NCBI GenBank assembly: GCA_002708105.2
Contig: PAOQ02000007.1
Coordinates: 5,426 to 58,748, forward strand
Direction: 5' to 3'
Origin: a bacterium
GTDB taxonomy: Bacteria; Desulfobacterota_D; UBA1144
Length of the DNA stretch: 53,323 bases
The position numbers and the translations under genes are program-made. Below are positions 1 through 53,323 of this stretch, piece after piece. Every line of letters begins with the position of its first letter. Positions within the stretch are counted from its first letter, which is position 1. Under the pieces are notes generated by a model, which saw only the letters and a program-made list of their open reading frames with translations, ran no database searches and was not told where the DNA came from.

Positions 1-4
1 TCAT

Positions 5-87
5 GGGGATATGGCAGAGTGGACAAATGCATCAGACTGTAAATCTGACCGCGCAAGCGTACGGTGGTTCGAATCCATCTATCCCCA
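5..87 (+). tRNA. tRNA-Tyr (anticodon GTA)
   Basis: A full cloverleaf can be drawn. The acceptor stem GGGGATA pairs with TATCCCC, the anticodon stem TCAGA/TCTGA encloses the loop CTGTAAA, and the T arm contains GGTTCGAATCC. The loop gives anticodon GTA. The extra arm is longer than in a class I tRNA, as expected for tRNA-Tyr. The discriminator is A87, and CCA is not encoded, so the 3' end must be added by CCA transferase. It is first in a cluster with tRNA-Gly and tRNA-Thr separated by only a few bases, so the three are surely cut from one precursor. Confidence 0.96.
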
Positions 88-95
88 GAAAGCAT

Positions 96-169
96 GCGGG
101 AGTAGCTCAGTTGGCTAGAGCATCTGCCTTCCAAGCAGAGGGTCGCGGGTTCGAGTCCCGTTTCCCGCT
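96..169 (+). tRNA. tRNA-Gly (anticodon TCC)
   Basis: The acceptor stem GCGGGAG pairs with TTCCCGC, including one G-U pair. The D arm reads AGCTCAGTTGGCTAGAGC. The anticodon stem TCTGC/GCAGA holds the loop CTTCCAA, giving anticodon TCC for GGA/GGG glycine codons. The T arm is GCGGGTTCGAGTCCCGT. The discriminator is T169 and CCA is not encoded. The gene lies 8 nt after tRNA-Tyr and 4 nt before tRNA-Thr. Confidence 0.96.
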
Positions 170-173
170 TTTT

Positions 174-245
<72 letters not shown>

Positions 246-300
246 TTCAATTAGTTTAATTAATAGTATGATTTTATATTGAAACTAGAGGAAGTAAGTT

Positions 301-462
301 ATGGGCGATAACATAGTAGTAGTAGCGCTTGAATGCACAGGATGTAATGGTAAAAATAGGTACCATATTAGAAAAAATAAAAAGGTTCAGCGCGACAAAT
401 TAGAGATTAAAAAATATTGTAAATTATGCAATAAACATTTAATTCATAAAGAGACTAAATAG
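301..462 (+). CDS. rpmG: 50S ribosomal protein L33
   Basis: This 53-residue protein begins MGDNIVVVALECTGCNGKNR and is a component of the large ribosomal subunit. It has the zinc-ribbon form of L33: a CxxC pair near residue 12 (CTGC) and a second near residue 44 (CKLC), with a basic C-terminus (HKETK). Its length is typical. A GAGGAAG ribosome binding site lies about 7 nt before ATG. The gene sits between tRNA-Thr and tRNA-Trp, and its TAG stop at 460-462 overlaps the first two bases of tRNA-Trp. Cutting out the tRNA would therefore remove the end of the mRNA. Confidence 0.93.
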   Translation: MGDNIVVVALECTGCNGKNRYHIRKNKKVQRDKLEIKKYCKLCNKHLIHKETK

Positions 463-533
463 GGGTGTAGCTCAGCTGGTAGAGCGACGGTCTCCAAAAC
501 CGTAGGTCGGGAGTTCGAGACTCTCCACCCCTG
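461..533 (+). tRNA. tRNA-Trp (anticodon CCA)
   Basis: The acceptor stem AGGGGTG pairs perfectly with CACCCCT. The anticodon stem ACGGT/ACCGT encloses CTCCAAA, giving anticodon CCA. The T arm contains GGGAGTTCGAGACTCTCC. The discriminator is G533, a normal tryptophan identity base, and CCA is not encoded. Its 5' end overlaps the rpmG stop codon. No secE-nusG follows, although that is the usual neighbour of tRNA-Trp. acnA begins 57 nt downstream instead. Confidence 0.96.
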
Positions 534-589
534 TTTTGAAAATGATTTAATGTTTCAGGTAAATTAAGTATTATTAATCGAGAGCAGAG

Positions 590-3253
590 ATGAAAAATAA
601 TATTTTTTTAGAAGAAGTTAAGTTATCAAATAGTGATTTCAAACTATACTCATTACCAAAAGTTGCTGAGGAGTATGGTTTTGAATTAGAAAGAATGCCT
701 TATTCTTTACGTATTTTACTTGAGAATTTGGTCAGAAATTATGATGAAAGAATTGTCGACGAAGAATTAATTAAAAAATTTATTTTTAATAAAGATGAAA
801 AATTTGAAATACCTTTTAGACCAGCAAGAGTAGTTCTTCAGGATTTTACTGGAGTACCATGTGTTGCAGACTTGGCTGCAATGAGAGATATAATAAGCAA
901 ACTAGGCGGTAACACTGATACTATTAATCCTTTAGTGCCCGTTGATTTAGTAATTGACCATTCTGTCCAAGTTGATCATTTTAGAGAGGTAGATGCTCTT
1001 TCTTTGAATACAAAATTAGAGTTTGAAAGAAATCAAGAAAGATATTCTTTTCTAAGATGGGCTCAAACAGCATTTAAAAATTTTAGAGCTGTGCCACCTG
1101 GCAATGGAATAGTTCATCAGGTGAATCTGGAATATTTAGCAAAGCTAGTTCAGAAAGTAGATAGCAATGGTTCAGAGGTAGTCATACCTGATACTTTAGT
1201 TGGAACAGACTCTCATACAACAATGATAAATGGTATTAGTGTTCTTGGATGGGGTGTGGGGGGAATTGAAGCTGAAGCCGCGATGCTTGGTCAACCATTA
1301 TATTTTTTAATTCCAGATGTAGTAGGTTTTAAATTAGAAGGGAATTTATGTGAAGGTGTTACTGCAACAGATTTAGTTTTAAATATTACTGAAATGCTAA
1401 GAGCAGAGGGTGTTGTAGGAAAGTTTGTTGAATTTTATGGTCCAGGACTTGATAATTTACCTCTTCCAGATCGAGCAACTATAGCGAATATGGCACCTGA
1501 ATATGGAGCTACTATGGGATTCTTTCCAGTAGATCAAGAGGCTCTAAATTATTTAAAATTAACTGGTAGAACTGATCATGAAGTTGAGCAGGTTGAAAAA
1601 TATTACAAAAATCAACAAAGTTTTAGAGATTCATCTAGTAAAGATCCTGAATATTATAAATCTTTATATTTAAATCTTGAAACAGTTCAGCCAGCACTAG
1701 CGGGACCAAAAAGACCGCAAGATAGAATTTTGTTATCGGAAATGAAGACCACTTTACATAAAGAACTAGAGTCTCGTGAAATTAATAATTCAGAAGAATA
1801 TAAAATTGTTGGAGAAGAAGAGGAGTCAATAAGAAATGGTTCGGTTGTCCTAGCAGCTATTACTAGTTGCACTAATACTTCTAATCCATATGTGATGATA
1901 ACTGCTGGCTTAGTTGCCAAAAAAGCAAATGATTTAGGCTTAAAAGTACCTAAATATGTCAAAACAAGTTTAGCACCAGGATCCAAAGTTGTTGTTGATT
2001 ACTTATCTAATGCAGGCTTATTAGATAGTTTAGCTGCAATAGGATTTCAAACAGTAGGATTTGGCTGTACAACTTGTATAGGGAATAGCGGTCCATTGCC
2101 TGAAGAAGTTGGGAATGTGATAACATCTAATTCGATGCATGTTGCTGCAGTATCAAGTGGAAATAGAAATTTTGAAGGCAGAGTTCATCCTTTAATAAGA
2201 TTATCATATTTAGGTTCTCCACCACTTGTAGTTGCGTATGCATTAGCTGGAACTGTAGATATTGATTTCTATAAAGAAAAAATAGGTGTATCATCAAACG
2301 GCCAGGATATATATTTAAAAGATATATGGCCAACTAATGAGGAAATAAGGGAAACTGTATATAGCTCTATCCTTCCTGATACTTTTATTAACAGATATAG
2401 CAATATTTTTGTTGGCGACGAAAGATGGGAATCTATATCTATTCCTGATGGATCCATTTATGAATGGACTAAAGAGTCAACCTATATTCAAAAACCAGGT
2501 TTTTTTGATGATTTTAGTATAGATTTGCCTACAATTAATGATATTAAAGATGCTAGGGTCCTTGCATATTTAGGGGATTCTATTACCACTGATCATATTT
2601 CACCAGCTGGCTCTTTTACTGAAGAAACGCCTGCAGGTAAGTATTTAACTGACAGAGGAGTCGATATTAAGGATTTTAATAGTTACGGTTCTCGAAGAGG
2701 GAATCATGAAGTTATGATGAGAGGAACTTTTGCAAATATTAGAATTAAAAATAAACTCCTTGAAGACGTTGAAGGTGGGTTTACAAAATATTTTGATACT
2801 AATGAAACGATGGCTATCTATGATGCTGCAATGAAGTATAAAGAAAAGAATACTGATCTAATAGTTATTGCAGGTAAAGAATATGGAACAGGTAGTTCAA
2901 GAGATTGGGCTGCAAAAGGATCAATGCTTTTGGGAGTCAAGGCTGTTATTGCGGAAAGTTTTGAAAGAATTCATAGAAGTAATTTAGTTGGCATGGGAGT
3001 TTTACCATTGCAATTTAAAGAAAATGAAAATGCAGAGTTTCATGAAATCGTCGGAGATGAGAAATTTTCAGTATCAGGCTTAGTTGACGGATTAAAGCCA
3101 TTGTCAACAATAATGCTTAATATCGTTGATTCAGATGGGAAGAATAGGGAAATAGAGCTTATATGTAGATTAGATTCTATTGTCGAAGTAGATTACTTTT
3201 ATAATGGTGGAATTTTGCAAACAGTATTAAGACAAATGCAGAAAGCAAATTAG
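590..3253 (+). CDS. acnA: aconitate hydratase A
   Basis: This cytosolic TCA-cycle enzyme interconverts citrate and isocitrate with a [4Fe-4S] cluster. The 887-residue length and the AcnA/IRP-like architecture match bacterial AcnA rather than AcnB. Cluster ligands are visible as SCTNTSNP near residue 426 and [12 protein letters not shown] near residues 490-500. The swivelling C-terminal domain carries the active-site stretch [12 protein letters not shown] near residue 770. The start ATG follows a purine-rich GAGAGCAGAG. It is the first gene of a TCA-cycle block with icd and mdh downstream; 62 nt separate it from icd. Confidence 0.97.
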
Positions 3254-3315
3254 TTATTGATTTTTCCTGTTTTTTTATTATATTTTCTAGTGAAACAATT
3301 CAAGGAGAGAAATAC

Positions 3316-4560
3316 ATGTCATATATAAAAATACCTTCAGAAGGAACTAAAATTACTATCAATAAAGATGGAACATATAATATTCCAGATAATCCAATTA
3401 TTACCTTTATAGAAGGTGATGGAATTGGCCCAGATTTATGGAGAGCATCAGTAAGAGTTTTTGACGCTGCTGTAGAAAAAACTTTTGGCGGGAGCAAGAA
3501 GATTGTTTGGGCGGAAGTTTATGCAGGTGAAAAAGCCTTAGAAATTACTAAGGAGTGGTTACCTAAAGAAACAACTGACGTAATCAGCGAATATTTAATT
3601 TCAATCAAAGGTCCTCTAACTACACCTGTAGGTGGTGGAATTAGAAGTTTAAACGTTGCACTAAGACAGATAATGGATTTATATGCTTGTGTAAGACCTG
3701 TTAGATGGATTAATGGTACTCCTTCGCCAGTGAAAAGTCCGGAAAAAATGGATGTTGTATTATTCAGAGAAAATACTGAAGATGTATATTCTGGTGTGGA
3801 ATATGAAAGTGGAACTAAAGAAGCGAATGATTTAATAAAATATTTACAAGATAATGGCGCAAACGTTAGAGACTTGTCAGGTGTTGGAATTAAGCCTATT
3901 AGTGCTTTCGGCACTAAAAGATTAGTCAGAAAAGCTATTCAATATGCTATTGATAATAATCGTAAGAGTGTAACCTTAGTTCATAAAGGAAATATTATGA
4001 AATTTACTGAAGGTGCTTTTAAGGATTGGGGTTATGAGTTAGCCAAAGAAGAATTCCCTGAAGAAACTATATCAGAAGATGAATTATGGGATAAATATAA
4101 TGGAAAAGCTCCAGAAGGTAAGATTGTTATTAATGATAGAATTGCAGACAATATGTTACAACAAATTTTAACTAGAACGGATGAATATGATGTGTTGGCT
4201 TTACCTAACTTAAATGGTGACTACATGTCTGATGCTTGTGCAGCTCAAATTGGCGGACTTGGTCTAGCTCCTGGTGCTAATATTGGCGATGAAATTGCTC
4301 TTTTCGAAGCGACTCATGGTACAGCTCCAAAATATGCAGGACAAGATAAAGTTAATCCAGGCTCTGTAATACTTTCTGGCGTAATGATGTTTGAACACAT
4401 GGGTTGGAGAGAAGTTGGAAACTTAATTGTTAAAGCTATGGAAAAAACAGTTTTAGATAAAGATGTTACTTATGACCTAGAAAGGCAAATCGAAGGAGCA
4501 AACTTGCTTAAATGCTCTGAGTTCGGTGATGCTATAATTAAAAATATGGACAAAGTATAG
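3316..4560 (+). CDS. icd: isocitrate dehydrogenase, NADP-type
   Basis: The enzyme oxidatively decarboxylates isocitrate to 2-oxoglutarate. At 414 residues it aligns by eye with the E. coli Icd family: the phosphate-loop region [20 protein letters not shown] near residue 97 contains the serine that binds isocitrate. Substrate arginines lie in the following segment (RPVRW), and metal-binding aspartates in [10 protein letters not shown] near residue 300. [15 protein letters not shown] is the cofactor region. A strong AAGGAGAG site precedes ATG. It stands between acnA and mdh, so three consecutive TCA steps are adjacent. Confidence 0.96.
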
Positions 4561-4581
4561 TCCTTAGGTGGTTTAAGAAAA

Positions 4582-5526
4582 TTGTCTAGTCTTCCAAAGA
4601 TTTCAGTCATAGGAGCTGGAAATGTAGGTTCCTCTGCAGCATATAGAGCTTTAGAGCTTAATCTTTCTGATGTTGTCTTGCTGGATATAGTAGATGGTTT
4701 ACCTCAAGGTAAAGCTTTAGATATGACTCAAATGTTATCTGTGACTGGATCATCTTCAAGGATCTTTGGAACCACAGATTATTCAGATACAAAAGATTCA
4801 GATATTGTAATAATTACTTCTGGACTTGCAAGAAAGCCTGGGATGAGTCGTGATGATTTAATTAATACTAATACTAAAATTATCAAAGAAGTTACGCAAA
4901 AAGTAGTAGAAAATTCTCCAAATTCAATAATTATAGTTGTTACAAATCCATTAGATGCCATGACCTATGTTTCATACAAAGTTAGTGGGTTTCCGAAAGA
5001 GAGAATAATTGGAATGGCAGGGGTTTTAGATGCTTCAAGATTTAAAGCTTTTTTATCATTAGAACTTAATGTTGCTGTTTCAAAAATTGACACATTAGTT
5101 TTGGGTGGCCACGGAGATGATATGGTACCTCTAAAAAACTATACATCCATTTCGGGGGTTCCAATCAACCAACTAATAGAAGAATCTAAATTAGAAGATA
5201 TTATACAAAGAACCAGAGATGGTGGTGCTGAAATTGTTAAGCTACTTAAAACAGGCAGTGCCTTTTATGCTCCTGGAGTTTCAGCAATTGAAATGGCTGA
5301 ATCAATTTTAAAAAATCAGAATAAGATCCTACCTTGTTGCACTTATGCTCAAGGTGAATATGGAATAGAAGACCAATTTTTAGGACTTCCTGTTATACTA
5401 TCTTCAGGAGGGGTTAAAGAGATTATAGAGATAGATTTAACAACTCAAGAAAAGCAAGAATTAGTAGTTTCTGCTTCTCATGTTAAGGAACTCTGTAACT
5501 TTATTGATGAGTCTGGCCTAATTTAG
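4582..5526 (+). CDS. mdh: malate dehydrogenase (LDH-like type)
   Basis: It oxidises malate to oxaloacetate with NAD+. The 314-residue protein has the Rossmann motif GAGNVGSSAA near residues 11-20. The mobile-loop segment ARKPGMSRDDL carries the arginines that select malate over lactate, and VTNPLDAMTY and the catalytic histidine in GGHGDDMV lie near residue 175. This is the LDH-like MDH class found in alphaproteobacteria, Bacteroidetes and others. Translation appears to begin at TTG 4582, because the Rossmann fold starts right after it and AGGTGG lies about 10 nt upstream. It is 21 nt after icd and 10 nt before sdhC. Confidence 0.95.
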   Translation: MSSLPKISVIGAGNVGSSAAYRALELNLSDVVLLDIVDGLPQGKALDMTQMLSVTGSSSRIFGTTDYSDTKDSDIVIITSGLARKPGMSRDDLINTNTKIIKEVTQKVVENSPNSIIIVVTNPLDAMTYVSYKVSGFPKERIIGMAGVLDASRFKAFLSLELNVAVSKIDTLVLGGHGDDMVPLKNYTSISGVPINQLIEESKLEDIIQRTRDGGAEIVKLLKTGSAFYAPGVSAIEMAESILKNQNKILPCCTYAQGEYGIEDQFLGLPVILSSGGVKEIIEIDLTTQEKQELVVSASHVKELCNFIDESGLI

Positions 5527-5536
5527 GTATTACTTT

Positions 5537-6232
5537 ATGAATCAAATCAGTTTTCTAAAAATTTCGTCTGTTTTAAAAAAGATAATTATTGCAGTTACTG
5601 GTTTATCGCTTTTTTTATTTCTTATAATTCATCTTTTAGGAAACATTACCCTCTTTACTGGAAATCCTCCAGGAAAAGACTTTAATCAATATGCACATTT
5701 CTTAGAATCTTTCGGAATCCTTTTCACTATTGCAGAATTAGGACTTCTTGGTTTTTTTCTTTTACATATTTCTACAGCTTTATATTCCAACTTTATAAAT
5801 ACATCTGCTAGGGTAAATAGATATGCTGTTAGCTCTTTCGCTGGAGGAAAAAGTAAGAAAACTTATGCATCCCAGAGTATGGTCATAACTGGAGTTGTTA
5901 TAATGATTTTTTTGATATGGCACGTACTGCAATTCAGGCTTGGTATTTATTATGATACAACTTATTTAGATTTTAATAATGGTCAGCCGATTAGGGATTT
6001 ATATAAGAATGTCACTGAAGAGTTTACAAATTTATGGGTAGTTGCTGGTTACACTGTAGCGATGACCTTGCTTTCACTTCATTTAGGTCACGGATTTTGG
6101 AGTTCTTTTCAATCTCTTGGAATATACGGTAAAAGTTTTACCAGGATTACTTACTCCATAAGTTATTTATTAGGTACAATTATAAGTATAGGGTTTTTGT
6201 TTATCCCTATATATATTTATTCAATAAATTAG
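5537..6232 (+). CDS. sdhC: succinate dehydrogenase cytochrome b558 subunit
   Basis: This is the membrane anchor of complex II, which binds haem and passes electrons to quinone. The 231-residue protein has five likely transmembrane helices, and histidines suited to haem ligation sit in or next to them (IIHLLGN, LLHIST, IWHVLQF, LHLGHGFW). A single five-helix anchor without sdhD is typical of the b558 (type B, di-haem) family of Bacteroidetes, delta/epsilonproteobacteria and Bacillus, not of the SdhC/SdhD pair of E. coli. It is followed 8 nt later by sdhA. Confidence 0.93.
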   Translation: MNQISFLKISSVLKKIIIAVTGLSLFLFLIIHLLGNITLFTGNPPGKDFNQYAHFLESFGILFTIAELGLLGFFLLHISTALYSNFINTSARVNRYAVSSFAGGKSKKTYASQSMVITGVVIMIFLIWHVLQFRLGIYYDTTYLDFNNGQPIRDLYKNVTEEFTNLWVVAGYTVAMTLLSLHLGHGFWSSFQSLGIYGKSFTRITYSISYLLGTIISIGFLFIPIYIYSIN

Positions 6233-6240
6233 GGGGTTAA

Positions 6241-8193
6241 ATGACTGTTACTGCACCTGAGAAAGAGTTTGTTGAAAGCCTTTCAAAGTTAGATGGAAGA
6301 CTACCTTCTGGTGATTTAGAAGATAAATGGGACAAATATAAGTCCAGCATGAAGATTGTAAATCCTGCCAATAAAAGGAAATTTAATATTATTGTTGTTG
6401 GAACAGGTCTTGCTGGTGGTTCTGCAGCAGCGACTCTTGCGGAGCTAGGATATAATGTAAAATCATTTTGTATTCAAGATACGCCTAGAAGAGCGCATAG
6501 TATTGCAGCACAAGGTGGAATAAATGCAGCTAAAAATTATCAAAATGATGGCGACAGCATTCATAGATTATTTATTGATACAATCAAAGGTGGCGACTAT
6601 CGTGCACGTGAGGAAAACGTTCATAGATTAGCCGAAATAAGTACGAATATTATTGATCAATGTGTAGCACAGGGAGTCCCTTTTGCTAGGGACTATGGTG
6701 GCCTTTTAACTAATAGGTCATTTGGAGGCTCTCAAGTTTCTAGAACTTTTTATGCTAGAGGACAGACCGGACAACAACTTTTACTTGGCGCTTACTCAGC
6801 AATGATGAGGCAAGTTGCAAAACAGCAGATTGAATTATTTCCAAATAGAGAAATGTTAGATGTTGTTACAGTTGATGATAGAGCAAGAGGTATAGTTGTT
6901 AGAAATTTAAAGACTGGTGAACTTGAAACCCATTCTGGTGATGCCGTTGTGCTTTGCACGGGAGGCTTTGGAAATGTTTATTTTCTGTCCACTAATGGTA
7001 AAGCCTCAAATGCTACGGCAGCTTGGAGATGTTATAAAAAAGGCGCATTTATGGCTAACCCTTGTTTTGCTCAAATTCATCCTACATGTATTCCTACATC
7101 TGGCGAGTATCAGTCCAAGCTGACATTGATGTCAGAGAGTCTCAGAAATGATGGAAGAGTTTGGGTACCAAAAGATGCAAACGATAAAAGACCTCCGGCT
7201 GAAATCCCAGAGTCTGATAGAGATAATTTTTTAGAAAGAATGTATCCTGCTTATGGAAATCTTGTCCCAAGAGATGTGGGTTCTAGGGCCATAAAAAAGA
7301 TGTGTGATGAGGGAAAAGGTCTAGACCCTTCAGGAAGGGCGGTTTATTTAGATTTCAGTAGTGCGATTGAAAGATTAGGGAAGAAAAATATTTCGGATAA
7401 ATATGGGAACCTCTTCGATATGTATGAGACGATAACTGGAGACAGTCCTTATAAAGAGCCAATGAAAATATACCCTGCTATTCATTATATAATGGGAGGT
7501 TTGTGGGTTGATTATGATTTAATGAGTACAATCCCAGGACTCTTTGTTTTAGGAGAAGCTAATTTTTCTGATCATGGTGCAAATAGGCTAGGTGCTAGTG
7601 CTTTAATGCAAGGTCTTGCTGATGGATATTTCGTAATACCAAATACTCTTGGTAATTACTTGGCGAATACAAAACTAGATAGTGTAAGTATTAGCTCTGA
7701 AGAATTTAAAGAAGCAAGGAACGACTGCAAGGAGAGAACAGAGGATTTTTTAAAAATTAAAGGTTCTTCTACGGTTCTTGAAATTCATAGAGAGCTTGGT
7801 GGAGTTATGTGGGATTTGGTGGGAATGGCTAGAACTAAAGAGTCTCTTGAAGAAGCTTTGGATAAAATTCCTAAGATTAAAGATAAGTTTTGGAATGATC
7901 TATACATTTCTGGTGAATCAGACACCCTGAATAAAAGTTTGGAGCAAGCTGGAAGGTTAGCAGATTTTCTAGAGTTAGGTGAATTAATGGCGATGGATGC
8001 TTTAAATCGAGAAGAGTCATGTGGTGCACATTTTAGAGAAGAGTATCAAACTGAAGAAGGTGAGCCGTTACGAAACGATGATAAGTATGCATATGTGTCA
8101 GCTTGGGAATATAATGAAAACAACATACCAATATTACACAAAGAAGATCTTGATTATAAATTTGTTAAAATGACTCAAAGGAATTATAAATAA
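6241..8193 (+). CDS. sdhA: succinate dehydrogenase flavoprotein subunit
   Basis: This catalytic subunit of complex II oxidises succinate to fumarate using covalently bound FAD. The 650-residue protein has the dinucleotide-binding stretch [20 protein letters not shown] near residue 52. The flavin-linking histidine is in [10 protein letters not shown], and the catalytic histidine/arginine region includes [15 protein letters not shown]. The length and form resemble the type-B SdhA/FrdA group (about 640-650 residues), in keeping with the b558 anchor. GGGGTTAA lies just before ATG. The stop codon overlaps the sdhB start (TAATG), implying translational coupling. Confidence 0.96.
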
Positions 8194-8942
8194 TGTCAGA
8201 GGTTATAAGTTTAAATCTTCAGGTTTGGAAGCAACCATCTGCCGATGAGCCAGGTTCTTTTGAATTTTATTCAGTAAAAGATATATCTATACACATTTCT
8301 TTTTTAGAAATGCTTGATGTTGTTAACGAAAATCTTCAAAAGGAAGGCAAAGAACCCATCGCCTTTGACAGTGATTGCAGAGAAGGTATTTGTGGTACAT
8401 GTGGTTTTGTCATAGACGGCGTTGCTCATGGACCTTTGGCTAAAACAACTGTGTGTCAGCTTCATATGAGACATTTTGAAGATGGTCAAACCTTAGTTAT
8501 TGAACCTTTTAGAGCCACCCCTTTTAAAGTAGTTAAAGATTTAGTTGTTGATAGAAGTTCGTTTGACACAATAATACAAGCAGGGGGATATGTAACTGTA
8601 AGTACGGGTAATGCGCCTGATGCAAACAATATACTAATTGCAAAAGATAATGCTGAGGATGCGTTTGATGCTGCGGCCTGTATTGGTTGTGGAGCTTGTG
8701 TTGCATCTTGTCCTAATGCTTCTGCAGCTCTTTTCACTAGTGCCAAAATATCACATCTTTCCCATCTACCACAAGGTAAAATAGAAGATGATGCTAGAGT
8801 GAAAGGGATGGTTGAGGCCATGGATGACGAGGGGTTTGGCGCATGCTCTAACCATGCAGAGTGTGAGGCTGTTTGTCCGAAGGGAATATCGATATCAAAT
8901 ATTGCTTTAATGAGAAGAAATTTAATAAAAACAATTTTATAA
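8193..8942 (+). CDS. sdhB: succinate dehydrogenase iron-sulfur subunit
   Basis: This is the electron-transfer subunit between FAD and quinone. The 249-residue protein shows the [2Fe-2S] ligands in [11 protein letters not shown] near residue 64 with a further Cys at VCQLH. The [4Fe-4S]/[3Fe-4S] ligands are in [15 protein letters not shown] and in [16 protein letters not shown] near residues 165-225. The gene starts inside the sdhA stop codon. A 61-nt AT-rich spacer separates it from sucC. Confidence 0.96.
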
Positions 8943-8953
8943 TTCTGAATTTT

Positions 8954-8983
8954 AATCTATTATTATAATCTATTAATCTATTA
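8954..8983 (+). repeat. three short direct repeats of AATCTATTA
   Basis: In the sdhB-sucC spacer the 9-mer AATCTATTA occurs three times, at 8954, 8967 and 8975; the last two share one base. It may be a slippage product or a binding site. No promoter could be fixed to it. Confidence 0.5.
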
Positions 8984-9003
8984 ACAAATTACAAGGAGAA
9001 GTT

Positions 9004-10161
9004 ATGAATATTCACGAGTATCAAGCTAAGGACTTATTTCGTAAATTTAATGTCGCTACATCTGAAGGTAAAGTTTTTGAGAATGAAACAGAGGCTGAGG
9101 AATATGCAAAATCTCTAAATGTGGACGAGTATGTTGTTAAGGCACAAATTCATGCAGGTGGAAGAGGAAAGGGTGGTGGAGTAAAGCTTGTTAAGACTCC
9201 TGACGAAGTTAGAGAAATGGTAAAGTCTATGTTGGGAATGACTTTAGTTACCCATCAAACAGGTCCTGAAGGAAAATTAGTAAATAAGGTTTATGTTGAA
9301 GCTGCATCAAACATAAAGAAGGAATACTATTTGTCTTTTGTTACAGATAGAGCTACAGAAAAGAATGTTGTGATTGCTAGTCCTGAAGGTGGTGTAGATA
9401 TAGAGAAAGTTGCCGAGGAAACACCAGAAAAACTTTTAACACAACCTATAGATCCGGTAGTTGGAATTCAACCATTTCATATTAGGAAGATAGGATATTT
9501 CTTAGGTTTTGATAAAGGCCAACTTAAGCAACTAGGTCCTATGATACAAGGTATGTATAACTTATTCGTAGACAAAGACTGTAGTTTAGTAGAAGTTAAT
9601 CCGCTGATTGTCACTGACAAAGATGAAGTTAAAGCTTTGGATGCAAAAATTAATTTTGATGATAATGCATCTTTTAGACATAAAGAATATGAAGAGCTTC
9701 ATGATCCAACAGAAGAAGAACCCTCAGAATTAGAAGCAAAAGAATGGGGTTTTAGTTTTGTTAAATTAGATGGAAACATAGGGTGTCTCGTAAATGGTGC
9801 AGGGCTTGCAATGTCGACCATGGATATAATTAAGCATCATGGTGCAGAACCTGCCAATTTTTTAGATGTAGGCGGTGGTGCTTCAGTAGAACAGGTAACT
9901 CAGGCATTTAAAATGATTTTAAGAGATACAAACGTTAAAGCTATTTTAGTTAATATTTTTGGAGGTATCATGAAGTGTGATACCATTGCTGATGGAATTA
10001 TGGTAGCCGCTAAGGAAGTAGGAATTAAAGTACCTCTTGTTGTTAGATTGGAAGGTACTAATGTTGAATTAGGTAAAAAAATGCTTGAAGAGTCTGGTCT
10101 AAATATAGCTACTGCCTCTACTATGAAAGAGGCTGCAGTTAAGGTTGTGGACTTAATTTAA
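9004..10161 (+). CDS. sucC: succinate-CoA ligase, beta subunit
   Basis: The beta subunit of succinyl-CoA synthetase has an ATP-grasp N-terminal domain and makes or uses nucleoside triphosphate with succinyl-CoA. The 385-residue protein starts MNIHEYQAK, has the nucleotide-binding stretch HAGGRGKGGGVK near residue 53 and the C-terminal ligase region NIFGGIMKCDTIA near residue 318. All are canonical. AAGGAGAAG precedes ATG. The alpha subunit gene sucD, normally directly downstream and required for activity, is absent; dnaK follows 67 nt later. sucD must therefore be elsewhere if the enzyme works. Confidence 0.95.
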   Translation: MNIHEYQAKDLFRKFNVATSEGKVFENETEAEEYAKSLNVDEYVVKAQIHAGGRGKGGGVKLVKTPDEVREMVKSMLGMTLVTHQTGPEGKLVNKVYVEAASNIKKEYYLSFVTDRATEKNVVIASPEGGVDIEKVAEETPEKLLTQPIDPVVGIQPFHIRKIGYFLGFDKGQLKQLGPMIQGMYNLFVDKDCSLVEVNPLIVTDKDEVKALDAKINFDDNASFRHKEYEELHDPTEEEPSELEAKEWGFSFVKLDGNIGCLVNGAGLAMSTMDIIKHHGAEPANFLDVGGGASVEQVTQAFKMILRDTNVKAILVNIFGGIMKCDTIADGIMVAAKEVGIKVPLVVRLEGTNVELGKKMLEESGLNIATASTMKEAAVKVVDLI

Positions 10162-10228
10162 ACCTATTGACAATTATACTTTAATGATTACCTTCTAGGA
10201 AAGTTGACTTTATAGGAGATAATTTTTT

Positions 10229-12136
10229 ATGGGTAAAGTAATTGGAATTGACTTAGGAACAACTAATTCATGTGTGGCGTTTGTAGAATCAAATGAGCCT
10301 AAGGTTATTATAAATGAGGAAGGTAATAGGACTACCCCTTCGATAGTAGGCTTTGGTAATAAAGAAAATGAAGTTTTAGTTGGTGAGCCTGCTAAACGAC
10401 AAGCTGTAGTTAATCCTGAGCGAACAGTCTATTCATCTAAAAGATTAATTGGTAGAAGATTCGAGGAAACAGGAGAGGACAGAAAAGTTCTTCCATATGA
10501 AGTTGTAAAAAATAAAAATGGTGATGCTTGGATAAAAGTTGACAATAAAGAGTATTCTCCTCCAGAAATTGCTGCAAATATTCTTACAAAACTAAAGAAT
10601 GCTGCTGAAGCTCATTTGGGAACCAAAGTTACTGATGCAGTTATAACTGTTCCTGCTTATTTCAATGATAGTCAAAGACAGGCTACTAAAGATGCTGGTA
10701 AAATTGCTGGTTTAAATGTAGAAAGAATTATAAATGAACCTACTGCTGCAGCTCTGGCTTATGGATTCGATAAGAAAAAAGATGGATTAATTGCTGTATA
10801 CGATTTAGGTGGCGGAACCTTTGATATATCTATATTAGAGGTTGGTGAAAATGTTATTGAAGTTAAATCAACAAACGGTGATACAACCTTGGGTGGAGAT
10901 GATTTTGATAGGCTTATTATTCAATACCTAATTGAGGAATTTAAAAAAGAAAATGGCGTTGATTTGTCCTCTGATAAAATGGCTTTACAAAGATTAAGAG
11001 AAGGTGCAGAAAAAGCTAAAATTGAACTCTCTGCAGCTTTGGAAACAGAAATCAATCTTCCATTTATAACTGCAGATCAAAACGGACCAAAGCATTTACT
11101 AATAAAGCTTTCTAGGTCAAAATTTGAACAAATTATAGATGATAAGGTTAAATCATCCTTGAACCCATGTAAGAATGCCCTTTCTGACGCTGGAGTTAAA
11201 CCTTCTGATATAACTGAGGTTATTTTAGTAGGTGGTTCCACAAGAATGCCAATAGTACAAAAGATAGTCAGTGATTTTTTTGGAAAAGAACCGCACAAGG
11301 GAATTAATCCAGATGAAGTTGTTGCTTTAGGAGCATCTATACAGGGAGCCGTATTAAGTGGTGACGTTAAAGATGTTTTATTATTAGATGTTGCACCATT
11401 ATCACTAGGTATTGAAACTTTAGGTGGTGTTAATACTGTAATTATTGGAAGAAATACAACTATTCCGACTAAGCAAAGTCAAATCTTTAGTACAGCTCAA
11501 GATAATCAACCAAGTGTTGAGATTCATGTTACTCAGGGTGAAAGATCTATGGCTAGTGACAACAGAACTTTGGCTAAATTTATACTTGATGGTATATCTC
11601 CAGCACCTAGAGGACTCCCACAAATTGAAGTTACTTTTGATATTGATTCTGATGGAATATTAAACGTATCGGCTTTAGATAAAGCAACAAATAAAGAGCA
11701 AAAAATAAAGGTTGAAGCATCATCAGGTTTGTCAGATAAAGAGATAGAAGATATGGTCCAAGATGCAGAGTCAAAATCCGAAGAGGACGAGAAAAAGAAA
11801 GAAATAATAAATCAAAGAAATAATTTAGATCAGCTTATTTATTCAACAGAAAAAACATTAAAGGATAATGCTGATAAGGTTTCGGATGATGAGAAAAAAG
11901 AAATTGAAGAATCTGTGATAAAAGCAAAAGAGGCTTTAAAATTAGAAGATTTAGATGCTTTAAAAACAGCATATGATGATCTAACTAAAGCATCTCATAG
12001 TTTGGCTGATAAAATGTATAAAGAAGCTTCTGAGGCTGCTAATAATGCCCCTGAAGGTGAAGATACGAATGATGATAACAATGATAAGAAGAAAGATGAA
12101 AAAGATGTCATAGATGCTGAGTTTACTGATAAATAG
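10229..12136 (+). CDS. dnaK: chaperone protein DnaK (Hsp70)
   Basis: This ATP-driven Hsp70 chaperone works with DnaJ and GrpE. The 635-residue length is normal. The ATPase domain has [12 protein letters not shown] at the N-terminus, [12 protein letters not shown] near residue 190 and LVGGSTRMP near residue 335. The substrate domain follows, and the C-terminus is an acidic, disordered tail ending [16 protein letters not shown] lies about 9 nt before ATG. A weak -10-like TATACT stands at 10175-10180, but I see no clear heat-shock promoter. grpE and dnaJ lie 1.8 kb downstream on the same strand, with three genes between. Confidence 0.97.
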
Positions 12137-12164
12137 TTGAAAATATATTTTAACTGTTTATAAT
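12137..12164 (+). promoter_or_regulatory. promoter for rpmE2 (leaderless-type)
   Basis: TTGAAA (12137-12142) and a perfect TATAAT (12159-12164) are 16 nt apart, immediately after the dnaK stop. The ATG of rpmE2 lies only 8 nt past the -10 box, where transcription is expected to begin, and no Shine-Dalgarno sequence is present. The mRNA would start at or within two bases of the start codon. Confidence 0.6.
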
Positions 12165-12172
12165 TCATCCCT

Positions 12173-12415
12173 ATGAAAAAAGATATTCATCCAAATTATA
12201 GAAAAGTTTTATTTAAAGATATTACTACAGATGAAAATTTTATAGTTGCTTCATCTGTTGAAACATCAGAAAGTATTACTGAAAATGGAGTCGAGTATCC
12301 ATTGGTTAAAGTTGAGATTTCAAGCTCTTCTCATCCTTTCTACTCAGGTAAGGAAAGAGCGGGTGGAACAACCGGTAGAATCGAAAAATTTAACCAAAAA
12401 TATAAAAAGAAATAA
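12173..12415 (+). CDS. rpmE2: 50S ribosomal protein L31, type B
   Basis: This 80-residue ribosomal protein begins MKKDIHPNYRKVLFKD and contains GVEYPLVKVEISSSSHPFYSG, the type B (YkgM/RpmE2) pattern. It lacks the zinc-binding cysteines of type A L31, so it does not depend on zinc. No ribosome binding site is visible, and a strong promoter ends 8 nt before ATG. The stop overlaps the next gene's start (TAATG). In organisms with both forms, type B is usually zinc-repressed; whether a type A copy exists elsewhere cannot be seen. Confidence 0.92.
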   Translation: MKKDIHPNYRKVLFKDITTDENFIVASSVETSESITENGVEYPLVKVEISSSSHPFYSGKERAGGTTGRIEKFNQKYKKK

Positions 12416-12975
12416 TGACAACGAGAGTTAGCTCAAAAGAAGATAGAAATTTTTCTTCTAATCTGAATAAAGAACCTAATATTCATCAAAGTGTTTTTAT
12501 AGCTGAAAATTCAAAAGTAATTGGCAATGTAAGTATAGAGGAAGATTCTAGTGTTTGGTTTAATTGTGTTTTAAGAGGAGATGGAAACTTTATTAGAATT
12601 GGAGAAAGAACCAACATCCAAGATGGAACTATAGTTCACATAGATTCGAAAAAATATCCTACAGACATAGGAAATGATGTAACTATAGGACACGGTTGCA
12701 TTATACATGCTACAACGATTAGAAGCAGGATACTGATAGGTATGGGAGCAATAGTGCTAGATGGTGCAGAAATTCGATGCAATGTTATTGTTGGAGCCGG
12801 ATCTCTAGTCCCACCTGGAGCTCTATTAGAGGCAGGTTTTATTTATATGGGCTCTCCATGCAAAAAAATTAGACCAATTAATGAGGATGACTATAAAATG
12901 ATTACTGGATCTGCAAAAGACTATGTAAAGTACAGTAAGTTTTATAAAGAAAAGTATGACATACGCTGCGGTTGA
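12415..12975 (+). CDS. gamma-carbonic anhydrase-like hexapeptide-repeat protein
   Basis: The 186-residue protein has a left-handed beta-helix of hexapeptide repeats from about residue 25 to 150. It shows the family signature SSVWFNCVLRGD, then RIGERTNIQDGTIVHID and TIGHGCIIH with histidines placed as in the metal site of YrdA/PaaY/gamma-CA proteins. These are cytosolic trimers; some hydrate CO2 and many have unknown substrates. It is translationally coupled to rpmE2 by TAATG, and its end overlaps the next gene by 20 nt. Enzyme activity cannot be decided from sequence alone. Confidence 0.85.
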   Translation: MTTRVSSKEDRNFSSNLNKEPNIHQSVFIAENSKVIGNVSIEEDSSVWFNCVLRGDGNFIRIGERTNIQDGTIVHIDSKKYPTDIGNDVTIGHGCIIHATTIRSRILIGMGAIVLDGAEIRCNVIVGAGSLVPPGALLEAGFIYMGSPCKKIRPINEDDYKMITGSAKDYVKYSKFYKEKYDIRCG

Positions 12976-13858
12976 TCTAGGAACGAATGCATTTAGACTT
13001 CTAATTGTTGATAAAAAAAGAAAAAAGGTTCTTAAAAGGTATAGCTCAATTATTGGACTTGGATCTTATATTTCTAAAACTAATATTTTAAGCCCACCAA
13101 AGTCATATTATAAGGTATTAGATAAAATTTTTAAGTATATAAAAGATTTTGAAGTTAAAAAAGTAAGAGTTGTTGGAACTAGTATTTTTAGAGATAGCGT
13201 AAACAAGGAGCAAATTCATCGAGATTTCTATAGAAGATATAAAGTTAAATTGGAAATCATTTCTCCATCTGTAGAAGCAAAATTAACTTCGATAGGTGCT
13301 CTACATCCACTGACTTTTAATAACGAAAATTGTTTAGTAATTGATATTGGTGGAGGAAGCACAGAAGTGGTTTTAGTAAAGGAATCGAAAATTAAAAAAT
13401 TTATATCAATGAAAATAGGAGTTGTTAGAGAATTTAACTTTTATAAGATATCAGATTTTATTGATACGACTTTTGAAAAAAGGATTTTTAATGATTTAGA
13501 GAAGAAAATCACAAGTTATAAATTTTTTAATAGCTTAAAAGATAATAAATTCAAAGTTGTTATGAACGGAGGAACTCCAACAACTCTTGCCGCAATTAAA
13601 TTAAAAATGAAAAAATACGATCCTAAACAGATTAATGGATATAAGTTATCTTCTAGTTATATTAAGTCAGTATTTAGATCTCTAATTGAAATGAAATCAG
13701 AAGACAGATTAAGAATATATGGGATGGAGAAAGGAAGAGAGATTGTAATAATTTATGGAGTATTTATTCTATTATCGTTACTTAAAATTTTAAAAAAAAG
13801 GATAGTTTACGTTTCAGATTCCGGCATTTTAGAAGGATTAATTCAAGAAATTAATTGA
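12956..13858 (+). CDS. Ppx/GppA family phosphatase
   Basis: The 300-residue protein belongs to the ASKHA exopolyphosphatase/guanosine pentaphosphatase family. The phosphate-binding loops are visible as AAVDLGTNAFRLLIVD at residues 4-19 and VIDIGGGSTEVVLV near residue 129. It is the short form without the C-terminal HD-like domain of E. coli Ppx, so it may act on polyphosphate or pppGpp; the choice is open. ATG 12956 lies within the preceding gene (20-nt overlap), and AAAGAAAAG is upstream. Family confidence is high, exact substrate low. Confidence 0.88.
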   Translation: MTYAAVDLGTNAFRLLIVDKKRKKVLKRYSSIIGLGSYISKTNILSPPKSYYKVLDKIFKYIKDFEVKKVRVVGTSIFRDSVNKEQIHRDFYRRYKVKLEIISPSVEAKLTSIGALHPLTFNNENCLVIDIGGGSTEVVLVKESKIKKFISMKIGVVREFNFYKISDFIDTTFEKRIFNDLEKKITSYKFFNSLKDNKFKVVMNGGTPTTLAAIKLKMKKYDPKQINGYKLSSSYIKSVFRSLIEMKSEDRLRIYGMEKGREIVIIYGVFILLSLLKILKKRIVYVSDSGILEGLIQEIN

Positions 13859-13899
13859 TTTTTGAATTATGATGACTATATTCAAACTGAGGTTAAAAA

Positions 13900-14589
13900 A
13901 TGACTGAAGAAAAATCACAAGACAACAATGAAATAGAAGATATTAAATTGGAAATGAGTTTAGATACAAAGGAAAATCTAATAAAGCATTTGGAAGAGTT
14001 AAAATTAAAAAAGGAAGAGGCAATTCCTGATTTTGAATCTTATTCTTTTGATTTATTAAAGGATGAGGATAATAAGAAGGGAATAATTTTCTTTTTTAAA
14101 AACGAAGAGTCAATAAAAGAGATTACCTCTGTTGTTAAAGGAATTGAAGAGGCAAAGAAGGAAGTTAATGATAAATTATTAAGATTTGCAGCTGAATTCG
14201 AAAATTATAAAAAAAGAGTTTCTCAAGAAAAATCACAGTCAAACTTGTATACAAAAGATTTAATTTTTAAAGAATTATTAAATTTTATAGATAATTTTGA
14301 AAGAGGTTTATCATTGTATGAAGAAAAGGAATCTAATTCTGATTTTTTTAAAGGGATGAAAGCAGTTTTTAAAGAATGCGATAATTTTTTATCCAAAAAC
14401 AATATCAAAAGAATCGATACCCAGATTGGTGATGAATTTGATCCATCAATACATGAAGCAATTGAAATAAAAGAATCTAAAGAATTTTCTAAAGATAAAA
14501 TCGTTACTGTAATTCAGTCAGGTTATTTAAGCAATGACAAACTATTAAGACCTGTTATGGTTGTAGTTTCTACAGGAAGTGAAAGTTAA
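13900..14589 (+). CDS. grpE: nucleotide exchange factor GrpE
   Basis: GrpE releases ADP from DnaK. The 229-residue protein has a charged, helical N-terminal half longer than usual. The GrpE signature follows from about residue 90: LLRFAAEFENYKKRV, then NFIDNFERGL. The C-terminal beta domain is DTQIGDEFDPSIHEAIE and VIQSGYLSNDKLLRPVMVVVS. The first 85 residues are not recognisable as GrpE and may be an extended coiled coil. The stop overlaps the dnaJ start (TAATG), so GrpE and DnaJ are coupled. Confidence 0.94.
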   Translation: MTEEKSQDNNEIEDIKLEMSLDTKENLIKHLEELKLKKEEAIPDFESYSFDLLKDEDNKKGIIFFFKNEESIKEITSVVKGIEEAKKEVNDKLLRFAAEFENYKKRVSQEKSQSNLYTKDLIFKELLNFIDNFERGLSLYEEKESNSDFFKGMKAVFKECDNFLSKNNIKRIDTQIGDEFDPSIHEAIEIKESKEFSKDKIVTVIQSGYLSNDKLLRPVMVVVSTGSES

Positions 14590-15659
14590 TGGCTAGTAAA
14601 GATTTTTATTCAACATTAGGCGTTTCAAAAAATTCTTCTGACGAGGAAATTAAGAAGTCATATAAAAAACTAGCATTTAAATATCATCCCGATAGAAATA
14701 AGGGTGATAAAAAATCTGAGGAAAAATTTAAAGAAATAAACGAAGCTTATCAAATATTAGGTGATCCAGAGAAAAGATCTCAATATGACGCATATGGATC
14801 ATCTGCTTTTGAAGGTGGTGGGCCGGGAGGCTTTCCAGGAGGAGGTTTTCCAGGTGGTGGTTTTGCTGGTGGCGGAATAAATATAGAAGATCTCATGGAT
14901 GAGTTTTTAGGTGGTGGCAGAGGACGAAGCAGAAGATCATCTAGGGAAAGAAATCAAAGTCCTCGAGGAAGAGATTTAAAATATGATTTAAATCTAGAGT
15001 TTGATCAAGCTGTTAAAGGTACAAAAATGAATGTCCAGGTTAGAAGGGCAAAAAGTTACAAATCTTGTAATGCTTGTGGTGGATCAGGGCAAGTAAATTA
15101 TTCTCAAGGATTTTTTTCCGTTAGTAGAGGTTGTGATTCATGTGGAGGTATTGGAGCTTTTCCTGAAGATACTGAGCATAAGTCAGTTGAAGTTAAAATT
15201 CCACCCGGTGTAGACAATGGTACACAATTAAGGATAAGGAACGAAGGTGATGTAGGATTAAACTCTGGGCCAAATGGCGACTTGTATATTAATATATCAG
15301 TCAAAGACCATCCCCTGTTTGAAAGAGAAGGTCACAACTTAGTTTGTGAAGTACCAATAAGTGTGCCAAATGCTGTGATTGGTGGAAAAATTGATATACC
15401 AACATTAGACGGTAAATCAGAATTAAAAATTCCGGCTGGAATTCAGCCCGGACAAATCATGAGGCTTAAAGGTAAGGGGATCAAGGATTTACATTCAACA
15501 GATATAGGTGATTTGTATGTAAAATTAAATATTATTATTCCTAAAAGAACTAATGCAAAACAGAAAAAGTTAATGGAAGACTTCCAAAAGGAAATTGATA
15601 AAGATGCATCTAATCCATTCTCAGACTACTTAAACACTATTAAAGATTTTTTTAGTTAA
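14589..15659 (+). CDS. dnaJ: chaperone DnaJ with a reduced zinc finger
   Basis: This Hsp40 co-chaperone stimulates DnaK ATP hydrolysis. The 356-residue protein has a J domain at residues 1-70 with HPD in KYHPDRN, a Gly/Phe-rich linker (about 75-110), a cysteine-rich region and C-terminal substrate-binding domains. The zinc region holds only two CxxCxGxG motifs, CNACGGSG near residue 159 and CDSCGGIG near residue 181, instead of four. The segment between them (QVNYSQGFFSVSRG) matches the stretch between motifs 2 and 3 of E. coli DnaJ. Motifs 1 and 4 (zinc centre I) are therefore missing and centre II is kept. Its 3' end overlaps the convergent gene by 8 nt. Confidence 0.93.
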   Translation: MASKDFYSTLGVSKNSSDEEIKKSYKKLAFKYHPDRNKGDKKSEEKFKEINEAYQILGDPEKRSQYDAYGSSAFEGGGPGGFPGGGFPGGGFAGGGINIEDLMDEFLGGGRGRSRRSSRERNQSPRGRDLKYDLNLEFDQAVKGTKMNVQVRRAKSYKSCNACGGSGQVNYSQGFFSVSRGCDSCGGIGAFPEDTEHKSVEVKIPPGVDNGTQLRIRNEGDVGLNSGPNGDLYINISVKDHPLFEREGHNLVCEVPISVPNAVIGGKIDIPTLDGKSELKIPAGIQPGQIMRLKGKGIKDLHSTDIGDLYVKLNIIIPKRTNAKQKKLMEDFQKEIDKDASNPFSDYLNTIKDFFS

Positions 15660-15930
15660 CTCCACCAGCAATAGCAGGAATTATAGATACTGTATCGTTC
15701 TCACTAATCTCAGAATCAGGGCCTTTTAGGAATCTAATATCTTCCTCGTTTATATAAATATTAATAAACTTCCTGATTTCTCCATTTTCGTCACATAGTC
15801 TGTCTTTTATTCCAGGGAACTCAGATTCAAGGTCTGCGATCATCTGAGTAACAGAGCTTGATTGCAAAGAAACCTCATCTTTTTCATTGGTAAGTCTTCT
15901 AAGAGGGGTTGGTATTTTTACTATAGCCAT
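15652..15930 (-). CDS. CysO/MoaD/ThiS-like sulfur-carrier protein
   Basis: This 92-residue ubiquitin-fold protein ends IIPAIAGGVN. The Gly-Gly at 89-90 is where sulfur carriers are adenylated and turned into a thiocarboxylate, but here two residues (Val-Asn) follow, so trimming would be needed. The body closely resembles mycobacterial CysO: LRR near the start, DLESEFPGIKDRL near 33-45, RKFINIYINEEDIRF near 53-67. TAGGAG precedes ATG. It lies 9 nt after the threonine-synthase-like gene, in the same order as PLP enzyme/sulfur-carrier pairs elsewhere. A role in carrying sulfide to a PLP enzyme is inferred. No E1-like activator or JAMM protease gene is present in the window. Confidence 0.82.
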   Translation of the reverse strand: MAIVKIPTPLRRLTNEKDEVSLQSSSVTQMIADLESEFPGIKDRLCDENGEIRKFINIYINEEDIRFLKGPDSEISENDTVSIIPAIAGGVN

Positions 15931-15939
15931 TAAATTCTC

Positions 15940-17175
15940 CTAACCAAAGATTTTATTAAAATCTTCTATCCTTGGTTCTATTATATATGGTTTTGTTATA
16001 TTATTCACTAACGGATCCTGGGTTTTTAAACCATTACCTGTTATTACTAATACAAGAGATTCATTTCTTGGTAACTTCCCAGATTCAATCATTTTCTTCG
16101 CACAAGCAAGGGTTACACCACCTGCAGTTTCAGTAAAAATACCTTCAGTTTCTGCTAATAGCTTCATTGCATCAACAATCTCAGGATCTGATACATCCTC
16201 TGAATAAGAGTTGATTGAATTTAATAAATTAATTGCATTAATACCATCTGCTGGATTACCTATTGCAAGTGACTTTGCAATCGTTTTTGGTTTTACTGGC
16301 TTAAAGACAGGCCATTTATTTTTAACTGCGGTTGAGATTGGAGAGCAGCCTGTGGCCTGAGCTCCAAATATTTTTGTATCATTTGGCTCTATAAATCCTA
16401 AGTCTTCAAACTCTTTTATAGATTTGTATATTTTAGTCAGCAATGATCCACTTGCCATGCAAACCACGATATTCTTTGGTGCTTTCCAGCCTAGTTGTTC
16501 AATTATTTCGTACCCAACCGTTTTTGAACCTTCTGCATAATATGTTCTCAGGTTAATATTCACGAAGCCCCAATTTTTTGAACCTAAAACTTCGGTGCAC
16601 AATCTGTTTACATCATCATATGCTCCATTTATAGCTATAACTTCTGATCCATATACTGAAGTTCCTATAACTTTTGATTCCTCTAAATCTGAAGGTATAA
16701 ATATAAAACTTTTTAGATTAGCTCTGGTTGCATTTGCAGCGACTGAATTAGCAAGGTTCCCAGTAGAAGCACATCCTACTGTGTCATAACCAAGCTCCTT
16801 AGCTTTAGAAAGGGCAACAGATACAACTCTGTCTTTAAATGACAGGGTTGGGAAAGAAACGCCATCATTTTTTATGTATAATTCATCAACGCCTAATTTT
16901 TTACCAAGATTTTCTGCTTTTATAAGTGGAGTAAAACCAGAGTTTAATCCTACAGTTGGTGCAGAATCTAATGGTAATAGTTCTCTGTATCTCCAAAGAT
17001 TTTTATCTCTTTTAAGTATTTTTTCAATTGTAAGATCCTTCTTTATTTTTTTATAGTCATAATTGACCTCTAATGGCCCAAAGCAGAATTCACAAACATA
17101 ATTTGCTTTTTTTTCATATTCTTTACCACAATTTTTGTCGGCACAACGAAGGTTTACCACACATGAGTTAGACAT
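15940..17175 (-). CDS. thrC: threonine synthase-like PLP enzyme
   Basis: This 411-residue fold-type II PLP enzyme would normally convert O-phosphohomoserine to threonine. The N-terminus holds cysteines at 5, 11, 16, 28 and 31 (including CEFC), a rubredoxin-like zinc knuckle common in this ThrC subfamily. The PLP lysine is K114 in TLSFKDR, followed by the substrate/PLP stretch CASTGNLANSVAANA; TGNGLK lies near the C-terminus. A SAM-II-type riboswitch precedes it, AGGAG lies 6 nt before ATG, and a CysO-like sulfur carrier follows. The SAM control and the partner raise the possibility that it uses protein-bound sulfur to make homocysteine or cysteine. Ordinary ThrC remains the default. Confidence 0.85.
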   Translation of the reverse strand: MSNSCVVNLRCADKNCGKEYEKKANYVCEFCFGPLEVNYDYKKIKKDLTIEKILKRDKNLWRYRELLPLDSAPTVGLNSGFTPLIKAENLGKKLGVDELYIKNDGVSFPTLSFKDRVVSVALSKAKELGYDTVGCASTGNLANSVAANATRANLKSFIFIPSDLEESKVIGTSVYGSEVIAINGAYDDVNRLCTEVLGSKNWGFVNINLRTYYAEGSKTVGYEIIEQLGWKAPKNIVVCMASGSLLTKIYKSIKEFEDLGFIEPNDTKIFGAQATGCSPISTAVKNKWPVFKPVKPKTIAKSLAIGNPADGINAINLLNSINSYSEDVSDPEIVDAMKLLAETEGIFTETAGGVTLACAKKMIESGKLPRNESLVLVITGNGLKTQDPLVNNITKPYIIEPRIEDFNKIFG

Positions 17176-17206
17176 AAAAAACTCCTAAAATTTAAATGTA
17201 ACTCAA

Positions 17207-17240
17207 GAGGAAAGACATATAGGCAAGAATGTCCTTTCTC
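17207..17240 (-). promoter_or_regulatory. leader hairpin downstream of the SAM riboswitch
   Basis: On the minus strand GAGAAAGGACAT (17240-17229) can pair with ATGTCTTTCCTC (17218-17207), with 11 of 12 positions pairing including one G-U, around a 10-nt loop. No U-tract follows, so it is not a standard intrinsic terminator. It lies between the aptamer and the AGGAG of thrC, and may be part of the expression platform. Just after it GAGTTA (17204-17199) could pair with TAACTC (17278-17273) inside the aptamer loop, a possible alternative fold. Confidence 0.55.
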
Positions 17241-17290
17241 TGTTTAGCAGTTATTTTATGTCGCTGCAATTAGAGTTAAATGACGACATT
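17240..17290 (-). promoter_or_regulatory. SAM-II-type riboswitch upstream of thrC
   Basis: Read on the minus strand, the leader has the SAM-II layout. P1 ATGTCG (17289-17284) pairs with CGACAT (17263-17258). The loop carries ATTTAAC and then ATTGCAG, and the 3' side carries the conserved GCTAAA (17248-17243). GCAG (17267-17264) pairs with CTGC (17250-17247) to close the pseudoknot directly against P1. These elements and their spacing match what I recall of the SAM-II/SAM-V family (T-loop ATTTAAC, ATTGCA, GCTAAA). The expected effect is lower expression of thrC and the sulfur carrier when SAM is plentiful. Confidence 0.75.
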
Positions 17291-17345
17291 AATAATTATA
17301 GTATTAATTTATAAAAAAAACAATAAAGTCTAATTATTAAAGAGG

Positions 17346-17351
17346 TATACT
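17346..17351 (+). promoter_or_regulatory. -10 box just before the MBL-fold gene
   Basis: TATACT lies 6 nt before ATG 17358 with only A residues between. No clear -35 hexamer is seen at the right distance and no Shine-Dalgarno sequence is present. The mRNA of the MBL-metH operon probably starts at or next to the start codon. Confidence 0.4.
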
Positions 17352-17357
17352 AAAAAA

Positions 17358-18164
17358 ATGTATGAAAGTATAATTGACGACAATTTTATAATTTACAGAT
17401 TTTTGGTTAAGAATAGCGATAGAAACGTTAATTATCTTATAGCATGTAAGAAAACACTTAATTGCGTCATTATCGATCCACTAGACAAGGATGGAATTGA
17501 AGAAATAATAAATAATAATTCTCTTAATCCAATCTATGTTTTTAATACTCATGCACATCCTGATCACATAAAAGAAAATAGCTTTTTTCTAAATAAATAT
17601 AATTGTAAATTGCTAGCGCACATTGATTGTAAAAACTTGTTTGAATTTGAATTTCAGAATGTCTTTGAAAATGATGTAATCAAACTCGGTGATTTGAACC
17701 TTAAAGTTTTGCATACTCCAGGACATTGTCATGAACACATATCTCTCATATTAGGAGAATACTTTTTATGTGGTGATTTAATTTTTAATCTTGGTGTAGG
17801 AAATGTAAAATTTCGGGGAGATGTTTCTATGTTGTTTAGAACTATAACCCATAAGGTAAAAAATCTTCCAGATGATTTAAAGCTATTACCAGGTCACGAT
17901 TACCTTGCGAATAACATTAACTTTTTACAATCAATTTATTCTGATTCAGAAGTTATTGACGATGAATTGTCTGATTTGTTAAATCAATTCAGTTCGGAGA
18001 AGCTAAGCCCAATTTTTGATTTAAAATTTGAGAAAAAATATAATCCATTTTTAAGAATAGATGAGTTTACCTTTTTAGATTTTTTAGATAAAAAAGATTT
18101 ATTTAAGAATGAGAATATTGAATTTAGATTTAGATTATTGAGGCAACTAAGAGATGAGCACTAA
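17358..18164 (+). CDS. metallo-beta-lactamase-fold hydrolase (glyoxalase II-like)
   Basis: This 268-residue protein has the metal-binding signature THAHPDH at residues 64-70 and further ligands in [17 protein letters not shown] and LLPGHDY. This matches hydroxyacylglutathione hydrolase and persulfide dioxygenase relatives, which act on thioesters or persulfides. The C-terminal 80 residues are charged and not diagnostic. Its end overlaps the metH start by 11 nt, so the two are co-expressed, which hints at a sulfur substrate. Transcription diverges from the SAM-controlled thrC gene. The exact reaction is not known. Confidence 0.82.
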
Positions 18165-21100
18165 ATTAACTAAAACTAAAGTCTTTTCATATTTAGATGA
18201 GTTATCGTCAGAAAGAATAGTCTATATGGACGGTGCAATGGGAACAATGATACAAAAGTATCGTTTTGAAGAGAGTGACTATAGAGGATTAAAGTTTCAA
18301 AATCATAAAATAGATTTAAAGGGAAACAACGATATTTTAAATATAACAAATATGGAAGCCATAAAAGATATCCATAAGCAGTACATCTTGTCGGGTTCTG
18401 ATATTATTGAAACTAATACATTTAATGGTACTTCGATAGCACAGTATGATTACAATTTAGAAAATTATGCTGCAGATATTAATATATTTGGAGTAAGAGC
18501 TGTTAAAGAAGCTATTGCTGAAACTTCGGACATGGTGAATGGAAGAAAGATTTTAATTGCTGGTGCATTAGGCCCAACTAATAGAACTGCATCAATTTCT
18601 CCAGATGTTGAAGATCCCAGCGCAAGAAATGTTTCTTTTGATGAACTCTCAGAAGCTTATTATAATCAAGCTAAAACTCTATACGAGTCTGGCGTTGATA
18701 TTCTATTGCCTGAGACTACTTTTGATACTTTAAATTTAAAGGCAGCTATATTTGGGATTCGCCAATTGTTTAATGAGGTATCTATTGAGCTACCTCTCTT
18801 TTTATCTGTAACTTTTTCTGATAAATCTGGAAGGACACTTTCTGGTCAAACTATAGAGGCATTTTGGGAGTCTATTAGACATTCTAATCCCTACGCAGTA
18901 GGTATGAATTGTGGCCTTGGAGCCGCTTCTCTTTATGACTACATGAAGACTCTCTCTAATGTTGCTGATTCGAAAATTTTTTGTTATCCAAATGCCGGCT
19001 TACCAAATCCCTTATCTGAAACCGGATATGATGAGACTCCTGATATGACGGCAAAAGATCTTGAATTATTTGCAAAAGAGAGCCTTGTTAATTTTGTAGG
19101 TGGATGCTGTGGTACCACCCCTGATCATATACAAGCAATAGTACAAAAATTAAGTGAATATAAGGGGAGAGCTAATTCTACAAGAGATAGTTTTTCAACG
19201 TATAGCGGTTTAGAACTATTAAAAAAAGATGATATTAATAATTTTCTATTGGTTGGCGAAAGAAGTAATGTGACAGGATCACCTAAGTTTTCAAGGCTTA
19301 TAAAAGATGGAGATTTTGAAGGTGCATTAGAAATAGCTAAGCAACAAGTTGAGAACGGTGCGCATATTATAGATATTAATTTCGATGAAGGATTAATAGA
19401 CAGTGAGGCATGCATGATAAAATTTTTAAATCTTGTTGCCTCTGAGCCTGATATATCAAGAGTTCCAATAATGATTGATAGCTCTAAATGGTCTGTTATT
19501 GAAGAAGGTTTAAAATGTATTCAAGGTAGAGGAATAGTAAATTCTATAAGTTTAAAAGAAGGGGAGGAAGAATTTCTTAAACAAGCAGAAAAGATATTGG
19601 AATATGGTGCCTCTGTTGTGGTAATGGCTTTTGATGAATCTGGACAAGCAACAGAGACTGATCATAAAGTTGCTATATCTAAAAGAGCTTATAATATTCT
19701 GGTTAACAAAGTTGGATTTTCTCCCGAAGATATAATTTTTGATTCCAATATTTTAACGATTGGAACAGGAATAGATGAACATAAAAATTACGCTGTTAAT
19801 TTCTTAGATGCGATACCTCTAATAAAAAAAGAATGTCCTGGATCCTTAACAAGTGGAGGTTTAAGTAATCTTTCTTTTGCTTTTAGAGGAAATAATAAAG
19901 TAAGAGAGGCTATGCATTCTGTGTTTTTATTTCATGCAATTAACAAAGGTTTAGATATGGCAATTGTGAACGCTGGAATGTTGGAGGTTTATGAGGAGAT
20001 TGATAAAGATTTGTTACATATTATTGAGAACGTAATCTTTAATAAATCAGATGATTCAACTGAAGTTTTGATTAATTATGCAAGCAAGCTTACTTCAAAT
20101 CAATCTAGCCAGGAAAAAGAAGAAGAATGGATGAGTTTTGATTTAGAGAAAAGAATCGCACACCAAGTAATAAAAGGTTTAACGTCAAATATTGAAAATG
20201 ACGTTGAGGAAGCTAGATTAAAATATACTTCCCCTCTAGAAGTAATAGAGGGCCCATTAATGGATGGAATGAAAATTGTAGGAACTCTATTTGGCGAAGG
20301 AAAAATGTTTTTGCCTCAAGTAGTTAAAAGCGCTAGATCTATGAAAAAAGCAGTTAATTATTTAGAGCCATTTATGGAAAAGGATAAAAATAATGTTTCT
20401 GGAATTGGAAAAATTCTAATAGCCACTGTTAAAGGCGATGTTCATGATATTGGTAAAAATATAGTTTCTGTTGTTGCAAGATGTAATGGATATCAAGTAG
20501 AGGATATGGGAGTAATGATCTCATGCGCAGATATTATTGATAGAGCTAAGGATTTAAAGCCAGACATAATTGGACTAAGCGGACTTATTACACCGTCATT
20601 AGATGAAATGATTACAAATGTTTCAGAGTTTGAAAAAAATGGGATTAACATCCCGGTTCTAATTGGTGGAGCAACTACAAGTAAAGCTCATACAGCATTA
20701 AAAATTGCACCAAAGTATCCTAATGAAGTAGTTGTCCATGTTCCAGATGCTTCATTAGTTGTAGGAGTTTGCAAAGATTTGTTAAGTCCAAAAAATAATA
20801 CTGAATTTAAAGATAATATAAAGAAAAGCCAGGTTGAGTTTGCTTCAAACTATAACAAAAATAAAAAAATAAAATTTCTATCTCTAGATGAGGCAAGAAA
20901 CAATAAGCTAAAAATAAATTTTAAGAAAATAAATAATAAAATTAATGATTATTCAGAAAAAAAATGGGAGTTTGATATTAATGAGATTATTCAATATATT
21001 GATTGGTCACCTTTTTTCTGGACATGGGAGCTTAAAGGTGTTTATCCTAATATCTTCCGTAATAAAAAATATGGCACCCAGGCTAAAGAATTATTTATAG

Positions 21101-21828
21101 ATGCAGAAAAAATTTTAAAAAGAATGATTTCCGAAAAAGTTTTGTCATTAAAGGGTTTGTCAAAAATATGGAATGCATACTCCATTGATGAGGACATTGT
21201 TTTAATTGATAAGAATGGAATAGAAATTGAAACATTAAATTTTCTTAGACAGCAGGCTGATAAAAGTACAAAAAATTCTAAATACTATTGTCTCTCAGAT
21301 TTTGTATCAGATAAGAAATCTGATGATGATATATTGGGAGCCTTTGCTGTTACTGCAGGGAAAGAAGTTGAAGAATATGCCTCTAGTTTTGAGTTAAAGG
21401 GGGATGATTACTCATCTATAATGATTAAAGCTATAGGAGATAGATTGGCTGAAGCATGTTCAGAGTTTCTACATTATAAAATTCGGATCTTAAATGGTGA
21501 AAACGAAGATTTTAATCTTAAATCCTTAATAAAAGAGGAGTATTCTGGAATAAGGCCTGCGCATGGGTATCCATCCATTCCTGATCACTCTGAAAAAAGT
21601 AAAATATGGTCATTGCTAGAAGTAGAGAAAAATATTGGTGCCTCGTTAACAGAAAATTTTGCTTTAAATCCTCCTTCCTCAATTTGCGGTCTTTATTTCT
21701 TTAACCCAGAAGCTAGATACTTTAATCTAGGAAAAATTAATAATTCGCAATTTGAGATATATGCAAACAAAAAAGGTTATAATATTGAAAGGATGAGAAG
21801 TTTGCTTCAAAATAATTTAATAGATTAA
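18154..21828 (+). CDS. metH: cobalamin-dependent methionine synthase
   Basis: MetH moves a methyl group from methyltetrahydrofolate to homocysteine through cobalamin. The 1224 residues contain all four modules. The homocysteine domain has zinc cysteines in GMNCGLG (about 252) and GGCCGTT (about 316). The pterin-binding domain includes [12 protein letters not shown] (about 370) and IDINFDEG. The B12 domain has [10 protein letters not shown] with the cobalt-ligating histidine near 761. The C-terminal reactivation domain has [15 protein letters not shown] near 1143, which binds SAM. The organism therefore needs or makes cobalamin. It overlaps the gene before it by 11 nt and the gene after it by the TAATG junction. 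Confidence 0.97.
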
Positions 21829-22331
21829 TGACTATAGATGATTTATTAAAATTAAAGAATGATACTTCAAGTTTAACAGATGAATGGGTTGATTCTGCAA
21901 ATAACGCTTTAGAAGTTTTAAATGATGCTAAGCTAAATGATGATGATTTAAAGAATATCTTTCAATCATCTTCATCTCCAAAGGTTTTTAAAAACTTTGT
22001 CAGATTATTATACTCAGAATCAAAAAAGCCAAATATACCAGTAAAATCATTCGATAAAATAAAGCAATATTCAAAAGGCTTATCATATGATGGTAGGGCG
22101 AAAAATTATACAATTAAAGAATATTCAATTTCATCTTGGCTCGATTCAATTGATGCTGTATCTGATTGGTTGGACGAGAATGAATTGGAAGCAGATCTCT
22201 CATCTATTGTTGACTATATCGCTTGCTCAACAGAAACAGTTAATCTTGCATCAGATAATCTAGAACTTGTGGAGATTGTATCTGATTTCTTAAAAGATTT
22301 TGGTTTTGAAAGATCTTTGAAAATAAAATAG
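21828..22331 (+). CDS. hypothetical protein coupled to metH
   Basis: I do not recognise this 167-residue protein. It is acidic and looks wholly helical, with no signal peptide, membrane segment or cysteine cluster. One Cys occurs near residue 133 (IACSTE). A serine/aspartate-rich first third is followed by a segment with SISSWLDSIDAVSDWLDENELE near residue 103. The ATG lies inside the metH stop codon (TAATG), so its translation should follow that of MetH. A role linked to MetH or to cobalamin/folate chemistry is possible from position only. Confidence 0.7.
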   Translation: MTIDDLLKLKNDTSSLTDEWVDSANNALEVLNDAKLNDDDLKNIFQSSSSPKVFKNFVRLLYSESKKPNIPVKSFDKIKQYSKGLSYDGRAKNYTIKEYSISSWLDSIDAVSDWLDENELEADLSSIVDYIACSTETVNLASDNLELVEIVSDFLKDFGFERSLKIK

Positions 22332-22408
22332 GCTCTTTTAATTTCTGCTTCTATAGGTATTGATTCGTTATTATATAACTACAGGTATACTTAACTAGCA
22401 ATTTAGTT

Positions 22409-23116
22409 ATGAGTAAATACAGTACAGTTTCTTTTGATGCAGCCGATACTCTTTTTTATATTAAGATGGGTCTAGGCAAAAGCTATTATCATGTCTTGAA
22501 GAATTACGATTCATCCTATAATCCTGAAGATATTTCAAAAGTATTTAAAAAGTTCTTTTCAAATAGAGAAGGGTTACATTTTACAGGCCTAAAGGGAGAC
22601 GAGCTTTTTAAAGCAGAAAAGGAATGGTGGCACAGTTTAGTCAAAGATATTTTTAATGAACTAGGTATGTTTAATGATTTCAATAAATATTTTGATGATT
22701 TATATGAATTTTTTTCTGAAGAAGCATGGGAAGTTTATTCAGATACTATTTCCACATTATCCTATCTTAAAGATAGAAATTTTAATATAATTGTAACTTC
22801 AAATTTTGATTCAAGAATTTATAATGTTTGTAAAAAATTTGAAATTGATAAGTTTGTCGACCACTTTACAATTTCATCAGAATCTGGATGTTCAAAGCCT
22901 GATAAAGAATTGTTTTATATGTCTCTAGAAAAAGTACAAGCAAAACCTGAGCTTTCTATACACATAGGAGATAATTATAATCTTGATTACATTCCAAGTA
23001 TGGCAATTGGAATGAAGTCAATTTTGATTGATAGAGATAATCAGTTTGATAAAGATATGAATATTTGTAAAAGTCCTGATTTTGGTAAAATCTTTGAGGT
23101 ACTAGATGAATCTTAA
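22409..23116 (+). CDS. HAD-superfamily hydrolase, HDHD3/YjjG-like
   Basis: The 235-residue cytosolic protein has HAD motifs in order: motif I VSFDAADTLFY near residue 8, motif II TSNFDSR near 131, motif III SKPDKELF near 153 and motif IV HIGDNYNLDY near 180, with a helical cap between. Motif I reads D-A-A-D-T, so the usual second catalytic aspartate (DxD) is alanine, as in some HDHD3-like members. It may have weak or altered phosphatase activity. TATACT at 22386-22391 may be its -10 box. The 3' end overlaps the next gene by 11 nt. Confidence 0.82.
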   Translation: MSKYSTVSFDAADTLFYIKMGLGKSYYHVLKNYDSSYNPEDISKVFKKFFSNREGLHFTGLKGDELFKAEKEWWHSLVKDIFNELGMFNDFNKYFDDLYEFFSEEAWEVYSDTISTLSYLKDRNFNIIVTSNFDSRIYNVCKKFEIDKFVDHFTISSESGCSKPDKELFYMSLEKVQAKPELSIHIGDNYNLDYIPSMAIGMKSILIDRDNQFDKDMNICKSPDFGKIFEVLDES

Positions 23117-23546
23117 TCCAAACTTGTTAGCATTAATAGTTGCAGCTTTATGGGGGCTTGCGCCAATTTTTGAAAAAATGAGTCTTCAATCTATGAATCC
23201 TATTTTTATTCTTAGTATTAGATTTTTTATTGTAGCCGGTTTGCTTATTCCTTTCTTTATTACAACAAATCAAGTTGTGTATTTGCCCGAACTTAATTTT
23301 AAAAATATTCTTATAATTGTAATACCGGGCATCCTAGCTGTATTAGGGATATATTTATATTTTAATGCTTTGTCAGATTCTACAGCTTCCAAAATAGTCC
23401 CTTTAACAGCAGTTTATCCTCTTTTTACTTGTTTTTATGCCTACATCTTCCTTAAAGAAGATTTTTCAACAGAAAAAATTATTGGAACTATCTTGATAGT
23501 TGCTGGGGTTTTTATTCTTAACTATAAAGATTATTTACAAAATTAA
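23106..23546 (+). CDS. single-domain EamA-type membrane transporter
   Basis: This 146-residue protein has about five hydrophobic helices. It matches one EamA/DMT unit: NLLALIVAALWGLAPIFEK at the N-terminus, an internal GILAVLGIYLYFNAL and the C-terminal FLKEDFSTEKIIGTILIVAGVFIL. Most DMT exporters carry two such units (about 300 residues), so this form should work as a dimer, like the small EamA half-transporters. The substrate is unknown. The gene starts within the HAD gene (11-nt overlap). Confidence 0.8.
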   Translation: MNLNPNLLALIVAALWGLAPIFEKMSLQSMNPIFILSIRFFIVAGLLIPFFITTNQVVYLPELNFKNILIIVIPGILAVLGIYLYFNALSDSTASKIVPLTAVYPLFTCFYAYIFLKEDFSTEKIIGTILIVAGVFILNYKDYLQN

Positions 23547-23618
23547 CATCTGATTCCAATTTTATATCAGTATCCTGTAAAACTTTAAACCAAGAAGTTT
23601 TTATATTATATTTTAAAT

Positions 23619-23948
23619 GTGTTTGATTACATTAAAGATCACTGGTTTGGACATCAGACTCTTGCTAGATCCTTTTGGCTGAATTTTGTTGTTCAAAACA
23701 TTGTTGTTAATTCTTTAACTAAATCTTGGGATCCTCCATTCCTAATATTGATTGTTTTATTAGCTGGTTACATATGGGGACTTGTTGGTACTTTTAGAGC
23801 TTCAGCTAGATACGAGTGGACAAATATATGGCGAATATTGACTACATTATTTTTAATTTTTTCTATTGTACTTAATTTAACTTGGATTTATTTTGGTATT
23901 TTTATTCAAATTTTTGGCCCTTCCATGGGTAATAATTCTAGTTTCTGA
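23619..23948 (+). CDS. small inner-membrane protein
   Basis: This is a 109-residue hydrophobic protein of unknown function. It starts at GTG with MFDYIKDHWFGHQTLARSFW, where the polar head contains WFGHQTLARSFWLN. Two or three transmembrane helices follow (PFLILIVLLAGYIWGLVGTF, RILTTLFLIFSIVLNLTWIY). The GTG is chosen because the overlapping ATG two bases before is in another, short frame. TATATT boxes lie 6-11 nt upstream. It ends 11 nt before the convergent hemB. Confidence 0.65.
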   Translation: MFDYIKDHWFGHQTLARSFWLNFVVQNIVVNSLTKSWDPPFLILIVLLAGYIWGLVGTFRASARYEWTNIWRILTTLFLIFSIVLNLTWIYFGIFIQIFGPSMGNNSSF

Positions 23949-23959
23949 ATTTATCCTTA

Positions 23960-24934
23960 TTAATTATTTTTTAGCAATCTTCCCATTTCTAGAGCAAAAT
24001 AGGTAATAATTGCGGTCGCCCCAGCACGTTTAATTGATTCTAGGGATTCTCTCATAACTGTATCATTGTCAATATATCCTTTTTCTGCAGCCGCTTTAAT
24101 CATTGAATATTCACCACTTACCTGATATGCAACTATTGGAAGAAGTGACGATTCAGAAGAGGCTTTTATTACATCGAGGTAAAAGGATGCCGGTTTTACT
24201 ATTAATATATCAGCGCCTTCAGCTTCGTCTAAAAGTATTTCTTTAATTGCTTCTTTGTAGTTTTTAGGGTTAATTTGATAGGATTTTTTATCACCACTTT
24301 TTGGCTCTGAATTTAATGCATCTCTAAAGGGTCCATAAAGTGATGAGGCAAATTTTGCTGCATATGACATAATTCCAGTATTAAGAAAACCCTTTCTATC
24401 TAAGGCTTCTCTTATTTTGATCACTCTTCCATCCATCATGTCTGATGGAGCCACAATGTCTGCTCCAAACTCAGCATGAATACAGGCTTGCCTACATAAA
24501 ATTTCCACAGTCTTATCATTTAAAACCTCGCCGTCATGGAGAATCCCATCGTGTCCATCAGAATTGTATGGGTCTAACGCAATATCTGTTATTACAACAA
24601 TGTTAGGAAATTTTTTTTTGATAGTAGCTATTGATTTGGGAATTAATCCTTTTTTATTTAGAGCTTCTTTTGCAAGAGGATCTTTAAGTCTTTCATCGAT
24701 TGCAGGAAACAAGATTATTGCATTAATTCCTAATTTTATAGCTGATTCTATATCCTTTAGCTGGTTATCTAAGGTTTTTCTAAAAACATTAGGCATTGAT
24801 TCAATTTTTTCAGACCGATTCTTCCCATCAATTAAAAAAATTGGCATTATTAAATCATTTACAGAAATGCTGGTTTCTTGAACGAGGTTTCTTATATTTT
24901 GATTTAATCTTAATCTTCTACCACGAATAAACAT
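23960..24934 (-). CDS. hemB: delta-aminolevulinic acid dehydratase (porphobilinogen synthase)
   Basis: HemB joins two 5-aminolevulinate molecules into porphobilinogen, the second common step of tetrapyrrole synthesis. The 324-residue protein begins with RRLRLNQNIRNLVQET. The two active-site lysines are in MSYAAKFASSLYGPF and ADILIVKPASF. The metal-site segment reads DIALDPYNSDGHDG, with aspartates where zinc enzymes have cysteines, so this is the magnesium-type, cysteine-poor class. The start ATG lies 8 nt behind a perfect TATAAT. Haem made here would supply SdhC and cytochromes. Confidence 0.95.
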   Translation of the reverse strand: MFIRGRRLRLNQNIRNLVQETSISVNDLIMPIFLIDGKNRSEKIESMPNVFRKTLDNQLKDIESAIKLGINAIILFPAIDERLKDPLAKEALNKKGLIPKSIATIKKKFPNIVVITDIALDPYNSDGHDGILHDGEVLNDKTVEILCRQACIHAEFGADIVAPSDMMDGRVIKIREALDRKGFLNTGIMSYAAKFASSLYGPFRDALNSEPKSGDKKSYQINPKNYKEAIKEILLDEAEGADILIVKPASFYLDVIKASSESSLLPIVAYQVSGEYSMIKAAAEKGYIDNDTVMRESLESIKRAGATAIITYFALEMGRLLKNN

Positions 24935-24942
24935 AGATTTGT

Positions 24943-24971
24943 ATTATATTATCTTTTAATTCTTTTTTAAA
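24943..24971 (-). promoter_or_regulatory. hemB promoter (leaderless-type)
   Basis: On the minus strand TTTAAA (24971-24966) and TATAAT (24948-24943) are 17 nt apart, and ATG follows 8 nt after the -10 box. No Shine-Dalgarno sequence is seen, so the transcript probably begins at or beside the start codon. Confidence 0.5.
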
Positions 24972-24984
24972 GTTAAATTTAGGC

Positions 24985-25013
24985 TTCACTTAAGTAAGAA
25001 AAGAATATATGAT
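24985..25013 (+). promoter_or_regulatory. promoter for the HAD gene at 25022 (leaderless-type)
   Basis: TTCACT (24985-24990) and TATGAT (25008-25013) are 17 nt apart. The start codon is 8 nt past the -10 box and no ribosome binding site is visible. This promoter points away from the hemB promoter. Confidence 0.45.
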
Positions 25014-25021
25014 TAAGCCTT

Positions 25022-25693
25022 ATGGCTAAAAAAAAGGTTATTGTATTTGATTTTGATGGAGTAATTTACAACTCAGAACCACTTCATTTTAAAGCTTTTA
25101 ATTATGCACTTAAACCTTTAAATGTAACTATAACTAAAGAAGTTTACTATGAAACTTATTGTTCATACGATGATGAGGGATTTTTTAAAAATTTTTTAAC
25201 TGATAATAAAATTGAATTTAATAATGATTTTATTGACAAAATTATTAAAGAAAAACATTATTATTTTGATAAGAATTTTGATTCTGAAACATCAATGTAT
25301 GAAGGATCTATAGATCTTATTAAAAAACTATCAAAAAATTATATTCTTGCAATTGGCTCAGGTGCTAGAAGAGAAGAGATTGTCAGAGTATTAAAAAGAG
25401 AAGAGTTGTTGACTTTATTTGAAGAAATCGTTTCATCTGATGAAACATCTCAGCCTAAGCCAAATCCAGAAACATATATAACGGTATTGGAAAGAATAAA
25501 TCAAACCTACCAAGTTTCTCCTGATGAATGCGTTGTAATCGAGGATACAACTAAGGGAGTGGATGCTGCCAAAGTAGCTGGCATGAAATGCTTTGCTATA
25601 ACAAATTCTGTTGAGAGAGAATTTTTAACTAATGCTGATGTAATAATTGATGATTATATAGAGATAACAGATAAAGCAATTACGGATATTTAG
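25022..25693 (+). CDS. HAD-superfamily hydrolase, beta-phosphoglucomutase-like
   Basis: The 223-residue protein has an intact motif I (FDFDGVIYNSEPLHFKAF, residues 8-25), motif II near IGSGARREEI (about 116), motif III near SQPKPNPETY (about 144) and motif IV VIEDTTKGVDAA (about 172). The DGV followed by SE/H cap layout is that of phosphatases and phosphomutases of the YcjU/GphH group. The substrate is probably a small sugar phosphate. The last 4 nt overlap the convergent peptidase gene. Confidence 0.85.
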   Translation: MAKKKVIVFDFDGVIYNSEPLHFKAFNYALKPLNVTITKEVYYETYCSYDDEGFFKNFLTDNKIEFNNDFIDKIIKEKHYYFDKNFDSETSMYEGSIDLIKKLSKNYILAIGSGARREEIVRVLKREELLTLFEEIVSSDETSQPKPNPETYITVLERINQTYQVSPDECVVIEDTTKGVDAAKVAGMKCFAITNSVEREFLTNADVIIDDYIEITDKAITDI

Positions 25694-26814
25694 TCTTCTA
25701 TAATTAATGAGTTTATTACTATGTTTGCTGATTGATAAAATTCTTTTAGTATTAATGTTTCTTTTACAGTGTGGAATTCTCTCATACCAGTTCCTAGGTT
25801 TACAGTGTTGACTCCATTTTTAACAAAAAAGTTTGCATCAGCTCCTCCACCAGTTTCAACTAGATTAATTTTGTAGTTAAATTTCTTACATGATGAAAGA
25901 ATCCTTTTTATAATAAGACTATTTTTTGGAATATTGATCGAGTCATAGATTCTATTCACTTTAATTTTAGCGCTAAAATTTTTATTTATTCTTTTGTATT
26001 TTTTATTCATGAGATCAAGAATTTTTTTGATTTTATTTAATTCTATTTTGATTGTTTTCTCATTATGGCTTCTTATTTCACACATAATTTCTGTCATTCC
26101 AGGAACTATATTTATTGCTGAGCCACCATTAATTTTTCCTATATTTATTGTTGTATTCGCATTAATACGACCAGTTTTCATTTTTGAAATTATTTCAGAT
26201 GAAACAACTATAGAGCTTAAGCCTTTTTCGGGATTTATTCCTGAATGAGCCTCTACACCTTTAATTTTAATAGTAAAGTAGTCAGAGCTTGGTCCCTTAT
26301 AGACTAGCCTTTCTGGGCTTGTACTATCTAAAACAATTCCTTCTTTTGCTTTTATTAGCTTATAGTCAAGGAACTTAGCCCCTAAAAGACCAATTTCTTC
26401 ACATGTTGTAATTGCTGCTTCAATATTATAATGTTTTACTTTTTCTTTCTTAAGTACTTCTAGTGTCTCTAAAATAATCGCTAATCCGCTTTTATCGTCC
26501 GCACCTAATATTGTCGTCCCATCGCTAGTTATTGAGCTTTTATGAACTTTTGGCTTAATTCCTATTCCATTAGTTACAGTATCCATGTGTGAAGACAACA
26601 AGATTGTGGGAAGTGTTTTATTCGAACCGAGTTTTGCTATTATGTTTCCATGATTGGATTGAGTTAAAGATTTGGAATTATCAATTTTATATTTTATACC
26701 AAGCTTTTTTAGCTTTTCTTTAATATAAAGAGCTACTTTAGCTTCATCACGAGATTCGCTATCAATTTTGACAAGGTCCGTAAATGTTTTAACGAGCCTT
26801 TTTTTGTTTATCAT
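25690..26814 (-). CDS. M20-family metallopeptidase (PepT-like)
   Basis: This 374-residue zinc aminopeptidase shows the M20 motifs: LSSHMDTVTNG near residue 74, GADDKSGLAIILE near 118, TTCEEIGLLGAK with the catalytic glutamates near 147, LDSTSPER and the C-terminal GTGMREFHTVKE histidine. The closest group is peptidase T/YqjE-like. It probably cleaves short peptides in the cytosol. It ends 4 nt inside the convergent HAD gene and starts 2 nt after lpdA, with which it forms an operon. Confidence 0.87.
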   Translation of the reverse strand: MINKKRLVKTFTDLVKIDSESRDEAKVALYIKEKLKKLGIKYKIDNSKSLTQSNHGNIIAKLGSNKTLPTILLSSHMDTVTNGIGIKPKVHKSSITSDGTTILGADDKSGLAIILETLEVLKKEKVKHYNIEAAITTCEEIGLLGAKFLDYKLIKAKEGIVLDSTSPERLVYKGPSSDYFTIKIKGVEAHSGINPEKGLSSIVVSSEIISKMKTGRINANTTINIGKINGGSAINIVPGMTEIMCEIRSHNEKTIKIELNKIKKILDLMNKKYKRINKNFSAKIKVNRIYDSINIPKNSLIIKRILSSCKKFNYKINLVETGGGADANFFVKNGVNTVNLGTGMREFHTVKETLILKEFYQSANIVINSLIIED

Positions 26815-26816
26815 CG

Positions 26817-28223
26817 TTAAGAATTCCTTCCTTTATTTTTTACGTTTAATGATGCTTCAAGAAAAATTTCTGAAAGAGTAGGGTGAGGATGGATTGTATT
26901 AATGACTGATTCGATAGAAAGTTTATTTTGCATTATAAGAGTTATCTCTGATATCATTTCGGTGCAACCTTTTCCAATTATATGGGCACCCAATATTGTA
27001 TCATCTTTATCAGTAATAATTTTACAAAAACCGTTAACATTGTCATCTGCAAGGGATTTTCCATTAGCTTTAAATGGATACTTTGAAACTTTATAATCAA
27101 TTTTTTTCTCCACAGCTGTTTCTTCAGTAATACCTACATAAGCAATTTCAGGTTGGCAATATATGCAAGCAGGAACTATAAAGTTATCGTTAATACTTTT
27201 CTTTTGAATTTGATTGATCACTTGACTACCCTCTTCTGAGGCTTTGTGGGCTAGCATGGATCCCCCTATGACATCTCCAATTGCAAAAATATTTTCAATA
27301 TTTGTTTGATAAGAATTGTTTACTTTTATAAACCCAAACTTGTCTGTTTTAACAGCACATTTACTCAAGTTAAGATTATCTGTGTTTGGAATACGTCCAG
27401 TTGAAAGCAGAAGTAGCTGTGTATCAATTTCGAATTCACCCTCTGAATTTGTAACATTAATTTTAAGATTTTTCTCTGATTTCTTAATTTTACTTATTGT
27501 GGTTGATTCATGTATTTTTATCCCCTTTTTTGTGTAGCTTTTTTTTAATTCTTCAACAATTTCTCTATCTAGAAACCCTAAGATAGAGTTTGCACTTTCT
27601 ATTATTGTTACATCTACGTTAAAACTATTATAAAGGTAGGCAAATTCTATTCCGATGTAGCCACCTCCTAGTATGCAAATCTTTTCTGGCAATTCTTTTG
27701 AAGTTAATACAAAGTCACTATCTACTATGTTCACCCCATCAGGAGCTAGATTATTTGGGAAAAATGGTTTTGATCCTGTAGATATGACTATATTTTCTGA
27801 TGATATTTTTATAGTGTCATTAGCTTGCTTAATTTCTACTTCATTTTTATTTATAAAAGAGGCTTCACCGTTAAATATATCTATATCTTTTTTGTTTAAC
27901 AAACTCGTAAGCCCACTTTTAAGTCTTTTTGTATTTTTTTTACTATTTTCAATAATTAACTCGTAGTCATAAGCTAGATTTTCAAATAGAAAACCTCTTT
28001 TTTTAGCTTTATTAGTGAGGAGATCTGCAATTTCAGCAGATTTTAATAATGATTTTGATGGTATACATCCATTGTTTAAACAAGTCCCACCTAATGACTG
28101 TTTTTCTATCAATGCAGTTTTTAACCCAAGCCTAGATGATTCTATCGCTGCTACATAGCCACCAGGACCAGCTCCAATAATTGCAATATCATATTCAAAC
28201 ATATATAGGCTTAAATCTAGCAT
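26817..28223 (-). CDS. lpdA: dihydrolipoyl dehydrogenase
   Basis: This E3 flavoprotein of pyruvate/2-oxoglutarate dehydrogenase or glycine cleavage complexes re-oxidises dihydrolipoamide with NAD+. The 468-residue protein has the FAD motif IIGAGPGGYVAA, the redox disulfide in GGTCLNNGCIPSK, the NAD motif CILGGGYIGIEFA, the second FAD motif FAIGDVIGG and the C-terminal active-site HPHPTLSE. A TATAAA box about 10 nt before ATG 28223 favours this start, but the second Met (28202), just before FEYDIAIIGAG, is equally plausible. No E1 or E2 gene is adjacent. It is co-transcribed with the M20 peptidase. Confidence 0.94.
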   Translation of the reverse strand: MLDLSLYMFEYDIAIIGAGPGGYVAAIESSRLGLKTALIEKQSLGGTCLNNGCIPSKSLLKSAEIADLLTNKAKKRGFLFENLAYDYELIIENSKKNTKRLKSGLTSLLNKKDIDIFNGEASFINKNEVEIKQANDTIKISSENIVISTGSKPFFPNNLAPDGVNIVDSDFVLTSKELPEKICILGGGYIGIEFAYLYNSFNVDVTIIESANSILGFLDREIVEELKKSYTKKGIKIHESTTISKIKKSEKNLKINVTNSEGEFEIDTQLLLLSTGRIPNTDNLNLSKCAVKTDKFGFIKVNNSYQTNIENIFAIGDVIGGSMLAHKASEEGSQVINQIQKKSINDNFIVPACIYCQPEIAYVGITEETAVEKKIDYKVSKYPFKANGKSLADDNVNGFCKIITDKDDTILGAHIIGKGCTEMISEITLIMQNKLSIESVINTIHPHPTLSEIFLEASLNVKNKGRNS

Positions 28224-28277
28224 ATTTTTCTTTATTTATATAAATAAATTTAGAAAACGGTGTATCATATAAAAATA

Positions 28278-28619
28278 ATGGAAATGCAGATAAGAGCTGA
28301 GACCCCAAGGGCAAAGAAAGGGTGGGGAATGGGTTCTACTATGATGGCAGGTGGCTCTAAGATAAGAGGGGTTAAACTTTTAATTACAGAATTTCGTGAT
28401 ATTGATATTAAAAATGTTCAAATAATGCATAAGTTAAGCTCAGTCTTTATGTCTATGATAAAGTCAGAGGATGATATAGAATTAAGTGAAGAAGAATATG
28501 GAATAAGGATTGTAAAAACTGTAAGCCAAGAAAATTATAATAATGAAATATGGGATCAGTGGGTACTTTTTTCGAGAAGAATCTATGATAATATATCTAA
28601 AATTCTTAAAGGAAAATAG
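28278..28619 (+). CDS. hypothetical protein upstream of ileS
   Basis: I do not recognise this protein of about 113 residues. The N-terminus is glycine/methionine-rich and basic (ETPRAKKGWGMGSTMMAGGS), followed by a helical, charged body with SSVFMSMIKSEDDIELSEEE. There is no signal peptide or membrane segment. ATG 28278 is chosen because TATCAT at 28263-28268 gives a -10 box 9 nt before it. A GTG at 28260 would precede that box, and another ATG stands at 28284. Its stop is followed at once by the TTG of ileS, so the two are translationally coupled. Confidence 0.65.
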   Translation: MEMQIRAETPRAKKGWGMGSTMMAGGSKIRGVKLLITEFRDIDIKNVQIMHKLSSVFMSMIKSEDDIELSEEEYGIRIVKTVSQENYNNEIWDQWVLFSRRIYDNISKILKGK

Positions 28620-31346
28620 TTGAGTCAAGATTATAATAAAACTTTAAATTTACCAAAAACAAATTTCCAAATGAGAGGAAATTTACCCAATAAAGAACCT
28701 GAGATTCTATCTTTTTGGAATTCTCAAAATATTTACGGCGAAATGGAATCTAAGTCCGATGATGTTTTTATTCTTCACGATGGACCACCCTTTGCAAATG
28801 GTAAGATACATATTGGACATTGCTTTAATAAAATTTTGAAAGATATAATTTTGAAGTTTAATTCATCTTTAGGGAAAGGAATCAATTATGTTCCTGGCTG
28901 GGATTGCCATGGTCTACCTATAGAACATCAAGTATTAAAAAAAATTAAGACAAAAGATATATCAAAATTAGAAATTAGAAATAGTTGTAGCGATTTTGCA
29001 ATGAAATTTGTAGAATCTCAAAAAAAAGAGTTTGAACGGTTAGGTGTTGTGGGGCAGTGGAATTCTCCGTATCTTACAATGAACAAAGAATTTGAGGCAA
29101 ATCAAATTGAAGTTTTTTCTGATATGTTTTTTAAGGGTTTTATTTATCGCGGATTAAAACCCGTAAACTGGAGCCCAAGTTCTCGGACTGCTTTGGCTGA
29201 GGCGGAGCTAGAGTATCCTGAGAATCATATTTCAAAGAGTGTTTATGTAAAATGTAAAATTACCAATGTTTCTAGTCTTAATTTCAAGCTTGATAGCAAC
29301 AAAGAGGCCTTTCTTCTTATTTGGACTACAACTCCTTGGACTCTTCCTGCAAATAAGGCCATTTCAATTAATAAAGAGTTTAAGTATGGAGTATATCAAT
29401 CTGATGATTGTTATCTAATTATTGAGGAAGAACTATCAACTAATATTTTTAAGAAGAAAAATGATGCTTTAAAATTGCTTGAACTAGTGAAAGGCGAAAA
29501 TCTACAAAAATTACTATATATGTCACCAATCTCAGGTGAAGAGTGCCCAGTGTTATTAGCCGACTACGTTACACGAGAAACTGGTACAGGATTAGTTCAT
29601 ACTGCCCCAGGCCATGGCGTTGACGATTATTCGACAGGAGTTAAGAATGGTTTAGAAGTTTTTTCTCCAGTTGACGCTGCAGGACGTTTTACCGATCAGG
29701 TTAATGATGATTTAGTTGGATTAAATGTATTAAAAGAGGGGAATGAAAAAGTAATAGAAAATTTAGAGGTTTCTGGATTGCTATATTTAGCTGAAGACTA
29801 TGAGCACAAGTATCCGTATGATTGGAGAACAGGCAAACCAACTATTTTTAGAGCTACATTTCAATGGTTTGCGTCTGTAGACAAATTTAGAGAAAAGTCT
29901 TTAAATGAAATTTCTAAAGTTAATTGGTACCCACCATCAATAGTAAATAGAATTACAAATATGATAAAAGAAAGGTCAGATTGGTGTATTTCAAGGCAAA
30001 GGTCTTGGGGTTTACCAATACCGGTTTTTTATTATAAGGAAACTGGGAATGTATTTTTAAACGAAGAAATTATTGAAAATATTATAAAAATATTTAAGAA
30101 AGAGGGTTCATCAGCCTGGTGGCAGCGCAGTATTGACGATCTTCTACCAGAGAAATATCAGAGTGAGTCTACAAATCTGATAAAAGGAGAGGATACCTTA
30201 GATGTATGGTTTGATTCAGGTTCATCATGGAAAACAGTATTAAACAAAGAAGGTTCATATCCTGCAGATTTATATTTAGAAGGAAACGATCAGCATAGAG
30301 GATGGTTTCAAAGTAGCCTCCTAACATCAGTTGCAATTAATAATATTGCCCCTTATAAAAATGTTTTAACTCATGGCTTTGTAGTTGATGATAAAGGTCA
30401 GAAAATGTCAAAATCTAAGGGAAACGTTGTAGATCCTCAAAAGATAATAAATGAAAGTGGTGCAGATATACTTAGATTGTGGGTTGCAAGTGAAGATTAT
30501 TCCTCTGAGATAAGGATTTCAAACAATATATTAAATAGTATTAAGGATAAATATAAAAAAATAAGGAATACATTTAAGTTTTTAATAGGAAATCTTTATG
30601 ATTTTGAAAGTAAAAATGCTCTTGATTTTGATGATTTAGAAGAGATAGATAGATGGATATTGATTAAATTTACTGAAGTTAAAAAGCAATTTCTGTCATT
30701 ATCTAAAGCATATTCTTTTCATCAAGCCTTAAATCAATTGTTGTATTTCTCCTCTAAGGATTTGAGTTCGATTTATTTAGATTCTCAAAAGGATATTTTA
30801 TATACCTACAGTAAAAACTCTCGCGAAAGAATTTCAGCTCAAAGCTCAATATCGATAATATTTAGAGAGTTAACATTAATGCTTTCACCTATAATTTCCT
30901 TTACGTCAGAAGAGGCTTGGATGGAGAGATTTGGTCACGATAATAGTATTTTTAAGAATGTGCTTTCAAAAGATGAATATATTGATAACAATCTATCTAA
31001 AAAATGGGAAAAAATATTGTTATTGAGAGACCCTATACTTAAAGAAATTGAGGTACAAAGAAGTAATAAAATATTAGGATCTTCATTGGAAGCTAAGGTT
31101 ACATTGGGTGTCAGCAAAGATGATTTTTCATTTTATTCTAAGAATTTAGAATTGATGAAAAAAACTTTGATAATTTCTGAAATTGAAATTATGCAAATCG
31201 ATGCTCTTGAGTCTGAAATAAAAGTTGATAAGACTTCATTTAGGAAATGTGATAGATGTTGGATGCATTTCCATCAAGAATCTTTCATTGATAAGGATGA
31301 AAATTTATGTCAAAAATGCTCTATTCAACTCAAAAAAAGTATATAG
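28620..31346 (+). CDS. ileS: isoleucyl-tRNA synthetase
   Basis: IleRS charges tRNA-Ile. The 908-residue class I synthetase has the HIGH motif (PPFANGKIHIGH, residues 55-66), the editing domain (TTTPWTLPANKA, near 238), KMSKS in GQKMSKSKGNV near 596, and a C-terminal zinc finger with CDRC near 876 and CQKC near 900. This is the eubacterial (type 1) arrangement, usually sensitive to mupirocin. The start is TTG 28620, directly after the previous stop codon. lspA, a common downstream neighbour, is not present; ndh follows. Confidence 0.96.
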   Translation: MSQDYNKTLNLPKTNFQMRGNLPNKEPEILSFWNSQNIYGEMESKSDDVFILHDGPPFANGKIHIGHCFNKILKDIILKFNSSLGKGINYVPGWDCHGLPIEHQVLKKIKTKDISKLEIRNSCSDFAMKFVESQKKEFERLGVVGQWNSPYLTMNKEFEANQIEVFSDMFFKGFIYRGLKPVNWSPSSRTALAEAELEYPENHISKSVYVKCKITNVSSLNFKLDSNKEAFLLIWTTTPWTLPANKAISINKEFKYGVYQSDDCYLIIEEELSTNIFKKKNDALKLLELVKGENLQKLLYMSPISGEECPVLLADYVTRETGTGLVHTAPGHGVDDYSTGVKNGLEVFSPVDAAGRFTDQVNDDLVGLNVLKEGNEKVIENLEVSGLLYLAEDYEHKYPYDWRTGKPTIFRATFQWFASVDKFREKSLNEISKVNWYPPSIVNRITNMIKERSDWCISRQRSWGLPIPVFYYKETGNVFLNEEIIENIIKIFKKEGSSAWWQRSIDDLLPEKYQSESTNLIKGEDTLDVWFDSGSSWKTVLNKEGSYPADLYLEGNDQHRGWFQSSLLTSVAINNIAPYKNVLTHGFVVDDKGQKMSKSKGNVVDPQKIINESGADILRLWVASEDYSSEIRISNNILNSIKDKYKKIRNTFKFLIGNLYDFESKNALDFDDLEEIDRWILIKFTEVKKQFLSLSKAYSFHQALNQLLYFSSKDLSSIYLDSQKDILYTYSKNSRERISAQSSISIIFRELTLMLSPIISFTSEEAWMERFGHDNSIFKNVLSKDEYIDNNLSKKWEKILLLRDPILKEIEVQRSNKILGSSLEAKVTLGVSKDDFSFYSKNLELMKKTLIISEIEIMQIDALESEIKVDKTSFRKCDRCWMHFHQESFIDKDENLCQKCSIQLKKSI

Positions 31347-31352
31347 ATTAGT

Positions 31353-31358
31353 TATAAT
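31353..31358 (+). promoter_or_regulatory. -10 box for ndh
   Basis: A perfect TATAAT ends 8 nt before the ndh ATG. The -35 region is weak. AAGGAAG touches the start codon and is too close to be a normal ribosome binding site, so the mRNA is probably leaderless or nearly so. Confidence 0.45.
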
Positions 31359-31366
31359 TAAGGAAG

Positions 31367-32653
31367 ATGAATATCTCTAACGGAAATAGACACCATGTTG
31401 TAGTAGTAGGTGCTGGGTTTGGTGGACTTTATGCAGTTAATGAGCTTGTTGACTCAGATGTTGATGTAACTCTAATTGATAGAAGAAACTTTCATCTTTT
31501 TCAGCCGCTTTTGTACCAAGTTGCCACAGGAACTATTTCGGCAACTGATGTTAGTGCTCCTATTAGATCAATTTTTGGAAAAAAGGAAAATATTACAGTA
31601 AGGCTTGATTCAGCTACTGGTATTGATGTTAGAAGTAGGCACCTTAACACTAAAAGTCACACTAGAATTAAATATGATGATTTAATAATAGCGACTGGAG
31701 TTAGCCATCATTATTTTGGTCACTATGAGTGGCAAAAAAATGCTCCTGGACTAAAGACGATTGAAGATGCTTTGGAGATGAGAAGGAAAATTTTTACAGC
31801 TTTTGAGCTAGCAGAAAATGAATCAGATCCTGTAAGAAGGAAACAGCTTCTGACATTTGTGATTGTAGGCGGAGGCCCAACAGGTGTGGAGCTAGCAGGT
31901 GCTCTTGCAGATTTGGCATACAAAACTTTTGAAAAACATTTTCATAATATTAATACAAAAAAAGAATGTTCTATCTATCTAATAGAAGGTCTACCAAACG
32001 TTTTACCATCTTTTAAAGAATCTTTATCAGAAGTTACCAGAGGCTATCTAACTGAAATGGGCGTGGAAGTCTTGACTAGTTCATTGGTGACGGATATTCA
32101 AAATGACACTGTTTTTTACAAGATTGGTGATGAAAGTAAAAAAATAGAGGCTAAGACGATATTGTGGGGAGCAGGCGTTATGGCTTCTGTTATGGGAAAA
32201 ATATTGTCGGACGCTACAGGAGTTGAGCTTGATTCCGTTGGTAGAGTAGTGGTAAATAAAGATTTTACAGTAGGAGAACATGATAATATTTTTGTAATTG
32301 GAGACTTGGCAAGGTTTAAGGAAGGAAGTGACTTCTTACCTGGAGTGGCTACTGTCGCTATGCAATCCGGGGAGTTTGTTGCTAAGTTAATTAAAAATAG
32401 AGTTGGGAATAAAAAAAATTATAAGAAAGAATTTAAATATAAAAATAAAGGAAACTTAGCCGTTATCGGAAGAAATAAAGCTGTTGCTGATTTGGGTTTC
32501 ATGACCTCAAAAGGGTTTGTAGCATGGTTGCTATGGATTTTTATTCATATTTTGTATTTGATAGGATTTGGAAGCAAGGTGTCAGTTCTTACAAAATGGG
32601 CATTAAGCTACTTCAACCAAGACAAAGGAAATAGACTAATATTTATTAAATAA
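31367..32653 (+). CDS. ndh: type II NADH dehydrogenase (NDH-2)
   Basis: This single-subunit, non-proton-pumping enzyme passes electrons from NADH to quinone at the inner membrane. The 428-residue protein has FAD/NAD motifs VVVGAGFGGLYAV (residue 11), VIVGGGPTGVELAGALAD (about 165) and FVIGDLARF (about 305). PLLYQVATGT near the N-terminus is also typical. The C-terminal 50 residues are hydrophobic (FVAWLLWIFIHILYLIGFGS) and should bind the membrane. It supplies quinol alongside complex II encoded upstream. Confidence 0.94.
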   Translation: MNISNGNRHHVVVVGAGFGGLYAVNELVDSDVDVTLIDRRNFHLFQPLLYQVATGTISATDVSAPIRSIFGKKENITVRLDSATGIDVRSRHLNTKSHTRIKYDDLIIATGVSHHYFGHYEWQKNAPGLKTIEDALEMRRKIFTAFELAENESDPVRRKQLLTFVIVGGGPTGVELAGALADLAYKTFEKHFHNINTKKECSIYLIEGLPNVLPSFKESLSEVTRGYLTEMGVEVLTSSLVTDIQNDTVFYKIGDESKKIEAKTILWGAGVMASVMGKILSDATGVELDSVGRVVVNKDFTVGEHDNIFVIGDLARFKEGSDFLPGVATVAMQSGEFVAKLIKNRVGNKKNYKKEFKYKNKGNLAVIGRNKAVADLGFMTSKGFVAWLLWIFIHILYLIGFGSKVSVLTKWALSYFNQDKGNRLIFIK

Positions 32654-32661
32654 CTTTTTTT

Positions 32662-32688
32662 TTGATTTTTTATAAAAAAGTGTAGAAT
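32662..32688 (+). promoter_or_regulatory. putative promoter for the DUF2939 gene
   Basis: TTGATT (32662-32667) and TAGAAT (32683-32688) are 15 nt apart, and the start codon is 9 nt past the -10 box. The spacer is short, so this is a tentative call. Confidence 0.35.
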
Positions 32689-32697
32689 AAGGGAAAA

Positions 32698-33357
32698 ATG
32701 AAAACCCTTTTTTCTATTCTATTATTAATTATTTTACTTTTATATTTTTCCCCTTTTTATAGTCTTTATAAAATTGGCTCAAGTATTGAAAATCAGGATA
32801 AAAAGACTTTAAATTACTATATGGATTGGCCTAGTCTTCAGGATTCATTAAGAAAAGATGTTAAAAGCTTCTTAAGGAAAAGAGAAAAACTTAGAGAGGA
32901 AAGTTTGGATAATCCTATTGAAGGAATCTTTGAGGATGTAAAAAAATTTGGTGGTTTGCTTTTTGGAGAAAAAGCAATTGATATCGCAATTAAAAAAGTT
33001 GTCACACCGGAAGGGATTTTTAAATTATATAGATTGAATAATAATAAAAATAATAATAAATCTAATAATGAGAATAAAGCTGATTCTAATCCTACTACAG
33101 GTGAAAATGTACTAGAATACGAAGGCTATGCATTAACTGATTTTAATTTTATATCACTAACCAACATTGAGGCTAATGTTGAAGCATCTGAAATTGATAT
33201 ATATTTTAAGATGAAATTCATCTTTCCTCGATGGATTTTGTATACTGTTAGATCAGATAAATTAACGAACGAAATTGCAAAAAAAGTTGAGGATAAGATT
33301 GATTTATTAAAAAATTTAAATAGAAAAATAAATCCATTAAAGAAAAAGAATGAATAA
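32698..33357 (+). CDS. DUF2939 family protein
   Basis: The 219-residue protein has an N-terminal membrane anchor or signal (TLFSILLLIILLLYFSPFY). The DUF2939 signature follows: SPFYSLYKIGSSIENQDKKTL and YYMDWPSLQDSLRKDV at about residues 18-58. An Asn/Lys-rich low-complexity stretch lies near residues 115-130, and the C-terminus is basic. The family is widespread in Proteobacteria but its function is unknown; it is likely periplasmic or membrane-attached. It stands alone between ndh and a symporter gene. Confidence 0.8.
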   Translation: MKTLFSILLLIILLLYFSPFYSLYKIGSSIENQDKKTLNYYMDWPSLQDSLRKDVKSFLRKREKLREESLDNPIEGIFEDVKKFGGLLFGEKAIDIAIKKVVTPEGIFKLYRLNNNKNNNKSNNENKADSNPTTGENVLEYEGYALTDFNFISLTNIEANVEASEIDIYFKMKFIFPRWILYTVRSDKLTNEIAKKVEDKIDLLKNLNRKINPLKKKNE

Positions 33358-33394
33358 CTTATATACAGGGGAGCATTTAACTACTTAACCAGCA

Positions 33395-34576
33395 ATGCAT
33401 AAAAAATTATCGTTATTAATGTTGCTGTCTTTTTTGCTGGCTATTATTTTCTCAAATTATTTTCCAGAAATAGTTATTAATTCTAAGTTTCTAGGTGATT
33501 ATTTTATAAGATTGCTTAAGGCTTTTGTTCCTTTCCTGATTTTTGGTACTATCACATACTCAATCGCATCTTTTGATGCATTTAGCAAAATAGGAAAAAT
33601 TGTTCCTCTAACTTTATTTTTTTATATTATTTCAACATTAATAGCGATAACCTTTGCTTTACTTGTTGGATCTTATATTGATTTCGGTTCAACTGACTTT
33701 AATCTTCAAGGCAACTTCGTAAGTAAGCAAATTGATATTGGAACAAGTCTTTCTGTGCTCTCTGTGAATCCAAAAGATTTTGTTAGTTTACTTTTAGATG
33801 CAAATCCTTTTGCTATAATGATATTTTCTATTACTATCGGAATGCTATGTAGAATAAATTCAGAATATAGCAATAAAACAGTTTACCTTTTATCAAAATT
33901 AAATATTTTAGTTATAACTTTTACAAATTATATTATGCTACTTGCTCCTTTGGCAATATTTTCATTACTAGGGAATTTGCTTATTCAGGTTGAAAATGAA
34001 ATGATCTATTCACTGCTTCGATTTGTAATTAGCTCTATAATCATTTTCTTGCTATATCTGTTTCTTTTCTATGGTTCAGTTGTTAAGTATTTAGGAAAAG
34101 TATCCCCATTGGCTTTTTTTCAAAAAATTAAAGATCCACTACTTTTTGCTTTCTTTTCGTCAAGTAGTGCAGCTACAATGCCATTAACATTAAAAGTTGC
34201 AGAGGATGATTTAAAACTTAATAAAGAGATTTCATCCTTCGTGATTCCAATTGGTGTAACAGTGAATATGGATGGATCAGCAATATATTTAGGCCTTGCT
34301 GCCTTATTTGTAGGTCAAATTTTAGGTATTAACTTTACATATAATGAATATCTAATTATTTGTCTTACTGCTACTATAGGTAGTATCGGTGCAGCAGGAG
34401 TACCCTCTGTTGCATTGGTTATGATGACAATAGTATTCTCGTCAGTTGGAATACCATTAGAAGCAATAGCAATTATTGCAGGGGTAGATAGATTGTTAGA
34501 CATGTTTAGAACTTCAATTAATGTAGCTGGTGATCTGACAATTTCGACAGTGGTAAACAAAATTATAAATAAATAA
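33395..34576 (+). CDS. dicarboxylate/amino acid:cation symporter (DAACS/SLC1-like)
   Basis: This 393-residue inner-membrane protein of the GltP/DctA/SstT family takes up C4-dicarboxylates, glutamate or serine/threonine with Na+ or H+. The family's two diagnostic regions are clear: the serine-rich re-entrant loop FSSSSAATMPLTL near residue 255 and IPIGVTVNMDGSAIYLG near residue 285. DRLLDMFRTSINVAGD near 370 is the last substrate-binding segment. About eight helices are present. With the Na+-pumping Oad genes nearby, sodium coupling is plausible but not shown. Confidence 0.9.
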   Translation: MHKKLSLLMLLSFLLAIIFSNYFPEIVINSKFLGDYFIRLLKAFVPFLIFGTITYSIASFDAFSKIGKIVPLTLFFYIISTLIAITFALLVGSYIDFGSTDFNLQGNFVSKQIDIGTSLSVLSVNPKDFVSLLLDANPFAIMIFSITIGMLCRINSEYSNKTVYLLSKLNILVITFTNYIMLLAPLAIFSLLGNLLIQVENEMIYSLLRFVISSIIIFLLYLFLFYGSVVKYLGKVSPLAFFQKIKDPLLFAFFSSSSAATMPLTLKVAEDDLKLNKEISSFVIPIGVTVNMDGSAIYLGLAALFVGQILGINFTYNEYLIICLTATIGSIGAAGVPSVALVMMTIVFSSVGIPLEAIAIIAGVDRLLDMFRTSINVAGDLTISTVVNKIINK

Positions 34577-34622
34577 TAATTTTTAGTAGTTAAAATTGAA
34601 TTTGTTAGTTAAAATTTAGATA

Positions 34623-35627
34623 ATGTTTCGATTAATTAAACTCATAGTAGATTTCTTAAATAATTTAGATAAAAGAGGGAGTACTAATGGAAGTATTCCT
34701 GACATGAATTCTACAGACAAAAATAATCTTAAAAAATTATTTATAATTGTTCCAATTTTTTTTGGAATATTAGCTGTCTTATCAAGTATCTATACAATTC
34801 AACCAGGAGAAATAGGCGTAATACAAAGATTTGGAAAATTCTCATCTTATACAAATCCAGGCCTAAACTTAAAAATACCTTTTGTAGATAGGCTAACTAA
34901 AGTTAATGTTGAGAAAGTTAGAAGAATTGAAATTGGTTTCAGGTCTGAAAGAGCGAGGGTAAATGTTCTTCAGGAATCTTTAATGATTACTAAAGATGAG
35001 AACATTGTCAGTGCTCAAGCAATTATTCAATGGAAAATTAAAGATCCTGGAAACTATTTATTTAAAGTCGCAAACCCTATACTTACGATAAAAAATTCAG
35101 CAGAAGTTGCCTTAAGAAGTACTGTGGGTGTCACTTTGATTGATGATGCTTTAACCACAGGCAGAGATGCAATTCAAATTAAAACTAAAGAATTTTTACA
35201 AATACTATTAGACTCTTATTCATCAGGAGTACAGATTACAGACGTTAAGCTTCAGATTGTCGATCCTCCTGACGAAGTTAAAGATGCATTTAACGAAGTT
35301 GTACGTGCTAAGGAAGATAAAGAAAGGCTTATAAATGAAGCAAAAGGCTTCTCTGAAGACGTTATTCCTAAAGCTAGAGGAGAAGCTGAAAAGATGTTGA
35401 AAGAAGCTGAGGGCTATAAAGAAAAAAGAATATCTACTGCAGAAGGTGATACGTCAAGATTTAATCAAATTTATTCTGAGTACAGAAAGGATAAAGATGT
35501 AACAAAAACAAGAATATATTTAGAGAAATTAACTGACGTGCTTCAGAAGCCTAAGAAAGTTATTGGAACCGATTCATCTGGTGGCGCATTAAATCTATTA
35601 CAATTAGGAGATATTTTTAAGGATTAG
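34623..35627 (+). CDS. hflK: membrane protease modulator HflK
   Basis: HflK is a SPFH/prohibitin-type inner-membrane protein that with HflC forms a large cage around the FtsH protease. The 334-residue protein has one transmembrane segment near residues 38-58 (IIVPIFFGILAVLSSIYTI). It then has QPGEIGVIQRFGKF and a long coiled-coil region rich in EAE/KEAEGYKE near residues 235-290, as in HflK. It lies 2 nt before hflC, so both are co-translated. TAAAAT lies 7 nt before ATG and no ribosome binding site is obvious. Confidence 0.93.
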   Translation: MFRLIKLIVDFLNNLDKRGSTNGSIPDMNSTDKNNLKKLFIIVPIFFGILAVLSSIYTIQPGEIGVIQRFGKFSSYTNPGLNLKIPFVDRLTKVNVEKVRRIEIGFRSERARVNVLQESLMITKDENIVSAQAIIQWKIKDPGNYLFKVANPILTIKNSAEVALRSTVGVTLIDDALTTGRDAIQIKTKEFLQILLDSYSSGVQITDVKLQIVDPPDEVKDAFNEVVRAKEDKERLINEAKGFSEDVIPKARGEAEKMLKEAEGYKEKRISTAEGDTSRFNQIYSEYRKDKDVTKTRIYLEKLTDVLQKPKKVIGTDSSGGALNLLQLGDIFKD

Positions 35628-35629
35628 AT

Positions 35630-36475
35630 ATGAAGAAGTTTTTACCTATATTAATTTTATTAGCATTATTAATACCTAGCTTCGTTTATACAATAGATGA
35701 AAAGGAACAGGCTATTATTACAGAGTTTGGAGAATTCAAAAGGTCTGTTGTTAAGCCTGGGATACATTTTAAAAAACCTTTTATTGAGAAAATATCAAGA
35801 TTTGAAAAAAGAATGTTATCTACCGATGCTCCACCTGGAGAATATCTAACTTTAGATAAGAAAAGACTGGTTGTAGATTTCTTAGCTAGATGGAGAATAA
35901 CAGACCCCTTAGTTTTCTTTAAATCTGTTAGGAATTTATTTAGTGCAAATACTAGGATAGAAGACATTGTTTATTCTGAACTTAGAGAAGAGCTTGCTAC
36001 TCATAATATTAATGATGTTATTGCAGAGAATCGGGAATTAATAATGGATAAAGTAAAAGCAGGAAGCAGTGAAAAGCTTACTGAGTACGGGATTACATTG
36101 GTTGATGTAAGGATTAAAAGAGCTGATTTGCCATCTGAAGTTCAGCAAAGTGTTTTTGATAGGATGGTTGCTGAGCGAAAAAGGATTTCTAAAAGATACA
36201 GATCTGAGGGAGAAGAAGAATCTGCTAAGATTAGGGCTGAAACTATTAAAAACAGAGATATTATAATTGCCAAAGCTTATGCAAAAAGTGAACAAGTAAA
36301 AGGTGAGGGTGATAAAAAGGCTACTGAAATATACTCGTCTTCATATAGTAAAGACCCTGATTTTTATGAGTTTATGAAAACTTTAGAAACATACGAACAA
36401 ATTATTGATGAAAAAACAATTATTTTTCTCCCTATGAACTCAAGTTTGTTAGACTTATTACAAAAGAGAAATTAG
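35630..36475 (+). CDS. hflC: membrane protease modulator HflC
   Basis: HflC is the partner of HflK. The 281-residue protein begins with a membrane/signal segment (FLPILILLALLIPSFVYTI). The SPFH domain follows with EQAIITEFGEF and KPGIHFKKPF, the HflC-type ADLPSEVQQSVFDRMVAER near residue 165 and the helical RYRSEGEEESAKIRAE. It is 2 nt downstream of hflK. The length is close to that of the E. coli homologue. Confidence 0.93.
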   Translation: MKKFLPILILLALLIPSFVYTIDEKEQAIITEFGEFKRSVVKPGIHFKKPFIEKISRFEKRMLSTDAPPGEYLTLDKKRLVVDFLARWRITDPLVFFKSVRNLFSANTRIEDIVYSELREELATHNINDVIAENRELIMDKVKAGSSEKLTEYGITLVDVRIKRADLPSEVQQSVFDRMVAERKRISKRYRSEGEEESAKIRAETIKNRDIIIAKAYAKSEQVKGEGDKKATEIYSSSYSKDPDFYEFMKTLETYEQIIDEKTIIFLPMNSSLLDLLQKRN

Positions 36476-36478
36476 ATA

Positions 36479-36961
36479 TTGGATACATTTAGTCATGCCC
36501 TCTGGGGTAAAGCATTATTTGGTTATAGAGGCGCAAAATTTTCGCCTTTTTTGTTTGGATCTGCCCCTGACTTAATTGCTTTTGTTCCACATTTTATATA
36601 CAAATTATTCAACAGTAATGATTCTGATCTTTTTGGGAAGCCCGAAATTGTTCAAATACCAAGTTGGGTCTTAAGCCTATATGACTTCTCTCACAGTTTC
36701 ATAACTGCTTTTTTAGTCATTCTTTTACTTTTTATATTTAAGAAGAAAGTTTTTGCATTTGCTGCACTTGCATGGCCTTTTGCTATTCTTCTAGACTTTC
36801 CTTTCCACAGCAAAGAATTCTTTGCTACAAAACTTTTTTGGCCTTTAACTGATTATAGTTTTGACGGCGTTTCTTGGGCAACACCTGAAGTGTGGTTTGG
36901 AAATCTTTTTTTACTACTTATTTTTATTTTCTATAGGTTTTATCCAGGTAAAGATTCATAA
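36479..36961 (+). CDS. membrane protein, YdjM/DUF457-like
   Basis: This 160-residue protein starts at TTG and reads MDTFSHALWGKALFGYRG, followed by FLFGSAPDLIAF. It has the HxxW...APDL arrangement of small membrane-bound proteins annotated as metal-dependent hydrolases (YdjM/DUF457-like). About four hydrophobic helices are visible, and DFSHSF and FPFHSKEF provide further histidines. Function is unknown. It is 3 nt after hflC, so it belongs to that operon. Its end overlaps the convergent exonuclease gene by 6 nt. Confidence 0.68.
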   Translation: MDTFSHALWGKALFGYRGAKFSPFLFGSAPDLIAFVPHFIYKLFNSNDSDLFGKPEIVQIPSWVLSLYDFSHSFITAFLVILLLFIFKKKVFAFAALAWPFAILLDFPFHSKEFFATKLFWPLTDYSFDGVSWATPEVWFGNLFLLLIFIFYRFYPGKDS

Positions 36962-37441
36962 ATTTATCTGTATTTTTTTCCATAATTCAAGTGTAACTGC
37001 AACATCCTGAACACAGTAATCCATCATCCTTTCACTATAAACATCCCATGGTCCTTCATAATCACCCTTTAGATTACTTAGTCTATGACCCCAGGACTTT
37101 AAAGAATGCCTACCTCGTAATTCTAAAGGTATTTTATCTTCTATGTTGTCAGTTTGAATAATATTCGGCCAAATCCTTCTTGCATATTCGAGAGTGTCAA
37201 AAACTTCCCCTTTAGGATTAAATGTATAAATTTTTTGTAGTGCAGGAATATCAAACTTCTTTATATTATGACCTATAAGAAATTCAGCTTTTTCTAAGTA
37301 CTCTAATCCCTCAATAATATTATTTCTAAACTTTCTGATTTCTCCTGATTCTGGATCTATAGTTGCAAAACAATGGACTTTTGTCATTCCTTGCAAAAAA
37401 CCATCAGTTTCTATATCGAAAACTAATTTCATTTTAAGCAA
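36956..37441 (-). CDS. stand-alone 3'-5' exonuclease resembling the T7 DNA polymerase exo domain
   Basis: The 161-residue protein has DnaQ-fold exonuclease motifs: Exo I FDIETDG (D9, E11), Exo [15 protein letters not shown] (D64) and Exo III YCVQD (Y142, D146). The segments [19 protein letters not shown] and [14 protein letters not shown] closely match the N-terminal proofreading domain of T7-like phage DNA polymerase (gp5), where D5, E7, D65 and D174 are catalytic. No polymerase domain follows. The product is probably a single-strand 3'-5' exonuclease used in repair or taken from a phage. It overlaps the end of oadB by 8 nt, so it is read as the last gene of the oad operon. Confidence 0.82.
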
Positions 37442-38762
37442 ATATTGATATTAATACACCAGCTGCAACCGCTGAACCAATAACCCCTGCAACATTAGGT
37501 CCCATTGCATGCATTAATAATACGTTTGATGGATCTTCTTTATTTCCTACTTTACTTACAACTCTTGCAGCCATTGGTACAGCAGATACACCTGCGGCAC
37601 CAATAAGTGGATTAATAGGGTCTTTACTAAATTTATTTAGCAATTTACCCATTAAGACACCTGTTGCAGTACCTAGAGAAAAAGCAACCAAACCTATAAC
37701 AATTATTCCAAGAGTTTCAGGGACTAAAAATTTCTCTGCTGCTAGTTTTGACCCTACAGCAAGACCAAGGAAGATTGTTACAATATTTATTAGAGAATTT
37801 TGCATTGTTTCAGATAGCCTATCAACAGCTCCCGATTCTTTTAAAAAGTTTCCAAAACATAGAGCACCAACAAGAGGTGTAGCATCAGGTAAAACTAATA
37901 TACATAAAATAAGAACGGTTATTGGAAAAAAGATTTTTTCAAGTTTTTTAACTTTCCTTAATTGTACCATCTTAATTTTTCTTTCATTTTCTGAAGTTAA
38001 TGCTCTCATAATCGGTGGTTGAATTATAGGAACCAATGCCATATATGAATAAGCGGCAACTGCGATTGCCCCCAAGAGTTCTGGTGCTAATCTAGAGGCA
38101 ATAAAAATTGCTGTAGGTCCATCAGCTCCCCCAATAATACTAATTGCAGCTGAATCTTGTAATGAAAAATCTATAATCGTTGTTGTTTGTGATAATGCAA
38201 CTGCTCCAACTAGAGATCCAAAAATACCAAACTGAGCTGCTGCTCCAAGTAGTGCTGTTTTTGGATTTGCTATTAATGGTCCAAAATCAGTCATAGCTCC
38301 AACTCCCATAAAAATTATTATAGGGAATAGGCCATTTTGAACACCAAGGGAATATAGTATTCCTAGGAAGCCGTTTGGCCCCCCAATTTCCGCAATTGGA
38401 ATATTGGCTAGAAGTCCACCAAAGCCTATGGGCATTAATAATAAGGGTTCAAAGTTTTTTGATATAGCTAGATAAAACAATAGTAGGCAAATTAAGATCA
38501 TTATTATTCTTCCAAAACTTTGAGAAAATTTTGACATTGGTTTTAATTTATCAGGATCCAATTTACCTTCGACAGGATTAATAAACTCATATATACCAGT
38601 TGATTTATAAAAGCTTTTAAAGAGTTCTTTTACATTTTTAGATTTATATTCTTTGGTTTCGATTTTTGAATTTGATGATTGTGCGGAATACGCAACATTT
38701 GAAAGAGAAACAAAAACAAAGAACAATAATAGTAATGTTATAAATGTCTTAATATTTATCAT
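37434..38762 (-). CDS. oadB: sodium-pumping oxaloacetate decarboxylase, beta subunit
   Basis: The beta subunit decarboxylates carboxybiotin and couples this to Na+ export across the inner membrane. The 442-residue protein has about ten helices and family-specific stretches: [39 protein letters not shown] near residue 208 (part of the Na+/biotin site) and the C-terminal [15 protein letters not shown]. It is longer than usual at the N-terminus, where a signal-like helix ([20 protein letters not shown]) and a polar loop precede the conserved part. It follows oadA by 1 nt. Confidence 0.93.
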
Positions 38763-38763
38763 C

Positions 38764-40569
38764 TTATGAAACTTCTAGTATTAAATCTCCTTCTTCAACG
38801 CTTTGTCCTTGATCGACAATTATTGCATTAACTGTACCATTTAATCCAGCTTTTACCTCGATTTCCATTTTCATAGATTCTAAGATCATCACTGTTTGAT
38901 CTGCCTCTACTGTATCTCCTTTGGAACACAAAACTTTAAGAACATTTCCATTAACCGGAGCAACTACACCTTCACCTGAGGAGCTTTGTTCAGTTTCTTC
39001 GCTAGAATCTGAGTTTTGGTTGCTTCCAGATTTTGAAACAATCTCTACATCAGTACCCTCTGCAACTTGAACATTGAATGATTCACCATTTAAAACAATA
39101 GTGTAATTTGATGCTTTACCAGTTTTTTTGCCACCTTCTTTAACTAGAGATGGTTCTTCATCTGTAATTTTTCTAACGCTAGCTTTAGTTTTTCCCTCAA
39201 GGAAGTCAATACCTTTTTCCGCACAGGCAGCGGCAATAAAAATATTTTCCTCTGATGTTTCTATATCTTTTTCTATGAGTATTTTTTTCCAGTAATCAAG
39301 ACTTTTCTTTTCGTCTTTATCTGCTATGTCTAAAGGGTTTTCTGTTGTAGGTTCAAGTTTAAGGTGTTCTGAAGCAAGCTTCACTATTTCAGGATCTGGA
39401 GCTGTTGGTGTTTTACCAAAATATCCAAGGACCATTCTTCCATAGCCATCTGCAATTTTTTCCCACTTTCCAAACATCACATTACTAAAGGCTTGTTGCC
39501 AATAAAACTGTGATACAGGCGTTACAGATGTACCATAACCTCCCTTTTCAACAACCTCTCCCATAGCATCAATAACAGAGGGAAACTTATCAAGTATATT
39601 ATTGTCTCTCATCATTTGTGTGTTAGCTGTTAACGCACCACCAGGCATCGGTGAAAATGGAATAAGAGGAGAAACTGCTTGCGCCTCACTTGGGAAGGAG
39701 TAATCTTTGAGTCGATCTTTTAAAACCTCACGATATTTTAAAATTTTATTATTTTCTAAATCACCAAGATTATAATTAGAGTTTTTAGTAGCGTGAAGCA
39801 TAGTTAAAATATCAGGCTGACTTGTACCCCCAGATAAAGGATCTACGGCAGTATCTATTCCATCAGCACCTGCTTCTAATGCTGCAAGGTAACATGCAAC
39901 ACTAACTCCAGCCGTTTCATGAGTATGAAATCTTACATGAGAGTTTTCTGGCAAAAGTCTTTTAGCCATTTTTATAGTTTCATATACTTTTTTAGGATGG
40001 GATGTTCCGCTAGCATCTTTGAAGCATAAAGAAGAGAATTTCATCCCAGAGTCTAATATTTGTTTTAATATCTTTTCATAAAATTCAACAGTGTGTGCAC
40101 CTTCACATCCTGGTGGTAAGTCCATCATCGTTATTACAGCTTCATGTCGCAAGCCATGCCTATTAACACATTCACCACTATAAATAAGATTTGATACATC
40201 ATTTAGTGCATCAAAGTTTCTTATTGTGGTAGTTCCATGTTTTTTAAACATTTTCGCATGGAGGTCCACAATTTCTCGACTGCCTGTATCTAAAGCTACT
40301 GTATTAATTCCTCTTGATAAAGTTTGAAGATTTGCATCAGGCCCAACAATTTCTCTAAATTTATCCATCATTTCAAATGCATTTTCATTCAAATAAAAGA
40401 AAAGGCTTTGAAAACGTGCTCCACCACCAAATTCGAAATGTGTAATTCCAGCCTTTGATGCCTCTTCAACTGCTGGCATAAAATCTTCCATCAAGACTCT
40501 TCCACCAAAAACTGACTGGAAACCGTCTCTAAAAGTAGTATCCATTATATCTATAAATTTCTTGCTCAT
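38764..40569 (-). CDS. oadA: oxaloacetate decarboxylase alpha subunit / pyruvate carboxylase B-type biotin enzyme
   Basis: The 601-residue protein has a carboxyltransferase TIM barrel at its N-terminus ([12 protein letters not shown]; catalytic lysine in CFKDASGT near residue 185; zinc ligands in HTHETAG near 215). A linker follows, then a C-terminal biotinyl domain whose biotin lysine is in ESMKMEI near residue 568. The motif is ESMKM rather than the common AMKM. The opening FRDGFQS instead of LRDGHQS marks a divergent branch. With oadB and oadG it forms the membrane decarboxylase. It may also run in reverse or serve in anaplerosis. Confidence 0.9.
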
Positions 40570-40603
40570 TTCTTTTGACTATTCACAGGTAACCTGAAAA
40601 GAT

Positions 40604-40843
40604 CTAATTTTTGGTATTTTCTTTAATGTGATGTTTAACAGCTGCCGACACAACTGCAACTTTTTTCTTTTCAGTTAAATTTTTCGAACTTTTCTTTGAT
40701 TCAATTGAATCATCTATGTCCTCTGAACCCGAAATATAGCTTATAAGTTTTCCTTGCGCCTCGAGTACAAAGACCATTATAACCAGAAAGAGAAAAACAA
40801 CAGTCATCCCGGTTATCATAAAGTTCACAGATTCACCTATCAT
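40604..40843 (-). CDS. oadG: oxaloacetate decarboxylase gamma subunit
   Basis: This 79-residue membrane subunit assembles the alpha and beta subunits. It has one N-terminal helix (ITGMTVVFLFLVIMVFVL, residues 10-27), a polar linker and the family end VAVVSAAVKHH. An AAGGAGTG site precedes ATG. A plausible promoter lies upstream on the minus strand (TTGTTT, 17 nt, TAAAAT). It is the first gene of the operon oadG-oadA-oadB-exonuclease. Confidence 0.88.
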   Translation of the reverse strand: MIGESVNFMITGMTVVFLFLVIMVFVLEAQGKLISYISGSEDIDDSIESKKSSKNLTEKKKVAVVSAAVKHHIKENTKN

Positions 40844-40941
40844 TGTGAAACACTCCTTTATATCATTTTTTATCCATTCTTATTTTAGTAAATAAAATTC
40901 ATAAAAACAATTAAAATTATTAATTTTTTTTAAATATAGTA

Positions 40942-40970
40942 TTGACAAGTATTTTTAAATATGGCATCTT
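40942..40970 (+). promoter_or_regulatory. putative promoter for the small gene at 40980
   Basis: A perfect TTGACA (40942-40947) is followed after 17 nt by CATCTT (40965-40970), a poor -10 box. If used, transcription would start about 40977, beside ATG 40980. Confidence 0.35.
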
Positions 40971-40979
40971 ATGGGCTTC

Positions 40980-41186
40980 ATGAGTGAAAAAGATATAGAA
41001 AACCAGGCTTTAAACCTATTAATGAAAGAGTTACGCAAGCTTGATTATTTCAAGTGTATAACTGATTACAAAGCTTTAACACTAGCATTCCATGTTGTTA
41101 GTGAGAAAATAGGTTCATCAGTTGATTTTGTTCGTGAAAATACAGAAATGGATCAAACTATAAAAAGTCTTATTGCTAAACATTAA
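40980..41186 (+). CDS. small hypothetical cytosolic protein
   Basis: This 68-residue protein begins MSEKDIENQALNLLMKEL and is helical and soluble, with no recognisable domain. An ATG 9 nt earlier (40971) is possible; 40980 is chosen because it fits a promoter start point and gives a more normal N-terminus. It stands between the divergent oad operon and a convergent MIP channel gene, with only 2 nt to the latter. Function is unknown. Confidence 0.6.
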   Translation: MSEKDIENQALNLLMKELRKLDYFKCITDYKALTLAFHVVSEKIGSSVDFVRENTEMDQTIKSLIAKH

Positions 41187-41188
41187 TC

Positions 41189-41815
41189 TTATTCAATTGC
41201 CTTCGAAACAATAAAAACAGCTAATATTTCAACAATTAAAAATAATATTATTGATGAAAAGTCTATTCCTACTGGAGAATTCGTAAATAATCTTGATATA
41301 GTAACGGCAGGATTAGCGAAACATGTTGAAGATGTGAAAAAGGTAGCTGAAAGTATGTATGACCCTACTAATATTGGAATACTCGATGGTGAGAATTTAT
41401 CCCCATGAATGATAACAATAAGTAAACCTAAAGTAGCGATAAATTCACCGAGAAGAATATTTGTAGCCGATCTATCAATTACAGAAACTGAAACAGGAGT
41501 TTCCCCAAACATTAAATGAACACAGATTACTCCAGATACAGCACCAAGGATTTGCATTATCGAATATAAGGTTAAATCTTTTAATTCAATGTTGCCTCGC
41601 AAGTACATCATTAATGAGACTGCTGGATTAAAATGTGCTCCAGACACTTTGGAAAACAAAGTGATATTACAAAATAATATCGAGCCAGCTGCTAAAGCAA
41701 TTACTATTAAAGTTATATAAGCAGGGGCATCCATTGATGACATAATAAAAGGTGTTCCAACTATAGCGAGAAGCAATAAAAAGGTTCCATAAAATTCGAC
41801 AATATATTTATTCAT
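41189..41815 (-). CDS. MIP/aquaporin-family channel
   Basis: This 208-residue inner-membrane protein has six helices and two NPA boxes: AHFNPAVSLMM near residue 60 and CFANPAVTISR near residue 167. The arginine after the second NPA, which forms the selectivity filter, is present. A conserved glutamate-bearing start (IVEFYGTFLLLL) is also typical. It may conduct water or small neutral solutes; the subgroup (aquaporin or glycerol facilitator) is not decided. Confidence 0.87.
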   Translation of the reverse strand: MNKYIVEFYGTFLLLLAIVGTPFIMSSMDAPAYITLIVIALAAGSILFCNITLFSKVSGAHFNPAVSLMMYLRGNIELKDLTLYSIMQILGAVSGVICVHLMFGETPVSVSVIDRSATNILLGEFIATLGLLIVIIHGDKFSPSSIPILVGSYILSATFFTSSTCFANPAVTISRLFTNSPVGIDFSSIILFLIVEILAVFIVSKAIE

Positions 41816-41869
41816 AATTTCATATAGTAACTGATATAATATATTTGTTAAAAATAAATTTAATATCTT

Positions 41870-42649
41870 ATGATAGCTAATAATTTTAAAATGGTCTTCC
41901 TTTCAGATATGCATCTGGTTCATGGAAAAAAATTTTTAGGAATCGATACTTTTAATTCTTTTAAAGCTGTTGTTGATCATATTCTTCAATTTCATAGCGA
42001 TTTAGATTGCCTACTTATAGGTGGGGACTTAATTCAGGATCAAAAAAAAGAATCTTTCGATTTTTTTAAATCTCAAATCGATAGAATAGTTTCTCCTAAG
42101 TTATACGCAAGAGGTAATCATGACTTGTCCGATAGCTTTTTTTCTAATTTAGATACTAATAATGGAAAGTTTTCTTATGATAACTGGGAGATCATAAGGG
42201 TTGATACATATAGCAAAGGGAATATATATGGTGAGGTTGATATCGACAATCTAAATAAAATTGCTACAGTGCTAAATAAAATAAAAGATAAACATTTTAT
42301 TTTATTCATGCATCATAATCTTTTTTTAACTTCATCTCCTTGGCTTGATGTTCATATTACGAAGAATAAAGATGAAGTGTTAAGGATAATTTCTAAGATA
42401 AAAAATATAAAACTTGTTATTAATGGACATATACATCAAGAAACAAAAGTTGAATATAAGGGTATTACTTTTGTCTCATCACCATCTACAAGCATACAAT
42501 TTACTTCTAATCAGGAGAATTTTAAATTAGATGATATTTTTCCAGGATATTTAATTGTAAGTTTAGATAAAAAAGGGAATAAAAAAATCCATTGCCAAAG
42601 AGTAGAAGGAAGCTTTGGAGTTCCTGAAAAGAATCCTGAGACTTACTAG
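41870..42649 (+). CDS. calcineurin-like phosphoesterase (CpdA/Icc-like)
   Basis: The 259-residue protein has the metallophosphoesterase motifs in order: FLSDMHLVHG (residues 10-19), IGGDLIQD (about 49), ARGNHDLSD (about 80), FMHHNLF (about 145) and INGHIHQETK (about 184). This arrangement is that of the class III cyclic nucleotide phosphodiesterases such as CpdA/Icc, which hydrolyse cAMP in many Proteobacteria. Substrate preference is inferred. It is transcribed alone, away from the MIP channel gene. Confidence 0.85.
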   Translation: MIANNFKMVFLSDMHLVHGKKFLGIDTFNSFKAVVDHILQFHSDLDCLLIGGDLIQDQKKESFDFFKSQIDRIVSPKLYARGNHDLSDSFFSNLDTNNGKFSYDNWEIIRVDTYSKGNIYGEVDIDNLNKIATVLNKIKDKHFILFMHHNLFLTSSPWLDVHITKNKDEVLRIISKIKNIKLVINGHIHQETKVEYKGITFVSSPSTSIQFTSNQENFKLDDIFPGYLIVSLDKKGNKKIHCQRVEGSFGVPEKNPETY

Positions 42650-42740
42650 ACCGCCTTACTTATAAGCGGAACAAGAAATCATTAGAGTCATAACTAAAAT
42701 TAAAAAAGGTAAATAGTTCATACTTAATAATATACTTTTA

Positions 42741-42769
42741 GTGATATAGAAATCAAACATTGTTATAAT
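42741..42769 (+). promoter_or_regulatory. promoter for the alpha/beta hydrolase gene
   Basis: GTGATA (42741-42746) and a perfect TATAAT (42764-42769) are 17 nt apart. The ATG is 11 nt past the -10 box, giving a leader of only a few bases, and no ribosome binding site is visible. Confidence 0.45.
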
Positions 42770-42780
42770 TTAATAATCGT

Positions 42781-43575
42781 ATGAAAATATCTATATTGCT
42801 TTTATTAGTGTCTATTTATATAGTAATAATTCTTTTCTTTTATTTTTTTCAAAGGTCATTCCTTTATTTTCCAGATGAAAATAACTATTTAACCTCAGAA
42901 ATCATAAACAAAGAAAACAAAGTTCTTAACATTAGGACTAAAGATAATTTAAATTTAAAATCGTATTTATATTTTGAAAAAAAGAACAGAAATACAATAT
43001 TATTTCTTCATGGAAATGCAGGAACGTTAAACAATAGAATCTATAAATTAAATATTTTTAAAAATTTGGGATTTAATTATTTGGCAGTAACTTGGAGAGG
43101 ATTTAGTGGTAATAAAGGTAGTCCAACAGAGAAAGGATTAACTCTTGATGCTCTTTCAGGACTTGATTATTTAAATAGCTTGGGGATAAAGGACAATGAA
43201 GTTGTTATATATGGGGAATCATTAGGTACTGGCGTAGGTGTCAATGTATCAACTATTAGAAGCGTTAAAGGTTTGATTCTCGAATCCCCTTACACTTCAG
43301 TAGGAGATGTTGGAAAAATTAAGTTTCCATTCTTACCTATAGACCTAATATTAAAAGATAAGTTTGATACAAGAAGTAAAATTTCGTCTGTTAAGTGTCC
43401 AATTTTAGTTATGCACGGATATGCGGACAAGATTGTTCCATTTCATATGGGAAAGGAAATTTTTGATTCTATAAATAGTAAAAAATACTCACACTTTGTA
43501 GATGATGACCATATGATGGATTTGGATCACGATGCAACCTTAGCAATCCAGAGCTTCTTTAATTCAATAAATTAA
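42781..43575 (+). CDS. alpha/beta hydrolase, BEM46/ABHD13-like
   Basis: This 264-residue protein is anchored by an N-terminal helix (ISILLLLVSIYIVIILFFYFF). The hydrolase fold is clear: oxyanion region FLHGNAGTLNNR near residue 75, nucleophile elbow YGESLGTG near 143, the acid in HGYADKIVP near 213 and a histidine in DDDHMMDLD near 242. It belongs to the BEM46/ABHD13 group of membrane-attached serine hydrolases, whose substrates are mostly unknown. It ends inside the convergent pgsA gene by 4 nt. Confidence 0.86.
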   Translation: MKISILLLLVSIYIVIILFFYFFQRSFLYFPDENNYLTSEIINKENKVLNIRTKDNLNLKSYLYFEKKNRNTILFLHGNAGTLNNRIYKLNIFKNLGFNYLAVTWRGFSGNKGSPTEKGLTLDALSGLDYLNSLGIKDNEVVIYGESLGTGVGVNVSTIRSVKGLILESPYTSVGDVGKIKFPFLPIDLILKDKFDTRSKISSVKCPILVMHGYADKIVPFHMGKEIFDSINSKKYSHFVDDDHMMDLDHDATLAIQSFFNSIN

Positions 43576-44126
43576 ATATGTTTAAGACCTTTAACTAAAT
43601 ATACATATCCTGTGTATACAGTAACAACAGCAGCGACCCATAATGAAAAAAGGCCTATGTCTCTCCCGTATCCCAAGAGGAAGTTGTTTCCCGGCTCGCC
43701 AGAAAGCAAAACTGACAGGGCAAACATTTGTATAAAGGTTTTTGCTTTTGAAAGACTTGATACGGGAAGTGAAAGCTGAAGTGAAGCAAGAAATTCTCTT
43801 AGTCCTGAAACTAAAATTTCCCTACTTATTATAATTAATGCCGCAAATAAGGTTAAATCTTTTATCGTTTCGTCATGGATCAATAGTATTATTGCAACAG
43901 CAACTATTATTTTGTCAGCTATAGGATCTAGCAGGGCTCCGAGTTTAGATTCTTGATTCAAGGATCTTGCAAGTTTTCCATCCAAATAGTCAGTGATGCA
44001 AGCAAAAATAAATAGCCCACATGTTGTCCACTTACCAATCTCTCCAGGGATAAAGAAAGCAAAAACAAAGATTGGAATAATAATAATTCTCAAAAAAGTT
44101 AAAGATAGAGGAATTTTTGAAACCAT
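43572..44126 (-). CDS. pgsA: CDP-diacylglycerol-glycerol-3-phosphate 3-phosphatidyltransferase
   Basis: PgsA makes phosphatidylglycerolphosphate, the committed step to phosphatidylglycerol and cardiolipin. The 184-residue membrane protein has the CDP-alcohol phosphotransferase signature DGKLAR-N8-G-N3-D-N3-D, seen as DYLDGKLARSLNQ and LGALLDPIADK near residues 42-70, plus several helices. It begins one base after the stop of a small membrane reading frame (44128-44226). Confidence 0.94.
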   Translation of the reverse strand: MVSKIPLSLTFLRIIIIPIFVFAFFIPGEIGKWTTCGLFIFACITDYLDGKLARSLNQESKLGALLDPIADKIIVAVAIILLIHDETIKDLTLFAALIIISREILVSGLREFLASLQLSLPVSSLSKAKTFIQMFALSVLLSGEPGNNFLLGYGRDIGLFSLWVAAVVTVYTGYVYLVKGLKHI

Positions 44127-44127
44127 A

Positions 44128-44226
44128 TTAAATACCTAAAAAAATTAGTATAAACCCTAAAAGAATTATTAAAGATGAAATATATTTTTCACGAATTAAT
44201 AATATCAACTGCTTTATAAAGTTCAT
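44128..44226 (-). CDS. possible 32-residue membrane peptide upstream of pgsA
   Basis: The frame encodes 32 residues: a short polar head (MNFIKQLILLIREKY) and one hydrophobic helix (ISSLIILLGFILIFLGI). The stop is one base before the pgsA ATG, as expected for a coupled small gene. No ribosome binding site is seen and AT-rich DNA readily gives hydrophobic frames, so it needs support from conservation. Confidence 0.4.
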   Translation of the reverse strand: MNFIKQLILLIREKYISSLIILLGFILIFLGI

Positions 44227-44265
44227 ATATTTTATAATAACATTTATAAGATGACAAAATGAATC

Positions 44266-44379
44266 TTATTTGGTAAAAAGCTGAATTATTTTTTCTAAAA
44301 ATCCAAATATTTCCTTATAAAAATAAGCAAGAGGTATAGTAAAAAAAATAAAAAACAAGGTAAACCAAATTGGTCTCAT
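44266..44379 (-). CDS. possible 37-residue membrane peptide
   Basis: The frame reads MRPIWFTLFFIFFTIPLAYF followed by YKEIFGFLEKIIQLFTK: one transmembrane helix and an amphipathic tail. It lies 39 nt upstream of the 32-residue frame on the same strand. There is no clear ribosome binding site. It is reported because the 382-nt gap before pgsA is otherwise empty on this strand. Confidence 0.4.
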   Translation of the reverse strand: MRPIWFTLFFIFFTIPLAYFYKEIFGFLEKIIQLFTK

Positions 44380-44441
44380 TTTTAGATTTTACAATGAAAA
44401 CTAAATTAATTATATATTTTAAAATAAAATAAATATTTTAC

Positions 44442-44470
44442 TTGTGCCTTGGTGTTCTTTTTTATATAAT
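44442..44470 (+). promoter_or_regulatory. promoter for the outer-membrane protein gene
   Basis: TTGTGC (44442-44447) and a perfect TATAAT (44465-44470) are 17 nt apart, giving a leader of about 32 nt with GGAG before ATG 44509. This is the only clear plus-strand signal in the gap 44127-44508. Confidence 0.5.
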
Positions 44471-44508
44471 TAGCAAATCATTAAATAAAGCCTTTAAGCG
44501 GAGATTAT

Positions 44509-45225
44509 ATGTTAAGGAATATCTTATTTGTACTTATAGTATTATTGTCACCAGCTCTATCATCTCATTCATATGAAGAAAAACCTTTAGTACTAGATAA
44601 ATCATATGTAAAGGTAGGATATGGAGTTGTTCATTTGCCAGATAATAATAATGTTTCCCAAGGAGTGGGGGATGGAGCAATTGATAATACTTTTCCTAAA
44701 GCTAAATATGATTTTAAATATGAGGCTGGATCGACCTTCTCAATAGCTGCTGGTAATAGATTTCAAAATTTCGCTTTTGAACTTTCTATTGACCAAATTG
44801 TATGCGACATAGATTCCATTACTTCAGATACAGCAATTAAAACAACTAGTGGAGATATAAGTTTGCGAACTATTATGATTAACGCTCTCTACTATCCTGA
44901 GTTTTTCAAGTTCGGTAAAACAAACTTTTATTTTGGGGCTGGAGTTGGAATTACTGAAAAGGTTGACCTTGATGAGTCAGGAATAACAGGGAGTAGGGCT
45001 AAGGCAGATACAGGTTTTAAGTCGTCAACAGACTTATTTAATCCAACCTATCAATTTATAATAGGTGGAGAGTATAATCTTAATGATTATGTATCCCTAT
45101 ATAGTGAGGTTAAGAATGTTAAAGTTAAATCTGTACACCTTGCTAGAGGATCAAGTAAAGAAACCTATGGGTCAATGGAGATGAATCCAATGACCGCTAC
45201 AATAGGTTTTAAATTTAGCTTTTAA
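44509..45225 (+). CDS. outer-membrane beta-barrel protein
   Basis: The 238-residue protein has a signal peptide (MLRNILFVLIVLLSPALSSHS). Alternating hydrophobic strands follow (YVKVGYGVVHL, FSIAAGNRF, NFYFGAGVGI, YQFIIGGEYNL, TATIGFKFSF), ending in phenylalanine, the usual BamA recognition residue. It resembles the eight-stranded OmpW/OmpA-like barrel family. A CGGAG site lies 8 nt before ATG. The function may be a pore or a structural one. The first ten residues after the cleavage site are not diagnostic. Confidence 0.78.
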   Translation: MLRNILFVLIVLLSPALSSHSYEEKPLVLDKSYVKVGYGVVHLPDNNNVSQGVGDGAIDNTFPKAKYDFKYEAGSTFSIAAGNRFQNFAFELSIDQIVCDIDSITSDTAIKTTSGDISLRTIMINALYYPEFFKFGKTNFYFGAGVGITEKVDLDESGITGSRAKADTGFKSSTDLFNPTYQFIIGGEYNLNDYVSLYSEVKNVKVKSVHLARGSSKETYGSMEMNPMTATIGFKFSF

Positions 45226-45230
45226 CAAAA

Positions 45231-45686
45231 TTACTTTATTGTCACTGATCCGTTCATTACACCCCAATGACCAAGAAAACTACACCAAAACATATATTCG
45301 CCACCTTTAGTAAACTTAGAAGGGCTTACTACAAGTGAGATTGTTTCGTTTGGCCCTAGAAACTTTGTTTTATAAATAACTTTATTGTCTTTGGGCAAAT
45401 ATCCAGCCTCTATTCCATGTGAAGGGCTGACTATTGATGTTAAATAATTAAAATCAGATTTTTTTGAAATAACAACATTATGACCAGCAAGGTTAACGTC
45501 CAACTGACCAGTATTTGTTAGATTAATCTTAAATTTGCTACAGCTTGAATCAATAGTTATATCAGCAGTGCTATACTGCATCATACCGTTAGCTTCAAGA
45601 TCGATTTCACATCCTTCATGATGACCAGCATAAGAAAAGGTTGAAAACGATAGCAAAAATATTAGAAATAAAGTAAGGTTTTTCAT
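45231..45686 (-). CDS. azurin-like blue copper protein
   Basis: The 151-residue periplasmic electron carrier has a signal peptide (LTLFLIFLLSFSTFSYA). The type 1 copper ligands are visible: histidine in AGHNVVIS, and Cys-x4-His-x3-Met in FWCSFLGHWGVM, the same spacing as in azurin. A cysteine pair near residues 26 and 49 can form the azurin disulfide. AAGGAGAAT precedes ATG. It converges on the outer-membrane protein gene with 5 nt between. A role in respiration or copper/oxidative stress is inferred. Confidence 0.9.
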   Translation of the reverse strand: MKNLTLFLIFLLSFSTFSYAGHHEGCEIDLEANGMMQYSTADITIDSSCSKFKINLTNTGQLDVNLAGHNVVISKKSDFNYLTSIVSPSHGIEAGYLPKDNKVIYKTKFLGPNETISLVVSPSKFTKGGEYMFWCSFLGHWGVMNGSVTIK

Positions 45687-45787
45687 GAGATTCTCCTTGA
45701 AAGCGAAATTTTATACCTTTTATTTTACTTGAAAAGGGAGTTTTTACTACTTTGTCGAACTTTTAAGTAAAAAAAGGACAATAAACC

Positions 45788-45815
45788 TTGACAATGTATA
45801 TTAATTATTTACATT
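45788..45815 (+). promoter_or_regulatory. promoter for the 48-residue membrane protein gene
   Basis: A perfect TTGACA (45788-45793) is followed after 16 nt by TACATT (45810-45815). The leader is short, and AAGGTGG serves as ribosome binding site before ATG 45845. Confidence 0.45.
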
Positions 45816-45844
45816 AATAACAAATGCTAAAAGGTGGTTAGATT

Positions 45845-45991
45845 ATGAAAAGACAAAAACAAAGTTCAAAAGCTGAATACTTAGCGAAGTACGATAAAGC
45901 TATGCAGCCTATCGGATCATTAGGAAATGCTGTTGTTGCTTACGCTTTGTTGGTAGTATGCTTCATAGGGATTCTGGTAATTAACTTATAG
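45845..45991 (+). CDS. small single-helix membrane protein (48 residues)
   Basis: The frame begins MKRQKQSSKAEYLAKYDKAM, a basic, helical head, and ends in one transmembrane helix (NAVVAYALLVVCFIGILVINL). AAAGGTGG lies 8 nt before ATG, and a promoter-like TTGACA stands upstream. Positively charged head and hydrophobic tail give an N-in orientation. I do not recognise the family; its position between azurin and flavodoxin suggests a part in respiration or redox stress, from context only. It fills most of the 402-nt gap 45687-46088. Confidence 0.65.
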   Translation: MKRQKQSSKAEYLAKYDKAMQPIGSLGNAVVAYALLVVCFIGILVINL

Positions 45992-46013
45992 ATTTTTTTT
46001 TAAAATTCTATAC

Positions 46014-46042
46014 TTGTTTTTTATATTTTTTAAGTATATTTT
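46014..46042 (+). promoter_or_regulatory. putative fldA promoter
   Basis: TTGTTT (46014-46019) and TATTTT (46037-46042) are 17 nt apart in very AT-rich DNA. Both hexamers are weak. The inverted repeat at 46045-46067 would cover the start of transcription. Confidence 0.35.
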
Positions 46043-46044
46043 AT

Positions 46045-46067
46045 ATATGGACGTTAGATGTCCACAT
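46045..46067 (+). promoter_or_regulatory. operator-like inverted repeat before fldA
   Basis: ATATGGAC (46045-46052) and GTCCACAT (46060-46067) are inverted repeats with 7 of 8 positions matching, separated by 7 nt. It lies between the putative -10 box and the ribosome binding site of fldA. It does not look like a Fur box. It could bind a dimeric regulator or form a hairpin in the leader. Confidence 0.45.
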
Positions 46068-46088
46068 TAATTATACGAGGTGTAGGAA

Positions 46089-46592
46089 ATGAAAATTGGT
46101 TTGTTTTATGGAACAACAAGTGCAGCAACTGAAGAAGTTGCTAATTTAATACAAGAATCTTTAGATGGGTGTGAAGTTGAACTTTTTGATATTTACAAGG
46201 AACCTCTAGAAAAAATTAGCGAGTTTGATAACATCATTATCGGGTGTCCGACTTGGGATATTGGATTACTCCAGGAAGACTGGAGATCTAAATTTGACGA
46301 CTTAGATAATTTGGATTTCTCTAACAAGAAAGTAGCTTATTTTGGTTGTGGCGATCAGCATGTTTATTCTGGAACTTTTCTGGATGCCTTGGGTACTTTA
46401 GAAGAAAAAATAACAGCAAAGGGTGGAACTACAATTGGTTTGTGGCCTGTTGAGGGATACAGTTTTGATTACTCAAAAGCACAAAAGGATGATAAATTTG
46501 TTGGACTTGGAATAGATAATGATAATGAGCCTGAGCTTACTGAAGAAAGAGTAGAGACTTGGTGCAAACAAATTCAATCAGAATTTGCTTAA
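46089..46592 (+). CDS. fldA: flavodoxin, long-chain type
   Basis: This 167-residue FMN protein carries single electrons in place of ferredoxin, often when iron is scarce. The phosphate-binding loop is GLFYGTTSAATEEVANLI (residues 3-20). The first flavin loop has CPTWDIGLLQEDW near residue 55 and the second FGCGDQHVYSGTF near residue 89. The 20-residue insertion near the C-terminus makes it long-chain. AGGTGTAGG precedes ATG. It probably supports MetH reactivation or radical enzymes; this is from knowledge of the family. Confidence 0.93.
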   Translation: MKIGLFYGTTSAATEEVANLIQESLDGCEVELFDIYKEPLEKISEFDNIIIGCPTWDIGLLQEDWRSKFDDLDNLDFSNKKVAYFGCGDQHVYSGTFLDALGTLEEKITAKGGTTIGLWPVEGYSFDYSKAQKDDKFVGLGIDNDNEPELTEERVETWCKQIQSEFA

Positions 46593-46612
46593 ATATTAAA
46601 CTATACACAATC

Positions 46613-46674
46613 GAGTCATTAGGACATTTATCCTTACTGCAACAAAAACCATTCAGCAAATGTTCTTATGACTC
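46613..46674. repeat. large inverted repeat between fldA and the MPGP gene
   Basis: The arm at 46613-46629 can pair with that at 46658-46674: 16 of 17 positions pair, including one G-U, and the loop is 28 nt. It is the only structure in the 102-nt convergent gap. No strong T-tract follows either arm, so it is not a typical intrinsic terminator. It may nevertheless halt or protect both transcripts, or be the trace of a small mobile repeat. Confidence 0.6.
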
Positions 46675-46694
46675 TTCTGTGAACTCTAAATTTC

Positions 46695-47540
46695 TTACTT
46701 AATAATTTCCCTTATTATGTCGATTTCTTCTAATGATTCCCTCCAGCCTATGGGAGCAACGTTCTTTGAATTAAAGACATTTACTGTTCTTTTGAGAGTA
46801 ATATTTTTTTTATCTGGAAGTCTTACTACAACTGCATAATCAGATATCTCCATCATTGATATATCGTTCTCGCTATCTCCACAAGCAATTGTAACAATTT
46901 CGTCAGAGTTATTAAAATAATTTAAGATATTAAGGAATTGTAGTAATTCTTTTAATGCATCTCCTTTAGTATTTAATCCAGTTAGGTGTAACAATCTTGC
47001 ACCCGTATTTAGATCCATACTTTCTTCATTTAATTCTTTTTTAAAGTTAATTAATTCTTTATTTGTACCCATCCAGATTAACGGCTCACTAAAGTTTCTT
47101 TCTAAAGTAACATCTAATGCGTCAGACTTAAGACCTGTATAATAAGCTTGTTGTAATTTTGTCATATTTTTTAAAAAAAGTACGTATTTAAGGTATTTCT
47201 TAAAAGTATTACTTCTGATTTTCTTAGATATTTCATCTCTTGGTGTACCTAAAACTATTTCCCAATAGTTATCTTTTTCTGTTGAATTGGCAGGTCTTTT
47301 TAAGAAAGTCTTTTTTGGAAAATAAATTGCTGAACCATTTTCAACAATAAAAGGCGAGATAAGATTTAACCCATTGTTTATTTGGATTATCTCTTGATAG
47401 CATTTACTAGAGCATAAAACAATCTCAACTCCCTTGGAGGTTAGAGTATTAATAAAAGGCAAGATGCTCTTATATTCAAAGTTTTTAAAATTTAAGAGAG
47501 TTCCATCTAAATCTGTAATAATAAGTATATTTTTTGCCAT
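46695..47540 (-). CDS. mannosyl-3-phosphoglycerate phosphatase-like HAD-IIB hydrolase
   Basis: The 281-residue protein begins MAKNILIITDLDGTLLNF with HAD motif I (DLDGT), then motif II LCSSKCYQEI near residue 49. NGLNLISPFIVENGSAIYFP is typical of the MPGP/YedP group, and motif IV is IACGDSENDISMME near residue 219. Known members remove phosphate from mannosyl- or glucosyl-3-phosphoglycerate to give compatible solutes. ATG 47540 is chosen because the motif starts at once; the frame is open 111 nt upstream but that part is basic, hydrophobic noise. No synthase gene is near. Confidence 0.83.
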   Translation of the reverse strand: MAKNILIITDLDGTLLNFKNFEYKSILPFINTLTSKGVEIVLCSSKCYQEIIQINNGLNLISPFIVENGSAIYFPKKTFLKRPANSTEKDNYWEIVLGTPRDEISKKIRSNTFKKYLKYVLFLKNMTKLQQAYYTGLKSDALDVTLERNFSEPLIWMGTNKELINFKKELNEESMDLNTGARLLHLTGLNTKGDALKELLQFLNILNYFNNSDEIVTIACGDSENDISMMEISDYAVVVRLPDKKNITLKRTVNVFNSKNVAPIGWRESLEEIDIIREIIK

Positions 47541-47604
47541 AAATTTTATTTTAAGTATATAATATACCAAATTTCTTAATATTCTAAGATGGAGGGACAA
47601 TCTT

Positions 47605-47688
47605 ATTAAGATTTTATATTTAATTTTCTTTATAATCCTATATCTAATCATTTCGTATGGTGAAGATTGGGTTGAGGGCCTTAAATAA
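47605..47688 (+). CDS. possible 27-residue secreted or membrane peptide with an ATT start
   Basis: A perfect GGAGGG (47591-47596) lies 8 nt before ATT 47605. The frame then reads KILYLIFFIILYLIISYGED and ends VEGLK, a typical lysine-plus-hydrophobic signal or anchor. Its TAA overlaps the next ATG (TAATG at 47686-47690), the junction used by many real gene pairs here. No ATG, GTG or TTG is available in the frame. ATT is a rare but known start, as in infC. Alternatively the GGAGG belongs to a six-codon frame starting at 47589. Confidence 0.4.
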   Translation: MKILYLIFFIILYLIISYGEDWVEGLK

Positions 47689-48113
47689 TGTTTTATATTA
47701 TTAAATCAAAAATATTCATACTATTTGTTTCTTTTTTTCTATTCCACCCCCTTACTTCACTTTCTCATGACGATCATGGAAAAATGGTTGAAGCGATTAA
47801 ACCATACCCAGAAATCAAAGTAGATCTTATTAACCTCTATTCGCCAGATTTTAAGCTAGAATTTAACATTAAAAATTTTAAGCTAATTGCTCTTGAAGAG
47901 AACTCAAATCGAAATAAAAACGAGGGACATATTCTTATTCTAGTAAACAATAAGAAGAAGATTATGGTGACAGATGATACTTTTGTTTTAAAGAGAAGCT
48001 TGTTAAAAAAGGGGAAGAATGAAATTTTTGTAATGTTGATGGATTCACATCATTCTTTGTATACAAAAGAAGGAAGTATAATTTACGTATCTAAAAGGAT
48101 TTATAATAAATAG
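47688..48113 (+). CDS. secreted protein, DUF4399-like
   Basis: The 141-residue protein has a signal peptide (IFILFVSFFLFHPLTSLS) and a histidine-rich start of the mature part (HDDHGKM). The second half has EGHILILVNNKKK, FVLKRSLLKKGKNEIFVML and DSHHSLYTKEG. This resembles the DUF4399-type pattern in which a GHxHxxVNG strand and a late histidine may bind metal. It is probably periplasmic. Metal (copper?) binding is only a guess. The end meets the convergent DUF389 gene without a gap. Confidence 0.65.
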   Translation: MFYIIKSKIFILFVSFFLFHPLTSLSHDDHGKMVEAIKPYPEIKVDLINLYSPDFKLEFNIKNFKLIALEENSNRNKNEGHILILVNNKKKIMVTDDTFVLKRSLLKKGKNEIFVMLMDSHHSLYTKEGSIIYVSKRIYNK

Positions 48114-49082
48114 CTAAAAATATAATATTAAACTTAAAATCGATATAGAAACTATCCAAAAAAGAATAAAATATTTAAGGCTCCCTTTTGCTGTATCTCT
48201 TTCTTTTAAAGTCCTAGCCTTAATTCCTTGAGAAATAAAAACAATATTACCTGCAAGTTGAACGCAGATTGTATTTATCACTAAAAGCATCAGTGACCCA
48301 AATGCTAAATTGTATTCACCATTAGCCATGAGAATTGAAAATGATGCAGCTGGTGGGAGTAGGGCAACAGAAACCATAACGCCAACTAAAGCTGCTGAGA
48401 TTCCTGTAGTCATAGAAAGCGCTGCAGCTGCGCCAGATGCTAAAGCAAGTACTATATCGCCCATTCCAATATTAGTCCTTGATATAATTTCATTGCTTTG
48501 ATAATTTAAATTAGAAAATGATGAGATTATGTACCCAAATGTTATAGAAATTAGAATTCCAATTATTATAGAATTTAATGATTTTAAAATAAGATTTCTA
48601 TTCCCGATTGATGCCGCAAATGAAAGAGCAATATTCGGACCAAGCAATGGAGCTATTACCATTGCTCCTACAACTACAGCAACGTTATCTTCAGATAATC
48701 CAATTGTTACAACTATAGTTGAAAAAATTACCATTAAAATAAAATTTAAATTTAAATCTACGCCCTTAACAACGTTTTCATACAACTCCTCTCTTGTAGT
48801 TTTTTGATCAATCTTTGACTTTTCATGCTTATTTTCTTGTAGTCTAGGTATTGAGGCATCTACAGGCAGTACTAAAATCTTTGCATTTTTATCAGATTCA
48901 AAAAGTGTTTGCAGGCTATCTAGAACAGATTGTCTTGAATCATTAGTTACAACCATAGTGAAAACTTGACGACCATCTTCTAGTTCCGATGACCACCAGT
49001 AATCTACAACACCTTGTTTTTCAGCAATAGTTATGAGTGTCCTTTTATATTTTGAATGAGCAATAATCTCGCATATTCGCAT
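48114..49082 (-). CDS. DUF389 / TIGR00341 family membrane protein
   Basis: The 322-residue protein has a soluble N-terminal alpha/beta part (MRICEIIAHSKYKRTLITIAEK, about 100 residues). Six hydrophobic helices follow, with the family signature SEDNVAVVVGAMVIAPLLGPNIALSFA near residue 130 and AALSMTTGISAALVGVMVSVALLPP near residue 222. The family occurs in bacteria and archaea and its function is unknown; transport is likely. It shares no gap with the secreted-protein gene that converges on it. Confidence 0.85.
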   Translation of the reverse strand: MRICEIIAHSKYKRTLITIAEKQGVVDYWWSSELEDGRQVFTMVVTNDSRQSVLDSLQTLFESDKNAKILVLPVDASIPRLQENKHEKSKIDQKTTREELYENVVKGVDLNLNFILMVIFSTIVVTIGLSEDNVAVVVGAMVIAPLLGPNIALSFAASIGNRNLILKSLNSIIIGILISITFGYIISSFSNLNYQSNEIISRTNIGMGDIVLALASGAAAALSMTTGISAALVGVMVSVALLPPAASFSILMANGEYNLAFGSLMLLVINTICVQLAGNIVFISQGIKARTLKERDTAKGSLKYFILFWIVSISILSLILYF

Positions 49083-49124
49083 TTTTTAACTTTATCATGA
49101 AAGCAGTATGTTTTGATAGTTAAA

Positions 49125-50819
49125 TTAGTCTTTATTTTTTATTTCAGGGGCAATTACATAAATATTGTCTAAAACTAACTTTAAATTTTTATTGCTACAT
49201 CTAGATGCGTTGTCCCAAACTTTTTTGTTTGTAAATATATATAGAGAGTCACTATCAAAATGACAATTTTGAATATTTTTTTCCAACCTTTTTTTCATTT
49301 CAATTAAAGAGGTCTTCTTGATTCGAGCTAAATATCCTCCATTAACGCTAAGTCCTTCGGAGAGTGCAAATAGGGTTATTTTCTTTGAATTTTTTCCAGG
49401 CATTATTTCTGGATAAATCAATTTTATTTTTTTATACGATTTCCCTAAAAGAGCCCATTTTGGATCTTTTAGCATTTGTTGCCAAGTAGAACCATCATAA
49501 TCCAATTTGAAAGACTTTATTTCCCTTGTTTTCTTGTAAATGTTAGAGGAATCAAAAAAACCAAAGATTACAATAAGAGCTAGTATCGGCAGGCCTTTTT
49601 TCTTCTTTATAAAAGAGCAGAATAAGTAGAATGAAAAGAAAGCCAATATATAATATACAGGCCAAAAAAATCTCCCAGATGATCGAAAAACCCCAAAGAA
49701 GTCTTTTATTGAGCCTGGTAACGGATAAGAGAATAAGAGTGAGTCATTAAAAATAATTTTATTTGATAAGGAATAAAGAATAAAAATTAAACATACGGCC
49801 ACTATAGGCAAGTAATCTATTCTTGGTATAGAGATTACTTGTTTCTTAAAAAATAACGCGATTGTGATCAATATAAGGATTATTGGGAGCCCTATAAAGT
49901 TAAATCCTTCGTAGTCTCCAGATCCAGTAAAAAAAGACGTATCTGGTAAATCTGGTATAACTTTTGAAAAAATATAGGTGTCTTTTTGAAAGTTATCTAT
50001 AAAGACTGATGGGTCGACTATTGAATTAAGGTTCATTCTAAAATGACCGTAACCTTTATAGAAAAAGTAGGTGTCCTCACTTGTTTCAATTCCCAACAAT
50101 GGAAAAATACTCAATATTATTAAAACTGTTAGACTTAAGAATTTTAAGGCTGAAATAGTAGAGATGTTCTTTTTAACTTTATTCTTTACAAGGTCTGCTA
50201 TGAAGATTGGTAGTATCATGGCAAAAAGATATGCCATGGTTAAGATTGATACGACTATCAGTATCAACCAGTGCTTATAAGAAAACCCCTCTCTTATATA
50301 AAGGTATAAAGCGGCAATAATAATCCAATTAGCGAATAGACCAACATGGTTAATTATTAAATTGAATGGAAGTAGTGGAGTAAGAAGTATTACAAATAGG
50401 AACAATGCTTGCATATATTTGTCGTCGGTTATTCTCTCAATTATTTTTAGTGAAAAGTAAGATTGAAGAAATAAACAGGTAAGGTGCCAAATTCCATAGT
50501 ATTGAAATGGAAAAGATAATAGGGTGTCAAAGGGTTTAAATAATAGTGCAAAAAGAGGTACTGATCCTGAGTATATGAGGGAGATATTTAGTTCTTCCCC
50601 ATAGAAGTAGTTATCAAGCAAAGGAAATTGGATTAAGTCGGTCCATCTAAAGAATTCCCAGCCAAACCATGAGATAGATGCATCATCATTTCCAACAAAG
50701 AATATCCAATCTATATTTTTAGGGTTTATATAGTTTATTGAAAAACCGGTCATGTAACAAAAGAAAAAGATTGATACGCCCATTATAAAAAAGGGTCTTT
50801 TTATTAGACTAAATTTCAT
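49125..50819 (-). CDS. large multi-pass membrane protein, DUF6311-like
   Basis: The 564-residue protein has about ten to twelve transmembrane helices. The N-terminal loop IDWIFFVGNDDASISWFGWEFFR near residue 36 resembles the DUF6311/GT-C-type integral membrane glycosyltransferase-like group, where acidic residues in the first periplasmic loop are catalytic. A soluble periplasmic domain occupies roughly the last 130 residues. It may transfer a sugar or lipid-linked unit to a cell-surface polymer, which is inference. It is transcribed alone. The 156-nt gap behind its start, 50820-50975, shows no gene. Confidence 0.68.
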   Translation of the reverse strand: MKFSLIKRPFFIMGVSIFFFCYMTGFSINYINPKNIDWIFFVGNDDASISWFGWEFFRWTDLIQFPLLDNYFYGEELNISLIYSGSVPLFALLFKPFDTLLSFPFQYYGIWHLTCLFLQSYFSLKIIERITDDKYMQALFLFVILLTPLLPFNLIINHVGLFANWIIIAALYLYIREGFSYKHWLILIVVSILTMAYLFAMILPIFIADLVKNKVKKNISTISALKFLSLTVLIILSIFPLLGIETSEDTYFFYKGYGHFRMNLNSIVDPSVFIDNFQKDTYIFSKVIPDLPDTSFFTGSGDYEGFNFIGLPIILILITIALFFKKQVISIPRIDYLPIVAVCLIFILYSLSNKIIFNDSLLFSYPLPGSIKDFFGVFRSSGRFFWPVYYILAFFSFYLFCSFIKKKKGLPILALIVIFGFFDSSNIYKKTREIKSFKLDYDGSTWQQMLKDPKWALLGKSYKKIKLIYPEIMPGKNSKKITLFALSEGLSVNGGYLARIKKTSLIEMKKRLEKNIQNCHFDSDSLYIFTNKKVWDNASRCSNKNLKLVLDNIYVIAPEIKNKD

Positions 50820-50975
50820 GGATTAATGATATCACAACTTAAAATAATCTTCTTATTAGACTATATTCCTACAACTTAGCTGACTTACTTTATTCTCGAT
50901 ATTCAGAAAAAATAGAATAGTTTTAAAATAATTATTAAAAAATAGTTGTAATTTAGGGTAGTTAAGTATTTAAAA

Positions 50976-51656
50976 TTAAACTAGTTTTATAACTTTTTTA
51001 AATAAAGAGACCATCATATCTTTATTTAGCCTACCTGTATTAACATTTCTTGGACTAGGATGATAGCATGAAACAAGAATCTTGTTGTCCGGTAGTTTTA
51101 TCAAAGATCCATGTGAAAAGGCTGGTTTTTTTTCAAATTTTCCATAAGCATCTATGTAATATCTTACTGTTGCATCGAAAGCAACTTTTCCCAAGGTAAT
51201 TATAATTTTAGATTTTACTAATAAACTTAGTTCTGTTTTAAAATAGCTGGAGCATGTTTTTAACTCATTGCTTGTTGGTTTGTCACCTGGTGGAACACAC
51301 TTTAATGCTGTAGTTATGTAGGAATTTCTAAGCTTTAATCCATCGTCTGCACTTATTGAATAAGGCTGATTACTAAGTTCTGCTTCATATAAGCACTCAT
51401 ACAGAAATTGGGATGATTTGTCTCCAGTGAAAACTCTACCTGTTCTGGTCCCACCATGTGCAGCTGGAGCAAGTCCTACAATTAAGATTTTAGCATTATT
51501 ATCACCAAAACCAGTTATTGGTTTCCCCCAATATTCCTCATTGATATACTCTTTTCTTTTGATTTTAGAGATTTTCTCTCTAAATACTACCAATCTATCG
51601 CAAAGGCTACATCCAACAATTTCTTTATTTAAACTTTTGATGGTTTCTAGATTCAT
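50976..51656 (-). CDS. uracil-DNA glycosylase, family 5 (UDGb-like)
   Basis: The 226-residue enzyme removes uracil and other deaminated bases from DNA. The signature VGLAPAAHGGTRTGRVFTGDKS near residue 62 (motif A without the usual catalytic Asp/Asn) and the C-terminal CYHPSPRNVNTGR histidine motif mark family 5. Cysteines in CSLCDR (residues 17-20) and later in CVPPGD and CSSYF are those of the [4Fe-4S] cluster. It overlaps no gene but is 2 nt after hspQ, so the two are co-transcribed. Confidence 0.88.
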   Translation of the reverse strand: MNLETIKSLNKEIVGCSLCDRLVVFREKISKIKRKEYINEEYWGKPITGFGDNNAKILIVGLAPAAHGGTRTGRVFTGDKSSQFLYECLYEAELSNQPYSISADDGLKLRNSYITTALKCVPPGDKPTSNELKTCSSYFKTELSLLVKSKIIITLGKVAFDATVRYYIDAYGKFEKKPAFSHGSLIKLPDNKILVSCYHPSPRNVNTGRLNKDMMVSLFKKVIKLV

Positions 51657-51658
51657 TA

Positions 51659-51976
51659 TTAATTTGCCTTAAATTTTAACCTGTATTCTTTTCCATCAAA
51701 TTTCTCAAAAATATGCTGAACCATTGAATGGTTTATGGGTTCAGGATTTATGACTTCTTCAATATTTCTTTCAGCCACATAAGTAGTTTTCTCATCGTCT
51801 GAAACTAAAACATGACACCAAGGCTTATCTTTGGGGGGCTTTGTTTCGGCAACTTTTTCATACCACTCATCTGTACCTTCATATGATGGGTCAATATCAA
51901 AAATTACTCCAGTATAATTAAAAATTTTATGTCGTATTATCTGACCAATTTTAAATTTTGTTTTAATTTCTTCCAT
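51659..51976 (-). CDS. hspQ: heat shock protein HspQ
   Basis: The 105-residue protein is HspQ/YccV: KFKIGQIIRHKIFNYTGVIFDIDPSY at residues 7-31, then KDKPWCHVLV and the hallmark YVAERNIEE near residue 79. HspQ binds hemimethylated DNA and is a specificity factor of the Lon protease in enterobacteria. It points to a proteobacterial relationship. It is transcribed with the uracil-DNA glycosylase gene downstream. Confidence 0.9.
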   Translation of the reverse strand: MEEIKTKFKIGQIIRHKIFNYTGVIFDIDPSYEGTDEWYEKVAETKPPKDKPWCHVLVSDDEKTTYVAERNIEEVINPEPINHSMVQHIFEKFDGKEYRLKFKAN

Positions 51977-52044
51977 ATAAAAATTTTACCTTAAAAACTT
52001 GATTTTTGTATTCAAAAGAGTACAAATATCTTAAAGAGTTTTTT

Positions 52045-52857
52045 ATGATCTCTATAAATAGAAATAATAAGGGTTTATTAACTGAAGCTAAAGGAACAAG
52101 GGTTACAAAGTCATCTTTATATTCAATGGATGCTGATTTTGAGCTAAGTAGAAGTAAGATAAATGATTTTTTATTATGTAAAAGATGTTTCTATCTAGAT
52201 AGAGTGCTTGGTGTAAAAGTGCCAGATATGCCTGGCTGGACTTTAAATAGCACAGTTGACGAACTATTAAAACGCGAATTTGATAAATGTAGAATATCCC
52301 AAGAACCACATAGATTAATGCTAGAGAATGACTTGTCCCATATTGTTCCATTTAAGCACGAAGATATGGATAAATGGAGGGATGCACTGAGGGGTGGTAT
52401 AAAATATAGATATAAAACATCCAATTTAATTTTAAAGGGCGGGGTAGACGATATATGGTTTGATTCCATAACTGAAGAAATAATAATAGTAGACTATAAG
52501 TCCCAAGCTAGCTTTAACAAGGTTAATACTGAAGATTATCTTTCAAATCCTTTTCATGAAGCCTACAAGATCCAAATGGATATATATGCATACTTATTTA
52601 CAATGAATGGATTTAAAGTAAGTGATATAACGTATTTCTATGTAGCTAATTGTAGAAAAGACCTAAAAGGATTTAATTCTAAACTTATATTCGATGAAAC
52701 TTTAGTTCCTTATAAACATAGAATTCACTGGATCGATGGAAAAATAGATGAAATGATTAATGTTTTAAATTCAAAAGATCTTCCAAAATTTAATCCTTTT
52801 TGTCAGAATTGTGCCTGTTCGAGGGCTAGGGCTGAGTTTGAATATTCTAAAACTTAA
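52045..52857 (+). CDS. PD-(D/E)XK nuclease-family protein with cysteine cluster
   Basis: The 270-residue protein resembles the RecB/Cas4-type nuclease domain: an N-terminal SRSKINDFLLCKRCFYLDR, the core motif GGVDDIWFD followed by IIIVDYKSQ (catalytic D and K) and a Q-rich helix HEAYKIQMDIYAYL. Four or more cysteines, CxxC near residue 44 and CQNCAC near residue 258, are placed as in the [4Fe-4S] form of Cas4/AddB. No CRISPR array or helicase is near. ATG 52045 is chosen because AAAGAG lies before it; an upstream TTG (52006) would add 13 residues. Confidence 0.78.
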   Translation: MISINRNNKGLLTEAKGTRVTKSSLYSMDADFELSRSKINDFLLCKRCFYLDRVLGVKVPDMPGWTLNSTVDELLKREFDKCRISQEPHRLMLENDLSHIVPFKHEDMDKWRDALRGGIKYRYKTSNLILKGGVDDIWFDSITEEIIIVDYKSQASFNKVNTEDYLSNPFHEAYKIQMDIYAYLFTMNGFKVSDITYFYVANCRKDLKGFNSKLIFDETLVPYKHRIHWIDGKIDEMINVLNSKDLPKFNPFCQNCACSRARAEFEYSKT

Positions 52858-52893
52858 CTAGGTAATTTTTATATATTTTGATATATTATTAAA

Positions 52894-53323
52894 GTGAAAT
52901 ATTTAATTTTATTTGTGTTTTTACTGTTGCCAATAATTTCATTCTCAATATCCAAGAATGACTGTGAAAGATTAGAAAAGAACAATAATCTTCACTGTGG
53001 ACTAAAATATTGGGATAAAAAAGCTAAAATAAGTCGTAAAGGTGTTTTACTTAAGTTTTCTTTGCATCCTGAAAATAGACTCAAAGGTTCAATCAAAAAT
53101 ACATCTGACCAAAGAAGGTATGTATATATAAGGTGGGTACTTCATGATTCCAATCTAAACCCTATTATCAGTGACTCCTATTCAATAACAATCTTAAAAC
53201 CAGACGAACAATCAAATATTGATTTTATCTTTCATGAAGAAGTTTATGATAAAGAAACTAGAATTAGTTCAAAAAAACCCTTAAACGTTGAAGGCGAATA
53301 TTTAAGACTACGGGATTTTGAAG
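52894..53323 (+). CDS. secreted protein of unknown function, cut by the window end
   Basis: The frame begins at GTG 52894 and stays open to the last base, giving at least 143 residues. A signal peptide is clear (YLILFVFLLLPIISFSIS), followed by a small soluble domain with two cysteines (NDCERLE, LHCGLKYW) that could pair. The tail contains RRYVYIRWVLHDSNLNP, with beta-strand character. I do not recognise the family. The 3' end is missing. Confidence 0.7.
   Translation, partial: MKYLILFVFLLLPIISFSISKNDCERLEKNNNLHCGLKYWDKKAKISRKGVLLKFSLHPENRLKGSIKNTSDQRRYVYIRWVLHDSNLNPIISDSYSITILKPDEQSNIDFIFHEEVYDKETRISSKKPLNVEGEYLRLRDFE

Follow-up and report, generated by a model that had tools for sequence, protein, structure and literature searches.

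A ubiquitin-like protein can supply the sulfur of an amino acid: in the HcyS system of Wolinella, a ubiquitin-like carrier, an E1 and a JAMM protease deliver sulfur for homocysteine, and Krishnamoorthy and Begley reportedly described, in 2011, a protein thiocarboxylate-dependent methionine biosynthesis in Wolinella succinogenes built from HcyS, HcyF, HcyD and MetY. Threonine synthase (ThrC) carries out a gamma-elimination from O-phosphohomoserine, leaving a PLP-bound vinylglycine-type intermediate to which water adds at the beta carbon; phosphohomoserine is also the point at which plants branch homocysteine from threonine. PMC6225789 cites the protein thiocarboxylate-dependent methionine biosynthesis of Wolinella succinogenes (Krishnamoorthy and Begley 2011). 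The CysM–CysO–Mec system of Mycobacterium serves cysteine synthesis (PMC12910592); PMC1779556 lists it as operon type 4d. The DUF39/NIL-ferredoxin route to homocysteine involves NIL domains, and one or more pathways to homocysteine are stated to be still undiscovered (PMC5764234).

The window analyzed here, a stretch of 53,323 nucleotides from a bacterium of the UBA1144 lineage, holds a ThrC-like gene followed nine bases later by the gene of a CysO-like sulfur carrier, both on the minus strand. The two reading frames are present as the initial annotation had proposed: profile searches match the enzyme to PALP (PF00291, E 2.6e-66) and to TIGR00260 (thrC, 280 bits, exceeding the cut-off of the model), and the carrier to ThiS (PF02597, E 2.9e-15). 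In the open-access literature, searched for ThrC together with a sulfur carrier or a SAM riboswitch, no description of the pair was found, and threonine synthase is not mentioned in the survey of carrier operons by Iyer and colleagues. The genes of the locus are the following:

15652..15930, minus strand: CysO-like ThiS/MoaD sulfur carrier, 92 aa, C-terminus ...AIAGG-VN
15940..17175, minus strand: ThrC-like fold-type II PLP enzyme, 411 aa, the proposed carrier-dependent homocysteine synthase
17358..18164, plus strand: MBL-fold hydrolase, glyoxalase II-like (PF00753 and HAGH_C)
18154..21828, plus strand: MetH, cobalamin-dependent methionine synthase, an open reading frame recognized by eye; divergent neighbor of the pair

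Distribution and Neighborhood of the Pair

To establish how general the arrangement is, we used loci retrieved with the ThrC-like protein alone as the query. In all 80 related loci the carrier adjoins the ThrC-like gene (81/81 with the window); since the carrier played no part in the retrieval, the pairing is far beyond chance. The 80 loci span five or more phyla and come from Nitrospirota, Nitrospinota, Planctomycetota (Scalindua), Verrucomicrobiota, a Mariprofundaceae bacterium (a zetaproteobacterium) and the window's own group, and the pair is also encoded by the actinomycete Nonomuraea gerenzanensis. A haloarchaeal plasmid thrC with 36% identity was rejected as a member, as it has no adjoining carrier and carries TGNA instead of TGNL. 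Within the window's phylum, a carrier homologue was found in all 43 genomes of at least 90% completeness.

The divergent arrangement of the pair and MetH recurs in three related loci (L014, L017 and L020), in which, as in the window, an MBL-fold protein lies between the riboswitch and metH. A 167-aa open reading frame (21828-22331) without a Pfam or NCBIfam match adjoins the end of metH, and is seen in L014 and L017 as well. The Nitrospira cluster has the order CysK/M, MoeB, ThrC-like enzyme, carrier, NIL-domain protein, MoeB, JAMM. Besides Nitrospira, a Mariprofundaceae bacterium and a Verrucomicrobiota metagenome-assembled genome (MAG) have a small NIL-domain protein with the pair; such a protein adjoins the pair in L025 and L027 and lies close to it in L082 and L090. 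These proteins are possibly homocysteine- or methionine-binding partners of the pair.

L025:2577-2816, L084:7496-7735 and L027:6306-6659: NIL-domain proteins

It should also be noted that one assembly (NAT509, G050) holds the whole pair with its riboswitch twice, on separate contigs (L016 and L018), which may reflect a strain mixture or a duplication.

Two Classes of SAM Riboswitch Precede the Pair

Control by SAM had been proposed for the window, and a SAM-II-like aptamer is indeed found upstream of the pair.

17223..17297, minus strand: SAM-II (SAM_alpha, RF00521) aptamer, upstream of the pair
17206..17241, minus strand: hairpin after the aptamer, formed in part by the pseudoknot's AGAG strand (from folding the RNAs of five relatives)

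The aptamer scores 30.8 bits (E 8.4e-5 in a 1.1-kb search), and across the window and its relatives scores are 27-33 bits, as against an Rfam gathering score of 36; the five close relatives each have it in that position. With a covariance model built from the family itself, each of the 12 regions upstream of the pair in the window's family (the window and L212-L222) yields SAM-II at 77-103 bits. The core of P1 and the pseudoknot are paired in every family sequence, two outer P1 pairs being broken in some, and the core motifs AUUU, UUGCA and GCUAAA are conserved. The pseudoknot reads CUCU/AGAG where the Rfam consensus has GGCC/GGCC, with pairing preserved. The stems are near-invariant within the family, and covariation therefore speaks neither for nor against SAM-II. 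Folding suggests the hairpin at 17206-17241 as a possible expression platform: through the AGAG strand that it shares with the aptamer, SAM binding might free a strand covering the ribosome site.

In some other phyla the pair is preceded by a different aptamer. SAM-I lies directly before it in all 13 Planctomycetota, Verrucomicrobiota and Mariprofundaceae loci (71-88 bits) and in Nonomuraea (69 bits). The scanned loci of Nitrospirota and Nitrospinota showed no SAM riboswitch ahead of the pair, and neither did the sampled families of the window's phylum other than its own (f1). Because two unrelated SAM-sensing RNA classes precede the same gene pair, the sequences argue strongly for a function in supplying methionine.

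The Paired Enzyme Is a Distinct Descendant of ThrC

An AlphaFold model of the ThrC-like enzyme (pLDDT 84.7) has only threonine synthases as its best PDB matches in Foldseek, and 81/81 paired enzymes, the window's included, retain SFKDR, the motif of the PLP lysine. In the phylogenetic tree, the paired enzymes form one separate clade on a long stem with a support of 100/100. An alignment of 82 paired with 18 conventional ThrC sequences revealed about 30 positions which are fixed or nearly fixed in each set yet differ between them. In Thermus numbering, the changes from conventional to paired enzymes include T88 to Leu, F134 to Tyr, S155 to Asn, N157 to Arg, R160 to Tyr, N188 to Ser, N191 to Leu, A194 to Lys and P288 to Thr, with further fixed differences at Q164 and G187. 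Judged from sequence, the paired enzyme is one in which the ThrC fold is retained and the active site rebuilt; as the clade is separate and its active-site positions are unlike those of conventional ThrC, it probably does not act as a threonine synthase. Several of the swapped positions are, we assume, part of the pocket that holds the substrate phosphate in ThrC, and given these changes the substrate may not be phosphohomoserine.

The zinc knuckle noted in the initial annotation is not a universal feature of paired enzymes, one Cys being replaced by Asp in Verrucomicrobiota. A Pfam match to NinF at the N-terminus is below the cut-off and was dismissed as a zinc-ribbon look-alike.

The Carrier and the Sulfur-Activating Machinery

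The solved structures closest to the carrier are of the CysO type (4n6e, 71 bits; 3dwg, Mycobacterium tuberculosis CysO, 69 bits); these matches show similarity to CysO. The window's carrier does not stop at Gly-Gly; it runs two residues further (GG-Val-Asn) and so would need trimming. The motif AIAGG is present in 81/81 carriers, 41 of which stop at GG and 40 of which have a tail. The tails are unrelated, freely variable and 1-38 residues long (L014-L093). In a set of twelve relatives, only genomes with a JAMM protease had tailed carriers (Fisher p 0.01), all four genomes without JAMM being Verrucomicrobiota. The window's genome encodes a ThiS of its own, apart from the carrier, in a thiO-thiS-thiG operon (L003).

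Of the partners that a thiocarboxylate system would call for, the MoeB/ThiF-like E1 anticipated for the window's genome was found as a single protein, a MoeB-rhodanese fusion (L001). The anticipated JAMM protease is missing from the assembly (908,595 bases, 88% complete) but present in relatives: neither a Prok-JAB (JAMM) protease nor CysK/CysM was found in the window's genome, and all eight sampled relatives of its family (8/8) encode JAMM directly beside CysM. We accordingly rejected a biological loss, and these genes of the window's genome probably fall in missing sequence. In several other families the CysM-JAMM neighbors gain MoeB. No Prok-JAB protease was found in four pair-holding Verrucomicrobiota genomes. 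Because the CysM-JAMM(-MoeB) operons of the window's phylum have no carrier of their own, gene content suggests that cysteine synthesis by CysM probably draws on the paired carrier too.

Standard Homocysteine Routes and a Second ThrC

To see which other routes to homocysteine are encoded, we searched for PF01053 (MetB/C/Y/Z), MetX and DUF39 (PF01837). The window's genome gave only weak partial matches to PF01053, typical of other aminotransferase-fold enzymes. A metX/metY or metB/metC route, which the initial annotation had named as evidence against its proposal, was found neither there nor in 8/8 relatives by the MetX and PF01053 searches. Neither a PF01053 enzyme nor MetX was found in 20 of the 36 pair-holding genomes sampled, and DUF39 was found in none of the 36; the ordinary explanation through MetX/MetY, MetB/C or DUF39 was searched for and rejected as absent. 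Among the 20 are 9/9 of the window's family, two genomes in a single contig (G012, G027) and that of Nitrospira moscoviensis, an autotroph grown on mineral medium, whose genome is complete; in the Nitrospiraceae, the family of N. moscoviensis, no PF01053 enzyme was found in 106 of 118 genomes. As MetB, MetC, MetY and MetZ all belong to PF01053, the sulfur-insertion step is, as far as gene content tells, without a known enzyme in genomes lacking PF01053 and DUF39. Pair-holding genomes of four other families (f2, f3, f4 and f8) also encode MetX and MetY, and there the pair is not the sole homocysteine route. In Scalindua (G059:C18:25300-28400; L168, L095), a PF01053 gene adjoins a CysK/CBS-like gene in the absence of MetX, and looks like a gene of reverse transsulfuration rather than of homocysteine synthesis.

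An ordinary second thrC, which had been predicted, is present in the window's genome: a plant-type ThrC (L005, TIGR00260 216 bits). Nitrospira moscoviensis likewise has a second ThrC (L143, 352 aa, 327 bits), and an ordinary ThrC paralogue was found in 12 of 13 other genomes in which the PALP proteins were typed, the exception being a partial MAG.

A Proposed Route to Homocysteine

Comparison between genomes establishes the pairing, the SAM riboswitches, the second ThrC, the missing routes, the altered active site and the E1, JAMM and CysM partners; from these a function of the pair in sulfur amino acid metabolism is well supported, and we infer the sulfur donor, the substrate and the release step. 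The best explanation, which we hold to be reasonably probable, is that the operon makes homocysteine from the carrier thiocarboxylate and an activated homoserine. The earlier idea of homocysteine production for MetH gains from the second thrC, the lack of MetX and of MetY/B/C/Z, the E1, the JAMM of the relatives and the SAM riboswitches, while its chemistry stays conjectural.

In the proposed sequence, JAMM would trim any carrier tail past GG, and the MoeB-rhodanese E1 would activate the C-terminal Gly-Gly of the trimmed carrier, yielding the thiocarboxylate. The ThrC-like enzyme would convert an activated homoserine, most likely O-phosphohomoserine, which is the presumed substrate, to a PLP-bound vinylglycine-type intermediate, and the thiocarboxylate sulfur would add at the gamma carbon, in place of the water that ThrC adds at the beta carbon. 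The carrier thiocarboxylate is proposed as the nucleophile by analogy with CysM–CysO and HcyS, and its chemistry with a ThrC-like enzyme is likewise putative. Homocysteine would then be freed from the carrier, probably by JAMM, and pass to MetH; high SAM would turn the operon off through the riboswitch, and the same carrier would probably feed CysM for cysteine.

Other readings accommodate part of these observations. The replaced phosphate-pocket positions, the Verrucomicrobiota without a recognizable JAMM, and the lack of any CysO-like protein besides the paired carrier for use by the CysM-JAMM operon would all fit a pair that makes homocysteine with free sulfide or persulfide as the donor, or from acyl-homoserine or homoserine itself, the carrier being a helper or mainly that of CysM. 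We consider this unlikely, given that the linkage of the ThrC-like enzyme to the carrier is strict (81/81 loci) and stronger than any linkage of CysM to a carrier in the same genomes, and that 20 genomes lack MetX as a source of acyl-homoserine. The pair could alternatively be a second cysteine or related beta-replacement system, in which a carrier-dependent cysteine synthase acts on O-phosphoserine and SAM is a general sulfur signal; however, CysK/CysM is already there in one or two copies in the relatives, the step that lacks an enzyme leads to homocysteine and not to cysteine, and both the SAM riboswitch control and the MetH neighborhood point to methionine, which makes this improbable despite the existence of cysteate synthase as a known ThrC relative and the resemblance of the carrier to M. 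tuberculosis CysO, which serves CysM and O-phosphoserine (PMC12910592).

That the enzyme is an ordinary threonine synthase isozyme, linked by chance to a carrier for cysteine, thiamine or tRNA sulfur, is very hard to credit: a conventional ThrC is also present, otherwise fixed ThrC positions are changed, ThiS has its own thiamine operon, and a threonine gene would hardly be expected under an OFF-type SAM riboswitch, even if the fold is that of ThrC and the TIGR00260 score is above the cut-off. Homocysteine synthesis from the carrier thiocarboxylate can also be put in a broader form, on which our judgment is evenly balanced: a distinct and widespread pathway in which a ThrC-derived fold-type II enzyme joins O-phosphohomoserine and a protein thiocarboxylate, forming the sole homocysteine route of Nitrospira nitrite oxidizers and of streamlined marine bacteria and branching from threonine at phosphohomoserine.

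For many genomes, among them those of cultured autotrophs, the searches turned up none of the homocysteine-making enzymes looked for, and the pair is a concrete, directly testable candidate to fill this gap in several phyla, the organisms that have it ranging from a marine bacterium to nitrite oxidizers and actinomycetes. If true, the proposal would correct many annotations as threonine synthase and wrong predictions of methionine auxotrophy, and would add a homocysteine branch to the biology of ubiquitin-like sulfur carriers.

Comparison with Known Systems

The pair, placed under a methionine-sensing RNA switch, points to a previously undescribed way of making homocysteine, which shares parts with each of four known systems. 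Like the Wolinella HcyS system, it has a ubiquitin-like carrier with GG and E1 and JAMM partners; the PLP enzyme in Wolinella is MetY, a fold-type I protein (PF01053) acting on acylhomoserine, whereas here it is a fold-type II descendant of ThrC (PF00291) in a genome without PF01053 and MetX. The NIL-domain protein that adjoins the pair in Nitrospira and in some other organisms recalls the DUF39/NIL-ferredoxin route, from which the pair-holding genomes differ in that none of the 36 encodes DUF39. With Thermus (1uim), Bacillus subtilis (6cgq) and Arabidopsis (1e5x) ThrC the enzyme shares the fold, the PLP lysine in SFKDR and the STGN loop, and it is set apart by fixed active-site substitutions, by the linkage to a carrier and by the coexistence of a true ThrC in the genome. 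With CysM–CysO–Mec of Mycobacterium it has in common a CysO-like carrier, the relatives also holding a CysM-JAMM operon; the CysM of these relatives is, however, encoded in that separate operon, and the PLP enzyme linked to the carrier is ThrC-like, SAM-controlled and the proposed maker of homocysteine.

Follow-up and report, generated by a model that had tools for sequence, protein, structure and literature searches.

The window (the whole stretch of DNA analysed, 53,323 nucleotides) holds on its minus strand a SAM-II-type leader in front of a gene resembling threonine synthase and a gene for a sulfur carrier, and the question that it raises is which step of metabolism SAM would control there. 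Taken as a whole, our results make it likely that a SAM-II riboswitch represses a metM-metO gene pair and that sister cassettes in the same genome add a cysteine leader.

The minus strand before 17175 reads ATGTCG TC ATTTAACTCTA ATTGCAG CGACAT ... CTGCTAAACAGAG. The full SAM-II architecture that the original prediction had described on this strand (a 6-bp P1, ATTTAAC, ATTGCAG, GCTAAA and a GCAG/CTGC pseudoknot) is present by direct reading. A second pseudoknot helix, CTCT/AGAG (17275-17272 with 17241-17238), which had been overlooked, completes the fold. The element had been placed at 17240-17290; it is there, but that span is slightly short, since with its expression platform the unit extends from about 17290 to 17173 (Table 1). 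The Infernal check proposed for it gave a match to RF00521 (SAM_alpha) at 17223-17297 with 30.8 bits and an E value of 7.6e-5 (cmscan, 1-kb search), but this is below the gathering score of 36. The long-loop SAM-II model RF01726 gave 23.3 bits at the metM leader (cmscan, E 0.08; gathering score 44). Because both scores are under the gathering cut-offs, a standard Rfam scan of the whole window at that threshold missed the aptamer. SAM-V (RF01826) had zero matches in this genome and zero in the control genomes as well, which makes it a weak search. The aptamer string was matched in none of 100 shuffled versions of the window, and viral contigs gave no exact match to it. The riboswitch upstream of metM-metO is a real element, because it is repeated: RF00521 has four matches in a search of the whole genome, and 30 elements were counted in the 14 genomes of the family. 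The metM gene and the gloB-metH pair are divergent, with about 60 bp (17298-17357) between the riboswitch and the start of gloB; metH itself has no SAM-II element.

Table 1. Features of the metM-metO locus, in positions of the window
Feature	Position	Strand	Remarks
-10 promoter hexamer TATAAT, about 6 nt before P1	17295..17300	-	direct reading; predicted
SAM-II aptamer, span of the Rfam match	17223..17297	-	RF00521, 30.8 bits, E 7.6e-5
P1 5' strand ATGTCG	17284..17289	-	pairs with 17258-17263
Loop ATTTAAC	17281-17275	-	direct reading
P2b pseudoknot 5' strand CUCU, within loop	17272..17275	-	pairs with AGAG 17238-17241
ATTGCAG	17270-17264	-	direct reading
P2a pseudoknot 5' strand GCAG	17264..17267	-	pairs with CUGC 17247-17250
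P1 3' strand CGACAT	17258..17263	-	pairs with 17284-17289
P2a pseudoknot 3' strand CUGC	17247..17250	-	continues into GCUAAA (17243-17248)
P2b 3' strand AGAG	17238..17241	-	also used by rival helix AGAG:CCUCU
Hairpin 2 of expression platform, AAGGACAU...AUGUCUUU	17211..17236	-	93.5% of cells paired
CCUCU, rival partner of AGAG	17206..17210	-	possible anti-Shine-Dalgarno
Conserved GAGUUACA box	17197..17204	-	complementary to sequence right after the start codon
metM Shine-Dalgarno AGGAG	17182..17186	-	direct reading
metM, threonine-synthase-like PLP enzyme, 411 aa	15940..17175	-	probable O-phosphohomoserine-dependent homocysteine synthase
metO, sulfur carrier protein, ThiS/MoaD family, 92 aa	15652..15930	-	PAIAGG then VN

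The four sites in this genome are located before metM, before cysI, before genes for a rhodanese and a NifU-like protein, and before a gene for an SBP56 protein of the methanethiol oxidase family. RF00521 matches were found in 11 of the 14 family genomes, and the same element was found by eye in the metM leaders of the remaining three. Our own covariance model (R1), built from 29 element sequences, detected 30 elements across all 14 genomes and none in 44 other genomes of the phylum (58 in total), where stricter filters applied and weak matches can be lost. Sulfur genes lie downstream of every one of the 30, namely metM (14), cysI (6, with the operon order cysI, cysD, cysN, PiT-like permease, cysH), an sseA-type rhodanese (6) and methanethiol oxidase (4). 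The closest named genome is Deltaproteobacteria bacterium TMED58. Two metM copies, each with SAM-II ahead of it, are present in one genome (G006:C14 and G006:C20; L024 and L026). A CysI sulfite reductase was not found in genus g2 (G001, G002, G003 and G005), where metM is still behind SAM-II, and this suggests that the genus relies on reduced sulfur.

The AUUUAAC / UUGCA / GCUAAA core is invariant or nearly so in the 29 elements, GCUAAG replacing GCUAAA in two complete ones, and TATAAT or a near match occupies the equivalent position in most of the aligned elements. Covariation among relatives had also been proposed as a check: the helices are kept in the 29 elements (paired cells: P1 86.8%, P2a 90.5%, P2b 82.8%), but the P1 core is invariant and the changes in P2a and P2b are mainly one-sided. 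Four of the six P1 pairs do not vary, and the two outer pairs vary on both sides yet are often unpaired; the variable pair of P2a is seen as GC, AU and GU, and the variation in P2b is mostly from UA to UG. The strongest covariation support comes from hairpin 2 of the expression platform (17236-17211), with changes on both sides at six of eight pairs and 93.5% of cells paired in the same 29 sequences.

Being SAM-II by architecture, the aptamer of the metM leader in all likelihood binds SAM, and SAM-dependent repression of metM-metO is very likely. When SAM is plentiful, the riboswitch would repress translation of metM-metO; intrinsic terminators were found in neither of the two leaders scanned, those of metM and sseA. 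The AGAG strand is predicted to alternate, either closing the SAM-binding pseudoknot or pairing with CCUCU in hairpin 2. The AGAG:CCUCU helix is an outer extension of hairpin 2 with a mean probability of 0.89 in unbound folds, and it excludes the aptamer state because both use the same AGAG. With SAM bound, AGAG would be held in the pseudoknot and the free CCUCU could, in this genome, cover the metM ribosome-binding site. When the aptamer was locked in the folding calculations, CCUCU paired with the metM Shine-Dalgarno sequence with a probability of 0.71 in this genome and 0.78 in G011, and with low probability in most other metM leaders; accessibility of the Shine-Dalgarno sequence went from 0.26 to 0.09 in this genome and from 0.26 to 0.06 in G011. 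Over the 29 leaders, its mean accessibility in equilibrium folding was not significantly lowered by locking, so that either the platform varies by locus or equilibrium folding is blind to kinetics. Masking of the metM Shine-Dalgarno sequence by CCUCU, as modelled by folding, is possible and rather doubtful. The GAGUUACA box is kept in all 29 elements with few changes, and a partner of 7-9 bp was found for it at codons 2-5 or 4-6 in 11 of 14 metM leaders. Pairing of the loop UAACUC with GAGUUA was rejected as an anti-sequestor; the two are complementary in 29 of 29 elements, but the mean equilibrium probability is 0.02.

The metM protein scores 224 bits with the PALP profile and 280 bits with TIGR00260. 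It shares 55-65% identity with proteins of Nitrospira, Scalindua, Nitrospinota and Verrucomicrobia, and 50.4% with a protein of the actinomycete Nonomuraea encoded beside a metO and a SAM-I. A sulfur carrier had been predicted as the second gene, and this is borne out by PF02597 (57 bits; closest solved chains 4n6e_B and CysO 3dwg_C) and by its adjacency, a metO homologue following metM within about 275 nt in all 81 loci of relatives, which were chosen by similarity to the query and form no census. The C-terminus of the carrier is GG-VN, and relatives have GG-AS, GG-VS, GG-F or no extension. Since metO continues past GG, a trimming protease would be needed ahead of thiocarboxylation.

In Streptomyces albulus, the ThrC homologue MetM is reported to make homocysteine and its carrier was named MetO (Hasebe 2024, as described in PMC12172450). 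The gene of the window had been called thrC. There is, however, a second ThrC-like protein in the genome, P0007, with 442 aa and 215.7 bits in TIGR00260, which is 25% identical to the window metM protein over the aligned region; ThrC-like proteins of 442-449 aa occur in nearly all family genomes (similar length in 13 of 14). Because this separate protein is present, the 411-aa protein is not, as judged from sequence comparison, the housekeeping threonine synthase. By every testable feature the gene pair appears to be MetM/MetO, with the exception of a homoserine kinase, which was not found. Together, the separate ThrC-like protein and the match to MetM leave the idea that SAM governs threonine synthesis at the phosphohomoserine branch unsupported; the other option raised at the outset, an enzyme that makes a sulfur amino acid, agrees with MetM, whose reported product is homocysteine.

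The metM-metO pair probably makes homocysteine, and its similarity to MetM makes O-phosphohomoserine-dependent synthesis quite likely for the enzyme. In the pathway for which the pair is named, MetO is reportedly the thiocarboxylate donor and O-phosphohomoserine is said to be the substrate of MetM. MetM would combine O-phosphohomoserine with the sulfur carried by thiocarboxylated MetO, giving homocysteine, and MetH, encoded in the window divergently beside metM, would methylate this to methionine. Of the 14 family genomes, 12 have a ThiF-family protein. That of this genome, encoded elsewhere, consists of MoeB fused to a rhodanese domain; it is likely the enzyme that charges MetO. No proper PF01053 enzyme (MetB, MetC, MetY, MetZ) was found in any of the 14 genomes, where matches reached at most 37.8 bits and spanned about a third of the model; the sole weak match inspected, L053, is a BioF-like protein instead. 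The homocysteine route of PF01837 / HcyA is absent from all 14, and three controls did match. The GHMP homoserine kinase model TIGR00191 gave in the 14 genomes only matches below its cut-off. One weak match that was inspected is ispE (IspE) and not a homoserine kinase. Two ThrC-family enzymes are found in the family genomes though a GHMP-type homoserine kinase was not, and their homoserine kinase probably belongs to another family.

Two other products have to be weighed for the enzyme. If metM were an ordinary threonine synthase, SAM would shift phosphohomoserine between threonine and methionine. Its protein does exceed the thrC equivalog cut-off of TIGR00260 (280 versus 167 bits), and a Microcystis homologue with an adjacent carrier is reported to be mainly a threonine synthase and deaminase (PMC12172450). 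However, the genome already has a second ThrC-like protein, a sulfur carrier accompanies the enzyme in 81 of 81 loci, no other homocysteine-forming enzyme was found with PF01053 and PF01837 in the 14 genomes, and repression of threonine synthesis at high SAM would make little metabolic sense, so that this explanation is improbable. MetM/MetO might instead yield cysteine, like the mycobacterial CysM/CysO, given that CysO is among the nearest solved relatives of MetO and that genes for cysteine synthesis are found under sister elements. This is quite improbable, as the enzyme falls within the threonine synthase branch and not with CysM, most of the 14 genomes have PALP proteins of CysK length (none was found in that of the window, which is 88% complete), and the ligand of the metM leader, which has no poly-Cys leader ORF, is likely SAM rather than cysteine. 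Homocysteine remains the product that we favour.

The gene context had been described as unusual, which holds for the aptamer class but not for the control by SAM, since the latter is common before such genes. A SAM riboswitch is reported upstream of S. albulus metM (PMC12172450), and SAM-I aptamers were found ahead of metM in 14 of 38 other loci scanned, in planctomycetes including Scalindua, in Verrucomicrobia, in a mariprofundal MAG and in Nonomuraea. None was found before metM in the scanned Nitrospira loci or in the nearest relatives, L063 and L064. As SAM-I precedes metM elsewhere, the window locus seems to follow the same logic with another aptamer class, and SAM control of its metM would be ordinary end-product repression by an unusual type of aptamer. 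The unusual features are thus the SAM-II class before metM and, outside the window, a poly-Cys leader at the sister copies.

At metM loci the switch is followed by the enzyme's own start codon. Before cysI (six elements), rhodanese (six) and methanethiol oxidase (three complete ones), the switch precedes a leader ORF of 21-33 aa, for example MTKTMCDIRLCVINTCCCCLSNSCCCNYK. An in-frame Cys-Cys-Cys run near the end of the leader ORF is present in all 15 complete non-metM elements (L001, L003 and L004 in this genome and 12 in relatives), at 45, 60, 66, 69 or 81 nt from the start and with the stop soon after. All 15 ORFs are preceded by a Shine-Dalgarno sequence. Most other positions vary, synonymous TGT/TGC changes are present, and a second in-frame Cys cluster is often found upstream of the run; the mto_G000 leader has 11 Cys. 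In 115 kb of this genome, large ORFs contained no CCC in 33,470 residues and short ORFs contained it in 4 of 906, three of which are leaders. The aptamer and the leader appear to form a single cassette. Both are missing at the cysI and rhodanese (sseA) genes of genera g2, g4 and g5, and a methanethiol oxidase locus (L208; G011:C13, about 1518) with P1 and the loop intact has lost GCTAAA and keeps only CFC of its Cys run. Immediately 5' of the rhodanese and methanethiol oxidase Shine-Dalgarno sequences lies a hairpin, TCTGG...CCAGA (also TCTGAC...GTCAGA and TCTAG...CTAGA), whose pairing is maintained despite the sequence changes.

At cysI-cysDN-cysH, rhodanese-nifU and methanethiol oxidase, the switch would control the leader ORF and not the gene directly, and the genes would respond to SAM through the aptamer and to charged Cys-tRNA through the leader. 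By analogy with the poly-Cys leaders of Actinobacteria, which are likewise terminator-free, these leaders may act by attenuation via charged Cys-tRNA, and on the same analogy it is fairly probable that they sense cysteine. At the leader loci, the leader Shine-Dalgarno sequence pairs mostly with the stretch just ahead of the Cys codons, so that stalling of a ribosome at this point would act on it. In simulations, stalling or masking at the Cys codons had no consistent releasing effect on the Shine-Dalgarno sequence of the main gene. If relief depends on translation of the leader, both SAM and cysteine must be low for expression; that the sister genes are expressed only when both are low is a tentative reading, close to evenly balanced. 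With similar reserve we propose that SAM-II gates the poly-Cys leader, that the leader reads SAM and Cys-tRNA so that sulfate assimilation would open only when both are short, and that the cassette may perhaps have been copied from metM to the three further sulfur loci.

The Cys codons could also be incidental to an RNA element, in which the runs, as UUGUAACU, pair with a conserved upstream AGUUACAA. Most leaders have such pairing, and it is present in the lowest-energy fold of sseA_G000. It is nevertheless unlikely to be the explanation, as the run is in frame in 15 of 15 elements at five spacings, synonymous TGT/TGC changes occur, a second in-frame Cys cluster is often present, the stop follows shortly after the run, and Actinobacteria are known to have poly-Cys leaders ahead of cys operons (PMC1262725). 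The ORFs might otherwise encode functional Cys-rich micropeptides, as Cys clusters and a Shine-Dalgarno sequence are common to all 15, but their sequence is hardly conserved outside the Cys run and they are found only between a riboswitch and sulfur genes, which makes a function of the peptides themselves highly improbable compared with that of regulatory leaders.

These results give genomic support to the MetM/MetO route in a marine lineage without other visible homocysteine synthesis. They also indicate that at least two unrelated aptamers, of the SAM-I and SAM-II classes, have come to place metM under the control of SAM. If confirmed, the sister copies would be leaders that combine, in series on a single mRNA, a riboswitch binding a metabolite with attenuation by an amino acid, and the presence or absence of the cassette before the same genes among genera offers a natural experiment on the spread of a regulon.

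Poly-Cys leaders, SAM-II and SAM riboswitches before metM are each already known separately. In the literature searched, which covered few subscription journals, no case was found of SAM-II before metM-metO or in series with a poly-Cys leader. The element shares with the SAM-II of RF00521 and RF01726 its P1 and pseudoknot, the AUUUAAC/UUGCA/GCUAAA core and the sulfur or methionine genes downstream, and the -10 box lies just ahead of P1, as described for SAM-II in Corbino 2005 (PMC1273637). It differs from the SAM-II of Rfam in scoring just under the cut-offs, in its host lineage, which is marine and for which the closest named genome is classed as Deltaproteobacteria, in the conserved hairpin 2 with one strand competing for the pseudoknot, and in its targets (metM-metO, sulfate assimilation, rhodanese-nifU and methanethiol oxidase). 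The locus resembles the MetM/MetO pathway (Hasebe 2024, as described in PMC12172450) in having a ThrC-like enzyme beside a sulfur carrier with a SAM riboswitch ahead, and it carries SAM-II where the other metM loci (Nonomuraea, planctomycetes, Verrucomicrobia and the mariprofundal MAG) carry SAM-I. In the Sinorhizobium metA leader (PMC9373788), SAM-II also controls a Shine-Dalgarno sequence with the coding start farther downstream, but there are two AUGs in one frame with a terminator between them, and no cysteine leader. The tandem leader ORFs of Salmonella mgtCBR (PMC3641672) similarly bring two signals to one leader mRNA, one of them a charged tRNA read through repeated codons, but with two leader ORFs, no SAM riboswitch and additive signals. 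The poly-Cys attenuators of mycobacteria and other Actinobacteria (PMC1262725; Canestrari 2020 as cited in PMC13236596) are likewise short ORFs that precede cys genes and have a Cys run close to their stop, with no obvious terminator (PMC1262725; PMC13236596), and the cysS uORF of Rhodobacterales (PMC8632094) is also a short ORF with a Cys run near its stop. In contrast to the actinobacterial and Rhodobacterales Cys leaders, the leader found here is not leaderless; its start lies behind SAM-II, with the two sensors in series.
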